DNA of 35,880 nucleotides from a virus, in the IMG/VR virus record IMGVR_UViG_3300042522_000589, positions 1-35,880 of that record; one strand, given 5' to 3'. Each line of letters begins with the position of its first letter. Position 1 is the stretch's first letter. Position numbers and translations under genes: made by a program. Below are positions 1 to 35,880 of this stretch, in pieces. The notes beneath the pieces are model-generated. The model was not told the origin of the DNA. It worked only from the letters and a program-made list of their open reading frames with translations, and searched no databases.

Positions 1-184
1 TAAGTGTAAGTGCCCAACCCAACGTTCGTAATCGTCACGGTCGGAACGTCAGCCGTGCCGCCATAGACCACCACGAAGTCGCGGAACGTGGTTGTCGCAA
101 CCGTCGCGGTGCCGCTGATGGTCACGCCCGTGCCGCCCGCAAGCGTCAGGGTGCCGGCGCCAGACTGTGCGATGCGCAGCCGAT
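1..184. repeat. Terminal direct repeat, left copy (assembly or genome-end redundancy)
   Basis: Positions 1-184 match 35697-35880 at 182 of 184 bases. The differences are a/g at 3 versus 35699 and g/c at 57 versus 35753. Joining the copies restores an open reading frame with a proper stop. This supports a circular assembly of 35,696 bp, or a genome with a short direct terminal repeat. The two mismatches could be strain variation within a population or read-end error. Confidence 0.9.
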
Positions 185-428
185 ACGCCCGGCCGGGATA
201 CGCCAGAGGGTCATCAGCAAACATCTGCACGGCGGTGCGCGTGGTCTGCGTGCCGGGCGTGGTCGCTGCCGACACAAGATCGACCTGAGAACCGCCCGTA
301 ATCGTGCCGGCCGGGATGGTGCCAGCCGTCACGCCAGCGGCGTATGCGGTCTGCTTGTAATTGCACGCGGCCAGCACATCGGCCGAGTCCATCATCTCAA
401 CGCCGGGAGGCCAAAGAAGGCTGCTCAT
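1..428 (-). CDS. Small beta-rich virion-like protein, 3' end cut by the window edge
   Basis: The frame starts with ATG at 428 and is still open at position 1. Through the terminal repeat it continues to a TAA at 35696-35698, giving 142 residues. The protein begins MSSLLWPPGVEMMDSADVLA. It then becomes rich in Thr, Val, Gly and Ala with alternating hydrophobic stretches, like many phage decoration, tail or fibre domains, and has no recognisable catalytic motif. It lies 5 bp downstream of the 434-781 gene and, across the joined ends, 2 bp upstream of the small terminase gene, so it belongs to the late operon. I do not recognise the family; a virion role is inferred from context and composition only. 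Confidence 0.75.
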   Translation of the reverse strand, partial: MSSLLWPPGVEMMDSADVLAACNYKQTAYAAGVTAGTIPAGTITGGSQVDLVSAATTPGTQTTRTAVQMFADDPLAYPGRAYRLRIAQSGAGTLTLAGGTGVTISGTATVATTTFRDFVVVYGGTADVPTVTITNVGLGTYT

Positions 429-433
429 GGCCG

Positions 434-781
434 TTACACCACGTAGTTCAGCACAGAGGCGCGCATACGCCATTTGCTATTCACGGTGTCCCAATCGCCG
501 TAAACGATATCCATACGCGATGCCGTGGTCGTAAGCGTGGGCGCGGTGCCGCCCGACCACACGAAGCTGCCAGGCCACGTCACCAGACGCGAGCCGGTGC
601 CGTCCTGGATCACGCGAATCTGAAGCTGCTGCTCCGGAACCTGGTTGATCGGCGCGCTCATGGTGCGCGATGCGCCGAGGGTCCACTGGAACACGCCACC
701 GCTGGAGCAGTCGAACACCTGGGTAGCGCCGTCCGTCACGATGGTGGCGGCGCCGAACTGGCCGATGGGATTGCCGGGCAT
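434..781 (-). CDS. Hypothetical beta-rich late protein, first gene of the late operon
   Basis: This 115-residue protein begins MPGNPIGQFGAATIVTDG and has alternating hydrophobic and Thr/Ser/Gly-rich segments (for example QLQIRVIQDGTGSRLVTWPG), with no signal peptide or membrane segment. The ATG at 781 has an AAGGAA ribosome-binding sequence about seven bases upstream. It is the first gene after the leftward terminator at 803-831 and is followed within 5 bp by another beta-rich gene and then the terminase genes. A structural role (decoration, tail or fibre-associated) is plausible from position and composition. No specific family is recognised. Confidence 0.75.
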   Translation of the reverse strand: MPGNPIGQFGAATIVTDGATQVFDCSSGGVFQWTLGASRTMSAPINQVPEQQLQIRVIQDGTGSRLVTWPGSFVWSGGTAPTLTTTASRMDIVYGDWDTVNSKWRMRASVLNYVV

Positions 782-802
782 GTGCGGGTTCCTTGCAAAC
801 GC

Positions 803-831
803 AAAAACCCGCCAAGCTTGTGCCGGGCGGG
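803..831 (-). terminator. Rho-independent terminator, leftward, at early/late junction
   Basis: Read on the minus strand, the arm CCCGCC (plus positions 826-831) pairs with GGCGGG (808-813) across a 12-base loop and is followed by TTTTT (803-807). It lies between the last leftward early gene (stop at 887) and the first late gene (start at 781). It may end early transcription unless antitermination occurs. The same bases form part of the leader of the 434-781 gene. Confidence 0.65.
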
Positions 832-861
832 CGGTGTAGTCAAATTGTGCAGCGTGCCTAG

Positions 862-890
862 TCGCTAGCAGGTTCGGGACTGCGTGTCAA
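862..890 (-). promoter_or_regulatory. Candidate leftward sigma70-type promoter for late genes
   Basis: On the minus strand a perfect TTGACA (885-890) is followed after 17 bases by TAGCGA (862-867), a poor -10 match. The -35 overlaps the stop codon of the 887-1120 gene. Transcription from here would enter the terminator at 803-831 and then the late genes, resembling a late promoter read through by an antiterminator. The weak -10 keeps this tentative. Confidence 0.35.
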
Positions 891-1120
891 GCCTTCGCGT
901 AATCGTTGGGAAGGCGGATGCGCTGCCAATGAATGCCGTCCAAAAAGCTGCGGTCACCTTCCAACCGCTTGAGCATCCCCGGCATCAAAGACCGAAGCAT
1001 CGCATCTGACAATTGCTTGAGCCGGTGTTCATGCGCCGTCAGAACCGTGTAGACGGGCAACGGCTTGGGTTTGGCGCGGAACCGCACCCACGCGGGGAGA
1101 TCACGGCCTCGGTAGGTCAC
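887..1120 (-). CDS. Hypothetical protein, last gene of leftward early operon
   Basis: This 77-residue basic protein begins MTYRGRDLPAWVRFRAKPKP. It has a predicted helical middle (LTAHEHRLKQLSDAMLRSL) and contains many Arg, Lys and Trp residues but no motif I can name. The ATG overlaps the stop codon of the upstream gene by four bases (ATGA), which indicates translational coupling with the 1117-1659 gene. It ends the early leftward block just before the candidate late promoter and terminator. Function unknown. Confidence 0.7.
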   Translation of the reverse strand: MTYRGRDLPAWVRFRAKPKPLPVYTVLTAHEHRLKQLSDAMLRSLMPGMLKRLEGDRSFLDGIHWQRIRLPNDYAKA

Positions 1121-1659
1121 AGCCCATACTCCCCCACCAGCCGCTCAAGTGCCGCCAACAACTGCCCGCGCGACGTGTGCCGCTGCCAACGCCGCACTGC
1201 GTCGTATTCGGTCAACGGTAGCCCCGCGATGACCACCCAATGCACGACGCCTTGCGCGGATGCCAGGCCCATCGCATGCACACCCCTGCGATGCCACTCC
1301 GCCGCGCTTAGAGCCCGCTCCTGCGCCAGCAGAGACACGCCTAAGCCATCCCCACGCCGAGACTCCTGCACGCGATCCACAGCCCACGGCATCGGCCCCA
1401 TCCCGCGCCCGCTTTGGCAATGCTCCACAGCCTGCCGGTAGATCGCCGCAGCCGTCCGCATTTCGTCGGTGCAGTCTTCCACGCGGTTCAAAGGATCGGC
1501 CCGGCGCGCGCGTCGCATTGTGGCGCGTGTGTTTGGTCCCACTGCTACGTCGTCAACCTCGACCGGGACCGCGTAACGAAACTCGCCCGTTTCTGGGTTA
1601 ACAATGACCGAACCGAAATCCGACGACGGCGCGGCTTGTGTCTTGTGGCGTTTGCTCAT
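1117..1659 (-). CDS. DUF6456-like protein (tentative)
   Basis: I place the start at ATG 1659 (MSKRHKTQAAPSSDFGSV, 180 residues) because AAGGAG lies eight bases upstream and this ATG overlaps the preceding stop by four bases. A longer frame to 1698 would overlap its neighbour. The central and C-terminal parts (a segment with AAAIYRQAVEHCQSG, then a hydrophobic VVHWVVIAGLPLTEY helix, then RGQLLAALERLVGEYGL) resemble the DUF6456 pattern seen in alphaproteobacteria and their phages, where a basic N-terminus precedes an all-helical domain ending in a LDRLxxHYG-like signature. The biochemical role of that family is not known. The match is from memory of the pattern, not a search. Confidence 0.65.
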   Translation of the reverse strand: MSKRHKTQAAPSSDFGSVIVNPETGEFRYAVPVEVDDVAVGPNTRATMRRARRADPLNRVEDCTDEMRTAAAIYRQAVEHCQSGRGMGPMPWAVDRVQESRRGDGLGVSLLAQERALSAAEWHRRGVHAMGLASAQGVVHWVVIAGLPLTEYDAVRRWQRHTSRGQLLAALERLVGEYGL

Positions 1660-1832
1660 TGCGTTTTCTCCTTCGGCCACTCCCGCCACTGCTGGCACAG
1701 CAGCACCCGCACAGCCTGCGCGGCTTTCGTTGGCGACACCGGCACGCGGTATTCCCGGTTCGCGTCGCAGGCCTCGGGTCGCATGCAGGGCTTGCCCTCG
1801 CAGCAGATGGCCACGGCTAGCGGGTCGATCAT
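1656..1832 (-). CDS. Small cysteine-containing hypothetical protein
   Basis: The chosen ATG at 1832 (MIDPLAVAICCEGKPCMRPE, 58 residues) is preceded by a strong GGAGGGG ribosome-binding sequence. An upstream ATG at 1847 lacks one. The protein has a cysteine cluster (CC, then C, then C within 13 residues) and a later single Cys, which may bind a metal, followed by a helical segment (TKAAQAVRVLLCQQW). It is coupled to the next gene by a four-base ATGA overlap. The 69 bp upstream, after the GIY-YIG gene, show no further feature. Function unknown. Confidence 0.65.
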   Translation of the reverse strand: MIDPLAVAICCEGKPCMRPEACDANREYRVPVSPTKAAQAVRVLLCQQWREWPKEKTQ

Positions 1833-1901
1833 GTCACCCCTCCACAAAAATCCGCACGTAACGCACGAACGGCGTTGACCGCCCTGTGTGCTGACGGGTC
1901 A

Positions 1902-2480
1902 TCACCCGCCCTCATCGGGATATCGCCAACCATCCTTTCGGACCTTCAACCGGTTGTACATCGCCTGCCGCGATATGCCCGCGAATTGAGCCGCAGCCGC
2001 GCAAGATTCAAAAATCCGCCCATCAGCATTTGCAACCTTGCGCTTTAAGCCGGGGAACTTTCCGTTTGCCGGGCGAACCGCCCTTTGCTGGTATTCAACG
2101 CCCGGCACCTGATGCTTTGCTGCTACGCCTGACGCAATGAATTTTGCATGGCTGCGGCTAGTTTTGAACCAGTCGCCGAACCAATGCATCGCATTCAAAG
2201 CGCTCATTGTTTCTTTTTCCGCCGTTATTGCCGCGTCGAATGGCAGGGCCACAGAGTAAATTAGTTCAATCGGGAACGGATTACCCCCCTGCATGCTTTG
2301 CACCCGCCTCCTTGTGTCGTCGGACAAACCAATTTTTGCCATGCCTTTGCAATACGCCACATACAAATACAACGGTTTGGTTTTGTCGCGCGATATGTGG
2401 GTTGGGTAATTATTTATGCTTGAACGTTCGTTTGGGGGCGCCGCCCGCGCGCAGTTCCTGAGTTTCATGGCCGCCTGCAT
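1902..2480 (-). CDS. GIY-YIG (Mug113/T5orf172-type) endonuclease with C-terminal NUMOD-like DNA-binding segment
   Basis: The 192-residue frame has a GIY-YIG-like core at about residues 37-110: YLYVAYC, then MAKIG (47-51), an Arg-rich helix around 57-59, a Glu-containing helix (AEKETMSAL, Glu88/Glu90) and GDWFKTS. This is the order seen in Mug113/T5orf172 nucleases. The C-terminus (154-190, DGRIFESCAAAAQFAGISRQ onward) looks like a NUMOD/IENR helix-turn-helix that lets homing enzymes read DNA. The likely role is cleavage of DNA at a recognition site to spread its own gene. It sits alone between the 2571-2801 transcription unit and the 58-residue gene. The first 30 residues match nothing, so the true start may be internal. 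Confidence 0.75.
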   Translation of the reverse strand: MQAAMKLRNCARAAPPNERSSINNYPTHISRDKTKPLYLYVAYCKGMAKIGLSDDTRRRVQSMQGGNPFPIELIYSVALPFDAAITAEKETMSALNAMHWFGDWFKTSRSHAKFIASGVAAKHQVPGVEYQQRAVRPANGKFPGLKRKVANADGRIFESCAAAAQFAGISRQAMYNRLKVRKDGWRYPDEGG

Positions 2481-2506
2481 TTTTCATATCCGTCCATTGA
2501 TTGATG

Positions 2507-2540
2507 GTTGACAGTCGCACAAAATGCACTTAGTGTCAAC
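2507..2540. promoter_or_regulatory. Operator-like inverted repeat with overlapping promoter (rightward, possibly divergent)
   Basis: GTTGACA (2507-2513) and TGTCAAC (2534-2540) form a perfect 7-base inverted repeat with a 20-base centre. The left arm gives a consensus -35 TTGACA followed after 17 bases by TAGTGT (2531-2536) as a partial -10 for the rightward gene starting at 2571. The right arm gives a TTGACA on the minus strand, which could serve the GIY-YIG gene. A related GTTGAC/GTCAAC dyad lies at 9591-9632 in the main control region. Confidence 0.5.
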
Positions 2541-2570
2541 GTCATCGGAACACGAACGAAAGACACGGAC

Positions 2571-2801
2571 ATGACCGACATCACCATCACCTGCTACGCC
2601 GACCACAAATACGCGGTAATCCGCAACACCGGCACCAACGGCCGCTCGGTTGCCGTCGCGAAGTTCCTTCAGGGCCTTGCCAAGCGCGGTGCATTCGTCA
2701 CCCTGAGCGACGGCCCCATGGCTTCCTCGCACGGGCTGGAGAACCGCCGCATCGAGGGGTTCATCGCATACGCGGCGGAGGAGGGGTTTGTAGCCGCCTA
2801 A
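2571..2801 (+). CDS. Solitary rightward small protein with its own promoter and terminator
   Basis: The ATG at 2571 gives 76 residues (MTDITITCYADHKYAVIRNT onward). The longer frame from 2508 would place the start inside the -35 box, so it is rejected. The protein looks compact and soluble: an N-terminal beta-type segment, a helix (VAVAKFLQGLAKRGAFVTLS) and a helix near the end (GFIAYAAEEGFVAA). No Shine-Dalgarno of note is visible. The gene is the only rightward one in the leftward early block, is preceded by the 2507-2540 promoter-operator and is followed 20 bp later by a strong terminator. This is the layout of an independently regulated cargo (moron) or immunity-type gene. Family not recognised. 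Confidence 0.7.
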   Translation: MTDITITCYADHKYAVIRNTGTNGRSVAVAKFLQGLAKRGAFVTLSDGPMASSHGLENRRIEGFIAYAAEEGFVAA

Positions 2802-2820
2802 CCCCACCCCTTCCCACCCA

Positions 2821-2854
2821 CCCCGCCCAGCCCCAAGCTGCGGCGGGGTTTTTT
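2821..2854 (+). terminator. Strong rho-independent terminator of the 2571-2801 gene
   Basis: CCCCGCC (2821-2827) pairs with GGCGGGG (2842-2848). An inner CAGC/GCTG stem (2828-2831 and 2837-2840) extends the hairpin with one bulged base. TTTTTT follows at 2849-2854. It ends rightward transcription about 20 bp after the stop codon. Confidence 0.85.
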
Positions 2855-2871
2855 GCGCGTGTCGTAGAAGG

Positions 2872-2937
2872 CCGCCAGCGGTGTTTAGAGCGCGGCCGGT
2901 AGTCGCGCTCGTCCGATGCGCCAAAACCCGCTGGCGG
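2872..2937. repeat. 10-bp inverted repeat in intergenic region
   Basis: CCGCCAGCGG (2872-2881) and CCGCTGGCGG (2928-2937) are exact reverse complements separated by 46 bp, in the gene-free stretch 2855-3074. They could form a long hairpin or a protein-binding pair next to the DnaA box. No poly-T tract makes it a simple terminator. Confidence 0.5.
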
Positions 2938-3008
2938 TGCCTCAGAACGGCCGCGCGGGGGTGGTTATGCGCGCCAGCCCCTACACGCGACGACAACCCG
3001 CCGCCCAA

Positions 3009-3029
3009 TGTGTCCGGAAACCGGACGCA
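3009..3029. repeat. Short hairpin with AAA loop in intergenic region
   Basis: TGTGTCCGG (3009-3017) and CCGGACGCA (3021-3029) form a nine-pair stem with one T-G wobble and a three-base loop. No T-run follows on either strand, so it is not an evident terminator. It lies about 40 bp from the DnaA box. Confidence 0.5.
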
Positions 3030-3064
3030 CGCGCGCTCGCCGGAATGGTTATGTGGCATAATGA

Positions 3065-3073
3065 TTATCCACA
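3065..3073 (+). promoter_or_regulatory. Consensus DnaA box
   Basis: TTATCCACA is a perfect match to the bacterial DnaA recognition sequence. It sits in a locally A/T-rich stretch (about 3048-3074) of the 220-bp gene-free region directly downstream of the replication genes. With the second perfect box at 4428-4436 it suggests use of host DnaA at the phage origin. Confidence 0.5.
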
Positions 3074-3074
3074 A

Positions 3075-3524
3075 TCACGACACCACCCGCAGCTTTGCCC
3101 GCGCCTCTGCCCGCAACTGTTCCAGCGCAGCCGGCGCCAGCGTGTGGGCGCGCACCTTCGGCCGTGTGTCGGGATTGCGGGCCGCCATCATGTCCGCCAA
3201 TTCCTTCAGCTGCCGCGCCACGGCCGCGCGTTCCTCGGGCGAAACTTGCGTTTCCGGCTCCGGCGGCGGTGCTGGCAGCGCCACACGGCGCGGGCCGTTG
3301 TCGCGCCACCACGACTGAAGCGGTTCCTTGACCTCGCGCAACGTGCGGATGTGCAAGTTCTGCGGCGCCATCGCGACAGCCTCCAAGCTGGCCGGGGTGA
3401 ACGCCGCTTCGGGCAAATCCGCCAGCAACGGCAGGTAATGCAACATCGCCTCCATGGCTTTGACGGGATCGTGCGGCGTGGACATGCGGGCCAGCATCGC
3501 CAGCCATTCGCGGCGCGGGATCAT
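3075..3524 (-). CDS. Hypothetical protein coupled to the DUF1376 replication gene
   Basis: This 149-residue protein begins MIPRREWLAMLARMSTPHDP. It is mostly helical, with a Pro/Ala-rich hinge around residues 82-92 and a long charged C-terminal helix (VSPEERAAVARQLKELADMM). The ATG overlaps the stop of the DUF1376 gene by four bases, so the two are made together. Its place directly after the replication initiator recalls helicase-loader genes such as lambda P, but I see no P-loop and no recognised loader motif. A replication-accessory role is inference from context only. Confidence 0.7.
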   Translation of the reverse strand: MIPRREWLAMLARMSTPHDPVKAMEAMLHYLPLLADLPEAAFTPASLEAVAMAPQNLHIRTLREVKEPLQSWWRDNGPRRVALPAPPPEPETQVSPEERAAVARQLKELADMMAARNPDTRPKVRAHTLAPAALEQLRAEARAKLRVVS

Positions 3525-4369
3525 CCAATCAACCTCCTCATGGGCTCGCTCATCAGCGGCGCGGTTTCGCGGGCCAAGCGGATCAAGGCTTCGTTCTGGT
3601 CGTAGGTGGACAGGTGGCTCGTCTTGGCAGCAGGCGCCCGTGTGCGGCCCTCAGCATCGCGCCTGCACCAGTTGCGCCAGGTGGCCTGCCAATTCGTCTT
3701 GCGGCCCCGTGCGCCGGGCTGTGCGGTCCAGTAGTCGCGGAACTTGGCCAGCGTGTGCGGCGTGGCGCCTTCGAAGCCGGGATCGTCTGGAATCCAGGCG
3801 TCGGGAAGGCGGGTTCCCGTCGGGGGCGGCGGCGACGCGGAACGCGGCGCGTCCTCTACCCTCTTAGAAGGTCTGTTCTGTTCTGGTCTGTTCTGTTCTG
3901 TTCTGTTGGAGCCTGTGGCAACGTCTGTCACAGAGTCTGTGACAGAGGATGTGGCAACCGTCTGTGGTGCATCCGACAGACCATTGCGACGTGCCGCCTT
4001 GGCAGCGCGGGCGGCTTCGGTGCGGGCCTTCTGCGCCAGTTTGTTTGCCCATGCCTCGCGGGCCTTCTCGCACACGACGGGGTGATACAACCGCCCGTCA
4101 TCGCACAGCACCCAACCGCGCAGCGCGTGATCTCGCACCTTCGGCCAGCGGCTGCCGGCTTCGCTCATGTGCGCAAGCATCTTGTCGTTGTCCGGTAGGC
4201 TGCCGGCCGGGCATTGGTGCCAAGACTTCATCCACAGCGTGAGCGCGGCGACCTTCTCATCGGCGTTGCCCAACACCCACGTCTCGCTGGTCAACAGTCG
4301 GTTGCAGTCAAGCGGCATCCACACGTAGTCGCGGAGGTCGCAGTCCAGCGGAGTAAGAGGCGCGTTCAT
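3521..4369 (-). CDS. DUF1376/YdaU-like phage replication protein
   Basis: The 282-residue protein has an N-terminal DUF1376-like domain (about 14-100: VWMPLDCNRLLTSETWVL, a Trp-rich helix KVAALTLWMKSWHQCPAGSL and a winged-helix-like body ending YHPVVCEKAREAW). A low-complexity linker (about 105-190) follows, then a C-terminal helical domain with several Trp residues. DUF1376 proteins are usually found as phage replication initiators located where lambda O lies. The linker is encoded by TCTGT pentamers and an inverted repeat that look like an origin. It overlaps the genes on both sides by four bases. The replication role comes from family and context, not from a catalytic motif. Confidence 0.8.
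   Translation of the reverse strand: MNAPLTPLDCDLRDYVWMPLDCNRLLTSETWVLGNADEKVAALTLWMKSWHQCPAGSLPDNDKMLAHMSEAGSRWPKVRDHALRGWVLCDDGRLYHPVVCEKAREAWANKLAQKARTEAARAAKAARRNGLSDAPQTVATSSVTDSVTDVATGSNRTEQNRPEQNRPSKRVEDAPRSASPPPPTGTRLPDAWIPDDPGFEGATPHTLAKFRDYWTAQPGARGRKTNWQATWRNWCRRDAEGRTRAPAAKTSHLSTYDQNEALIRLARETAPLMSEPMRRLIG
3872..3965. repeat. Origin-like iterons and inverted repeat inside the DUF1376 gene
   Basis: Seven tandem TCTGT units (3872-3906, the third being TCTGG) are followed by a near-duplicate TGTGGCAAC(C)GTCTGT at 3914-3928 and 3950-3965. The duplicates flank a perfect 9-bp inverted repeat, TCTGTCACA (3924-3932) and TGTGACAGA (3938-3946), with a five-base centre. The block encodes the protein's linker (TEQNRPEQNRP). 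As in lambda O, an initiator gene containing its own iterons is the simplest explanation. Confidence 0.55.
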
Positions 4370-4689
4370 GCGGCAATCCTCGTGTCGTTCGTGCGAATAT
4401 TACTACGCAGTTCTGGTTCGTTGTGCCTGTGGATAACTAGGATATCGGGCACAAGCGGGGTCGTTTCGCGCCCGTCCCCCAGCCGAACGATGACGGTCTG
4501 TCCATTGCCGGAATAACGTGCCGACAGCAGACCCCAATCTTTGAGTTGAGCGAACGCGCATTCCAAATCGCTCTTGTTGCGCGCAAGATCGGTCGCAACC
4601 CGCTTCATGCCGGGCCACGGGCGCCGGTTGTCAGCGCACCATTCGGCGTAGCAAAGAAGGGCGTGATGAGCGGGGCGGATGCGGATCAC
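4366..4689 (-). CDS. Winged-helix-like DNA-binding protein, replication cluster
   Basis: I place the start at GTG 4689 because it carries a GGAGGT ribosome-binding sequence and overlaps the preceding 46-residue gene by four bases (GTGA). The much longer frame from 4896 would overlap two other genes. The 107-residue product starts VIRIRPAHHALLCYAEWCAD. It has helix-turn-helix features (MKRVATDLARNKSDLECAFA) followed by a possible wing (GLLSARYSGNGQTVIVRLGD), a common layout of small phage replication or regulatory proteins. It directly precedes the DUF1376 gene. The DnaA box at 4428-4436 lies inside it. The specific role is unknown. Confidence 0.7.
   Translation of the reverse strand: MIRIRPAHHALLCYAEWCADNRRPWPGMKRVATDLARNKSDLECAFAQLKDWGLLSARYSGNGQTVIVRLGDGRETTPLVPDILVIHRHNEPELRSNIRTNDTRIAA
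4428..4436 (-). promoter_or_regulatory. Consensus DnaA box (minus strand)
   Basis: TGTGGATAA on the plus strand is TTATCCACA on the minus strand, a perfect DnaA site inside the 4366-4689 gene. With the box at 3065-3073 in opposite orientation it brackets the replication genes. Confidence 0.45.
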
Positions 4690-4826
4690 TGCACCACCTC
4701 CCATCCCGGCCACCACAAGAGGTAGAGCGCGCGGTTGTCCGCACTCAGCAGCCCCGCCAACCACATGCCGGTATCGGCGCACACCACGGCGTAGAGCGCG
4801 CCATCGCGAATGAGGCGAACGCGCAT
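4686..4826 (-). CDS. 46-residue hypothetical protein
   Basis: ATG at 4826 opens a 46-residue frame (MRVRLIRDGALYAVVCADTG, ending LYLLWWPGWEVVQ) that fills the space between two neighbours exactly. Its start shares one base with the upstream stop (TGATG) and its TGA overlaps the downstream GTG start by four bases. Such tight tiling is strong evidence for a real gene despite its size. The N-terminal half looks like a small beta-sheet and the C-terminal half is Trp-rich. Function unknown. Confidence 0.7.
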   Translation of the reverse strand: MRVRLIRDGALYAVVCADTGMWLAGLLSADNRALYLLWWPGWEVVQ

Positions 4827-5131
4827 CACCATGTCGGAACCCCAAACATGTCCGCCATGTACGCATCACTCGGCGCCTCAAGCGCCACGCCCTCAAGCGT
4901 CGCCCCGTCCTTCACCGCTTCCCGGATCGTCCAGCGCCGCGCGTCCAGCGTGTTGCCGATGGTCAGGCTGCCGCTGTCCTCATCCATCGCCAGCGTCACG
5001 CGCTCACCATCCAATGTGGTGGCGTGCATCTGGCCTTCTGCGGCTTTGTGCCAGGTCGCGAGGGTCCAGGTTTCGCCGTGGATGCGGATCGTGCCGGCGC
5101 GGGGGTTAATTGAGAGGTGGAGGTGGATCAT
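4826..5131 (-). CDS. Hypothetical phage protein
   Basis: This 101-residue protein (MIHLHLSINPRAGTIRIHGE onward) appears mainly beta-structured, with repeated short strands (WTLATWHKAA, TTLDGERVTLAMDEDSGSLT). Its acidic C-terminus ends APSDAYMADMFGVPTW. No signal peptide, membrane segment or catalytic motif is visible. It overlaps the upstream gene by four bases and the downstream 46-residue gene by one base. It belongs to the replication-side early operon. Family not recognised. Confidence 0.7.
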   Translation of the reverse strand: MIHLHLSINPRAGTIRIHGETWTLATWHKAAEGQMHATTLDGERVTLAMDEDSGSLTIGNTLDARRWTIREAVKDGATLEGVALEAPSDAYMADMFGVPTW

Positions 5132-5481
5132 GACACCGCCTTTTCACGCCGACGCGGCGGGTAGTGGTTGCCGTTCTTGCTCCACCGCAGATGCGGCGAG
5201 TTCGGGAACCGATCGACTTCCTCGATGGATTCCTCAACGCGCACGCGAACAACGCGGCAATCGCGCTTGCCCCGCCATGGCCCAACACGATCCCGCAAGA
5301 ATGCCCGCGCTTCGGCCTCGGTCGGGAACAGCGCATAGATGCCGACCGGATACATCTCATGCCGCGCAGGCCGGTTCCCGTCAAAGTTCCCGAACAGCGT
5401 GCCGTTGGGCTTGTATTCCGACGCGGGCACCTTGATCGCCCAGCCGTAGCGCATGCCGGAAATCTTGAGGTTGCCGCTCAT
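5128..5481 (-). CDS. Hypothetical phage protein
   Basis: This 117-residue basic protein begins MSGNLKISGMRYGWAIKVPA. It has a mixed alpha/beta look with a helix carrying TEAEARAFLRDRVGPW and a strand-like CRVVRVRVEESIEEV, and the tail is strongly basic (HYPPRRREKAVS). It is coupled by ATGA overlaps to the PAPS-reductase-like gene upstream and to the 101-residue gene downstream. No motif allows a functional name. Confidence 0.7.
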   Translation of the reverse strand: MSGNLKISGMRYGWAIKVPASEYKPNGTLFGNFDGNRPARHEMYPVGIYALFPTEAEARAFLRDRVGPWRGKRDCRVVRVRVEESIEEVDRFPNSPHLRWSKNGNHYPPRRREKAVS

Positions 5482-6323
5482 GTGCCGCAGCCTCCGGCAC
5501 AGCCATCCAGCCCCTCGACCAGCCCTTCATCAAACGGCAGCCGGGGCGTATTGCGCACAAGCTGTGCAAGTTCCGCGTATGTTTCACGATCCTTGCGAAA
5601 GCGGCGAGCATTCGCTTTGTGCCCTCGATGGACTGCCTCCATATCCGCCCACCACTTCATGCGCTCAGGATGGTCCGCAATCATTCGCATCGTTGAAGCG
5701 CGAGACTTTAGAAAACATCCATCGCAATTGCCTTCCCACTTGCCCGCAAGCATTAAATCGAAGGATTGACTGCGCCAAAACTCCATTACCTCGCCCGTTC
5801 TCACTCCGGCATCCGCAAGCGGCGTTGCTACGGTCCAACGGTCTCTGCTCGGCTTTTTCGTGCGCTCAACGCGGTGCATTTCGTCGGCACGCAGGCCAAC
5901 GACGTTTAGCCAATGCTTCCAGCCGCGCGCCACGCACCACCGCTTAATCGTGCGGATTTTCATTTCCTGCGTGCATGACCTTTGCACCGGGCTCGGTAAA
6001 TACTGCTTGCCATGCAAGAGCGCCGCAAACGGTTCTCCATCCCGGCTCGCGCTGTTGTGGCTCACGACCTTAAATGCAACGCGGCCAGCCACATCGCGCC
6101 CATATTCCAACCACGTAATCGGCACGTTCCACGCCGCGATCATATCCCGCACGAAATCCAACGTCGCCGGCATCTCGCGGCCTGTATTGGCAAACACCGC
6201 ATGCACGTCTGGCGGTAGCGCCCCGCCATGCGCCTGAAGGATGCGCCACAGCATATATCCGCTGGTGCGCCCGCCGGAGACGCTAATAATAGCGGGGCCG
6301 GTGATGTGGAAAGGATCGCTCAC
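5478..6323 (-). CDS. PAPS reductase/adenine nucleotide alpha hydrolase-like PP-loop protein
   Basis: Residues 16-23 (SGGRTSGY) form the PP-loop pyrophosphate-binding motif of the PAPS reductase/ATP-pyrophosphatase superfamily. ANTGRE (45-50), a Cys at 117 in RSCTQEMKI, and a Cys pair at 200/203 (NCDGCF) follow, with two more Cys near the C-terminus (275, 279). The cysteines could hold an Fe-S cluster or shuttle sulfur. I chose GTG 6323 (281 residues) because it makes a four-base GTGA overlap with the preceding stop and has AAGGGG upstream; a GTG at 6332 is possible. Phage members are common but mostly uncharacterised. Relatives include sulfate-assimilation enzymes and DndC, which makes DNA phosphorothioates. 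Its place beside a DNA methyltransferase makes nucleic-acid modification conceivable but unproved. Confidence 0.8.
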   Translation of the reverse strand: MSDPFHITGPAIISVSGGRTSGYMLWRILQAHGGALPPDVHAVFANTGREMPATLDFVRDMIAAWNVPITWLEYGRDVAGRVAFKVVSHNSASRDGEPFAALLHGKQYLPSPVQRSCTQEMKIRTIKRWCVARGWKHWLNVVGLRADEMHRVERTKKPSRDRWTVATPLADAGVRTGEVMEFWRSQSFDLMLAGKWEGNCDGCFLKSRASTMRMIADHPERMKWWADMEAVHRGHKANARRFRKDRETYAELAQLVRNTPRLPFDEGLVEGLDGCAGGCGT

Positions 6324-6523
6324 TTCCCGCACCCCTTACAAACAATCCGCCACCCCGGCCGCTTCTGCGCCTTCCGCAGATTGCACCCGCGCTCGATCTG
6401 CTGCGATTTGCAGTCGAGACACATCACCACCCAATGCGCGCCGTGGTTGCCTGTCCGCGCGTAGTCGATGACTTGGAGGTTGCCGATGGTTTGGCCGGCC
6501 ATTTCGATGAAGTCGGGGCTCAT
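6320..6523 (-). CDS. Small zinc-ribbon protein related to the N-terminus of LTGQRFG-type HNH proteins
   Basis: The 67-residue protein (MSPDFIEMAGQTIGNLQVID onward) contains CxxC at residues 35-38 (CLDC) and CxxC at 62-65 (CKGC), the pattern of a one-zinc ribbon. The segment GQTIGNLQVID followed by HWVVMCLDC parallels the N-terminal domain of the proteins at 8059-8340 and 27273-27785. It has no nuclease core. It overlaps the methyltransferase stop by four bases and precedes the PP-loop gene with a similar overlap. Likely a DNA- or RNA-binding accessory; no specific function is known. Confidence 0.7.
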   Translation of the reverse strand: MSPDFIEMAGQTIGNLQVIDYARTGNHGAHWVVMCLDCKSQQIERGCNLRKAQKRPGWRIVCKGCGK

Positions 6524-7368
6524 GCTGCCGCCCTCATGATGGCGCGGCCGATCAACTCCGGGATTTGCGGGACGACGGCGTTGCCGATGGCCCGCAGTCT
6601 GTCCACCCGAGCGGAAACCCCATGAGCCACTCGACCCACACAGGGTTCAGGGGGCCACCCGCCGCCTCCGGAAGCTGCACGCCCTTCGTTCCACCTCCCC
6701 GTTCCGAGTAGGGCTTCGCGTTGGGGAACCGGTAGTCCCTGGCCGCTGGCGTCGGCCACATCCTCGCCGCGACTGCCTCGATGAAGCTCCCCAACCGTCC
6801 CCTTTTGAAATACCTCTCCGCCATCGCTGGGGTGCAGTTGGAGGTCGTGGAGACCTTGTCGGCGGTCGGCGTCGGCCACGCGCTGATACGCGATGATCCA
6901 CACCCGATCCCGCCTGTGAGGGGCACCAACGGCGGCAGCTGAGATGCAATGCCACTCCGCATCATACCCGAACGTGGCCAGGTCTCCGAGAACGTCTCCA
7001 AGCCCCCGAAAAAGGAGTGCTGCGACGTTCTCCACGATGACGAAGCGGGGTCGTATCTCGCCAATAAGTCGGGCGTAATCGCGCCATAGGCCCGACCGTT
7101 CGCCGACAAGGCCTGCCCCGTTTCCAGCAACGCTGATGTCTTGGCAGGGGAACCCGCCGCAAATGACATCCACGGAAATTCCGTCTGCTGCCAGGCGCTC
7201 GCCTGTGAGGGTTCGTACGTCATCGTAACAGGGCACCTTCGGCCAGTGTTTCGCCAGCACGCGGCGGCAAAACGGGTCAACTTCACAGAAGGCGGCGGTC
7301 GTCATTCCCGCCCGCTCTAGGCCAAGGGAGAAGCCGCCGATGCCGCTGAACAGGTCCAGGACTCTCAC
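6520..7368 (-). CDS. DNA cytosine-5 methyltransferase
   Basis: The 282-residue protein has the ordered motifs of C5 DNA methyltransferases: I (DLFSGIGGFSLG, 5-16), IV with catalytic Cys75 (GGFPCQDIS, 71-79), VI (ENVAAL, 113-118), VIII (HRRDRVW, 151-157) and X (RAIGNAVVPQIPELIG near the C-terminus). It transfers a methyl group from S-adenosylmethionine to C5 of cytosine. Phages use such solitary enzymes to evade host restriction or to regulate. The target-recognition part between VIII and X is short and variable and is overlapped by a second plausible coding frame. Neighbours overlap by four bases (VRR-NUC upstream, zinc ribbon downstream). No cognate restriction enzyme is recognised. Confidence 0.95.
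   Translation of the reverse strand: MRVLDLFSGIGGFSLGLERAGMTTAAFCEVDPFCRRVLAKHWPKVPCYDDVRTLTGERLAADGISVDVICGGFPCQDISVAGNGAGLVGERSGLWRDYARLIGEIRPRFVIVENVAALLFRGLGDVLGDLATFGYDAEWHCISAAAVGAPHRRDRVWIIAYQRVADADRRQGLHDLQLHPSDGGEVFQKGTVGELHRGSRGEDVADASGQGLPVPQREALLGTGRWNEGRAASGGGGWPPEPCVGRVAHGVSARVDRLRAIGNAVVPQIPELIGRAIMRAAA
6552..7286 (-). CDS. Possible second coding frame overlapping the methyltransferase gene
   Basis: In the +1 frame relative to the methyltransferase, on the same strand, an open 244-codon frame carries strings typical of phage and metagenomic methylase-associated proteins: ETFSETWPRSGMMRSGIA, two WPTPxA segments (WPTPTADK, WPTPAARDY), and LNPVWVEWLMGFPLGWTD near the end. In other genomes I recall these motifs in annotated proteins next to or fused with C5 methyltransferases. 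The other frame has a complete methyltransferase, so both readings appear conserved. The true start is unknown; the first 30 residues look like shadow. Expression could need internal initiation or frameshifting. Moderately supported by motif memory only. Confidence 0.35.
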   Translation of the reverse strand: MKLTRFAAACWRNTGRRCPVTMTYEPSQASAWQQTEFPWMSFAAGSPAKTSALLETGQALSANGRAYGAITPDLLARYDPASSSWRTSQHSFFGGLETFSETWPRSGMMRSGIASQLPPLVPLTGGIGCGSSRISAWPTPTADKVSTTSNCTPAMAERYFKRGRLGSFIEAVAARMWPTPAARDYRFPNAKPYSERGGGTKGVQLPEAAGGPLNPVWVEWLMGFPLGWTDCGPSATPSSRKSRS

Positions 7369-7859
7369 GCAAAAATCCCCGCCTGCCTCGCCCTCGCGAT
7401 CTTCGCCAACCCCCGCGCCGTGGGTTTGGCGGTGCGAGTGCGCGGCGGCTTGTTGTGGCCCTTGGTGGGCACGTCCAGCGCGGCATCGTGGTGCATCGCC
7501 GCCAGCCGCCAGTTAGGCGCCAGCGGGATGCCGTGGCGCTGTAGGGCCTCGCCGAGTTGCTCGACGGAGCGCACCACCTCGTAGCCAAACTGGTTCCGCG
7601 CCATGGCCTGCGCAAATCCGTCCTGCGCATCCGTGGTGGTGTTCTTGCCCGATTTGAGTTCCACGCCAAGGAAGTAACCCGGCGCCCAAATCATAACGTC
7701 CGGAAGACCGCGCCGGATGCCTCGCGCTTTCTGCATCTGGCCCTGTCGCAACGTCTGCTTGCGCTCATGGCCCACGCTGGACCACCAGCACGGCGGCAGC
7801 ATGTGGCTGTCTAGGAACATGCGGCAGCGGTATTGGAGGCGATCTTCCGGGCGCATCAC
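7365..7859 (-). CDS. VRR-NUC domain nuclease
   Basis: The 164-residue protein has the VRR-NUC arrangement of the PD-(D/E)xK fold: GLPDVMIW (Asp54), then GVELKSGK with Glu67 and Lys69, then TDAQ with Gln79 and a following helix (QAMARNQFGYEVVRSVEQLG). These residues form the metal-dependent active site. VRR-NUC proteins in phages act as nucleases associated with recombination or Holliday-junction processing. The C-terminal 50 residues are basic and Pro-rich. Four-base overlaps couple it to the genes on both sides. As no RecE/lambda-exo-type gene is recognised, it may supply end processing for the RecT-like protein, though that is conjecture. Confidence 0.85.
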   Translation of the reverse strand: MMRPEDRLQYRCRMFLDSHMLPPCWWSSVGHERKQTLRQGQMQKARGIRRGLPDVMIWAPGYFLGVELKSGKNTTTDAQDGFAQAMARNQFGYEVVRSVEQLGEALQRHGIPLAPNWRLAAMHHDAALDVPTKGHNKPPRTRTAKPTARGLAKIARARQAGIFA

Positions 7860-8062
7860 CAGAAATTCCCCTTCCCCGGCGGCTCGTCCGCAAACTCAAA
7901 CCCCGCCTGCGCCATCTGCGCCCGTATCTCCGCCTCCATATCGACGCGGTAAACAATGCGCGGCGGGCTATCCATGATGGGCTGGCCGATCACGCGAACC
8001 GGGCGCGTGACGGTGCGGCGGGTGGCGGCGTAGGTGGCCTGTTTGGCTTCGTCTTCGGTCAT
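7856..8062 (-). CDS. Small hypothetical protein
   Basis: ATG at 8062 (MTEDEAKQATYAATRRTVTR, 68 residues) overlaps the stop of the zinc-ribbon gene by four bases, so it is preferred over the longer frame to 8122. The protein has a short helix, a basic segment (RTVTRPVRVIGQPI) and an acidic C-terminal helix (VDMEAEIRAQMAQAGFEF). No family is recognised. It is translationally coupled to the VRR-NUC gene that follows. Confidence 0.7.
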   Translation of the reverse strand: MTEDEAKQATYAATRRTVTRPVRVIGQPIMDSPPRIVYRVDMEAEIRAQMAQAGFEFADEPPGKGNFW

Positions 8063-8340
8063 GACTTTATTTGTTCCTCCTGATAATCGGGAAGTTCTTC
8101 GGCTGTATGGATAAAATCCCAATATTCAGCATCACCCCGCTGTGATGCATACCTAAGCAATCTTTTGCACCCACAACTTGTAATTGTCTCTTGAACAAGA
8201 AGTTTAGAAACAACCGTTTTCTCCGTTCCACACCGGCAAACACAAAGCCACGTTGCGCGGTAATTCGGATCACTGCCGACGCGCTGCAATACACGCAACC
8301 ACCCAAAACGCTGCCCTGTCAGGTCATGAACGTTATTCAC
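8059..8340 (-). CDS. LTGQRFG-type zinc-ribbon protein lacking an HNH nuclease core
   Basis: The GTG at 8340 overlaps the preceding stop by four bases and gives 93 residues. LTGQRFGWLRV (7-17) and the cysteines CVCRC (33, 35, 37) plus CGC (56, 58) match the N-terminal zinc domain of phage HNH/AP2-type homing endonucleases, including the full-length one at 27273-27785. After the last Cys pair only about 35 acidic residues follow, with no HNH-like region. It is therefore a natural truncation or a stand-alone DNA-binding module. Codon use is A/T-richer than its neighbours, for example the run of A/T-ending codons near its C-terminus, which suggests recent acquisition. Confidence 0.75.
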   Translation of the reverse strand: MNNVHDLTGQRFGWLRVLQRVGSDPNYRATWLCVCRCGTEKTVVSKLLVQETITSCGCKRLLRYASQRGDAEYWDFIHTAEELPDYQEEQIKS

Positions 8341-9332
8341 GCCCCTGCCCCAAAATGCAGCCGCCCAATCTTCTTCTTCGCGCGGTCTTTCCAGTTGCCC
8401 GTCTCCCCGGCTGCTTCGTGATATCGCCGGATCACGTCGCGCCCCTCGTCCAGCGTGGCCGTCGTGACTGCCGCTGCTGCCGCCGGGCAAACCTGGATGC
8501 GCCCGCCTGCCGCAAGGAACGCCTCGACGCTCTCGTAACGGGGTTTGGGCGCGCGCGGGCTGTTGTCGCGCACCCACGTCGCCGGCAGCTTGTTGGGCTT
8601 GCGTGGTGCCGGCGGTGGCTTGGGTTTTGGCGCCTTGGCCACCTTCGGCCGGGGCGGAACCGTCACCATCCCCAGCCGTGCCAGCCTGCGCGCCCGCTTG
8701 GCGCTGATGCCGAGTAGCTTGGCGCTGACAGGCAGCGAATACGTCTCGTTTAACGACGCCTGAAGCATCGGCGCCAGTTCCGCAGCCGCCGCTTCGTGCA
8801 TGGCCTTGACGGTCGCCGCGCCACGCTTGGCGCCGGTCCACACGCTATCGTCCGCCCGCACGATGCGCAGCTTGCGAGCGTGGGCACGCATGCCCTTCAT
8901 GGTTGTTCCGTCGTTGCCCCGGGCCTGCCGGTAAAGTGCCAGCACGGCCTTAAGATCGGGATGCGTGGCGAAATGTTCCACCAGCACCGCAGACGCGCGT
9001 TCCATTTCGCCGCTACGAGGCTTGCGTATCAGCGTTTCTATACCGTGCGCCGACATAAAATTGGCCACTGTAAATTGGGACAGGTTCAACCGTTGCGCCA
9101 TCTTGCGCTGAGACACACCTTCAGCGGCCCATCGGCGGATTGTGCCGGCGTCTAGCGCAGCGTGCGGGGGATGGGTCACGGGTCTGCCCCCCGCCGCAGG
9201 TCCAACCGGGGGGAGATGCCCGCCCGCGCCCAATTCCCCACCAGCAGGCGCGGACGAACCGCTGCCCGCGCTGGTGGCGGCCATCTCGTCAGAACTGCCC
9301 GCGCAGCCGCCGATTTGGAGATGATCGATCAC
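8337..9332 (-). CDS. Helix-turn-helix DNA-binding protein
   Basis: The 331-residue protein has a Gly/Ala/Pro-rich N-terminus (to about 55). A Hin-like/homeodomain-type helix-turn-helix follows (about 60-98: TIRRWAAEGVSQRKMAQRLN, then SQFTVANFM). A second helix-turn-helix-like segment (SAKLLGISAKRARRLARLGM) lies in the middle. A Lys/Pro/Ala-rich linker and a short C-terminal domain (YESVEAFLAAGGRIQ) come after. There is no resolvase, transposase or integrase catalytic motif. It is the second gene leftward from the control region, with a four-base overlap with the Cro-like gene. A role as early regulator or DNA-organising protein is inferred; family not recognised. Confidence 0.75.
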   Translation of the reverse strand: MIDHLQIGGCAGSSDEMAATSAGSGSSAPAGGELGAGGHLPPVGPAAGGRPVTHPPHAALDAGTIRRWAAEGVSQRKMAQRLNLSQFTVANFMSAHGIETLIRKPRSGEMERASAVLVEHFATHPDLKAVLALYRQARGNDGTTMKGMRAHARKLRIVRADDSVWTGAKRGAATVKAMHEAAAAELAPMLQASLNETYSLPVSAKLLGISAKRARRLARLGMVTVPPRPKVAKAPKPKPPPAPRKPNKLPATWVRDNSPRAPKPRYESVEAFLAAGGRIQVCPAAAAAVTTATLDEGRDVIRRYHEAAGETGNWKDRAKKKIGRLHFGAGA

Positions 9333-9523
9333 GTTCCAGACTCCACAAAGCTGCGAGGCGTCACCTTACCGTCCGTCACCCGCTCAATCTGATTGGCGAC
9401 AAGCAACGGCGGAACCCTGCGCCCATTCGCCCATCGCCAGATTTCGGCCTGGTCGCGGCCGATCAACGCAGCGAACTCGCGGTATGTGATGCCGTTCGTC
9501 TGGAGATATTCAAGGAGGTTCAT
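9329..9523 (-). CDS. Cro/YdaS-like helix-turn-helix regulator
   Basis: ATG at 9523 gives 64 residues (MNLLEYLQTNGITYREFAAL onward). The helix-turn-helix spans about 12-35 (ITYREFAALIGRDQAEIWRW). The following VANQIERVTDGKVTP is the C-terminal signature of small Cro/YdaS-type regulators. A longer frame from 9631 is rejected because it covers the control region. It heads the leftward operon and faces the rightward operon across 125 bp containing a large dyad, so it probably controls the divergent early promoters. No larger CI-type repressor with a protease domain is present. The Shine-Dalgarno is weak, which would keep levels low. Confidence 0.8.
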   Translation of the reverse strand: MNLLEYLQTNGITYREFAALIGRDQAEIWRWANGRRVPPLLVANQIERVTDGKVTPRSFVESGT

Positions 9524-9648
9524 GGACGCCACCGTGCCGCGCGGTTCCGGTGCCGTCAAGGAAAAATTTTGCCGGGCTGGCATTTTTATAGTTGACGTGG
9601 CGTTGCGTGGGTGGCAACGTTTGGGCGTCAACTAGATGGAGGCGTTCG
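9524..9648. promoter_or_regulatory. Divergent early control region with nested inverted repeat
   Basis: Between the Cro-like gene and the rightward operon, GTTGAC (9591-9596) and GTCAAC (9627-9632) form an outer inverted repeat. CGTTGC (9601-9606) and GCAACG (9614-9619) form an inner one centred at about the same point. Just left lies an A/T-rich stretch with TATAGT (9587-9592), a good rightward -10 overlapping the outer arm, and TATAAA on the minus strand (9585-9590). No convincing -35 is seen for either. GGAGG at 9638-9642 is the ribosome-binding site of the first rightward gene. Confidence 0.55.
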
Positions 9649-9954
9649 ATGTCTTACCCCGACAACTTTAACAGCCGCGCTTATGACACAGGCTTTGGCC
9701 GCACCACACCGTCCGCCGTTGTCGCGTTGGCTTTCGCCGCGCACACGGATAACGAGCGCGTCCGGGTGGCGCTACAGGCGGCGCTTGACGTGATCGCCCG
9801 CATCGATGCCGATAACCACTGCATGGCGCCCGGTTACGGCTGGAGCGATATCGTCGCCGGCCTGCTCGACATGATGCCGCGCACAAATTGCGCTGAACGG
9901 GTGGCGCTGCTGGACGAGTGGGCGGCGGATCGGATGGGGGAGTGCGTGGGATGA
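9649..9954 (+). CDS. Hypothetical protein, first gene of rightward early operon
   Basis: ATG at 9649 follows GGAGG by six bases and gives 101 residues (MSYPDNFNSRAYDTGFGRTT onward). The protein is helical and acidic (VRVALQAALDVIARIDADNH, CAERVALLDEWAADRMG) with no membrane segment or catalytic motif. Its stop overlaps the next start by four bases. As the first gene under the putative operator it may act early in infection; function unknown. Confidence 0.75.
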   Translation: MSYPDNFNSRAYDTGFGRTTPSAVVALAFAAHTDNERVRVALQAALDVIARIDADNHCMAPGYGWSDIVAGLLDMMPRTNCAERVALLDEWAADRMGECVG

Positions 9955-10133
9955 CCCTTACCATTTACAGCATCGTTGCCATCCCCACCCTCTCCCCCGC
10001 CGATGACGCGCTGGCCTACGCGCTGGACCTTTGGCTGCCCGGCGCCGAACCGCACGAACTGGCGCACGTCCGCGAACGGCTGCGGGAGCGCGGGTTTGAT
10101 GTGTTGGGGTTGGTGCGGGAGGTGCGGTCGTGA
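9951..10133 (+). CDS. Small hypothetical protein
   Basis: ATG 9951 overlaps the preceding stop (ATGA) and encodes 60 residues (MTLTIYSIVAIPTLSPADDA onward). A short beta-like N-terminus is followed by two helices with His and Arg residues (EPHELAHVRERLRERGFDVL). The stop overlaps the next GTG start. It is tightly coupled in the rightward operon. No family recognised. Confidence 0.65.
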   Translation: MTLTIYSIVAIPTLSPADDALAYALDLWLPGAEPHELAHVRERLRERGFDVLGLVREVRS

Positions 10134-10369
10134 CCCCCTCCTACATGGTCCAATACACCGCCGAAGACGTGGAAGATGCCGCCCGCGATCTGGCCGCGCA
10201 ACTTGCGCAGCTTGGCGAGGAAACCGATCCCCACTGGCGCGCCGTGCTGGCCGAACATATCGCAGATGACGCGCAATGGCTGGCCGAAATGCGCGAGACC
10301 GTGTTTCCGGCGCTGCCGTTCATTCTGCCGCTAGGGTTGCCGGCGCCGATGCCGAGGGAGGTTGTGTAA
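10130..10369 (+). CDS. Small acidic hypothetical protein
   Basis: GTG 10130 overlaps the preceding TGA (GTGA), giving 79 residues that start with a GTG-encoded Met, then TPSYMVQYTAEDVEDAA. An ATG five codons in is an alternative start. The protein is a run of acidic helices (VEDAARDLAAQLAQLGEETD, LAEHIADDAQWLAEMRETVF) ending in a Pro/Leu-rich tail. It may be a small protein-protein interaction factor. Function unknown. Confidence 0.65.
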   Translation: MTPSYMVQYTAEDVEDAARDLAAQLAQLGEETDPHWRAVLAEHIADDAQWLAEMRETVFPALPFILPLGLPAPMPREVV

Positions 10370-10557
10370 TGACATGGAACCTACTCCACCTTCTCCCCGC
10401 CACCGTTTGCGGCGTGGTGGGCATGTTTTTCGGCTTCTGCCTAATTGGCGACGTGCAAGCCGGCGTTGCCCGAACTTGTGATATCGTCAACGCCTCGGCG
10501 CTGTCGGTGGCGGCTTGGGCTGGTGCGGTTGTTTCGCTGTGGAGTGCGCTGACATGA
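10369..10557 (+). CDS. Small membrane protein with two transmembrane segments
   Basis: ATG 10369 shares a base with the previous stop (TAATG) and encodes 62 residues. Two hydrophobic stretches are visible: LLHLLPATVCGVVGMFFGFC (about 5-24) and SALSVAAWAGAVVSLWSALT (about 43-62), separated by a short polar loop (DVQAGVARTCDIVN). It is predicted to be an inner-membrane hairpin. Small early membrane proteins in phages can affect superinfection or host physiology, but nothing here specifies the role. Coupled to the next gene by ATGA. Confidence 0.7.
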   Translation: MTWNLLHLLPATVCGVVGMFFGFCLIGDVQAGVARTCDIVNASALSVAAWAGAVVSLWSALT

Positions 10558-10820
10558 ACGCCATTACCGGGTTCCAAACCGTCGCCAGCCCCGCCTTACG
10601 CGCGATCATGGATGACCGCCAGCCCGCTGCGATCCGGCTGCGCCAGGTGGCCGCACAGATGCACGGGAAGATCGAGGCGGGAAACCTCCGGCGCCTGCCC
10701 GCGTGCGAACTCGTGGAGATGCGCGCAATTGTTTTTGCGCTGCATGACGTAGCCGACAAGCTGATGGAGCCGCCGGAGCCGATGAAGCCGGCGCGGAAGT
10801 GGTGGAGGGTTTGGCTGTGA
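10554..10820 (+). CDS. Hypothetical helical protein
   Basis: ATG 10554 overlaps the stop of the membrane-protein gene by four bases. The 88-residue product (MNAITGFQTVASPALRAIMD onward) has two amphipathic helices (RLRQVAAQMHGKIEAGNL, VEMRAIVFALHDVADKLM) and a basic Trp-rich end (ARKWWRVWL). No motif is recognised. Its stop overlaps the GTG start of the Gp157-like gene. Confidence 0.65.
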   Translation: MNAITGFQTVASPALRAIMDDRQPAAIRLRQVAAQMHGKIEAGNLRRLPACELVEMRAIVFALHDVADKLMEPPEPMKPARKWWRVWL

Positions 10821-11323
10821 ACACCCTCCAAATCGCCCTAGTCACCAGCGCCATCCGCGCCCGTGTGGCAGACCTGGCCACCCTCACGCCCGACACCGAC
10901 GAAGCCGCGTTACTGGCCGCCATCGAACAGGACGTGCCAGACGCCGCGCATATTGTGACGCTGCTGGTGCGGGCCGTTGGCGAGGCTGAGGCAGACGTTG
11001 ACGCGATTGGCGAAAGGCTGGTGGCGTTGGCCACACGCCGCGACCGGGCCAAACGGCGCGTGGAGACGATGCGGGGCTTGCTGCTGACCGTCATGGAAGC
11101 GGCGGGCATGCAGAAATGGAAGCACCCGGAGTTTACCGTGAGCGTGTCTCAGGGCCGCCCCGGTGTGCTGATTACCAACCCCGATGAACTGCCGCCGGAA
11201 TGCCTGCGCACGACGGTGGAGCCTGACAAAGCGAAAATCAAACAACTGCTCGAAGCGGGAACCCCCATCGCTGGCGCTGTGCTGGCCAATGGTGTTGCGG
11301 CTTTGACCATACGGAGCAAATGA
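10817..11323 (+). CDS. Siphovirus Gp157-like protein
   Basis: GTG 10817 overlaps the previous TGA (GTGA) and gives 168 residues. The layout fits the Gp157 family: N-terminal helices, a long charged coiled-coil (about 60-100: AIGERLVALATRRDRAKRRV), then a beta-hairpin domain with KHPEFTVSVSQGRPGVLITN and DELPPECLRTTVEPDKAKIK. Members often accompany single-strand annealing proteins in phage recombination modules and have been linked to phage resistance in streptococci. Here it lies directly before the RecT-like gene with an ATGA overlap, consistent with a recombination role. Confidence 0.8.
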   Translation: MNTLQIALVTSAIRARVADLATLTPDTDEAALLAAIEQDVPDAAHIVTLLVRAVGEAEADVDAIGERLVALATRRDRAKRRVETMRGLLLTVMEAAGMQKWKHPEFTVSVSQGRPGVLITNPDELPPECLRTTVEPDKAKIKQLLEAGTPIAGAVLANGVAALTIRSK

Positions 11324-12138
11324 ACATGACCGCCCTTATTCTCCGCCCCGCCAGCTTCAACGAACTGGCCCAATTCTCCAATATGGCTGCCAAGTCGGCG
11401 ATGGTGCCGCCGTCGTTCCGCAACAAGCCGGAAGATATCATGCTGGCCGTCCAGATGGGCAGCGAACTTGGCCTGGCCCCGATGCAGGCGTTGCAGAACA
11501 TCGCCGTGATCAACAACCGGCCCAGCGTGTGGGGCGATGCCCTCATTGGCCTGTGCCGCGCTTCGGCCAACTGCGAAGACATCGCGGAGAAGCTGGACGG
11601 TGAAGGCGAGGCGATGGTGGCAACGTGCATGGCCAAGCGCCGCAACGCCTCGCCCGTGGTGGCCCGGTTTAGCGTGGCCGATGCCAAGAAGGCGGGCCTA
11701 TGGGGCAAGGCAGGGCCGTGGCAGCAATACCCGGCGCGGATGCTGCAACTGCGTGCGCGCGGCTTCGCCCTGCGTGACGCCTTCCCCGACGTGCTGCGCG
11801 GCCTGATCAGCGCCGAGGAAGCGCGGGACATGCCGACCGACACGCCGGCCCATTCTGGCCCCACCATCGAAGCCGTGGCCGTGCCGGAACCCCAGATCCA
11901 GCAGCCACCCAAGCGCGGCGCCAGCGCCATCCTTGCTTCCTTCGCCGCCGTCGTCACAGCGCAGGACTACTACGACGTTCTTGACAACGACGGGGAGCGA
12001 ATCGCGTGGCTGAAGGCCAACAAGCCCGACTTGTGGCAGCAGGTGGAGGACGCCCGCAAAACTGCGGCTGCACGCATGGAAGAAACGCCCGTCACGGAAG
12101 CCCCGGCGGCGGCGCAGGATGATGAGGTGCCGGTATGA
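11320..12138 (+). CDS. RecT-like single-strand annealing protein
   Basis: The 272-residue protein carries the conserved RecT-family core: MVPPSFRNKPEDIMLAVQMG, the Gly/Leu-rich LGLAPMQALQNIAVINNRPS, a central strand region, and the signature with AGPWQQYPARMLQLRARGFA and RDAFPDVLRGL (about 140-170). RecT-type proteins coat and anneal complementary single strands during phage recombination and replication. The C-terminus is a Pro/Ala-rich linker with an acidic end, as usual. No RecE or lambda-type exonuclease is adjacent; the VRR-NUC protein on the other operon is the only candidate. Start by ATGA overlap, with a second ATG two codons later. Confidence 0.85.
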   Translation: MNMTALILRPASFNELAQFSNMAAKSAMVPPSFRNKPEDIMLAVQMGSELGLAPMQALQNIAVINNRPSVWGDALIGLCRASANCEDIAEKLDGEGEAMVATCMAKRRNASPVVARFSVADAKKAGLWGKAGPWQQYPARMLQLRARGFALRDAFPDVLRGLISAEEARDMPTDTPAHSGPTIEAVAVPEPQIQQPPKRGASAILASFAAVVTAQDYYDVLDNDGERIAWLKANKPDLWQQVEDARKTAAARMEETPVTEAPAAAQDDEVPV

Positions 12139-12536
12139 CCCGCTTGCAAGCGTTGGAGGCCGTGGCGCAACGGATGCGGACCATCGTTGCGGCCCGTGAA
12201 GCGGAGGAAGGCGAGGGGCCAATAACACGGCTTGCGTTGGACGATGCCGAACAAGCCCTCGACACCCTCGACGCCATCTCCGCCGATCTCGCCGCTGATG
12301 GCTATGCGGTGGAACAGGACTGGCAGCCGATTGCGACGGCGCCAAAGGATGGGACGAAAGTGCTGGTTTATGCCCGCGTGCTGCACCCAGAGAAATGGGG
12401 CGTTCACCTGGAGCCGATAATTTGCGCCGCTTCGTATCACCCGGATGCCGGATGGTGCGTCTGCAAAATTCGAGACGCCACCCACTGGCGGCCGCTTCCC
12501 ACTCCACCCGCCGCAGCCAAGGAGACAAGGGTATGA
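12135..12536 (+). CDS. DUF551 domain protein
   Basis: This 133-residue protein has an N-terminal helical half (LQALEAVAQRMRTIVAAREA onward) and, from about residue 65, the DUF551 signature WQPIATAPKDGTKVLVYARV, followed by strands with Trp and ending THWRPLPTPP. DUF551 is a small domain very common in phage early regions with no assigned biochemistry. ATGA overlaps join it to the RecT-like gene before and the next gene after. Confidence 0.8.
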   Translation: MTRLQALEAVAQRMRTIVAAREAEEGEGPITRLALDDAEQALDTLDAISADLAADGYAVEQDWQPIATAPKDGTKVLVYARVLHPEKWGVHLEPIICAASYHPDAGWCVCKIRDATHWRPLPTPPAAAKETRV

Positions 12537-13165
12537 GCGCGCGTTGTGAGCCGCCGGAGGAGTTTCGGTGGAAGGAGGGCCGCCATTGGCTGCGGCTAGG
12601 CACCCATGACGACCTCGACACGGTAGCTTTTTGGGGCCAACAGCATTGGACTTGGGGTGGACGCCAGAGAGACCCGGAGGACGTTCACAAGTCCGGTTGG
12701 CGCTACCTCGCCCCCGTCGCCACCCCCGCCGAGGTCGAGAAGCTGCGGGCGGAGGTGAGGCGGTTGCGGGAGGCGCTGGAGGCGGCAGACAACGGTTTGG
12801 ACGAAGTGGCAGAGCGGACGTGGGACAAGCGCCGCCCAGACGAATGCCGGCGAACCTGCGATGAAGCATCAGAATTGGCTGCAGGGTATCGTGACGAAGC
12901 CCGCGCCGCCTCACACACAAGGAGCCGGGCAATGAAGGTTGAGGTATCGGGAGAACTGCTGAGAACGACCATGCGGGCGTGGGTTAATAGCGACGGTGAT
13001 TTACGCGCCGCTTTCGCCGCCGTGATCCCCGCGATCCGGGCCGATGAGTTGGAGCGGGCGGCGGTGGCTCTCAATGAGATGGCGGATTTTGAGGCGGATG
13101 GCCGCGCTGTCATCGCGTTGCGTGGCGCCGCGGTGGTGCTCCGCGCGCTGAAGGAGGGGACATGA
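12533..13165 (+). CDS. Hypothetical coiled-coil protein with internal ribosome-binding site
   Basis: ATG 12533 (overlap ATGA) gives 210 residues. The N-terminal third is Trp/Arg-rich (FRWKEGRHWLRLGTHDDLDT and a WRYLAPVATP segment). A coiled-coil follows (about 65-95: AEVEKLRAEVRRLREALEAA). The C-terminal 77 residues start at an in-frame ATG (12932) preceded by AAGGAG with seven-base spacing, so a second shorter product (MKVEVSGELLRTTMRAWVNS onward) may be made. The C-terminal part has repeated acidic helices (LERAAVALNEMADFEADG). No family is recognised. It may be a fusion of two once-separate small genes. Confidence 0.65.
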   Translation: MSARCEPPEEFRWKEGRHWLRLGTHDDLDTVAFWGQQHWTWGGRQRDPEDVHKSGWRYLAPVATPAEVEKLRAEVRRLREALEAADNGLDEVAERTWDKRRPDECRRTCDEASELAAGYRDEARAASHTRSRAMKVEVSGELLRTTMRAWVNSDGDLRAAFAAVIPAIRADELERAAVALNEMADFEADGRAVIALRGAAVVLRALKEGT

Positions 13166-13278
13166 GCGAGAACGCATTTTGGGCAATCGTCATTTGCGCG
13201 GTGCTTGCGTCATGCCAAGCCGAAGAAGCAATCAGGCTTACCGTGAAGTCAACAGGCCACCTGCGATTGAAACTGTGA
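13162..13278 (+). CDS. 38-residue protein with lipobox-like sequence
   Basis: ATG 13162 overlaps the previous TGA (ATGA), follows AAGGAGGGG, and encodes 38 residues. The N-terminus MSENAFWAIVICAVLASCQA has a hydrophobic core ending LASC, which fits a lipoprotein processing box. It lacks the usual positive charge before it, so export is uncertain. The rest (EEAIRLTVKSTGHLRLKL) is short and polar. The coupling and Shine-Dalgarno argue that it is translated. Function unknown. Confidence 0.55.
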   Translation: MSENAFWAIVICAVLASCQAEEAIRLTVKSTGHLRLKL

Positions 13279-13288
13279 GGCCCACCCC

Positions 13289-13381
13289 ATGACCCTCCCT
13301 CAACGCATGGTGGAGGTGGCGGGGTTGGCCGTTGAAACCCAAATGGCGACCGACGACAACATGCCGAGGGTGACGCTGTGA
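13289..13381 (+). CDS. 30-residue hypothetical protein
   Basis: ATG 13289 opens a 30-residue frame (MTLPQRMVEVAGLAVETQMA, ending NMPRVTL) whose TGA overlaps the next GTG start by four bases. The gap to the preceding gene is only 10 bp. The overlap supports translation, but no strong ribosome-binding sequence is seen and the protein is too short to classify. Confidence 0.4.
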   Translation: MTLPQRMVEVAGLAVETQMATDDNMPRVTL

Positions 13382-13581
13382 GTGCCATCCCGTTTCGCGC
13401 TGAGCCGTTTCGCTACGCCCGCGCTTGGTGCTGCTACCGGCTGGTGATAATCATGCCGATGCGCTGGGCATGGTGGCGTCGGGTGGTGCCCGCCATCGTC
13501 CAATATGCTGGCGACTGGGCCTATCGCTACGCGCCGGATGGCGACACAGCGCATTTGCAGGAGACCCGCCATGACCGCTGA
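13378..13581 (+). CDS. Small basic, Trp/Tyr-rich hypothetical protein
   Basis: GTG 13378 overlaps the previous stop (GTGA) and gives 67 residues. The middle is hydrophobic with clustered aromatic and basic residues (YRLVIIMPMRWAWWRRVVPA), possibly membrane-associating, and the end is polar. It is the last secure gene of the rightward operon, which meets the leftward lysis genes about 45 bp later. No terminator hairpin was found between them. Confidence 0.55.
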   Translation: MSAIPFRAEPFRYARAWCCYRLVIIMPMRWAWWRRVVPAIVQYAGDWAYRYAPDGDTAHLQETRHDR

Positions 13582-13753
13582 ATGCAGGCCGCCGATGGCT
13601 GAGCGCAAAAACCGTTTCGTGATAGGCTACGGGTATCGCGCCCACTCAAGCTCGAAGTGCGGCCCGTCCCGCATTTTCCAATCCCCACCCCAGGTAATCG
13701 CCACCTGTTCCTCGATCGCCGCGCGCTTTACCGCAGCGCCGATCGCCGTATAG
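13571..13753 (+). CDS. Doubtful 60-residue protein overlapping the endolysin gene tail-to-tail
   Basis: ATG 13571 has AGGAG eight bases upstream and opens a 60-residue frame (MTAECRPPMAERKNRFVIGY onward). Most of the frame (13627-13753) is antisense to the end of the endolysin gene, and its composition after residue 20 looks like antisense shadow. Either a short genuine protein with a read-through tail, or chance. Kept because of the good ribosome-binding sequence. Confidence 0.2.
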   Translation: MTAECRPPMAERKNRFVIGYGYRAHSSSKCGPSRIFQSPPQVIATCSSIAARFTAAPIAV

Positions 13754-13995
13754 AGCGGCCAATCCCACCGCACACCGCCCGCCACCAACGCCGCCAGGTC
13801 AACGGCGTGCCCGGTCAGGTGTCGGCTATTCATGGTCTGCGATGCGCCCGCCGCGAAAAGTTGGCGCTGGCGTTCGACGGTTCGCATCCCCTCGGTGACG
13901 ATAAAATCGGCGTGTTGACGTGCGCGCGTGATGACGCGGACCATGTCGGGGTGCACGCCGGATAGACGTTGGATATCGCGGGCTGTGAGCATCAC
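13627..13995 (-). CDS. M15-family peptidase endolysin
   Basis: The 122-residue protein has the M15 (VanY/L-alanyl-D-glutamate peptidase) zinc site: SRHLTGHAVD with His59 and Asp66, and DGPHFEL with His113 as third ligand and Asp110 as likely catalytic base. The family cuts peptide bridges in peptidoglycan. There is no signal peptide, so it needs the adjacent holin to reach the wall. It is the last late gene, overlapping the holin stop by four bases. Size fits single-domain phage peptidases from Gram-negative hosts. Confidence 0.9.
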   Translation of the reverse strand: MMLTARDIQRLSGVHPDMVRVITRARQHADFIVTEGMRTVERQRQLFAAGASQTMNSRHLTGHAVDLAALVAGGVRWDWPLYTAIGAAVKRAAIEEQVAITWGGDWKMRDGPHFELEWARYP

Positions 13996-14432
13996 CCCTG
14001 CCCTCCCTGGCCATTCGGCGCCACGCCCGGCTTGGCGAGACCTTCGCGCGCCACGCCCTGCATTTTCTCAAACGTCCGAAGCCCGCCCATCCCAAGCATC
14101 CCGAGCAACAACGGCAGCATTTCAGACAGGTCCGCCGGGCGAAGATCCATGCCATGCCCAACCGCCGCCGCCACAAACATCCCGACCGGAAGCCCGATCC
14201 AATTCCACGCCACTCCGCATGCACAAACCCAGCCGACCATCGGACGCCACCCGGCGACGAACAGGCTACCGCTCGCCGCCTCGACCTTGTTCACCTCCAG
14301 CTGCGCCGCGTCGGCTGCCATGATGGCCGCCAGCGCCTCGGCCTTGGCTTTGGCTGCGGCTGCCGGGTCAGGAATGAGCCCAACCAGCTTGTCTAGGACT
14401 GGGCTGAGAAGCGGGAGCAAAGCTGCGATCAT
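13992..14432 (-). CDS. Holin of the 3-TM family
   Basis: The 146-residue protein has an amphipathic N-terminus (MIAALLPLLSPVLDKLVGLI), an Ala-rich charged helix (about 24-52), then the family signature ASGSLFVAGWRPMVGWVCAC. Hydrophobic segments follow at about 65-90 and 106-120 before a polar Gly-rich tail. This resembles the 3-TM holin family found in phages and gene-transfer agents of alphaproteobacteria. It would form the membrane lesion releasing the endolysin encoded next (ATGA overlap). Confidence 0.85.
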   Translation of the reverse strand: MIAALLPLLSPVLDKLVGLIPDPAAAAKAKAEALAAIMAADAAQLEVNKVEAASGSLFVAGWRPMVGWVCACGVAWNWIGLPVGMFVAAAVGHGMDLRPADLSEMLPLLLGMLGMGGLRTFEKMQGVAREGLAKPGVAPNGQGGQG

Positions 14433-14433
14433 G

Positions 14434-14706
14434 TCACTGCCCCGGCCGGTTCATTCGCTGGATCAGGATTGCGAGTTGCCCCTTGATCTCGCCCAGGTCA
14501 CGCGCCACCAACGCCGAAACCGCGCGGTCTTGATCTTCGCGCTTTTCCAATCCGTCGATCCGCTGGCCATGCGCTGCAAGCTGTGCTGTTTGCGTCGCGG
14601 CCCACCAGCCAAACGCCAACGCCTGCCCAAGAATTGCGATAATCAGGGCAATTGGAACGCGCTTATCCAAGTGCCAGCCTCCTGTGCCGCTCGTCACGTC
14701 ACTCAT
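14434..14706 (-). CDS. Membrane-anchored coiled-coil protein, XhlA-like (lysis cassette)
   Basis: The 90-residue protein has one transmembrane segment (about 17-36: VPIALIIAILGQALAFGWWA) and a C-terminal coiled-coil with RIDGLEKREDQDRAVSALVA and ARDLGEIKGQLAILIQRM. The shape recalls XhlA-type haemolysin/holin-associated proteins and i-spanins. It lies one base from the holin gene and overlaps the previous gene by four. No embedded Rz1-like lipoprotein frame was recognised, so spanin function is not claimed. Confidence 0.65.
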   Translation of the reverse strand: MSDVTSGTGGWHLDKRVPIALIIAILGQALAFGWWAATQTAQLAAHGQRIDGLEKREDQDRAVSALVARDLGEIKGQLAILIQRMNRPGQ

Positions 14707-14915
14707 GTCAACAACACAGGCGCGCTCGGCGGCTTGGCCAGGCTATCCTCCCGCACCGCACGCAGCCCGTCACCGGGAGCCCAATCGGCTACGCCATCCC
14801 ACACCACGGTGTTGATCACCGACCCAGCAGGGATGACGACGATCGTGATCGTGCCATCTTCGTGCAACTGCTGCTGCTCAATGTCCACTGTTGTGATCAC
14901 GTTGTAACGGTCCAT
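14703..14915 (-). CDS. Small beta-rich protein between adhesin and lysis genes
   Basis: ATG 14915 lies two bases after the glycine-rich protein's stop and is preceded by GGGAG, so it is chosen over the upstream start at 14930. The 70-residue product (MDRYNVITTVDIEQQQLHED onward) is mainly beta (GTITIVVIPAGSVINTVVWD), resembling tail-fibre accessory domains. No specific family is recognised. A role as a small virion or fibre-associated protein is a guess from position. Confidence 0.6.
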   Translation of the reverse strand: MDRYNVITTVDIEQQQLHEDGTITIVVIPAGSVINTVVWDGVADWAPGDGLRAVREDSLAKPPSAPVLLT

Positions 14916-14917
14916 AA

Positions 14918-15862
14918 TTACCACTCCCACACAATGACGACGCCCGCACCGCCAGCGCCGCCGTTACCGCCCACGCGAGCCGCGCCGCTATCACCAGCTC
15001 CGCCGCCACCGCCACCACCGCCATAGGCGCCGCCGTTGCCGCCTGCGCCGCCGTTTGTCGCAGTGCCGGAACCACCGCCACTACCGCCACCGCCAAGCGG
15101 GCCGCCTGAAGTAAGCACAGTGAGAAACGCCGCGCTGGGGGTGTTGCCCGCGTTGCCCGCCGCTCCAATCGCGCCGCCGCCTACCGAGGCGTTATTACCG
15201 CCGGATACGTTGTATCCACCGCCGCCGCCGGCTGCGGCAGAGCCAGCAGAAAAACCACCACCGCTACCGCCGCCGCCGGTGCCGTTGGGTTGAAAGCCGC
15301 CAGTGTTAGCAACGCCTAAAGCCGACGTGCCCGCGCCCGACGCACCAACGCCTACAAAAAAAACGCTACCGGCTGGGGTGCCACCGAGGCCCGTTCCGCC
15401 GGAATTTCCAAAAACAAACCCTGAACCACCAGTTACACTTCCACTGTTGGCCTGGTTGTTGCGCCCCGGGGGAGGACCAGCACCGCCGCCACTGGTCGCC
15501 GCCGCGCTGCCAGGGCCACCACCGCCCCCACCGCCACCGAAAAGAAGCGCGCCAAAACTGGAAATCCCGCCCGCCGCGCCAGCGCCAGTTGTGCCGCCTG
15601 CGCCGCTTGCGCCAACCGTAACCGCAACCGAAGCCGCCAATGCGCTCGCGGCGTAAATGGCCTGATCCCACGACCCGCCCCCGCCGCCTCCACCGCCAGA
15701 CCCGCCGCCTACGGCAGCATAGGTGCCACCAAACCCACCACCACCGCCGCCGCCGACTACCAGCACGGCCACGTACCGGGCGTTGCTGGATTTGGTGTAT
15801 GTGCCGCTGCTGGTAAACGTCGAAACCAGGCGCGCGCCCGGCGCTATTGCTCGCAATGCCAT
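14918..15862 (-). CDS. Glycine-rich tail-fibre adhesin
   Basis: The 314-residue protein starts with a short conserved-looking domain (MALRAIAPGARLVSTFTSSG, then ARYVAVLVVGGGGGGG). It then consists almost wholly of Gly/Ala/Ser-rich segments with many glycine runs (about 38-310), ending with a strand GAGVVIVWEW. Long glycine-rich modules of this kind form polyglycine-II sheets in phage receptor-binding tips such as T-even gp38. The likely role is host recognition at the fibre end. The next small genes may assist it. Low-complexity DNA creates Pro-rich antisense frames that are not genes. Confidence 0.8.
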   Translation of the reverse strand: MALRAIAPGARLVSTFTSSGTYTKSSNARYVAVLVVGGGGGGGFGGTYAAVGGGSGGGGGGGGSWDQAIYAASALAASVAVTVGASGAGGTTGAGAAGGISSFGALLFGGGGGGGGPGSAAATSGGGAGPPPGRNNQANSGSVTGGSGFVFGNSGGTGLGGTPAGSVFFVGVGASGAGTSALGVANTGGFQPNGTGGGGSGGGFSAGSAAAGGGGGYNVSGGNNASVGGGAIGAAGNAGNTPSAAFLTVLTSGGPLGGGGSGGGSGTATNGGAGGNGGAYGGGGGGGGAGDSGAARVGGNGGAGGAGVVIVWEW

Positions 15863-16206
15863 TAGACACCACTCCCGCGCGAGATGCGGACGGTAGCCGT
15901 GCCCGCCGCCGTGATGCCCGCCACGTTCAAGCCGCTGCCTGCGCTGTCCACACGAACGGTGCTGATCTCGCCCGCCAGAAGCGGAAAAGAGCCGTCGCTG
16001 GAAGCGTTGATGACACCGCCTGCCGTGGCCGTGACGCCAGAATTGCCAAACGCAAGGAACGCCGTGCTAGGACCTTCATTGCGCAAAAGCAGGGTATCGC
16101 CCACCGTGCCCAACACGACGTTGGCGCTGCCGCTGGTGGTGGTGCAAGCAAGCGTGCTAGTTTGCTCAGGGAAAAACGCTTGAAACGCAGTGGGAATAGC
16201 GGTCAT
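15862..16206 (-). CDS. Beta-rich small virion protein
   Basis: The 114-residue protein (MTAIPTAFQAFFPEQTSTLA onward) is built of short strands (ANVVLGTVGDTLLLRNEGPS, STVRVDSAGSGLNVAGIT) and looks like a jelly-roll or Ig-like decoration domain, with no catalytic motif. Its composition resembles the 24905-25240 protein. It lies between the fibre genes, with a one-base start overlap (TAATG) with the preceding 53-residue gene and a one-base overlap with the adhesin start. Confidence 0.65.
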   Translation of the reverse strand: MTAIPTAFQAFFPEQTSTLACTTTSGSANVVLGTVGDTLLLRNEGPSTAFLAFGNSGVTATAGGVINASSDGSFPLLAGEISTVRVDSAGSGLNVAGITAAGTATVRISRGSGV

Positions 16207-16367
16207 TACTCAGGCTCCTTTGCCGGCGCAGGCTGCTGCGCCGCCTGCATGGCGGTTTCGAACTTCTGGATCGCTTGCAGCCGCGCATGGAACGGCACCG
16301 GATGTTCGATCATCGCGGCATACAGAACCTGCCACACGTCGGCGGGGAGGGAAGGCGAAAGGGTCAT
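16206..16367 (-). CDS. 53-residue hypothetical protein in the fibre cluster
   Basis: ATG 16367 abuts the stop of the 628-residue fibre gene. The 53-codon frame (MTLSPSLPADVWQVLYAAMI onward) ends in TAA overlapping the next ATG by one base. The protein is a helical pair (WQVLYAAMIEHPVPFHARLQ, AIQKFETAMQAAQQ) with a Pro/Glu tail. An AGGTG ribosome-binding sequence lies upstream. Exact tiling between two real genes supports it. It may be a small fibre chaperone, but that is only positional. Confidence 0.65.
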   Translation of the reverse strand: MTLSPSLPADVWQVLYAAMIEHPVPFHARLQAIQKFETAMQAAQQPAPAKEPE

Positions 16368-18254
16368 TTACACACCTGCCACTGCATTCCACGTGCCGCC
16401 ACCTTGGGACACGTAGAGGGTTGATCCGACACCGCCATCTGTGCGGAGCCATTGCGAGCCCCGAGGTTGGGTGCCAGATGCCGCCCCGGTGCCGCTGCGG
16501 ACAGTCGGCCCGGCGGCGTTGACGGTCAGGCTATCGACCTGCGTTGACGATCCGGTATTGAGTAAGAGCGGGGCCTGCGTCGCCGTCATCGTCACTTGAA
16601 GCAACGCCTGCCGCGTTGTACTGACCGCGCCCGAGCTGGTGATCGTCGGCGGCAAGAATTCATCGTAAAGCGTGCCGGCGTTGGTAACGGTGACGGTCAG
16701 GATTTTGAGAAACGGCACCAGTGTGCAGCCCGTGCCGGCGCCGCTTGTCGTGGTGGCCGATGCCCCAACTGGCGGCACGCTGTAGCTGCCCGCCGTGGTG
16801 ATCGCTACGCCCTGCACGGCGCCGCTACCGTCCACCTTATTTACGGTGCCGACGCACGCGGTTGAGAATGTCCCGCCCGTGAGCGTGATGGTATTGCCCA
16901 CAACATAGCCGCTGCCACCCACAGCAACTTGGCTGAAAAATTCGCACGCGTATGTATCGACCGTAGCCGTTGCCAGAGTGCCGCCACCAGGAGATGCTGA
17001 ACATGTGAGCGTCACCGCGCCGGAATAAAGGCCACCCTCAAGCACGGTGATCGTGTCGACGACGGCAGTTTTCGCCACAATGGCACTGCGGGTTTGCAGC
17101 GCGCCACCGCTGGCCACCAACGATCCGACGTTTCCAGTCGGCCCAACACGGAAGCCGGCGCTTTCAAAGGTTGACCGGCCGAAGGTGATGCCGAGAAAGT
17201 TGATCCCCGTCGCGGCTACAGGCGTTCCGCTCAGTCCTGGGAAATACGACATGATCTGGCTATTTGTGCCGAACGGGTAAGCCCCTTCCGGGCCGCCGAT
17301 CTGCCACCCGACGCGCCAGCTAGACGCGCCCGCTTGGTCGTTGATCCCGTAGGCGAAGTCCGCAATCAGCCCCGGAACCGCGTCGTCTGACCACTTGACG
17401 ACTTTCATGCCGCCCTTCCACAACACCATATTGCCGGCTGTTACGCCGACGTCAGTCTCGTTGCCGAAAGTAGAGTTCCAATACTGGCCGCTTCCGGTTC
17501 GAACCCGCGTGGCATCGTTGCGGCCGAACAGGTTGCCCCGGTGCGCCCCGATAACGCCACCCGCACTGTCGTAGGAATATGCAAAGGACGCGCCAGATAC
17601 GTGATAGGCGCTCGTTCCTGCTGTTCCGCTCGATCCCACACCAGGCGATGCTGGATTGCCTACGTAAAGCTGCGTTTGGTGCAGCGTGCGGCCTCCGGAC
17701 CACCCAGCGCGCATGGTTGATGCCATGAAGTTAACCAGAATACCGTTGTTTGTGTTTGACATAGCAACACGGTCTTCGTCTAGAACTTGGGCGTAGATGC
17801 CCTCAAGATTGCTTGTCAAAGACCCGCGCTTGATGCCGCCGATGCGCACCGCCGGCCCGCCCGCCCCGCTCATCGTCTGGTCGGCGAAGAGCGACATCAG
17901 GCGCGGGGGTGTGCTCGACGTGCCGGCCGTGAAATTGCCGATCGACAATCGCGGGACACTGACGGCGCCGCGATTCGGCAGCACAAAACGAATATCGGGC
18001 GAGGCATCGTCGCCGACACTGGTAAAAGTAACTGGATTACCAGAAGTCCCGCCCGCAACCGTGACATAATTAGCTGCATTACCGCCAAGCGTGGTCGTGC
18101 CCGTAAACGTCGGAGACGTGAAAAGCTGCGCAACCGTGGCCTTGCGCGTCGTGCCAGTCAGAGGTCCGGTGCTGCCCTGCGTCACAGGGAGAATATCGGT
18201 CGTGCCAACAGAGGCAACCGCCCCAAGCTGCGAGATGTATTGGATCGCGGTCAC
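16368..18254 (-). CDS. Tail fibre protein
   Basis: The 628-residue protein has an N-terminal phage-fibre module (ISQLGAVASVGTTDILPVTQ, then TRKATVAQLFTSPTFTGTTT, a recurrent fibre segment). A long central beta-rich region of unclear fold follows, then Thr/Gly/Val repeats around 395-560 (TCSASPGGGTLATATVDTYA and similar). The C-terminal region is typical of fibres: GTQPRGSQWLRTDGGVGSTL then YVSQGGGTWNAVAGV. It overlaps the spike gene stop by four bases. Role: host-contact fibre. There is no clear enzymatic domain; exact receptor unknown. Confidence 0.8.
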   Translation of the reverse strand: MTAIQYISQLGAVASVGTTDILPVTQGSTGPLTGTTRKATVAQLFTSPTFTGTTTLGGNAANYVTVAGGTSGNPVTFTSVGDDASPDIRFVLPNRGAVSVPRLSIGNFTAGTSSTPPRLMSLFADQTMSGAGGPAVRIGGIKRGSLTSNLEGIYAQVLDEDRVAMSNTNNGILVNFMASTMRAGWSGGRTLHQTQLYVGNPASPGVGSSGTAGTSAYHVSGASFAYSYDSAGGVIGAHRGNLFGRNDATRVRTGSGQYWNSTFGNETDVGVTAGNMVLWKGGMKVVKWSDDAVPGLIADFAYGINDQAGASSWRVGWQIGGPEGAYPFGTNSQIMSYFPGLSGTPVAATGINFLGITFGRSTFESAGFRVGPTGNVGSLVASGGALQTRSAIVAKTAVVDTITVLEGGLYSGAVTLTCSASPGGGTLATATVDTYACEFFSQVAVGGSGYVVGNTITLTGGTFSTACVGTVNKVDGSGAVQGVAITTAGSYSVPPVGASATTTSGAGTGCTLVPFLKILTVTVTNAGTLYDEFLPPTITSSGAVSTTRQALLQVTMTATQAPLLLNTGSSTQVDSLTVNAAGPTVRSGTGAASGTQPRGSQWLRTDGGVGSTLYVSQGGGTWNAVAGV

Positions 18255-19750
18255 GATTTGCGCCCCTCAAGCTCGGCAACCCGCGCGCGCAGGTGCCGCA
18301 TTTCTTCCCACAGGATCGGAATCATCTGGTCGGGGCGGATGGCCAACGTGCCATCCTCGGCTTTCACAAAGCCGCCGAAGTCACGCCCCGCGCGCTTTGC
18401 GATGGTGCCCACGTCCTCAGCGCTGAAGCCCCAATGCGTGCGCTTGCCCGGCACCGGGTTGCCGTCCGCATCCTTGCCGCCTTCGATCCAGCGGAACGTA
18501 ATGGGTTTGATGGCGTCGATGATCTCCCCGACAGGCACGTCCGAAAGCGTCTCAATGTCGGTTTTCTCGCGCGGATCCGAGGTCTGGATTGTGCCGTTGA
18601 CCGCCCAAACCGCCGTCCAGCGAGATCCGGAGACGCCAAGGCTCATCGTGTTGTCCGTCTCCGACACGAAGCCAACCGACGCCGTGGCGATCACGTAGGG
18701 CGATGCGGAAGCGCCGAGCATAAGGCTATCAGACGACGACGTTTTCAGAACGTCAAAGTTTGCGCTGTCTGCCGCGTTGCGCGCCACGATCCGGGCTTGG
18801 CTGTCTAGACGAATTGCGCCAGAGGCGAACGAACCGCTGTAGAAATCCACACCGTAGCCCGTGTGATTGCCTTGAAGGTCAATTGACGTGGCGCTGTTGG
18901 TGTAGTCGGCAATCGTGGTCAGGCGCACGGACTGCGCGGCGAAGATAAGCCCCTGATTCCACATCGGGGATACGAGGTCGCTTAAGTTCCCCAGCACCGC
19001 TACGGCAGCCGTTGCGCGGTTGGTGCTGATGCCGCTGATCTGCATCCCGAACACCGCAGGCTGCGCCGGGAAGCCGCCCGCGTCGCCAAAGTGGGTGCCG
19101 CTGTTGTTGGCTAGATCAAACTCGGCAATTTGCGCCCCGCCGATGGTGCAAGCGCCGGAGTTGATCAGCAACAGGGGATTAAAAGCCCAAACGTTGCCGC
19201 TGCCGGAATCCGCCTGAATGGCCGCGTAGAGCGCCACCTTGTTTTTGGCCGTTGGCACCGTTGCCGCCGCGCCCGTGTTCGACACGAAGTTGACCGCAAG
19301 CGAAAACTCGTCTTCCGTGCTGCTGGTCGTCGTGCCGCTGATTGAGTTGAACGACAGCAGCGACGGGTTACCGATCGGCAGGATCGTTTCAGCCGCAACC
19401 GATGACGTGGAGGTGAACGCCGGCACCGTCAGGCGCCCGGTCATGGTGTCGCCGCTCTTGGCCACCGCGCCGAGAACCGAAAGGGTGGCTACACCAGTCT
19501 CTTGGTCCCACGCCTGATTGCCCAGCGAGTCCGTCACCACCTGCCGATACAGCCCATCGCCGTAGATGACCGCGCGCCCGGCCGCGTCCAGCACGATCGG
19601 ATTGCTGTTCACAATCGTGCCAGACTGATCCTGATAGGTGTTCTTCGGCGTGCTGGTGCCGGGCACGAAATGATAGACGTAACCCCCCGCCAACGGATTG
19701 CCGCTGGCGTCAATGAATTGGGTTTCGCCGTTGGGAAGCGGTAGGGCCAT
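18251..19750 (-). CDS. Tailspike/fibre with P22-type head-binding N-terminus and S74 autocleaving chaperone
   Basis: Residues 1-85 (TQFIDASGNPLAGGYVYHFV, then KNTYQDQSGTIVNSNPIVLD and GRAVIYGDGLYRQVV) match the virion-attachment domain seen on many podovirus spikes. A long beta-rich middle follows. From about 385 the C-terminus is an intramolecular chaperone of the peptidase S74 type: TSDPREKTDIETL with Ser391 as expected cleavage nucleophile, then HWGFSAEDVGTIA and a final coiled-coil (MRHLRARVAELEG). S74 domains trimerise the fibre and then cut themselves off. Located where P22 has gene 9. Confidence 0.85.
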   Translation of the reverse strand: MALPLPNGETQFIDASGNPLAGGYVYHFVPGTSTPKNTYQDQSGTIVNSNPIVLDAAGRAVIYGDGLYRQVVTDSLGNQAWDQETGVATLSVLGAVAKSGDTMTGRLTVPAFTSTSSVAAETILPIGNPSLLSFNSISGTTTSSTEDEFSLAVNFVSNTGAAATVPTAKNKVALYAAIQADSGSGNVWAFNPLLLINSGACTIGGAQIAEFDLANNSGTHFGDAGGFPAQPAVFGMQISGISTNRATAAVAVLGNLSDLVSPMWNQGLIFAAQSVRLTTIADYTNSATSIDLQGNHTGYGVDFYSGSFASGAIRLDSQARIVARNAADSANFDVLKTSSSDSLMLGASASPYVIATASVGFVSETDNTMSLGVSGSRWTAVWAVNGTIQTSDPREKTDIETLSDVPVGEIIDAIKPITFRWIEGGKDADGNPVPGKRTHWGFSAEDVGTIAKRAGRDFGGFVKAEDGTLAIRPDQMIPILWEEMRHLRARVAELEGRKS

Positions 19751-19774
19751 GCGGGGAGGCTCCAGGAGGACGGT

Positions 19775-20059
19775 ATGGCGTGGTTGATCGGCCTAGCGTT
19801 GACGGCTGGGCTTCTCTGGCTTTGTTCGAAAGGGCATGGCATCGGCCGCGTCGCCGCGTGGCTCGCGTTTACGGGCGTCGGATGCTTTGCGTGGGCAATG
19901 AACCTAGAAGCGCAGTTCGGACGCATCCCGGCGGATGGCCGGGCGGAAGGCGGTTATCTCGTGATTGCCGGGCTGGCGTGGGTGCTGGCCAGCGTGCCGG
20001 GGTGGTTATTGCGGAGGCGGGCGGAGGCGGCCCTCGCCAAAATTGAAGGCGCGGTCTAG
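19775..20059 (+). CDS. Rightward membrane protein in the late cluster (moron candidate)
   Basis: The 94-residue protein has three hydrophobic segments: WLIGLALTAGLLWLC (3-17), VAAWLAFTGVGCFAWAM (26-42) and LVIAGLAWVLASVPGWLL (62-79), followed by a basic tail (RRRAEAALAK). It is predicted to be an inner-membrane protein. AGGAGG five bases before the ATG is a very good ribosome-binding site. It is the only rightward gene among the late genes, starts 24 bp from the divergent spike gene and overlaps the end of the 799-residue ejection-protein gene tail-to-tail by 54 bp. Its place matches the immI/sieA position of P22, so superinfection exclusion is a reasonable guess. Any promoter would lie inside the spike gene. 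Confidence 0.65.
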   Translation: MAWLIGLALTAGLLWLCSKGHGIGRVAAWLAFTGVGCFAWAMNLEAQFGRIPADGRAEGGYLVIAGLAWVLASVPGWLLRRRAEAALAKIEGAV

Positions 20060-22405
20060 CCCCTTTGCTAGTTTGTTTTGTTCGGACGCTGCTTTGATGC
20101 CGCTGAAGACAAGCGAAGCGCCGGGAACGCCAGACGCCAGCATACCAACCCCTTCGACTAACCCGCGCCCGCCAACGTTTTTGACGTAATCCATAAACAA
20201 CGGCATGCTGTCCGATCCACGCGCCTTGGCCAAATCTTCCGCCGAAGCCACGGAACGAAGATCATCACGCAAGCGCCAAAGCATCTCCATCTTCTCAGGG
20301 GAAATGGATTGCGCCCCGTTGGGATACGATGCGTTGCGGTCGTTCACGATGCTATCCATCATCCTTTGCACGCCAGGCACCGTCAGGTTGCGGTTGCGCA
20401 TGGCGTCGTTGGACGCTTCGATGAGGTATTTCATTTCATCAATTGGTTTTGAAGCCTCTCGATATTTGGCCAAATAGTCTGCAAACCCGGAAGCCGCCGA
20501 CTCGATTTGCTTATCCAGCACGTCGCGAATTTGGATCAATTCGCTTTTTGCAAGCTTTGCATACTGGCTTTCTTGAGTCTGCTTGCCTTCCAGCAAAGAA
20601 TTGATTTCTTTGCGGACGCCGTAAAGCTGCTGCGGGTCGGTAAACGGCTTGCCTGTCCTTTTGTCCGTCATCCTATCAACCACATGCTGCACAGACTTTT
20701 CAACCGCGCTTTGACGCCCAGAGGGGCTGTCTAGGATTTCTTGCGCTTTGGTGAAAATTGGCGTCGTGTCGGCTTCACCCGCGTTGCGCCACACATTGGG
20801 CAAATCTCGCTCAATGATGGTGTCGCGCTGCTGCATCATGCGCTCAAGGATGTTGGGATTCCCTGCCGTATCCTTGAGAAACTCCATGCGGATTTCGTTG
20901 TTTTTCCGCTTGGCTTCTTTGAATCGAGCCCCTTGCTGCGCTTCCATCAACTTTTCGTTGCGCGCAATATTGGGGTCCTGCATGATTTCCGCTTCAGTGC
21001 GGATGATGCCGGGAATGTATTCGTTGAAATCCGGCCCCATTGGATGGGGTTCCGTCAGCTTTTCAGATTCCGCCGCCCATCGCGCATTGTTGCTTTCGCG
21101 CGCGGACATGCTCGCTTCAGCATCCGTCGCCGCCGCAGCGCCAGCCGAACGGCGCCCGCCCATCGCCGCGTCATCGGCCGCCGGGGCCATGGTCGCGCCG
21201 GGCGGCAGGAACTCAGGGGGGGCGACAGGAGCCGTAGGGGCGGCCGCCGGAGGCCGCTGCACACCCGGCGGCATAAATTCCGGCGCGGGGTTGGCAGGCG
21301 CCGAATCCGCACGCATGTAGATCCGCGGCTTGTCAGGCAATGGCACGTATTCAGGCGCGGCAGGCGCAAGGCGGTTGGGTTGCCGTGGCGCACCGCCGGG
21401 GAGCGCGCCCATGAACGCATCCGGCATGGCGGCAAGATCGCGCCCAAGCTGCGGTTGGTCGATTTCCGCACCCGCCTGCGCAACGCCAGCCTGCGCACCC
21501 CGGAACAAGCCACCAGCCAACCGCAACGCCAACTCACCACCCGTCGCAAGCGGGTCGATAACCAACTTGTTCGCGCGCTGTAGCAGGGTTCCGCCGCCGG
21601 CTGCCGGGGGATAGACGCCCAACCCCTCCATGACCGGCGTGACAAGCGGCGGCATGGGCTGCGATCCCTCGCGAAACCCCTGCGCGGCGGCGGAACCGAT
21701 ATTGCCGGCGCTGGCCGCGATATCGCCAACGGTCGTGCCCGTCTCCACGGCAGTAGACGAACGCGTGCCGAGATCCGCGCGGCGCCGGAAGGCTTGGCCG
21801 CGATCCGGCATAACGGGGTTGTCGGGGTCGCCCTGCTGGCGCTTGTCCGTAGGCGCGGGCTTATCTTCCGTAATCGGCGCGATGGCTTTCAGAAAATCAT
21901 CATCGCTGATGGTCGCGCCGGGCGCAGTTGTGGCGGGCTTCGCGCCGCCGCCGATGGCTTTCAGAAAGTCATCATCTGACATGACACCGGAAGCGCGACG
22001 ATCTGCCACAGGGCCTAACCTCTCGAAATGCGCTTTGACGGCAGGCACGTATTTAAGCGTTTCGTCAGGTAGCGCGCCGCCCTTAAGGAAAGCGTCAACC
22101 CGCCCCGGCCCTGCGTTGTAAGCCGCTAGTGCAATTTCGGGGTGCTTGTAACGATCCAGCATCTGCGACAGGTATTTGGCGCCGCCGTAGATGGACTGTT
22201 CGGCGTTCGTCAGGTCGGTTACGCCGAGGTCTTTCGCGGTGCCCGGCATAAGCTGCATGACGCCAACGGCGCCGGCCCGGCTGCGAGCGTTCGGGTTGCC
22301 GCCGCTTTCCTGCGTGGCCACCGCGCGCAACAGGCGCGGGTCAACGTTCCATTCGCGGGCTGCCGCTTCGAAAATTGGCCCGTGGCTATCGACCGACAAG
22401 GCCAT
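20006..22405 (-). CDS. Ejection protein with lytic transglycosylase domain (gp16-like position)
   Basis: The 799-residue protein starts with an SLT-type lysozyme-like domain (about 8-110): Glu33 in TQESGGNPNA, GVMQLMPGTA (48-57) and AYNAGP (95-100). This domain cuts glycan strands so DNA can cross the cell wall. Two copies of SDDDFLKAI (143-151 and 167-175) follow, then Pro/Ala-rich linkers with two PEF(M/L)PPG motifs, and a long helical C-terminal half. Such a design is that of an internal virion protein ejected with the DNA, in the slot of P22 gp16. It overlaps the 458-residue gene by 20 bp. Confidence 0.85.
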   Translation of the reverse strand: MALSVDSHGPIFEAAAREWNVDPRLLRAVATQESGGNPNARSRAGAVGVMQLMPGTAKDLGVTDLTNAEQSIYGGAKYLSQMLDRYKHPEIALAAYNAGPGRVDAFLKGGALPDETLKYVPAVKAHFERLGPVADRRASGVMSDDDFLKAIGGGAKPATTAPGATISDDDFLKAIAPITEDKPAPTDKRQQGDPDNPVMPDRGQAFRRRADLGTRSSTAVETGTTVGDIAASAGNIGSAAAQGFREGSQPMPPLVTPVMEGLGVYPPAAGGGTLLQRANKLVIDPLATGGELALRLAGGLFRGAQAGVAQAGAEIDQPQLGRDLAAMPDAFMGALPGGAPRQPNRLAPAAPEYVPLPDKPRIYMRADSAPANPAPEFMPPGVQRPPAAAPTAPVAPPEFLPPGATMAPAADDAAMGGRRSAGAAAATDAEASMSARESNNARWAAESEKLTEPHPMGPDFNEYIPGIIRTEAEIMQDPNIARNEKLMEAQQGARFKEAKRKNNEIRMEFLKDTAGNPNILERMMQQRDTIIERDLPNVWRNAGEADTTPIFTKAQEILDSPSGRQSAVEKSVQHVVDRMTDKRTGKPFTDPQQLYGVRKEINSLLEGKQTQESQYAKLAKSELIQIRDVLDKQIESAASGFADYLAKYREASKPIDEMKYLIEASNDAMRNRNLTVPGVQRMMDSIVNDRNASYPNGAQSISPEKMEMLWRLRDDLRSVASAEDLAKARGSDSMPLFMDYVKNVGGRGLVEGVGMLASGVPGASLVFSGIKAASEQNKLAKGLDRAFNFGEGRLRPPPQ

Positions 22406-23762
22406 TTTCCTTAGCCCAAGTCCAAGCCTTTTTGATGGCTGCGTTGTCGGCTTTGTTCAGGTTCTCGAAGAACGTCCGTTGCTGTTCCCCAGTCATCCGC
22501 AGCATCTGGAATACGCGCGGGTCAAGGTTTTTTGCCTGCTGCTCAAAGCCGGCTTGGTCCGCCTTGTCCGGCCATTGCGCCGCCAGCGTGGCGCGGGCCT
22601 TGTTGTAGTCGGCGTTGCCGCGAAGCTGGCTGAGGATCAAGCGCGCGCCTTCTGGCGTGAGGGTGCTTCCGGGGTTAGCGGATTGGGTCACAGCAAGCCG
22701 CGCATCCGATCCGGCGCCCTGTGCGTCGGCAATTTGTGCCGCCAACTTGTCAAAAGACTCGTTCGCCGCCACCGACTTTTCATCAATGCCGAACGCCCGC
22801 GCCACAGGCGCAGCAAACCGCAACGTCGCCTTCTGGAAGTTCTTGATGCGGTCCTGCCCGGTGCCCGAAGCGAACTGCGCAATCTCGGTTTCCATGTTGC
22901 CCAAGATGGCGTCTTGCGCTTGTGCGGCAACGCCTTGGTCCGCAATCTGGCTGAAGCGTGCGGCCCCCTGTGCGCCCGTGGCCGCCTGTGCCGCAGACTG
23001 CGCCGGGCCAAGGCCGGTCGTAACTTGTCCGGTTGGCGACGCCAACGGAGGCGCGGCAGGGTTTGCGGGGTTGCGCAGCGCAGGCGGCAAGCGCCCATCC
23101 CCAAGCGGAGAACCCGCCGCAGGGCCAGCGAGGTTTGAGGGCGTGACGGCGCCAAGCGGCAGCGTTGTGGGGGCGCCACCGGGGCCGGGGGGGCCGGGGA
23201 CGCGCGAGGCAAGTTCGCTGCGGCTAAGGAATTGCGGCACACCCTGCCCCGCTGGCGTGAAACCGCCGCCCATCATAGGATCACGAACAATCCCAGGCTG
23301 CACCGTCTGGTTGTCCGACATGACGCCCGGTTGGCCATAGATGCGGGACAGCGCCGTGTTTGGATCAATCCCCATCAACGCGAACTGCTGCACGCGGCCC
23401 ATCAAATCCTGTGGGGTTTTCGTCGCCGCGATGCCTTGGTAAAGCTGATCAGCCGTGCCTTTATCAAGCGTGCCGTTGGCCACCGCAGAGCCAATGCCGA
23501 CGTACAGCGCTTCCACGACGCGCGATGCACTCGCCGGGTTCTGCGGGTCGTATTCCTTAAGCGCCGGGATGGCGATGCCGCCAAGCGCACGCATGCGGGT
23601 TGCCGCGAGCGCCTGTTGCTGCGTCTCTAGCGACTGGCCTAGCAGCTTGTTTTGCGCAAAGGCATTGGCGATACCCGCCACCTGACCAACCTGCTGCAAC
23701 GGATTGGGAGGCGCGGCAACGCCAGTGCCGGCTTGCAGGGCGATGCTGGGGTCAAGTGCCAT
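22386..23762 (-). CDS. Internal/ejection protein (gp20-like position)
   Basis: ATG 23762 overlaps the previous TAA by one base (TAATG) and gives 458 residues; an upstream GTG at 23771 is less likely. The N-terminus (about 1-110) is Ala/Gln-rich and helical (NAFAQNKLLGQSLETQQQAL). The middle (about 150-250) is a Gly/Pro-rich disordered stretch with PGPPGPGGAPTTLPLG. The C-terminal half is helical with ARLILSQLRGNADYNKARAT. Size and place, between the DNA-transfer-like protein and the transglycosylase, match the P22 gp20 slot, though sequence similarity cannot be shown here. Probably packed in the head and ejected. Confidence 0.7.
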   Translation of the reverse strand: MALDPSIALQAGTGVAAPPNPLQQVGQVAGIANAFAQNKLLGQSLETQQQALAATRMRALGGIAIPALKEYDPQNPASASRVVEALYVGIGSAVANGTLDKGTADQLYQGIAATKTPQDLMGRVQQFALMGIDPNTALSRIYGQPGVMSDNQTVQPGIVRDPMMGGGFTPAGQGVPQFLSRSELASRVPGPPGPGGAPTTLPLGAVTPSNLAGPAAGSPLGDGRLPPALRNPANPAAPPLASPTGQVTTGLGPAQSAAQAATGAQGAARFSQIADQGVAAQAQDAILGNMETEIAQFASGTGQDRIKNFQKATLRFAAPVARAFGIDEKSVAANESFDKLAAQIADAQGAGSDARLAVTQSANPGSTLTPEGARLILSQLRGNADYNKARATLAAQWPDKADQAGFEQQAKNLDPRVFQMLRMTGEQQRTFFENLNKADNAAIKKAWTWAKENGLVGR

Positions 23763-24475
23763 TACCGCCACGCCCCCAGCTTATTGAGCATCGAATACGT
23801 CTGATACAGGTTCGCTGCGTTGTTGATGCCGCCCACAATCGCATTCGTGCTGCCAATCGTGCCCGCCGCCGAAGCGTTCGCGCCGGAAGTCAAGTTATTT
23901 CCGGCATTCTGCGCCGCCTGCACACCGAGTTGCCCGGTGTTCCCCGCAGCATTGGCGCCAACCTTCGTCAACTCAAGCAGCTTGTTGTAGGCGTTCGTCT
24001 TGTTCAGTTGGTCAATGTCAAACTGCGTTTTGTAGGTGCTATCCGCCAACCCCGTTGCGAAATTGGCCGCCCCCTTGAGCGCCGCGCCGCTGATGCCAAG
24101 CCCCTTCGCCGCCGCTGCGTTCTGAACCGATTTGAGCCCCTGATCGCGGGTGAACTGGTAGCCGGGCGTTGCCTCTAGCGTGGCCTGGTTCGGGGTAAAC
24201 GGTGCCGTCAGTTCCTTCAGGCGGTTGATGATCTCATCGCCGCCTTTGGTCCCATACGCGCGGTATGGCGCCAGGTCTTCGCGGGTCTGGCCGAACTGCT
24301 GCATCTGCAATTCGGCAGCATTTCGCGCCGCAGCGGCTTGCGTGTCGGCAGCATCGCGCGCTGCGCCGGAGGACACCAGCCCACCGACAAGCGACACGCC
24401 GCCGCTGACAAGCGCGGAGATGGGGTCAAATACCGCCGTCTCGTAGAAACTGGCAGGACCGGCGCTAAACTTCAT
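23762..24475 (-). CDS. DNA transfer/ejection protein (gp7-like position)
   Basis: The 237-residue protein has a Gly/Ala-rich N-terminal amphipathic segment (ISALVSGGVSLVGGLVSSGA, about 19-38), then a helical Ala/Gln-rich region. The motif ATPGYQFTRDQGLKSVQNAA follows, with GISGAALKGAANFATGLADS next, seen in many podovirus DNA-transfer proteins, and an Ala/Gly/Asn-rich C-terminus. Family members are carried in the virion and form part of the channel for genome delivery. It overlaps the upstream acyltransferase-like gene by 11 bp. Confidence 0.8.
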   Translation of the reverse strand: MKFSAGPASFYETAVFDPISALVSGGVSLVGGLVSSGAARDAADTQAAAARNAAELQMQQFGQTREDLAPYRAYGTKGGDEIINRLKELTAPFTPNQATLEATPGYQFTRDQGLKSVQNAAAAKGLGISGAALKGAANFATGLADSTYKTQFDIDQLNKTNAYNKLLELTKVGANAAGNTGQLGVQAAQNAGNNLTSGANASAAGTIGSTNAIVGGINNAANLYQTYSMLNKLGAWR

Positions 24476-24908
24476 TCCACCGCTCCACCGGAATCAGGAC
24501 ACGCCCCGCACGCTCCACAGGCTGGCCCAGCGCAAAACCCAGCCACCGCAGCCACCGCAGCGACTTGCCGTATTCAACGGCAACCATCGTCTTGAGGCAG
24601 ACAAACATTTGCAGCATCAAACCGACCTGGCGCCGGGTTTCGCGGAGGTAGAACTTCTTGGCCCGCTCAACTTGCGGCGTAGCCATCATCCAAACCTTGC
24701 CGATCACATGATCGTCATCGGGGATCACGCCACCCACGAAAGCCGGCACGCCATCAACCACGCCCGCGAACGTGTGAACTGATTGCGAAATGGCATGATC
24801 CAGCACGCGCCGCCCGCCCACCCGCTCCAAGTCCGCGCGCTCCGCCTCGCCCATGGCAGCGAGGAACGCAGACAACAGGCCGGGCGTGATGGGTTCAACC
24901 GTCGTCAC
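24465..24908 (-). CDS. GNAT/DUF2833-like acyltransferase-fold protein
   Basis: GTG 24908 makes a four-base overlap with the preceding stop (GTGA) and gives 147 residues; the longer frame to 25001 would cover a structural gene. The pattern HTFAGVVDGVPAFVGGVIPD, then VWMMATPQVERAKKFYLRET and LRWLRWLGFALGQPV is that of GNAT-like proteins found in podovirus morphogenesis regions (DUF2833/gp13-like). The final helix-strand resembles the part of GNAT enzymes near acetyl-CoA. Whether it is catalytic is unclear, as the usual Q/RxxGxG/A loop is not obvious. It occupies the P22 gp14 slot. Confidence 0.65.
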   Translation of the reverse strand: MTTVEPITPGLLSAFLAAMGEAERADLERVGGRRVLDHAISQSVHTFAGVVDGVPAFVGGVIPDDDHVIGKVWMMATPQVERAKKFYLRETRRQVGLMLQMFVCLKTMVAVEYGKSLRWLRWLGFALGQPVERAGRVLIPVERWNEV

Positions 24909-25240
24909 GAGGTAAACCCGGAAGCCGCGATGTTGACCACCGCAGCCGTTGACGCCAACGCCTGCAAAGTCTCGCCCGGTGCCAGCACAAGGTTTGCACA
25001 TTCCGGCGCAACGTAGGCTTGGCCGGCGGACAAACTGTATGCGCTGATAATCCGGTTGCCCGTGGTGGCGCTGCCACCACTTGGCACGCGATGCACCGTG
25101 ATCGTGCGAGCCGCCACGTCCGTATTCGTGAAAATCACGGCTTTGATAATCACGGTCGTGTTTGCCGCTGCGGTCACGTAGGCAGCCGCCGAAGCGGTCA
25201 ACGTGCCGGCGCCAAGGTTTGCGGGAGCAATTGTCGCCAT
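24905..25240 (-). CDS. Beta-rich small virion protein
   Basis: This 111-residue protein (MATIAPANLGAGTLTASAAA onward) has clear alternating strands (TTVIIKAVIFTNTDVAARTI, then NRIISAYSLSAGQAYVAPEC and LVLAPGETLQALASTAAVVN), a pattern typical of jelly-roll neck or decoration proteins. It is coupled to the acyltransferase-like gene by a GTGA overlap and lies 3 bp after the repeat-containing gene. Its fold-level look resembles the 15862-16206 protein. Virion role inferred from context. Confidence 0.7.
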   Translation of the reverse strand: MATIAPANLGAGTLTASAAAYVTAAANTTVIIKAVIFTNTDVAARTITVHRVPSGGSATTGNRIISAYSLSAGQAYVAPECANLVLAPGETLQALASTAAVVNIAASGFTS

Positions 25241-25243
25241 GTG

Positions 25244-25756
25244 TCAGGCCACCATCAGTGAAATCATCATCGGGTCATTCTCAGGCACGCGCGGGATATC
25301 GCCGGCTGATACCGCCTGCCAGACGGCGCTTTCCGTTGACGGGACCGCAGCCACGTCACCCAGCGCCGCACCTAGCCATGCGGCAGGTTCCGGGTTGGAT
25401 GCTGGTACCACGTCACCCAGCGCCGCACCCAGCCACGCGGGAGCCTCGGGGTTTGCTGGCGGCACCACGTCGCCTAGCGCCGCACCTAGCCACGCGGGAG
25501 CCTCGGGGTTCGCTGGTGTCATTACGTCGCCCAGCACCGCGCCCAGCCACGCGGCGGGCTCCGGGTTCGCGGCTGGCGTCACGTCAGACATTTTCAACGT
25601 TTCAACCACGTCATCGATGGTTGACGTAGCCGGCGCGCCGCCGGTTCGTTCCCAAATCGAGTAAAAGAACCGATACCACGCTGGCGTCATCACGCCGCTT
25701 CGCGGGTCCACGAACGCGGTCATGCGTTGCGGGACGCCTTGCCCTACGCCGCTCAC
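25244..25756 (-). CDS. Repeat-containing tail/neck protein
   Basis: The 170-residue protein starts with a short domain (FVDPRSGVMTPAWYRFFYSI, 15-34) common to small phage tail proteins of alphaproteobacterial phages. Five tandem 19-residue repeats follow (60-78, 79-97, 98-116, 117-135 and a diverged fifth at 136-154) with consensus xxPANPEAPAWLGAALGDV, then a 16-residue end. It follows the gp10-like gene with an ATGA overlap, the place of the P22 tail needle gp26. A rod-like needle or linker made of repeats is possible, but the repeats are not heptad coiled-coils. Confidence 0.75.
   Translation of the reverse strand: MSGVGQGVPQRMTAFVDPRSGVMTPAWYRFFYSIWERTGGAPATSTIDDVVETLKMSDVTPAANPEPAAWLGAVLGDVMTPANPEAPAWLGAALGDVVPPANPEAPAWLGAALGDVVPASNPEPAAWLGAALGDVAAVPSTESAVWQAVSAGDIPRVPENDPMMISLMVA
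25295..25579. repeat. Five 57-bp tandem coding repeats
   Basis: The DNA repeats in 57-bp units corresponding to the 19-residue protein repeats of the gene at 25244-25756. Inner units are nearly identical (for example the two copies of GCCACGCGGGAGCCTCGGGG), while the last unit is diverged. The length is in frame, so unequal recombination would change protein length without breaking the gene. Confidence 0.85.
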
Positions 25757-27282
25757 TGCTCCGCCTCCGCCATTACAAAAGCCCCGTTCAACGCCGTGCG
25801 AACCGGCGCCGACCAGAACACCTCAAACACCCGATCCCGCGCCATCCCAAGCCGCTGATAGTGGATGGACTTGTAGAACTCGCCGGTTGCGCCAAAGTCG
25901 TCTTCAATCGGGTTCGACCACGTTTGCCCGCGCGTGTCGGAATACCGCAGATACAGCTTGGACGGCGCCACGTAGGACAACCCGTCATCCGCGCCGAGGA
26001 ACACCGGGATTACGTCAGGCCCCAGCGCCGTATCCGCCACCACATCGGGACCAATCGCCGGGCCGCTTGGCACCGCAACGGTTGAGCCCACGTCGCGCCC
26101 AACTTCCATATCAACCAAGAACTGCTTGTAGAACACGCGCCCGCCTTCATGGCCCATGTGCGGGAAGCCCCGGCGGCGCAGGATCGGCGCGCCGTTGTCG
26201 GTGTAGAGGTTCAGGTCATACGCATACAGTTGACCCGTCTGCCAATCCTGCACCACGGTTTCGTTGTAAGCGTAGGCATGGGCAATCGCCCGGTGCCGAT
26301 GTTCTCGCCCGTCTCCGTCAAGCCACATGCGCTCGTGCCACTGGCCGGAGACGATATCGAGACACCACGTCTTGTCGGCCGTGGGAAACGTCACTTGGTA
26401 GAACTGGTGGCCTTCCTGCTGGTAGGTAAAGCCAATCGCATCCGCAACGGTTGAGTATCCCGCCAGCGCCGTTTCGATGGCGTGAGTTGATACCCTCTTG
26501 GACTGGTAGCCTTGGCCGGTCACGATGACGCGCCCGCCCTGCTGATCCTCAGACACCCAGAACAAAGCATCGCCCATCTGCGCCACGCTGTATTTCGCCG
26601 CGCACCCGTGCTGGATAAACACGCCGTTCATGATCTCATACGGGAAGTTGGCCGCGGCGCTGTTGATCCAGACTTCCGAGGTCCGCTCGCCCAACAACCA
26701 GATTTCCCGATGCACGACAGCCGCCGTTGACAGCAAATCCGACGCGCCAATCTTAGTGGCGAACCAGAGCGGGTCAAAGGTCGTCGCGTTGCTATCCCCA
26801 ACGTAGAATTGGCCCGTGTTGGGCTTGGAGAACACAAAATAGGTGTCCACAAAATCCACGCGGGGCGAGCCGTAGAACGACGGGTCAGCCACCGCCGCGA
26901 AAGCGTTTGTCGCCAGTTGCACCGTGTAGCCGCTGCCTTCGCCACCAACGACAAAGAGCGTCGTCTGATTATCGGCCATGCCCACAGGCACCGTAAAGTC
27001 ACCCGTCATCGTGCCTACGGAGGTCCATTCCCATGCGCTGTTGACGGTGTAGAGCGTGCGGCCAACGACGGCATACAGCGCGCCGTTGCTGGCCCTGTAG
27101 AGCCCCCTGCCCTGCCCCGCCGTAGGTGGCGACGACAGCGCCCGCAAGCCCGGCGTGGGATAGTAGGTGAACGGCATAGGCGCGTCTTCGGGGTTATTTT
27201 CCGCGTAGAGGTTGACGCTGCGCTGGCACGACGCGATGACGCTTCGGGCAACGTAGGCGCCGGTTTTTAGGGCTACGCGCAT
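25753..27282 (-). CDS. Packaged-DNA stabilisation protein, P22 gp10-like
   Basis: This 509-residue protein (P22 gp10: 472) is beta-propeller-like. The N-terminal part has [20 protein letters not shown] and [20 protein letters not shown], a signature of gp10-type hub proteins. Repeated blades follow, with [40 protein letters not shown] and [14 protein letters not shown], then the C-terminal [20 protein letters not shown]. It would close the portal below gp4 and hold the packaged DNA. It overlaps the HNH gene by 10 bp and the repeat protein by four. Confidence 0.85.
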
Positions 27283-27785
27283 TTAGGCAAACGCCCACGC
27301 GGGCGACGGTTGAACGCCTGCTCGCTGTAGGTTGCCCATCGACAATTCCCCGGTTCGTAATTGCCGTTCCCGTCGATGCGGTCCAACGTCAAGCCGGGCA
27401 CAAACGATGGCCCCATATCCTGCCAGAACGCAGAGAAATCTTGCCATCTGTCGCAAACGACGATGCCGCGCCCACCGTAAAGAGAATACCCTTTGTGTTT
27501 CGGGTTGCTGCATCTTTGCCGCATACCATGCCAAACCACATATTGTGGGGTGCGTGCCATTCCATGTTTTGTGCGAAGTTGGCTGATCCGTGTTGATTTG
27601 GTACAGCCACACGAAACCGACTTCCCATTCACAAGCGACGAATACGCCACATCTCGCACGGTGCCGCAGTCGCACCGGCAATTCCATCTTGTTTGCCGGC
27701 AATTCTTGAACATTCTGCGCTCTCCAACCGCTTGCGCGGTCCAAAAGCCAAAACGCTGTCCCGTAAGGTCGTTCTTTGGTTTCAT
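27273..27785 (-). CDS. HNH-type homing endonuclease (LTGQRFG family)
   Basis: The 170-residue protein has an N-terminal zinc domain (LTGQRFGFW at 7-15; Cys36, 38, 40, 59, 61). A middle region ([20 protein letters not shown] and [13 protein letters not shown]) follows, then the HNH-like end [20 protein letters not shown] (132-151). This is the common phage HNH/AP2-like homing endonuclease. Such genes spread by cutting empty alleles. It lies between the gp4-like and gp10-like genes and overlaps the gp10-like start by 10 bp. The 31 bp separating it from the gp4-like gene hold nothing visible. Confidence 0.85.
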
Positions 27786-27816
27786 GAATAAGTTGTATCA
27801 TCAACCTATTCTTTCA

Positions 27817-28521
27817 TCAACGAAAATTGTCGCTATACACATTGTATCTACGCCCCGGCGTCGGGATGCCCATCGGCATCCGCGCCATGGGAACCTGAAT
27901 GTTCGGCCCCCGCACCGCCCCCAGCGATGCCGCAGCAAGCCGGGCGATAGCGGCGCTTTCGCCTAGGCCATACATCGGACGCACCCGCACCGCGCCATTC
28001 CAGCGCATCGCGTTGATGTATGCCGGCGGAAAGGCAATGTCGGTCGTGAGGTTGGGGAAATGTGCGAAAGGCTGCTTGAGGGTCAGATGCAGTTCGCCAA
28101 TGCCTGACTGCGGCAAAGGCCACGGATAGAAGTTGCCCAGCGGATACGCGGCGTCATACCAATACCACGACGGCCAAGCGCCCTGAGACTTCAGGGCAAT
28201 CCGGTTGTAATCCTCCCGCGATCCGATATCGCCCAACACATAGTCAACGTTGGGCGTCGAAATGGTCGAACGGAAGAACGCGGCTTGCACTTGATCGGGC
28301 CGCGTGGTGTCGATATCTCCACCCGGCCCGACAGTGTAGAATTGCGCGCCTGTGACCGGAACCGACACGTCAACGAGATGATAGACAAGCCACCGCTTTG
28401 TGGCCCATTCGTCCAGCATCATGTTCAACGTGTCGAGAACGTCGTTCAGGTCTTCGGCGCGCGGTGTCTGGCCAACGCCGTTAACCCCGGCATCGCGCAG
28501 AATCAGCGTGATCAATCGCAC
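27817..28521 (-). CDS. Head-completion/tail accessory protein, P22 gp4-like
   Basis: The GTG at 28521 gives 234 residues. The N-terminal helical domain (MRLITLILRDAGVNGVGQTP, then NDVLDTLNMMLDEWATKRWL and VYHLVDVSVPVTGAQFYTVG) is characteristic of gp4-type proteins that bind the portal and begin neck assembly. It is longer than P22 gp4 (166), with a C-terminal extension rich in Pro, Met and Arg. No glycosidase motif is recognised. Flanked on both sides by HNH genes. The Shine-Dalgarno is weak. Confidence 0.8.
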   Translation of the reverse strand: MRLITLILRDAGVNGVGQTPRAEDLNDVLDTLNMMLDEWATKRWLVYHLVDVSVPVTGAQFYTVGPGGDIDTTRPDQVQAAFFRSTISTPNVDYVLGDIGSREDYNRIALKSQGAWPSWYWYDAAYPLGNFYPWPLPQSGIGELHLTLKQPFAHFPNLTTDIAFPPAYINAMRWNGAVRVRPMYGLGESAAIARLAAASLGAVRGPNIQVPMARMPMGIPTPGRRYNVYSDNFR

Positions 28522-28526
28522 AGGAG

Positions 28527-29111
28527 TTATGACACCAACTCCTCAATAAACGCGTTGTGCTTGCGCATGTTTTCCGATGCCTCAATCACGCGCAAATTAG
28601 TTGCTACGTGCAAGCCGCAAACGGTTTTGCCAGCAAGCGGGATGATGTGGTCCACATGATGTAGTTTCCCACTGGAAACCGTGATCCGGGTAGCGTCGGC
28701 GTAAACTTGCCGGATTGTTTTCATGTCAGCCCAAGCTGGGACCGCCCGCTTTTGGCGCAATTTACGCGCCTTAATGCAGGCAAGATGCGTGCCGGGGTTC
28801 CGTTTCCGATTGGCTAGATTGTAGGCTCGCAGCTTTTCAGGGTGAGCCTTATAGTATTGCGCCACCCGCGCTCGCTTGGCGGCCTTTCCGTGCGCGCTGC
28901 TTTCGTGCTTTCGGCGGTTTGCGGCCATTTTCGCCGCAATTTCGGGGTCGGCACGACGCAACCGATCTTCTTCTCGCCGTTTCTCAATGTTTTTGGCGTT
29001 CCAAGCGCGCTTTGTAGCTAGCGCTTTCTCGCGGTTTGCGGCGCGCCAAGCCCGCTGAGTCTCACGATTGTAGCGACGTTTTGCTTCAACCGCAGTCTCA
29101 GCGGGGGTCAT
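28527..29111 (-). CDS. HNH endonuclease
   Basis: The 194-residue protein has a long Arg/Lys/Ala-rich helical N-terminus (about 10-125, many ANR and RAW segments, likely DNA-contacting) and a C-terminal HNH core, LHHVDHIIPLAGKTVCGLHV followed by ATNLRVI (150-177). The ligands HxxDH and CGLH, plus Asn172, fit phage HNH nucleases. It sits between the coat gene (9 bp away) and the gp4-like gene (5 bp away), with no structural function, so it behaves as a free-standing homing endonuclease. Confidence 0.85.
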   Translation of the reverse strand: MTPAETAVEAKRRYNRETQRAWRAANREKALATKRAWNAKNIEKRREEDRLRRADPEIAAKMAANRRKHESSAHGKAAKRARVAQYYKAHPEKLRAYNLANRKRNPGTHLACIKARKLRQKRAVPAWADMKTIRQVYADATRITVSSGKLHHVDHIIPLAGKTVCGLHVATNLRVIEASENMRKHNAFIEELVS

Positions 29112-29120
29112 GGCGTCGGA

Positions 29121-30305
29121 TCAGTTCGACAGGATGCGGCAGGCGATCTCAGGCCGGATGGCCCGATAGCCGTAAAGCACCTCGATACGACACGGGAACT
29201 GGTCGTTATTGATGTCGTAGGCGCGGACGACACGCATCGAGATACCCTCCTGCACCTTCCGGCCAGCAAAGTGGACGCCATCGGGAAGCGGCAGGTCGGC
29301 AGTCGCGAAGGCGAAGGCGTCCTTGTGGTAAACCACGCTCTGCTGCGTGGTGGCAGACGCAGTGCCGACGAACGTAATCGCCTGATTGTCCGCAGCGCCG
29401 TTGCTCACGTTCTGGTAGGGGCCAGTGGCCGTGATTGCCGGAGAAATCGAGATGGTGCCCGCGCCGCCCGCATACGCCGCAGCTACAACGAACTGCTGAA
29501 GAATGCCGGTGGACACCTTCGTTTCCGGGTGCACGCGGAACACGCCGCCGATGGTGAACACATCACCCGCCGCCGCTGCGTTCGCGCCGGTATCCACAAC
29601 CAGGCTCGCGCCCGTCTGCGCAACCGCCGCGTTCGTCAGATACGCGGCGTTGCGCGCGCCGAAAGTGAACGACGGGAGAAGGGTATTCTCGGCAAACTCA
29701 AAACCGCCGGTCATCCCCATCACGCCTTCCTCATACTGGCGCTTGATCTGCTGCGAGGACTGGAACAGGCCCTTGAGCGAGTCCACAAGATCCACATTCG
29801 ACTGAGTGTCGATGCGGGCCATGTAGGTCTCTGCGGCTGGTGCAAGGTTGTCGCGCAGAATCTTGCGGCCACCCAGAACGTTGCGCAGGGTTTGCGCGCT
29901 GCCGGAACCGTTCACGGTGTTGTACACGCTGGTGAGCATCGACATCGAATCCGCTTCGATGGACGCCGCAAGCTGCGCCATCGCGGGTTCAAGCACCTGC
30001 TGCGAGAAGTCGAAGATGTTCAACGCCAGCTGCTGCGAGTTGAACACGGTATGCACGCCGCGCTGGGTGGCAACGGTCAGGGTCGTGTTCGTTTCCTGCA
30101 CGTCCTGAAGGTTGAGCGCCTGGCCGGTCGTGGTGGTGAACTTGTTGGGCAACCGGATCCGCAGGGTGCTACCGATCTTGGCGCCCTCGACAGCGAAAGA
30201 ACTGTCATAGGTGCGATTGATCGAACCGACGAAGTTCAACTTCTGGTGCAGGATCGCCAACGCCGCGTTGGTGATCTTGTCAACGTTAAGCAAAGTATTG
30301 GCCAT
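29121..30305 (-). CDS. Major capsid (coat) protein, P22 gp5-like
   Basis: The 394-residue protein (P22 gp5: 430) begins MANTLLNVDKITNAALAILH. It has the P22-coat-family features FVGSINRTYDSSFAVEGAKI, a long spine-helix region (AMAQLAASIEADSMSMLTSV), a mid domain (AARDOM-like strand region around 230-320) and the C-terminal DGVHFAGRKVQEGISMRVVR then DQFPCRIEVLYGYRAIRPEI. These fit the HK97-fold coat used with a scaffolding protein. It follows the scaffold gene as in P22. The messenger leader is structured (30306-30404). Confidence 0.9.
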   Translation of the reverse strand: MANTLLNVDKITNAALAILHQKLNFVGSINRTYDSSFAVEGAKIGSTLRIRLPNKFTTTTGQALNLQDVQETNTTLTVATQRGVHTVFNSQQLALNIFDFSQQVLEPAMAQLAASIEADSMSMLTSVYNTVNGSGSAQTLRNVLGGRKILRDNLAPAAETYMARIDTQSNVDLVDSLKGLFQSSQQIKRQYEEGVMGMTGGFEFAENTLLPSFTFGARNAAYLTNAAVAQTGASLVVDTGANAAAAGDVFTIGGVFRVHPETKVSTGILQQFVVAAAYAGGAGTISISPAITATGPYQNVSNGAADNQAITFVGTASATTQQSVVYHKDAFAFATADLPLPDGVHFAGRKVQEGISMRVVRAYDINNDQFPCRIEVLYGYRAIRPEIACRILSN

Positions 30306-30404
30306 AGGAGGCTCACTTTCGTGAATGCGCCGTCGTCACGACGGGGCGGGGGCGGCTTGCCTAGGGCCGCCTTTGAAGGGGATACGGCTACGCGGGCGCG
30401 CGCC
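30306..30404 (-). promoter_or_regulatory. Structured leader of the coat gene
   Basis: In the 99 bp between scaffold and coat three hairpins can be drawn on the minus strand: GGCGGC/GCCGCC (30351-30356 with 30366-30371), CCGTCG/CGACGG (30330-30335 with 30339-30344, loop TGA) and TCAC-GAAA-GTGA (30313-30324), a GNRA-type tetraloop ending seven bases before the coat ATG. No T-run follows, so these look like messenger-stability or translation-control elements rather than a terminator. Confidence 0.5.
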
Positions 30405-31172
30405 TCAGCGCCGGGTTCGCCGCTGATCGTTGAACCATTTCGTCCAGGCTTCGGGGTTCTTGCTGGCGTCAGGTTCGCCCCCCACTTCGGCGCGCGCGGC
30501 GCTGATGGGGCTGATCGGCGGGGCGACACGGCTAATTGCCCTGGGAGCCGTCGCAGGCTTTGCAGCCATCCGCGCGACTTCCACGGCCATCCGGGCAGGC
30601 GACAAACGAGCAAGGCGCGAGGCTTCGTCCGGGTTCTTCCCAAGTTCGTAATAAACTCGGGCGCCGTCCTCTTTGCCTAGCGCAGTCACGGCTTCCAGAA
30701 GCGCGGGCGAAGGGCCGCCCAACATCTGGAAGTTAGACACAGCCTCTTGAAAATCGGGGAACCGGCTTTCGCCGTGGTCCGCGATCTCATTGCAAGCCGC
30801 GTTGAAGCGGTCTGCCTCTACTTGCTGCGCCGCGATGCGCTGCACTTCCGACGCTGGCACGTAGCCGGCGGGGATTTGCGGTGCGTCCTGCTGCTGCGGA
30901 TACTGCTGGCCCTGCTGAATGGTGCGCAGATAGCCGGCAAGTTGTTCCGCTTGTCGCCGTGCTTCATGCTTCTCCCGCGTCAGTTCGTCGATACGCTGCT
31001 GGAACCACGGCTTGCGCTTCGGTTCCTCTGGCGTTTCGGCCTGTTCTGCGGTGTCTGCCTGTTGCTCCTGCCCGGTGTCTGGAGCCGTATCGTTGGCGGG
31101 CTGAGGCACAGATTCGCCGGTATCCGGCGCGCCCTGCGTGGCGCTTTCCAGTGTTTCGCTCATGGGGTCCAT
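30405..31172 (-). CDS. Scaffolding protein
   Basis: The 255-residue protein is acidic and disordered at the N-terminus (TGESVPQPANDTAPDTGQEQ and similar). It then has helical coiled-coil character (WFQQRIDELTREKHEARRQA), a middle rich in Gln/Ala, and a basic C-terminus (DASKNPEAWTKWFNDQRRTR), the usual coat-binding end of P22-type scaffolds (gp8: 303). It sits between portal-side genes and the coat gene. Start could be ATG 31172 or the ATG three codons later (31163). No protease is evident. Confidence 0.85.
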   Translation of the reverse strand: MDPMSETLESATQGAPDTGESVPQPANDTAPDTGQEQQADTAEQAETPEEPKRKPWFQQRIDELTREKHEARRQAEQLAGYLRTIQQGQQYPQQQDAPQIPAGYVPASEVQRIAAQQVEADRFNAACNEIADHGESRFPDFQEAVSNFQMLGGPSPALLEAVTALGKEDGARVYYELGKNPDEASRLARLSPARMAVEVARMAAKPATAPRAISRVAPPISPISAARAEVGGEPDASKNPEAWTKWFNDQRRTRR

Positions 31173-31234
31173 GATGGTTGCGGCGCTTCACAGCGCGGCC
31201 AGTCGCCCGGATACCCTCCGGTTGGGTCGGCACG

Positions 31235-31921
31235 TCAACGCTTGGCGAAAGCCGCCTTCGGCACCGCCAACTTGTTAAGCCGCGACACGATGCCCGGCCC
31301 GTAGTGCTGGATGGCCTTGGCGGTCAGGACGCCTTCGCCCTTGTCCATGGCCACGTAACCGTCATCGGGGCCGCGCGGGTCTGGCCCTTGCAGCCGGTTG
31401 GCCGTGACGATGCCGCCGCGATACATGCCAGCAAGGCCGGCCATCTGGCCGCCGAAATCGCCTTGCGGACCGCCGCCGATATCGCCACCGACAGCGTTCG
31501 TTTCCGGCCCGCCGCCGCCCATGCCGCCGTCCATGGCGCCAACGTCAGGCGCACCCAACGGCTCAGACGACACAGCGCCAAGCGGGGCGGTGCCAGACGT
31601 GGTGCTGTTGGCGCTGCCAAACCCATCAAAACCCAGCGCGTTCATAAAGTCGCCAAACGTCGTGTTCGGCTGATCCGGCGCGCCATACCCACCGCCGCCG
31701 CCCTCCGGCTGCGCAAAGCCCTGCGCCATCCCCGTAGGCTGCGGCGCCAACAAGTTTGGCGTGGCGGGAGGCTGCGCCACAACCGCCGGGAGGTTTTCGT
31801 ATTCTGGCGCCGCCTGCATGCGAGGCGCGCGCGTTGGCGCGGTGCCGCTATTCATCCATACGGGGTATTGGCGGCCCGCTCTGGAGCGGTAGTCGTAAAA
31901 GCCGGTTGGTGCGCTAGCCAT
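31235..31921 (-). CDS. Gly/Pro-rich virion-associated protein
   Basis: The 228-residue protein starts MASAPTGFYDYRSRAGRQYP. It is largely low-complexity Gly/Ala/Pro/Met (about 25-165) with a more ordered C-terminus with DPRGPDDGYVAMDKGEGVLT and KAIQHYGPGIVSRL. The DDGYVAMDKGEGVLT segment echoes a short motif seen at the ends of various phage structural and tape-measure proteins (Lx-GE-VL). Overlaps the portal stop by eight bases. Probably a minor virion or portal-associated factor; not recognised as a known family. The 62 bp before the scaffold gene hold no clear feature. Confidence 0.65.
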   Translation of the reverse strand: MASAPTGFYDYRSRAGRQYPVWMNSGTAPTRAPRMQAAPEYENLPAVVAQPPATPNLLAPQPTGMAQGFAQPEGGGGGYGAPDQPNTTFGDFMNALGFDGFGSANSTTSGTAPLGAVSSEPLGAPDVGAMDGGMGGGGPETNAVGGDIGGGPQGDFGGQMAGLAGMYRGGIVTANRLQGPDPRGPDDGYVAMDKGEGVLTAKAIQHYGPGIVSRLNKLAVPKAAFAKR

Positions 31922-34037
31922 TTGGCATCCCTTCGGCCATCATCGGCGCCGGCTGCGGCAACATCGCCCGATCAGCCGCCGCGTGCTGCGCCATGAGAGG
32001 CATAATCGCCTCGCCGATCATCTGCGACACCATTTCACGAATAACCGGCTTCATGGCGTCAGGATCAATCCCACCGATGGCACGAAGCCGGTTCGTCTCC
32101 GCTTCGTAGTCCTTGCGCTGGATATCCGCCGCCTGATCGGCCAACTTCGCTTCAAGTTCCGCGTTCTGCGCCTGCAACTGCTCAACGGCTTGGTTGGCCG
32201 TCTGCGAAATGGCCTGCAACTGCTGCTGCATCTGCTGTTCCGCCGGAGACGGGCCGCCCTTGACCGCAGGCGGCAGCATCTTGCGCAACCGCTCGGCAAG
32301 TTTCTCGCTGCCGGGGAAGTCCGCGCTTTCCGCCCAAAGGTCGCCGACCACCTGCCAGGCGCCTTGCTGCTGGCGGAGAATCTCACTGAAGGCGTTGAAC
32401 GATTCCTGCCGTTGCGTGGCGTAGGACGGGCCAACGTCGCTGATCACGTCATACTTGCCAACGGACGGATTCAGAACCGCCGCCACCGTTTCGGCGTCAA
32501 AATCCTGTTCCGCCGGATCCGCGTGCATAACCGCCGGCTGCGGCGCGTTCGGGTCCACTTGCACCTTAAACCGCTTGTCGTCACGGCCCATCACCTGCAA
32601 CACGCGCGGCGTGTCGTAAACCTTCGGCACCAAATCAAGCACGATGCGGCCCAAGAACCGGATCATCACGGCCTGATGGTCGATGAAGTGATACGTCGCG
32701 TTGTCGCCCTGCCGCTGGCGCGCGTTGATGGCCCGGCCGCTGGTTTCGTTGCTCGGCGCACCCATGATCGCCTGATACTGGCCAGACACCAACATCATCT
32801 CTTGCTGCGCTACCTGCATACCCTCGATGTGGCCAGACGCAGCCGGGGGTGGTGCAATGCGCTGCGGCGGCGCGATAGGATTGCCCGCCTCGTCAACGTC
32901 GTTCCAAATCAGGACGCCAGCGTTTCGGATGTTGGCTTCCGTCCACTGCTCCGGGTCGCCCTCCACGGCGCGCGCCGATGCCAGCCACGGGCTTTTGGTC
33001 TGAAGCGCCACAAACTCAACCGACCCGGAGGAGTTGTAATTATACATCTTCTGCGGATCGAGAAGCGCGCGCACATGGCCCTTGCGGTCCATCTGGCCTT
33101 GGATGACCGTCTCTTCGCCAACAAGCCGGGCAATCGGAATGTATTTCCCCAGCCACGGCCGCCGCTCAACGATGGTGTTGCCGATGACTTTACACCACTC
33201 CACCGCTTGGTTGGTGATCGGGCGTTCCCGCAACTCAATCCCGGCGGCTTCGGCCTCAGCTTTCAACGCATCGTAGGCACCCGGCGGCAATTCAGACTTG
33301 CGCAGCGTGTTCCCGTCTGGCAGCGCAATCAGCGTGTCTGCCGTCTCGGAACGATAGAAATACTCGCAGATGCGAACGTATTCATCCCCGCACCACGCAT
33401 CCGACCCGCCTAGCGATTCCTCGGCAAACGCTTCCTTGTATCGCCGGTATTTCGTCTCAGCTTCTTTGCGCGGCAAGTCTTCAAACACGAACCCGAAACG
33501 CGCGTCTGACCCGTCGTATTCCTGAATGTCGGGGTCAAGGTAGATCGTCTGCGGGTCGGCTACGCGCTTGATGAAAATCTCTTGGTCGAAGCTGTCTTCA
33601 TCGGCGTAATCGACATGCACGCGCGTGTAGCCGATGCCGCCGAAAACCGCCGTATACATGGCGGCTTCATAGGCCAGTGTAGCGTTGGATCGGTATTCGA
33701 TGCCCCGCACAAGGGCTTCGTAGAGTTCCGCCGCCTTCTCCGTCGCCTCGCCGCCAACCGGGCGGATTTGAATCCCCACCTTGTTCTGGCGCGCGTCGTT
33801 GATGATCTGAAGGCAATGCTGGCGCGTCTTGTTGACCGTCAACATCGGCTTTTGCGAACCCGGCAGCGTGCGGGACTTCTGCACGTCATCCGGCCACTGC
33901 CACAGATTGCGCGCGTCGCCGTTGCCGAATTTCAGGTCGTCGATGTAGTTCTGCCGGGCTGTTGCTTCCCAGTCCTCGCAGGCCTTGAAGTTGGCCCGGA
34001 TTTCCTCAAGAAGCTTCTTGTCTTTTAGGCCAGCCAT
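31914..34037 (-). CDS. Portal protein, P22 gp1-like
   Basis: The 707-residue protein (P22 gp1: 725) has the P22-portal pattern: NYIDDLKFGNGDARNLWQWP at about 25-44, then LTVNKTRQHCLQIINDARQN. Strands with GGIGYTRVHVDYADEDSFDQ, the hub FEDLPRKEAETKYRRYKEAF and crown helix region follow, and a long C-terminal coiled-coil barrel (AVEQLQAQNAELEAKLADQA). Twelve copies form the vertex ring through which the DNA is packed and ejected. It overlaps the large-terminase stop by 13 bp. Confidence 0.92.
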   Translation of the reverse strand: MAGLKDKKLLEEIRANFKACEDWEATARQNYIDDLKFGNGDARNLWQWPDDVQKSRTLPGSQKPMLTVNKTRQHCLQIINDARQNKVGIQIRPVGGEATEKAAELYEALVRGIEYRSNATLAYEAAMYTAVFGGIGYTRVHVDYADEDSFDQEIFIKRVADPQTIYLDPDIQEYDGSDARFGFVFEDLPRKEAETKYRRYKEAFAEESLGGSDAWCGDEYVRICEYFYRSETADTLIALPDGNTLRKSELPPGAYDALKAEAEAAGIELRERPITNQAVEWCKVIGNTIVERRPWLGKYIPIARLVGEETVIQGQMDRKGHVRALLDPQKMYNYNSSGSVEFVALQTKSPWLASARAVEGDPEQWTEANIRNAGVLIWNDVDEAGNPIAPPQRIAPPPAASGHIEGMQVAQQEMMLVSGQYQAIMGAPSNETSGRAINARQRQGDNATYHFIDHQAVMIRFLGRIVLDLVPKVYDTPRVLQVMGRDDKRFKVQVDPNAPQPAVMHADPAEQDFDAETVAAVLNPSVGKYDVISDVGPSYATQRQESFNAFSEILRQQQGAWQVVGDLWAESADFPGSEKLAERLRKMLPPAVKGGPSPAEQQMQQQLQAISQTANQAVEQLQAQNAELEAKLADQAADIQRKDYEAETNRLRAIGGIDPDAMKPVIREMVSQMIGEAIMPLMAQHAAADRAMLPQPAPMMAEGMPNG

Positions 34038-35302
34038 GCGTTATTCCCTGACACGCGCGGGCGGAAGGTCGGTTTCATCGCTGGTGCCGCCTTCTTCTCT
34101 CGCAGCGCCACGGCCAGATACCGGAAGGCATCGGCCGCATGGCTTGCATCGTCGTGCAATGGTTCTTTGGAAAACTGCCCCGTCTCCGGGTCCACGTCAT
34201 ATCGGTAGCGGCGCAGGTGGTTCAGCCCGTCCGTGCATTTGTCCGCGTCGAACCACACGTTCGGGAACAGGCTTCGCGCGGCGTTGATGCCGTCCACAAC
34301 CTTAGACTTGGGCGTGATCCTGACCGTTCGCCCGGCGGCCCGCATCTGCTGGGCTATCGTGCGCTCTGATGCCAGCAACTCGTTGTTGGCGTCGTGCGGC
34401 AGCCAATCATCCCCATAGACGTAGGGCCGCCCCTGTAGCGTCTTGAGGTAATGGCCTAGCGCCTCGCCGCTGTTCTCGTAGAAGTCGATCACGCGGAACT
34501 CAAAGCCCACGATCTGGGCAAACCAGATGCTGGTTTTGTCGGCCCGGCCCAAGTCCCAAAACGTATGCACCGGCTTAGTCTGATCGTAGGGCACGCGGCA
34601 GATGCGGGTTTCTTCGGTCGCCGCCCGGATTTCCTTGGCGTAGATCGCGCCGTCAAGAACCTGGCGACAATGGCCTTCGTAGATCGTCAGGTAAGCGTCG
34701 GGGTCCGTGGCCTTGAGGTGCGCCATCTCGGCGCGCAATTCCTCGGGGAACCAGGGGTTATCGCGCCAGTCGATTTTGACCACATCGGCGCTTGGCGGAG
34801 CGTTCTTCACGAACCGTACGTAGGTTTCGTCTGTGTCAAGTTCAGGGTTGAACGTCACGATGATTTGAGAGCCGGGCTTGCGCACGGTCGGGATCAGTTT
34901 TTCCCACGACGCCTTGGAAACCGTCTGCGCTTCTTCAACCCAAACCCTATCCGCGCCTTCTAGGGATTTGATATTGTTGATATTGTGGCGAAGGCCCGCA
35001 AAAATAAACTGCGTGCCGTTCTCGCCCTTTATCGTCGTCTGCTGGACTTCGTAGAAGCTCGACAGCCCCAACGCCGCCACTTGATCGGCAAGCAGGCGAT
35101 GAACGCTGTCTGTGATCGACTTCTGAATCTCACGGGCGCAGAGAACACGGAGAGGTTCGGCCGCCCCTTGCACCAGTAGCGCGCGCGACACGCCCCATGA
35201 TTTTGCGCCGCCGCGCCCGCCATAGAGAACCTTGTAGCGCCCCGGATGGAAAAGGCATTCCAACTTCTCGGGAAACTCAATCTGCGGTGCTTGGCTTGAC
35301 AA
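34025..35302 (-). CDS. Terminase large subunit (packaging ATPase and nuclease)
   Basis: The 425-residue protein has the ATPase P-loop GGRGGAKSW (28-36), Walker B with Glu pair in DRVWVEEAQ (118-126) and the coupling motif IVTFNP. A C-terminal RNase-H-like nuclease follows: FWDLGRADKTSIWF, YGDDWLPHDANNE and HDDASHAADAFR with metal-binding Asp residues. It drives DNA into the prohead and cuts it. The only possible start is TTG at 35302: the codon three before it is TGA, and no ATG or GTG fits. It overlaps the small-subunit stop by 26 bp. Confidence 0.93.
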   Translation of the reverse strand: MSSQAPQIEFPEKLECLFHPGRYKVLYGGRGGAKSWGVSRALLVQGAAEPLRVLCAREIQKSITDSVHRLLADQVAALGLSSFYEVQQTTIKGENGTQFIFAGLRHNINNIKSLEGADRVWVEEAQTVSKASWEKLIPTVRKPGSQIIVTFNPELDTDETYVRFVKNAPPSADVVKIDWRDNPWFPEELRAEMAHLKATDPDAYLTIYEGHCRQVLDGAIYAKEIRAATEETRICRVPYDQTKPVHTFWDLGRADKTSIWFAQIVGFEFRVIDFYENSGEALGHYLKTLQGRPYVYGDDWLPHDANNELLASERTIAQQMRAAGRTVRITPKSKVVDGINAARSLFPNVWFDADKCTDGLNHLRRYRYDVDPETGQFSKEPLHDDASHAADAFRYLAVALREKKAAPAMKPTFRPRVSGNNAWLA

Positions 35303-35693
35303 ACGCCACCATCAGGCTTGTTGGCTTACCCTCGGTATCCGGCGGCCCGCTCAACGATTGGTTGGGCTGCCCCCACAACTCGACGCTGATTTGCTTGGCA
35401 GCCACGAGGCGCACCCGGTTGTCAGGGTCCACAAGCGCCGCGTCGTAAACGGCTTCAACCTTGTCCAGCTTCTTCGCCAGCTTCTCGCGGAACTGCTGGC
35501 GCAACTCGTGCCCCACGGACTTAGCCTCCGGTGCCGGTTGGTTCTCCGCCGAGAACGCGGGCCTAGCGCCCCCAGCCTCGCCCCACAGGCCGGGACCGCC
35601 AGCCGGGATGCCAGAGGCCGGAATGCCGCTGGCCGGCTTTTCAACGTAGCCCTGCGCGGGGCGGTAGTTTGGGCCTTCCTTGGGCCAGGCCAC
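35277..35693 (-). CDS. Terminase small subunit (probable)
   Basis: GTG 35693 gives 138 residues, two bases after the stop of the preceding gene. The N-terminal third is Pro/Gly-rich with a repeated PASGI (EKPASGIPASGIPAGGP). The C-terminal part is helical with VGHELRQQFREKLAKKLDKV and DPDNRVRLVAAKQISVELWG, the usual shape of small terminase oligomerisation or DNA-binding helices. Its place directly before the large subunit, with a 26-bp overlap, supports the call. Sequence similarity is weak, so the identity rests on context. Confidence 0.75.
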   Translation of the reverse strand: MAWPKEGPNYRPAQGYVEKPASGIPASGIPAGGPGLWGEAGGARPAFSAENQPAPEAKSVGHELRQQFREKLAKKLDKVEAVYDAALVDPDNRVRLVAAKQISVELWGQPNQSLSGPPDTEGKPTSLMVAFVKPSTAD

Positions 35694-35695
35694 GA

Positions 35696-35880
35696 TTAGG
35701 TGTAAGTGCCCAACCCAACGTTCGTAATCGTCACGGTCGGAACGTCAGCCGTCCCGCCATAGACCACCACGAAGTCGCGGAACGTGGTTGTCGCAACCGT
35801 CGCGGTGCCGCTGATGGTCACGCCCGTGCCGCCCGCAAGCGTCAGGGTGCCGGCGCCAGACTGTGCGATGCGCAGCCGAT
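35696..35880 (-). CDS. C-terminal part of the beta-rich virion-like protein (continuation of 1-428)
   Basis: This is the 3' end of the gene that starts at 428 across the joined ends. The frame reads through from the window end and terminates with TAA at 35696-35698 (residues GLGTYT then stop). It repeats the last 61 codons of the 1-428 frame with one Thr codon changed silently (ACC for ACT) and position 57/35753 altering a Gly codon third base (GGC or GGG). The same protein is thus described once at 1-428. Confidence 0.8.
   Translation of the reverse strand, partial: RLRIAQSGAGTLTLAGGTGVTISGTATVATTTFRDFVVVYGGTADVPTVTITNVGLGTYT
35697..35880. repeat. Terminal direct repeat, right copy
   Basis: This is the second copy of the 184-bp sequence found at 1-184. 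Both mismatches are synonymous in the encoded protein (ACT/ACC and GGC/GGG), which fits natural variants in a population better than random sequencing errors. Confidence 0.9.

Follow-up and report, generated by a model that had tools for sequence, protein, structure and literature searches.

The methyltransferase locus described here very probably encodes a predicted two-polypeptide C5-cytosine DNA methyltransferase, in the layout of M.EcoHK31I, from a single stretch of DNA. One frame (alpha) specifies the putative catalytic chain, and the overlapping beta, shifted by +1 relative to alpha, is a true gene of its own, with purifying selection acting on both frames. A second subunit is the best reading of beta because it appears to carry motif IX, which is lacking in the methyltransferase frame. 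The overlap is present in hundreds of phage sequences, in many bacteria and in an archaeon.

Organization of the locus

The window, which is the whole stretch of DNA that was analysed, is a 35,880-base IMG/VR virus record with a GC content of 63%. The two open reading frames (ORFs) proposed in the initial annotation are both present in it, and both lie on the minus strand, which that annotation did not give. The genes of the locus are as follows.

6520..7368, minus strand: alpha, C5-cytosine DNA methyltransferase, 282 aa, GTG start; motifs I-VIII and X, no in-frame motif IX
6552..7286, minus strand: beta ORF, +1 relative to alpha; 244 codons when counted from the first GTG, 249 codons from stop to stop
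6552..7169, minus strand: constrained part of beta, 205 aa from the ATG at 7169, beginning MSFAAGSPAKTSA; the extra conservation begins near alpha codons 52-63
7365..7859, minus strand: upstream VRR-NUC-like nuclease gene, 4-bp overlap with the alpha start
6320..6523, minus strand: downstream small ORF, 67 aa, 4-bp overlap with the alpha stop

Judged by the 4-bp overlaps, alpha apparently lies within an operon with the upstream VRR-NUC-like gene and the downstream small ORF. The stretch from the ATG at 7169 is likely to be the real beta protein or near to it, with alternative beta starts being possible. Other genes of the window include an HNH endonuclease-like ORF close upstream of the methyltransferase operon (8059-8508, minus strand; phrog_374, E=9e-18) and a PAPS-reductase-like protein two genes downstream of the methyltransferase (5478-6332, minus strand; phrog_424, E=1e-54). 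A 628-aa ORF in the structural gene region (16368-18254, minus strand) is without a PHROG match.

The putative catalytic chain

Profile searches match alpha to PF00145 (E=2e-42), with the match restricted to residues 1-164, and to phrog_363 (E=9e-82). The sequence and its alignment to M.HhaI locate the first four of the motifs below, and a second hhalign segment locates the fifth.

7333..7356, minus strand: alpha motif I, DLFSGIGG
7132..7158, minus strand: alpha motif IV, GGFPCQDIS, with the catalytic Cys
7024..7032, minus strand: alpha motif VI, ENV
6892..6918, minus strand: alpha motif VIII, HRRDRVWII
6565..6591, minus strand: alpha motif X, AIGNAVVPQ (E=2.6e-4)

Alpha therefore has what defines a C5-methyltransferase of the PF00145 type in motifs I, IV (PCQ), VI (ENV) and VIII and in the large-domain fold, and lacks a motif IX in the same chain. 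When alpha is compared with 35 canonical C5-methyltransferases by hhalign, residues 1-167 align over motifs I-VIII (E=4e-39) and motif X aligns separately (E=2.6e-4). The canonical positions matched are 2-175 and 311-333 only, which leaves motif IX (~288-303) uncovered, and because of this gap alpha is filed as a catalytic subunit and not as a complete single-chain enzyme. The initial annotation had one frame holding all C5-methyltransferase motifs, which is wrong with respect to motif IX. In the AF2 model of alpha, the pLDDT is ~95 over residues 1-160, falls below 50 over residues 182-248 and is 85-97 in the motif X helix; the predicted fold matches M.HaeIII and M.HhaI in Foldseek.

Openness and constraint of the +1 frame

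The main set of homologues was selected by alpha similarity alone and consists of 80 loci, the window and 79 from IMG/VR. Of these, 74 are non-redundant, with a median alpha amino acid identity of 58% and a GC content of 0.46-0.68. The null was generated by shuffling synonymous codons within each gene, which preserves both the alpha protein and its codon usage. A beta match is found in the +1 frame of all 80 alpha-selected loci. The +1 frame is open in every one of the 74 non-redundant loci, with a median longest run of 250 codons versus 57.5 in the +2 frame, and the shuffled +1 run averages 122 codons. Runs above the shuffle null at p<=0.01 occur at 57 of the 74 loci in +1 and at none in +2. 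In the window gene (GC 64%), the 249-codon run is reached by none of 200 shuffles (maximum 207, mean 121); by itself this run is beyond chance, though not overwhelmingly.

The decisive evidence for a +1 gene is conservation across homologues. The +1 protein is conserved above the null with z=21 at alpha codons 61-80, 51 at codons 101-120, 55 at codons 121-140, 41 at codons 141-160 and 93 at codons 241-260, all of these being effect measures and not probabilities, with sequences treated as independent. Alpha codons 1-60, which serve as an internal control for shared ancestry, give z=2 to 5 only. Third-base identity at fourfold sites follows the same course: it is 0.323 in codons 1-60 (expected 0.264), climbs to 0.626 in codons 101-160 and reaches 0.883 in the motif IX block. 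At single-codon resolution, no excess is seen over codons 37-51, and constraint sets in around codons 52-63. The very close relatives (L001-L004) hold too few differences for per-frame dN/dS.

The initial annotation had proposed a true overlapping gene and had named two findings that would speak against it, namely homologues in which the +1 frame is broken while the methyltransferase is intact, and a lack of purifying selection in +1. Broken frames of that kind number 0 of 74, and strong extra constraint is present in both the z values and the fourfold sites. The proposal is borne out by a +1 frame that is kept open and by constraint beyond that of alpha and its codon usage.

A few loci are irregular. 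In L238 (3720-4506) and L255 (1426-2215), an in-frame stop codon interrupts alpha within motif VIII or immediately behind it; motif X follows in frame downstream and beta is open. These loci may be pseudogenes, may contain sequencing errors or may represent another split form. In Mycobacterium phage Llama (L160, 2383-3142), the methyltransferase is annotated as genes 74 and 75, and the frames of alpha and beta shift within a shared region, suggestive of an indel that hit them both.

Sequence of beta and the location of motif IX

The strings that the initial annotation quoted from the +1 ORF, SETWPRSGMMRSG, WPTPTA, WPTPAA and LNPVWVEWLMGFPLGWTD, are all present in it and lie at the following positions.

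6951..6989, minus strand: beta block SETWPRSGMMRSG, in +1 over alpha between motifs VI and VIII; z=55, alpha codons 121-140
6861..6878, minus strand: beta WPTPTA block 1; the alpha frame reads VADAD
6741..6758, minus strand: beta WPTPAA block 2; the alpha frame reads VADAS; z=32, codons 201-220
6597..6650, minus strand: putative beta motif IX block LNPVWVEWLMGFPLGWTD; the alpha frame reads VGRVAHGVSARVDRL; z=93, fourfold third-base identity 0.883, placed by hhalign onto canonical motif IX

The recurring family near phage methyltransferases to which the initial annotation pointed exists as phrog_1008 ('DNA methyltransferase'), whose profile beta matches with E=1.4e-29 over residues 21-196. The label of this PHROG states no subunit role and is silent on the overlap. 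Some phage records annotate a second nested or overlapping ORF, as in fTaEco01 (TE1_032, 'Mte8-like'), K1ind2 (ORF28) and Paenibacillus phage DevRi (DevRi_57); both ORFs are annotated without comment in some phage records, and the one for DevRi bears the remark 'Not called by any program'. Single-sequence and profile searches give beta no match in Pfam, NCBIfam, PADLOC or the PDB, and a PDB profile search with the class B and C beta described below likewise gives no match. For beta modelled alone, the AF2 fold is of low confidence (pLDDT 60, pTM 0.29).

Against the 35 canonical C5-methyltransferases, beta has a single hhalign match, which falls on motif IX with LNPxWVEWLMGFP over RxLTPRECARLMGFP and is weak alone (E=0.06). 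The one local alignment with E. coli Dcm falls again on motif IX and is likewise weak alone (E=0.34). Motif IX is assigned to beta because of its position and because of relatives whose beta runs into motif X. In class B, which includes Streptomyces phage Samy, Mycobacterium phage Peaches, Arthrobacter phage Andrew and the archaeal locus L250, alpha ends after motif VIII, and the +1 chain carries LPTP or WPTP blocks, then the motif IX block, then motif X. In class C (Mycobacterium phage Babsiella), motifs I-VIII and X, the LPTP blocks and the motif IX block all share a frame within a single 772-codon ORF. The class A beta is homologous to the class B and C chains over its N-terminal half and the WPTP blocks (hhalign E=8e-29), and the class B and C chains align to motifs IX and X with E=0.018 against Dcm alone and E=6.5e-4 against the 35 canonical enzymes. 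Computation from these alignments places motif IX in beta and not in alpha.

Possible translation of beta

Internal initiation near alpha codons 62-67 is the favoured route to beta, as suggested by start codons: an ATG stands at alpha codon 62 in 35 of the 74 loci versus 21 expected. The same alpha-selected loci show neither an enrichment of Shine-Dalgarno sequences for beta nor a beta start codon that is strictly conserved, and the synonymous constraint begins slightly upstream of the commonest ATG. These features would suit a ribosomal frameshift that joins the N-terminal part of alpha to beta instead of making a separate protein, which is nevertheless unlikely. Shifting after motif VIII would leave the constraint on +1 codons 61-160 unexplained and is therefore excluded as the sole route, and a shift near codon 60 would give a chain that loses motifs IV-VIII. 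No slippery signal was identified, nor was a frozen stretch that could act as a frameshift signal found at the onset of constraint, which is gradual near codons 52-63. The excess of ATG at codon 62 also argues against a fusion and points to internal initiation as the probable source of beta.

A proposed division of labour between the chains

The small domain of C5-methyltransferases holds the target recognition domain and motif IX. In the proposed mechanism, alpha would be the catalytic large domain, with motifs I-VIII and a C-terminal motif X helix, and would bind AdoMet and catalyse the reaction. Beta would supply motif IX and the WPTP-block linkers, and because it carries these, it is likely to complete or stabilise the small domain that recognises DNA. 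We infer that the two chains assemble on phage or host DNA, that both are needed, and that together they methylate a cytosine with a certain specificity. Methylation would presumably shield phage DNA from restriction. The initial annotation had suggested a product for alternative target recognition, which holds to the extent that the small domain is probably shared with or supplied by beta and is otherwise off the mark.

The +1 protein could instead be a real but separate product, such as an anti-restriction protein or a regulator, that was overprinted on alpha by chance. Such a product would fit the lack of any recognised beta domain in Pfam, NCBIfam and PADLOC, and also the N-terminal half of beta (SPAKTSA...SETWPRSGMMRNG), which resembles no solved structure. 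It is quite improbable in view of the pairing of the two genes. When GTDB bacterial and archaeal loci were chosen by beta, 79 of 80 overlap alpha in +1, and the sole exception (L192) has a frameshift that breaks both frames, leaving no beta without alpha; beta is maintained almost only together with alpha. Furthermore, the most conserved beta block falls exactly on the motif IX that alpha lacks, and the same chain bears motif X in relatives. The anti-restriction product put forward in the initial annotation is thus unsupported, since the +1 protein appears to carry the motif IX that is missing from the alpha frame, and a second subunit remains the preferred reading.

Controls and replication

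For the control sample, 46 C5-methyltransferase ORFs were taken from one bacterial class plus a small number of other genomes. It includes six alpha/beta-type genes, five of which come from genomes reached via beta, and these six have a +1 run at p=0. The other 40, canonical C5-methyltransferases, have +1 runs at p=0.05 to 1, none at p<=0.01, and most keep motif IX in frame. Beta is found in 9 of the 274 genomes of the control bacterial class. In a control set of E. coli Dcm-like enzymes, 1 of 13 loci reaches p<=0.01. A second subfamily, collected by using alpha of phage K1ind2 as the query and comprising 42 non-redundant loci, has a +1 run above the null in 42 of 42 at p<=0.05 and in 38 of 42 at p<=0.01, at GC contents down to 0.45.

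Another reading holds that GC-rich codon usage and conserved alpha residues together keep the +1 frame open, with no gene behind it. It draws on the 63% GC of the window and on the 121-codon runs that the shuffled gene still averages, but has a negligible probability and was rejected on the canonical control and the second-subfamily replication. All 74 homologues are open down to a GC of 0.46 and the second subfamily down to 0.45; beta conservation lies far over the alpha-preserving null, and at the motif IX block the fourfold sites hardly vary; nothing alike occurs in the 40 canonical enzymes.

A second class of overlap

One locus of the Dcm-like control set, L331, has a different +1 ORF over a canonical Dcm-like enzyme. 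The loci of this second overlap class (L331/L390-L402 and L404-L483, from IMG/VR) lie outside the window. Among loci found with the L331 +1 ORF, 13 of 14 have the overlap; among those selected by alpha, all 45 non-redundant phage loci are above the shuffle null at p<=0.01, with a GC content of 0.35-0.54. The +1 ORF of this class is conserved and spans alpha codons ~41-180. Motif IX is kept in frame 0 in 42 of the 45 loci, and a recognition-domain element of the LSDILEExVDEKYFLSE type is found in +1 in 43 of 45 and in frame 0 in none. E. coli Dcm has a similar element (LAQLLDPMVEAKYILTP) in frame. Part of the likeness between the +1 proteins of the two classes is forced by alpha residues. Nested +1 second subunits may well be a recurrent C5-methyltransferase design, in which both lineages would place small-domain pieces over alpha motifs IV-VIII.

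To our knowledge, few cases are documented in double-stranded DNA phages and bacteria in which two genes on the same strand overlap by more than 600 bp and both frames are strongly selected. The second protein is missing from Pfam, NCBIfam and PADLOC and is frequently unannotated. Should beta prove to be an essential subunit, a partner that they need has been left out of the annotation, and perhaps also of the cloning and testing, of many cytosine methyltransferases regarded as phage 'orphans'.

Comparison with known methyltransferases

The canonical single-chain enzymes M.HhaI, M.HaeIII and E. coli Dcm have the catalytic-domain fold and the motifs in common with alpha. Canonical single-chain C5-methyltransferases differ from the window in that motif IX is in frame and the +1 frame is unremarkable. 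A search of one literature library found no paper on a nested methyltransferase pair in phages.

Two-polypeptide enzymes are the closer parallels. M.EcoHK31I is an E. coli restriction-modification enzyme that recognizes YGGCCR, and the target of M.AquI is CYCGRG. Lee, Kam and Shaw reportedly found in 1995 that the small chain of M.EcoHK31I comes from a different reading frame within the gene of the large one. The window has a large chain with motifs I-VIII and X without IX and a small chain nested in another frame, and the small chain has a predicted motif IX, the alignment of which is weak alone and is joined by relatives whose beta runs on into motif X. As summarized in PMC3404938, the large polypeptide of M.EcoHK31I contains motifs I-VIII and X and a predicted recognition domain, and the small one contains motif IX only; M.AquI is split between motif VIII and motifs IX-X, with a small chain that consists of the distal variable region and motifs IX-X.

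M.EcoHK31I and the window pair are alike in the layout of motifs across two chains, a likeness drawn from the published description. They differ in that M.EcoHK31I has a known specificity and a recognition domain predicted in its large chain, whereas the matching stretch of the window alpha looks disordered, and in that the window pair lies in a phage genome. M.AquI resembles the window in having two chains from one locus, and its split is shared by the class B relatives; the window is unlike it in having motif X in alpha and a fully nested beta. The layout of the window matches one enzyme known since 1995, yet it proves to be widespread among phages and bacteria.
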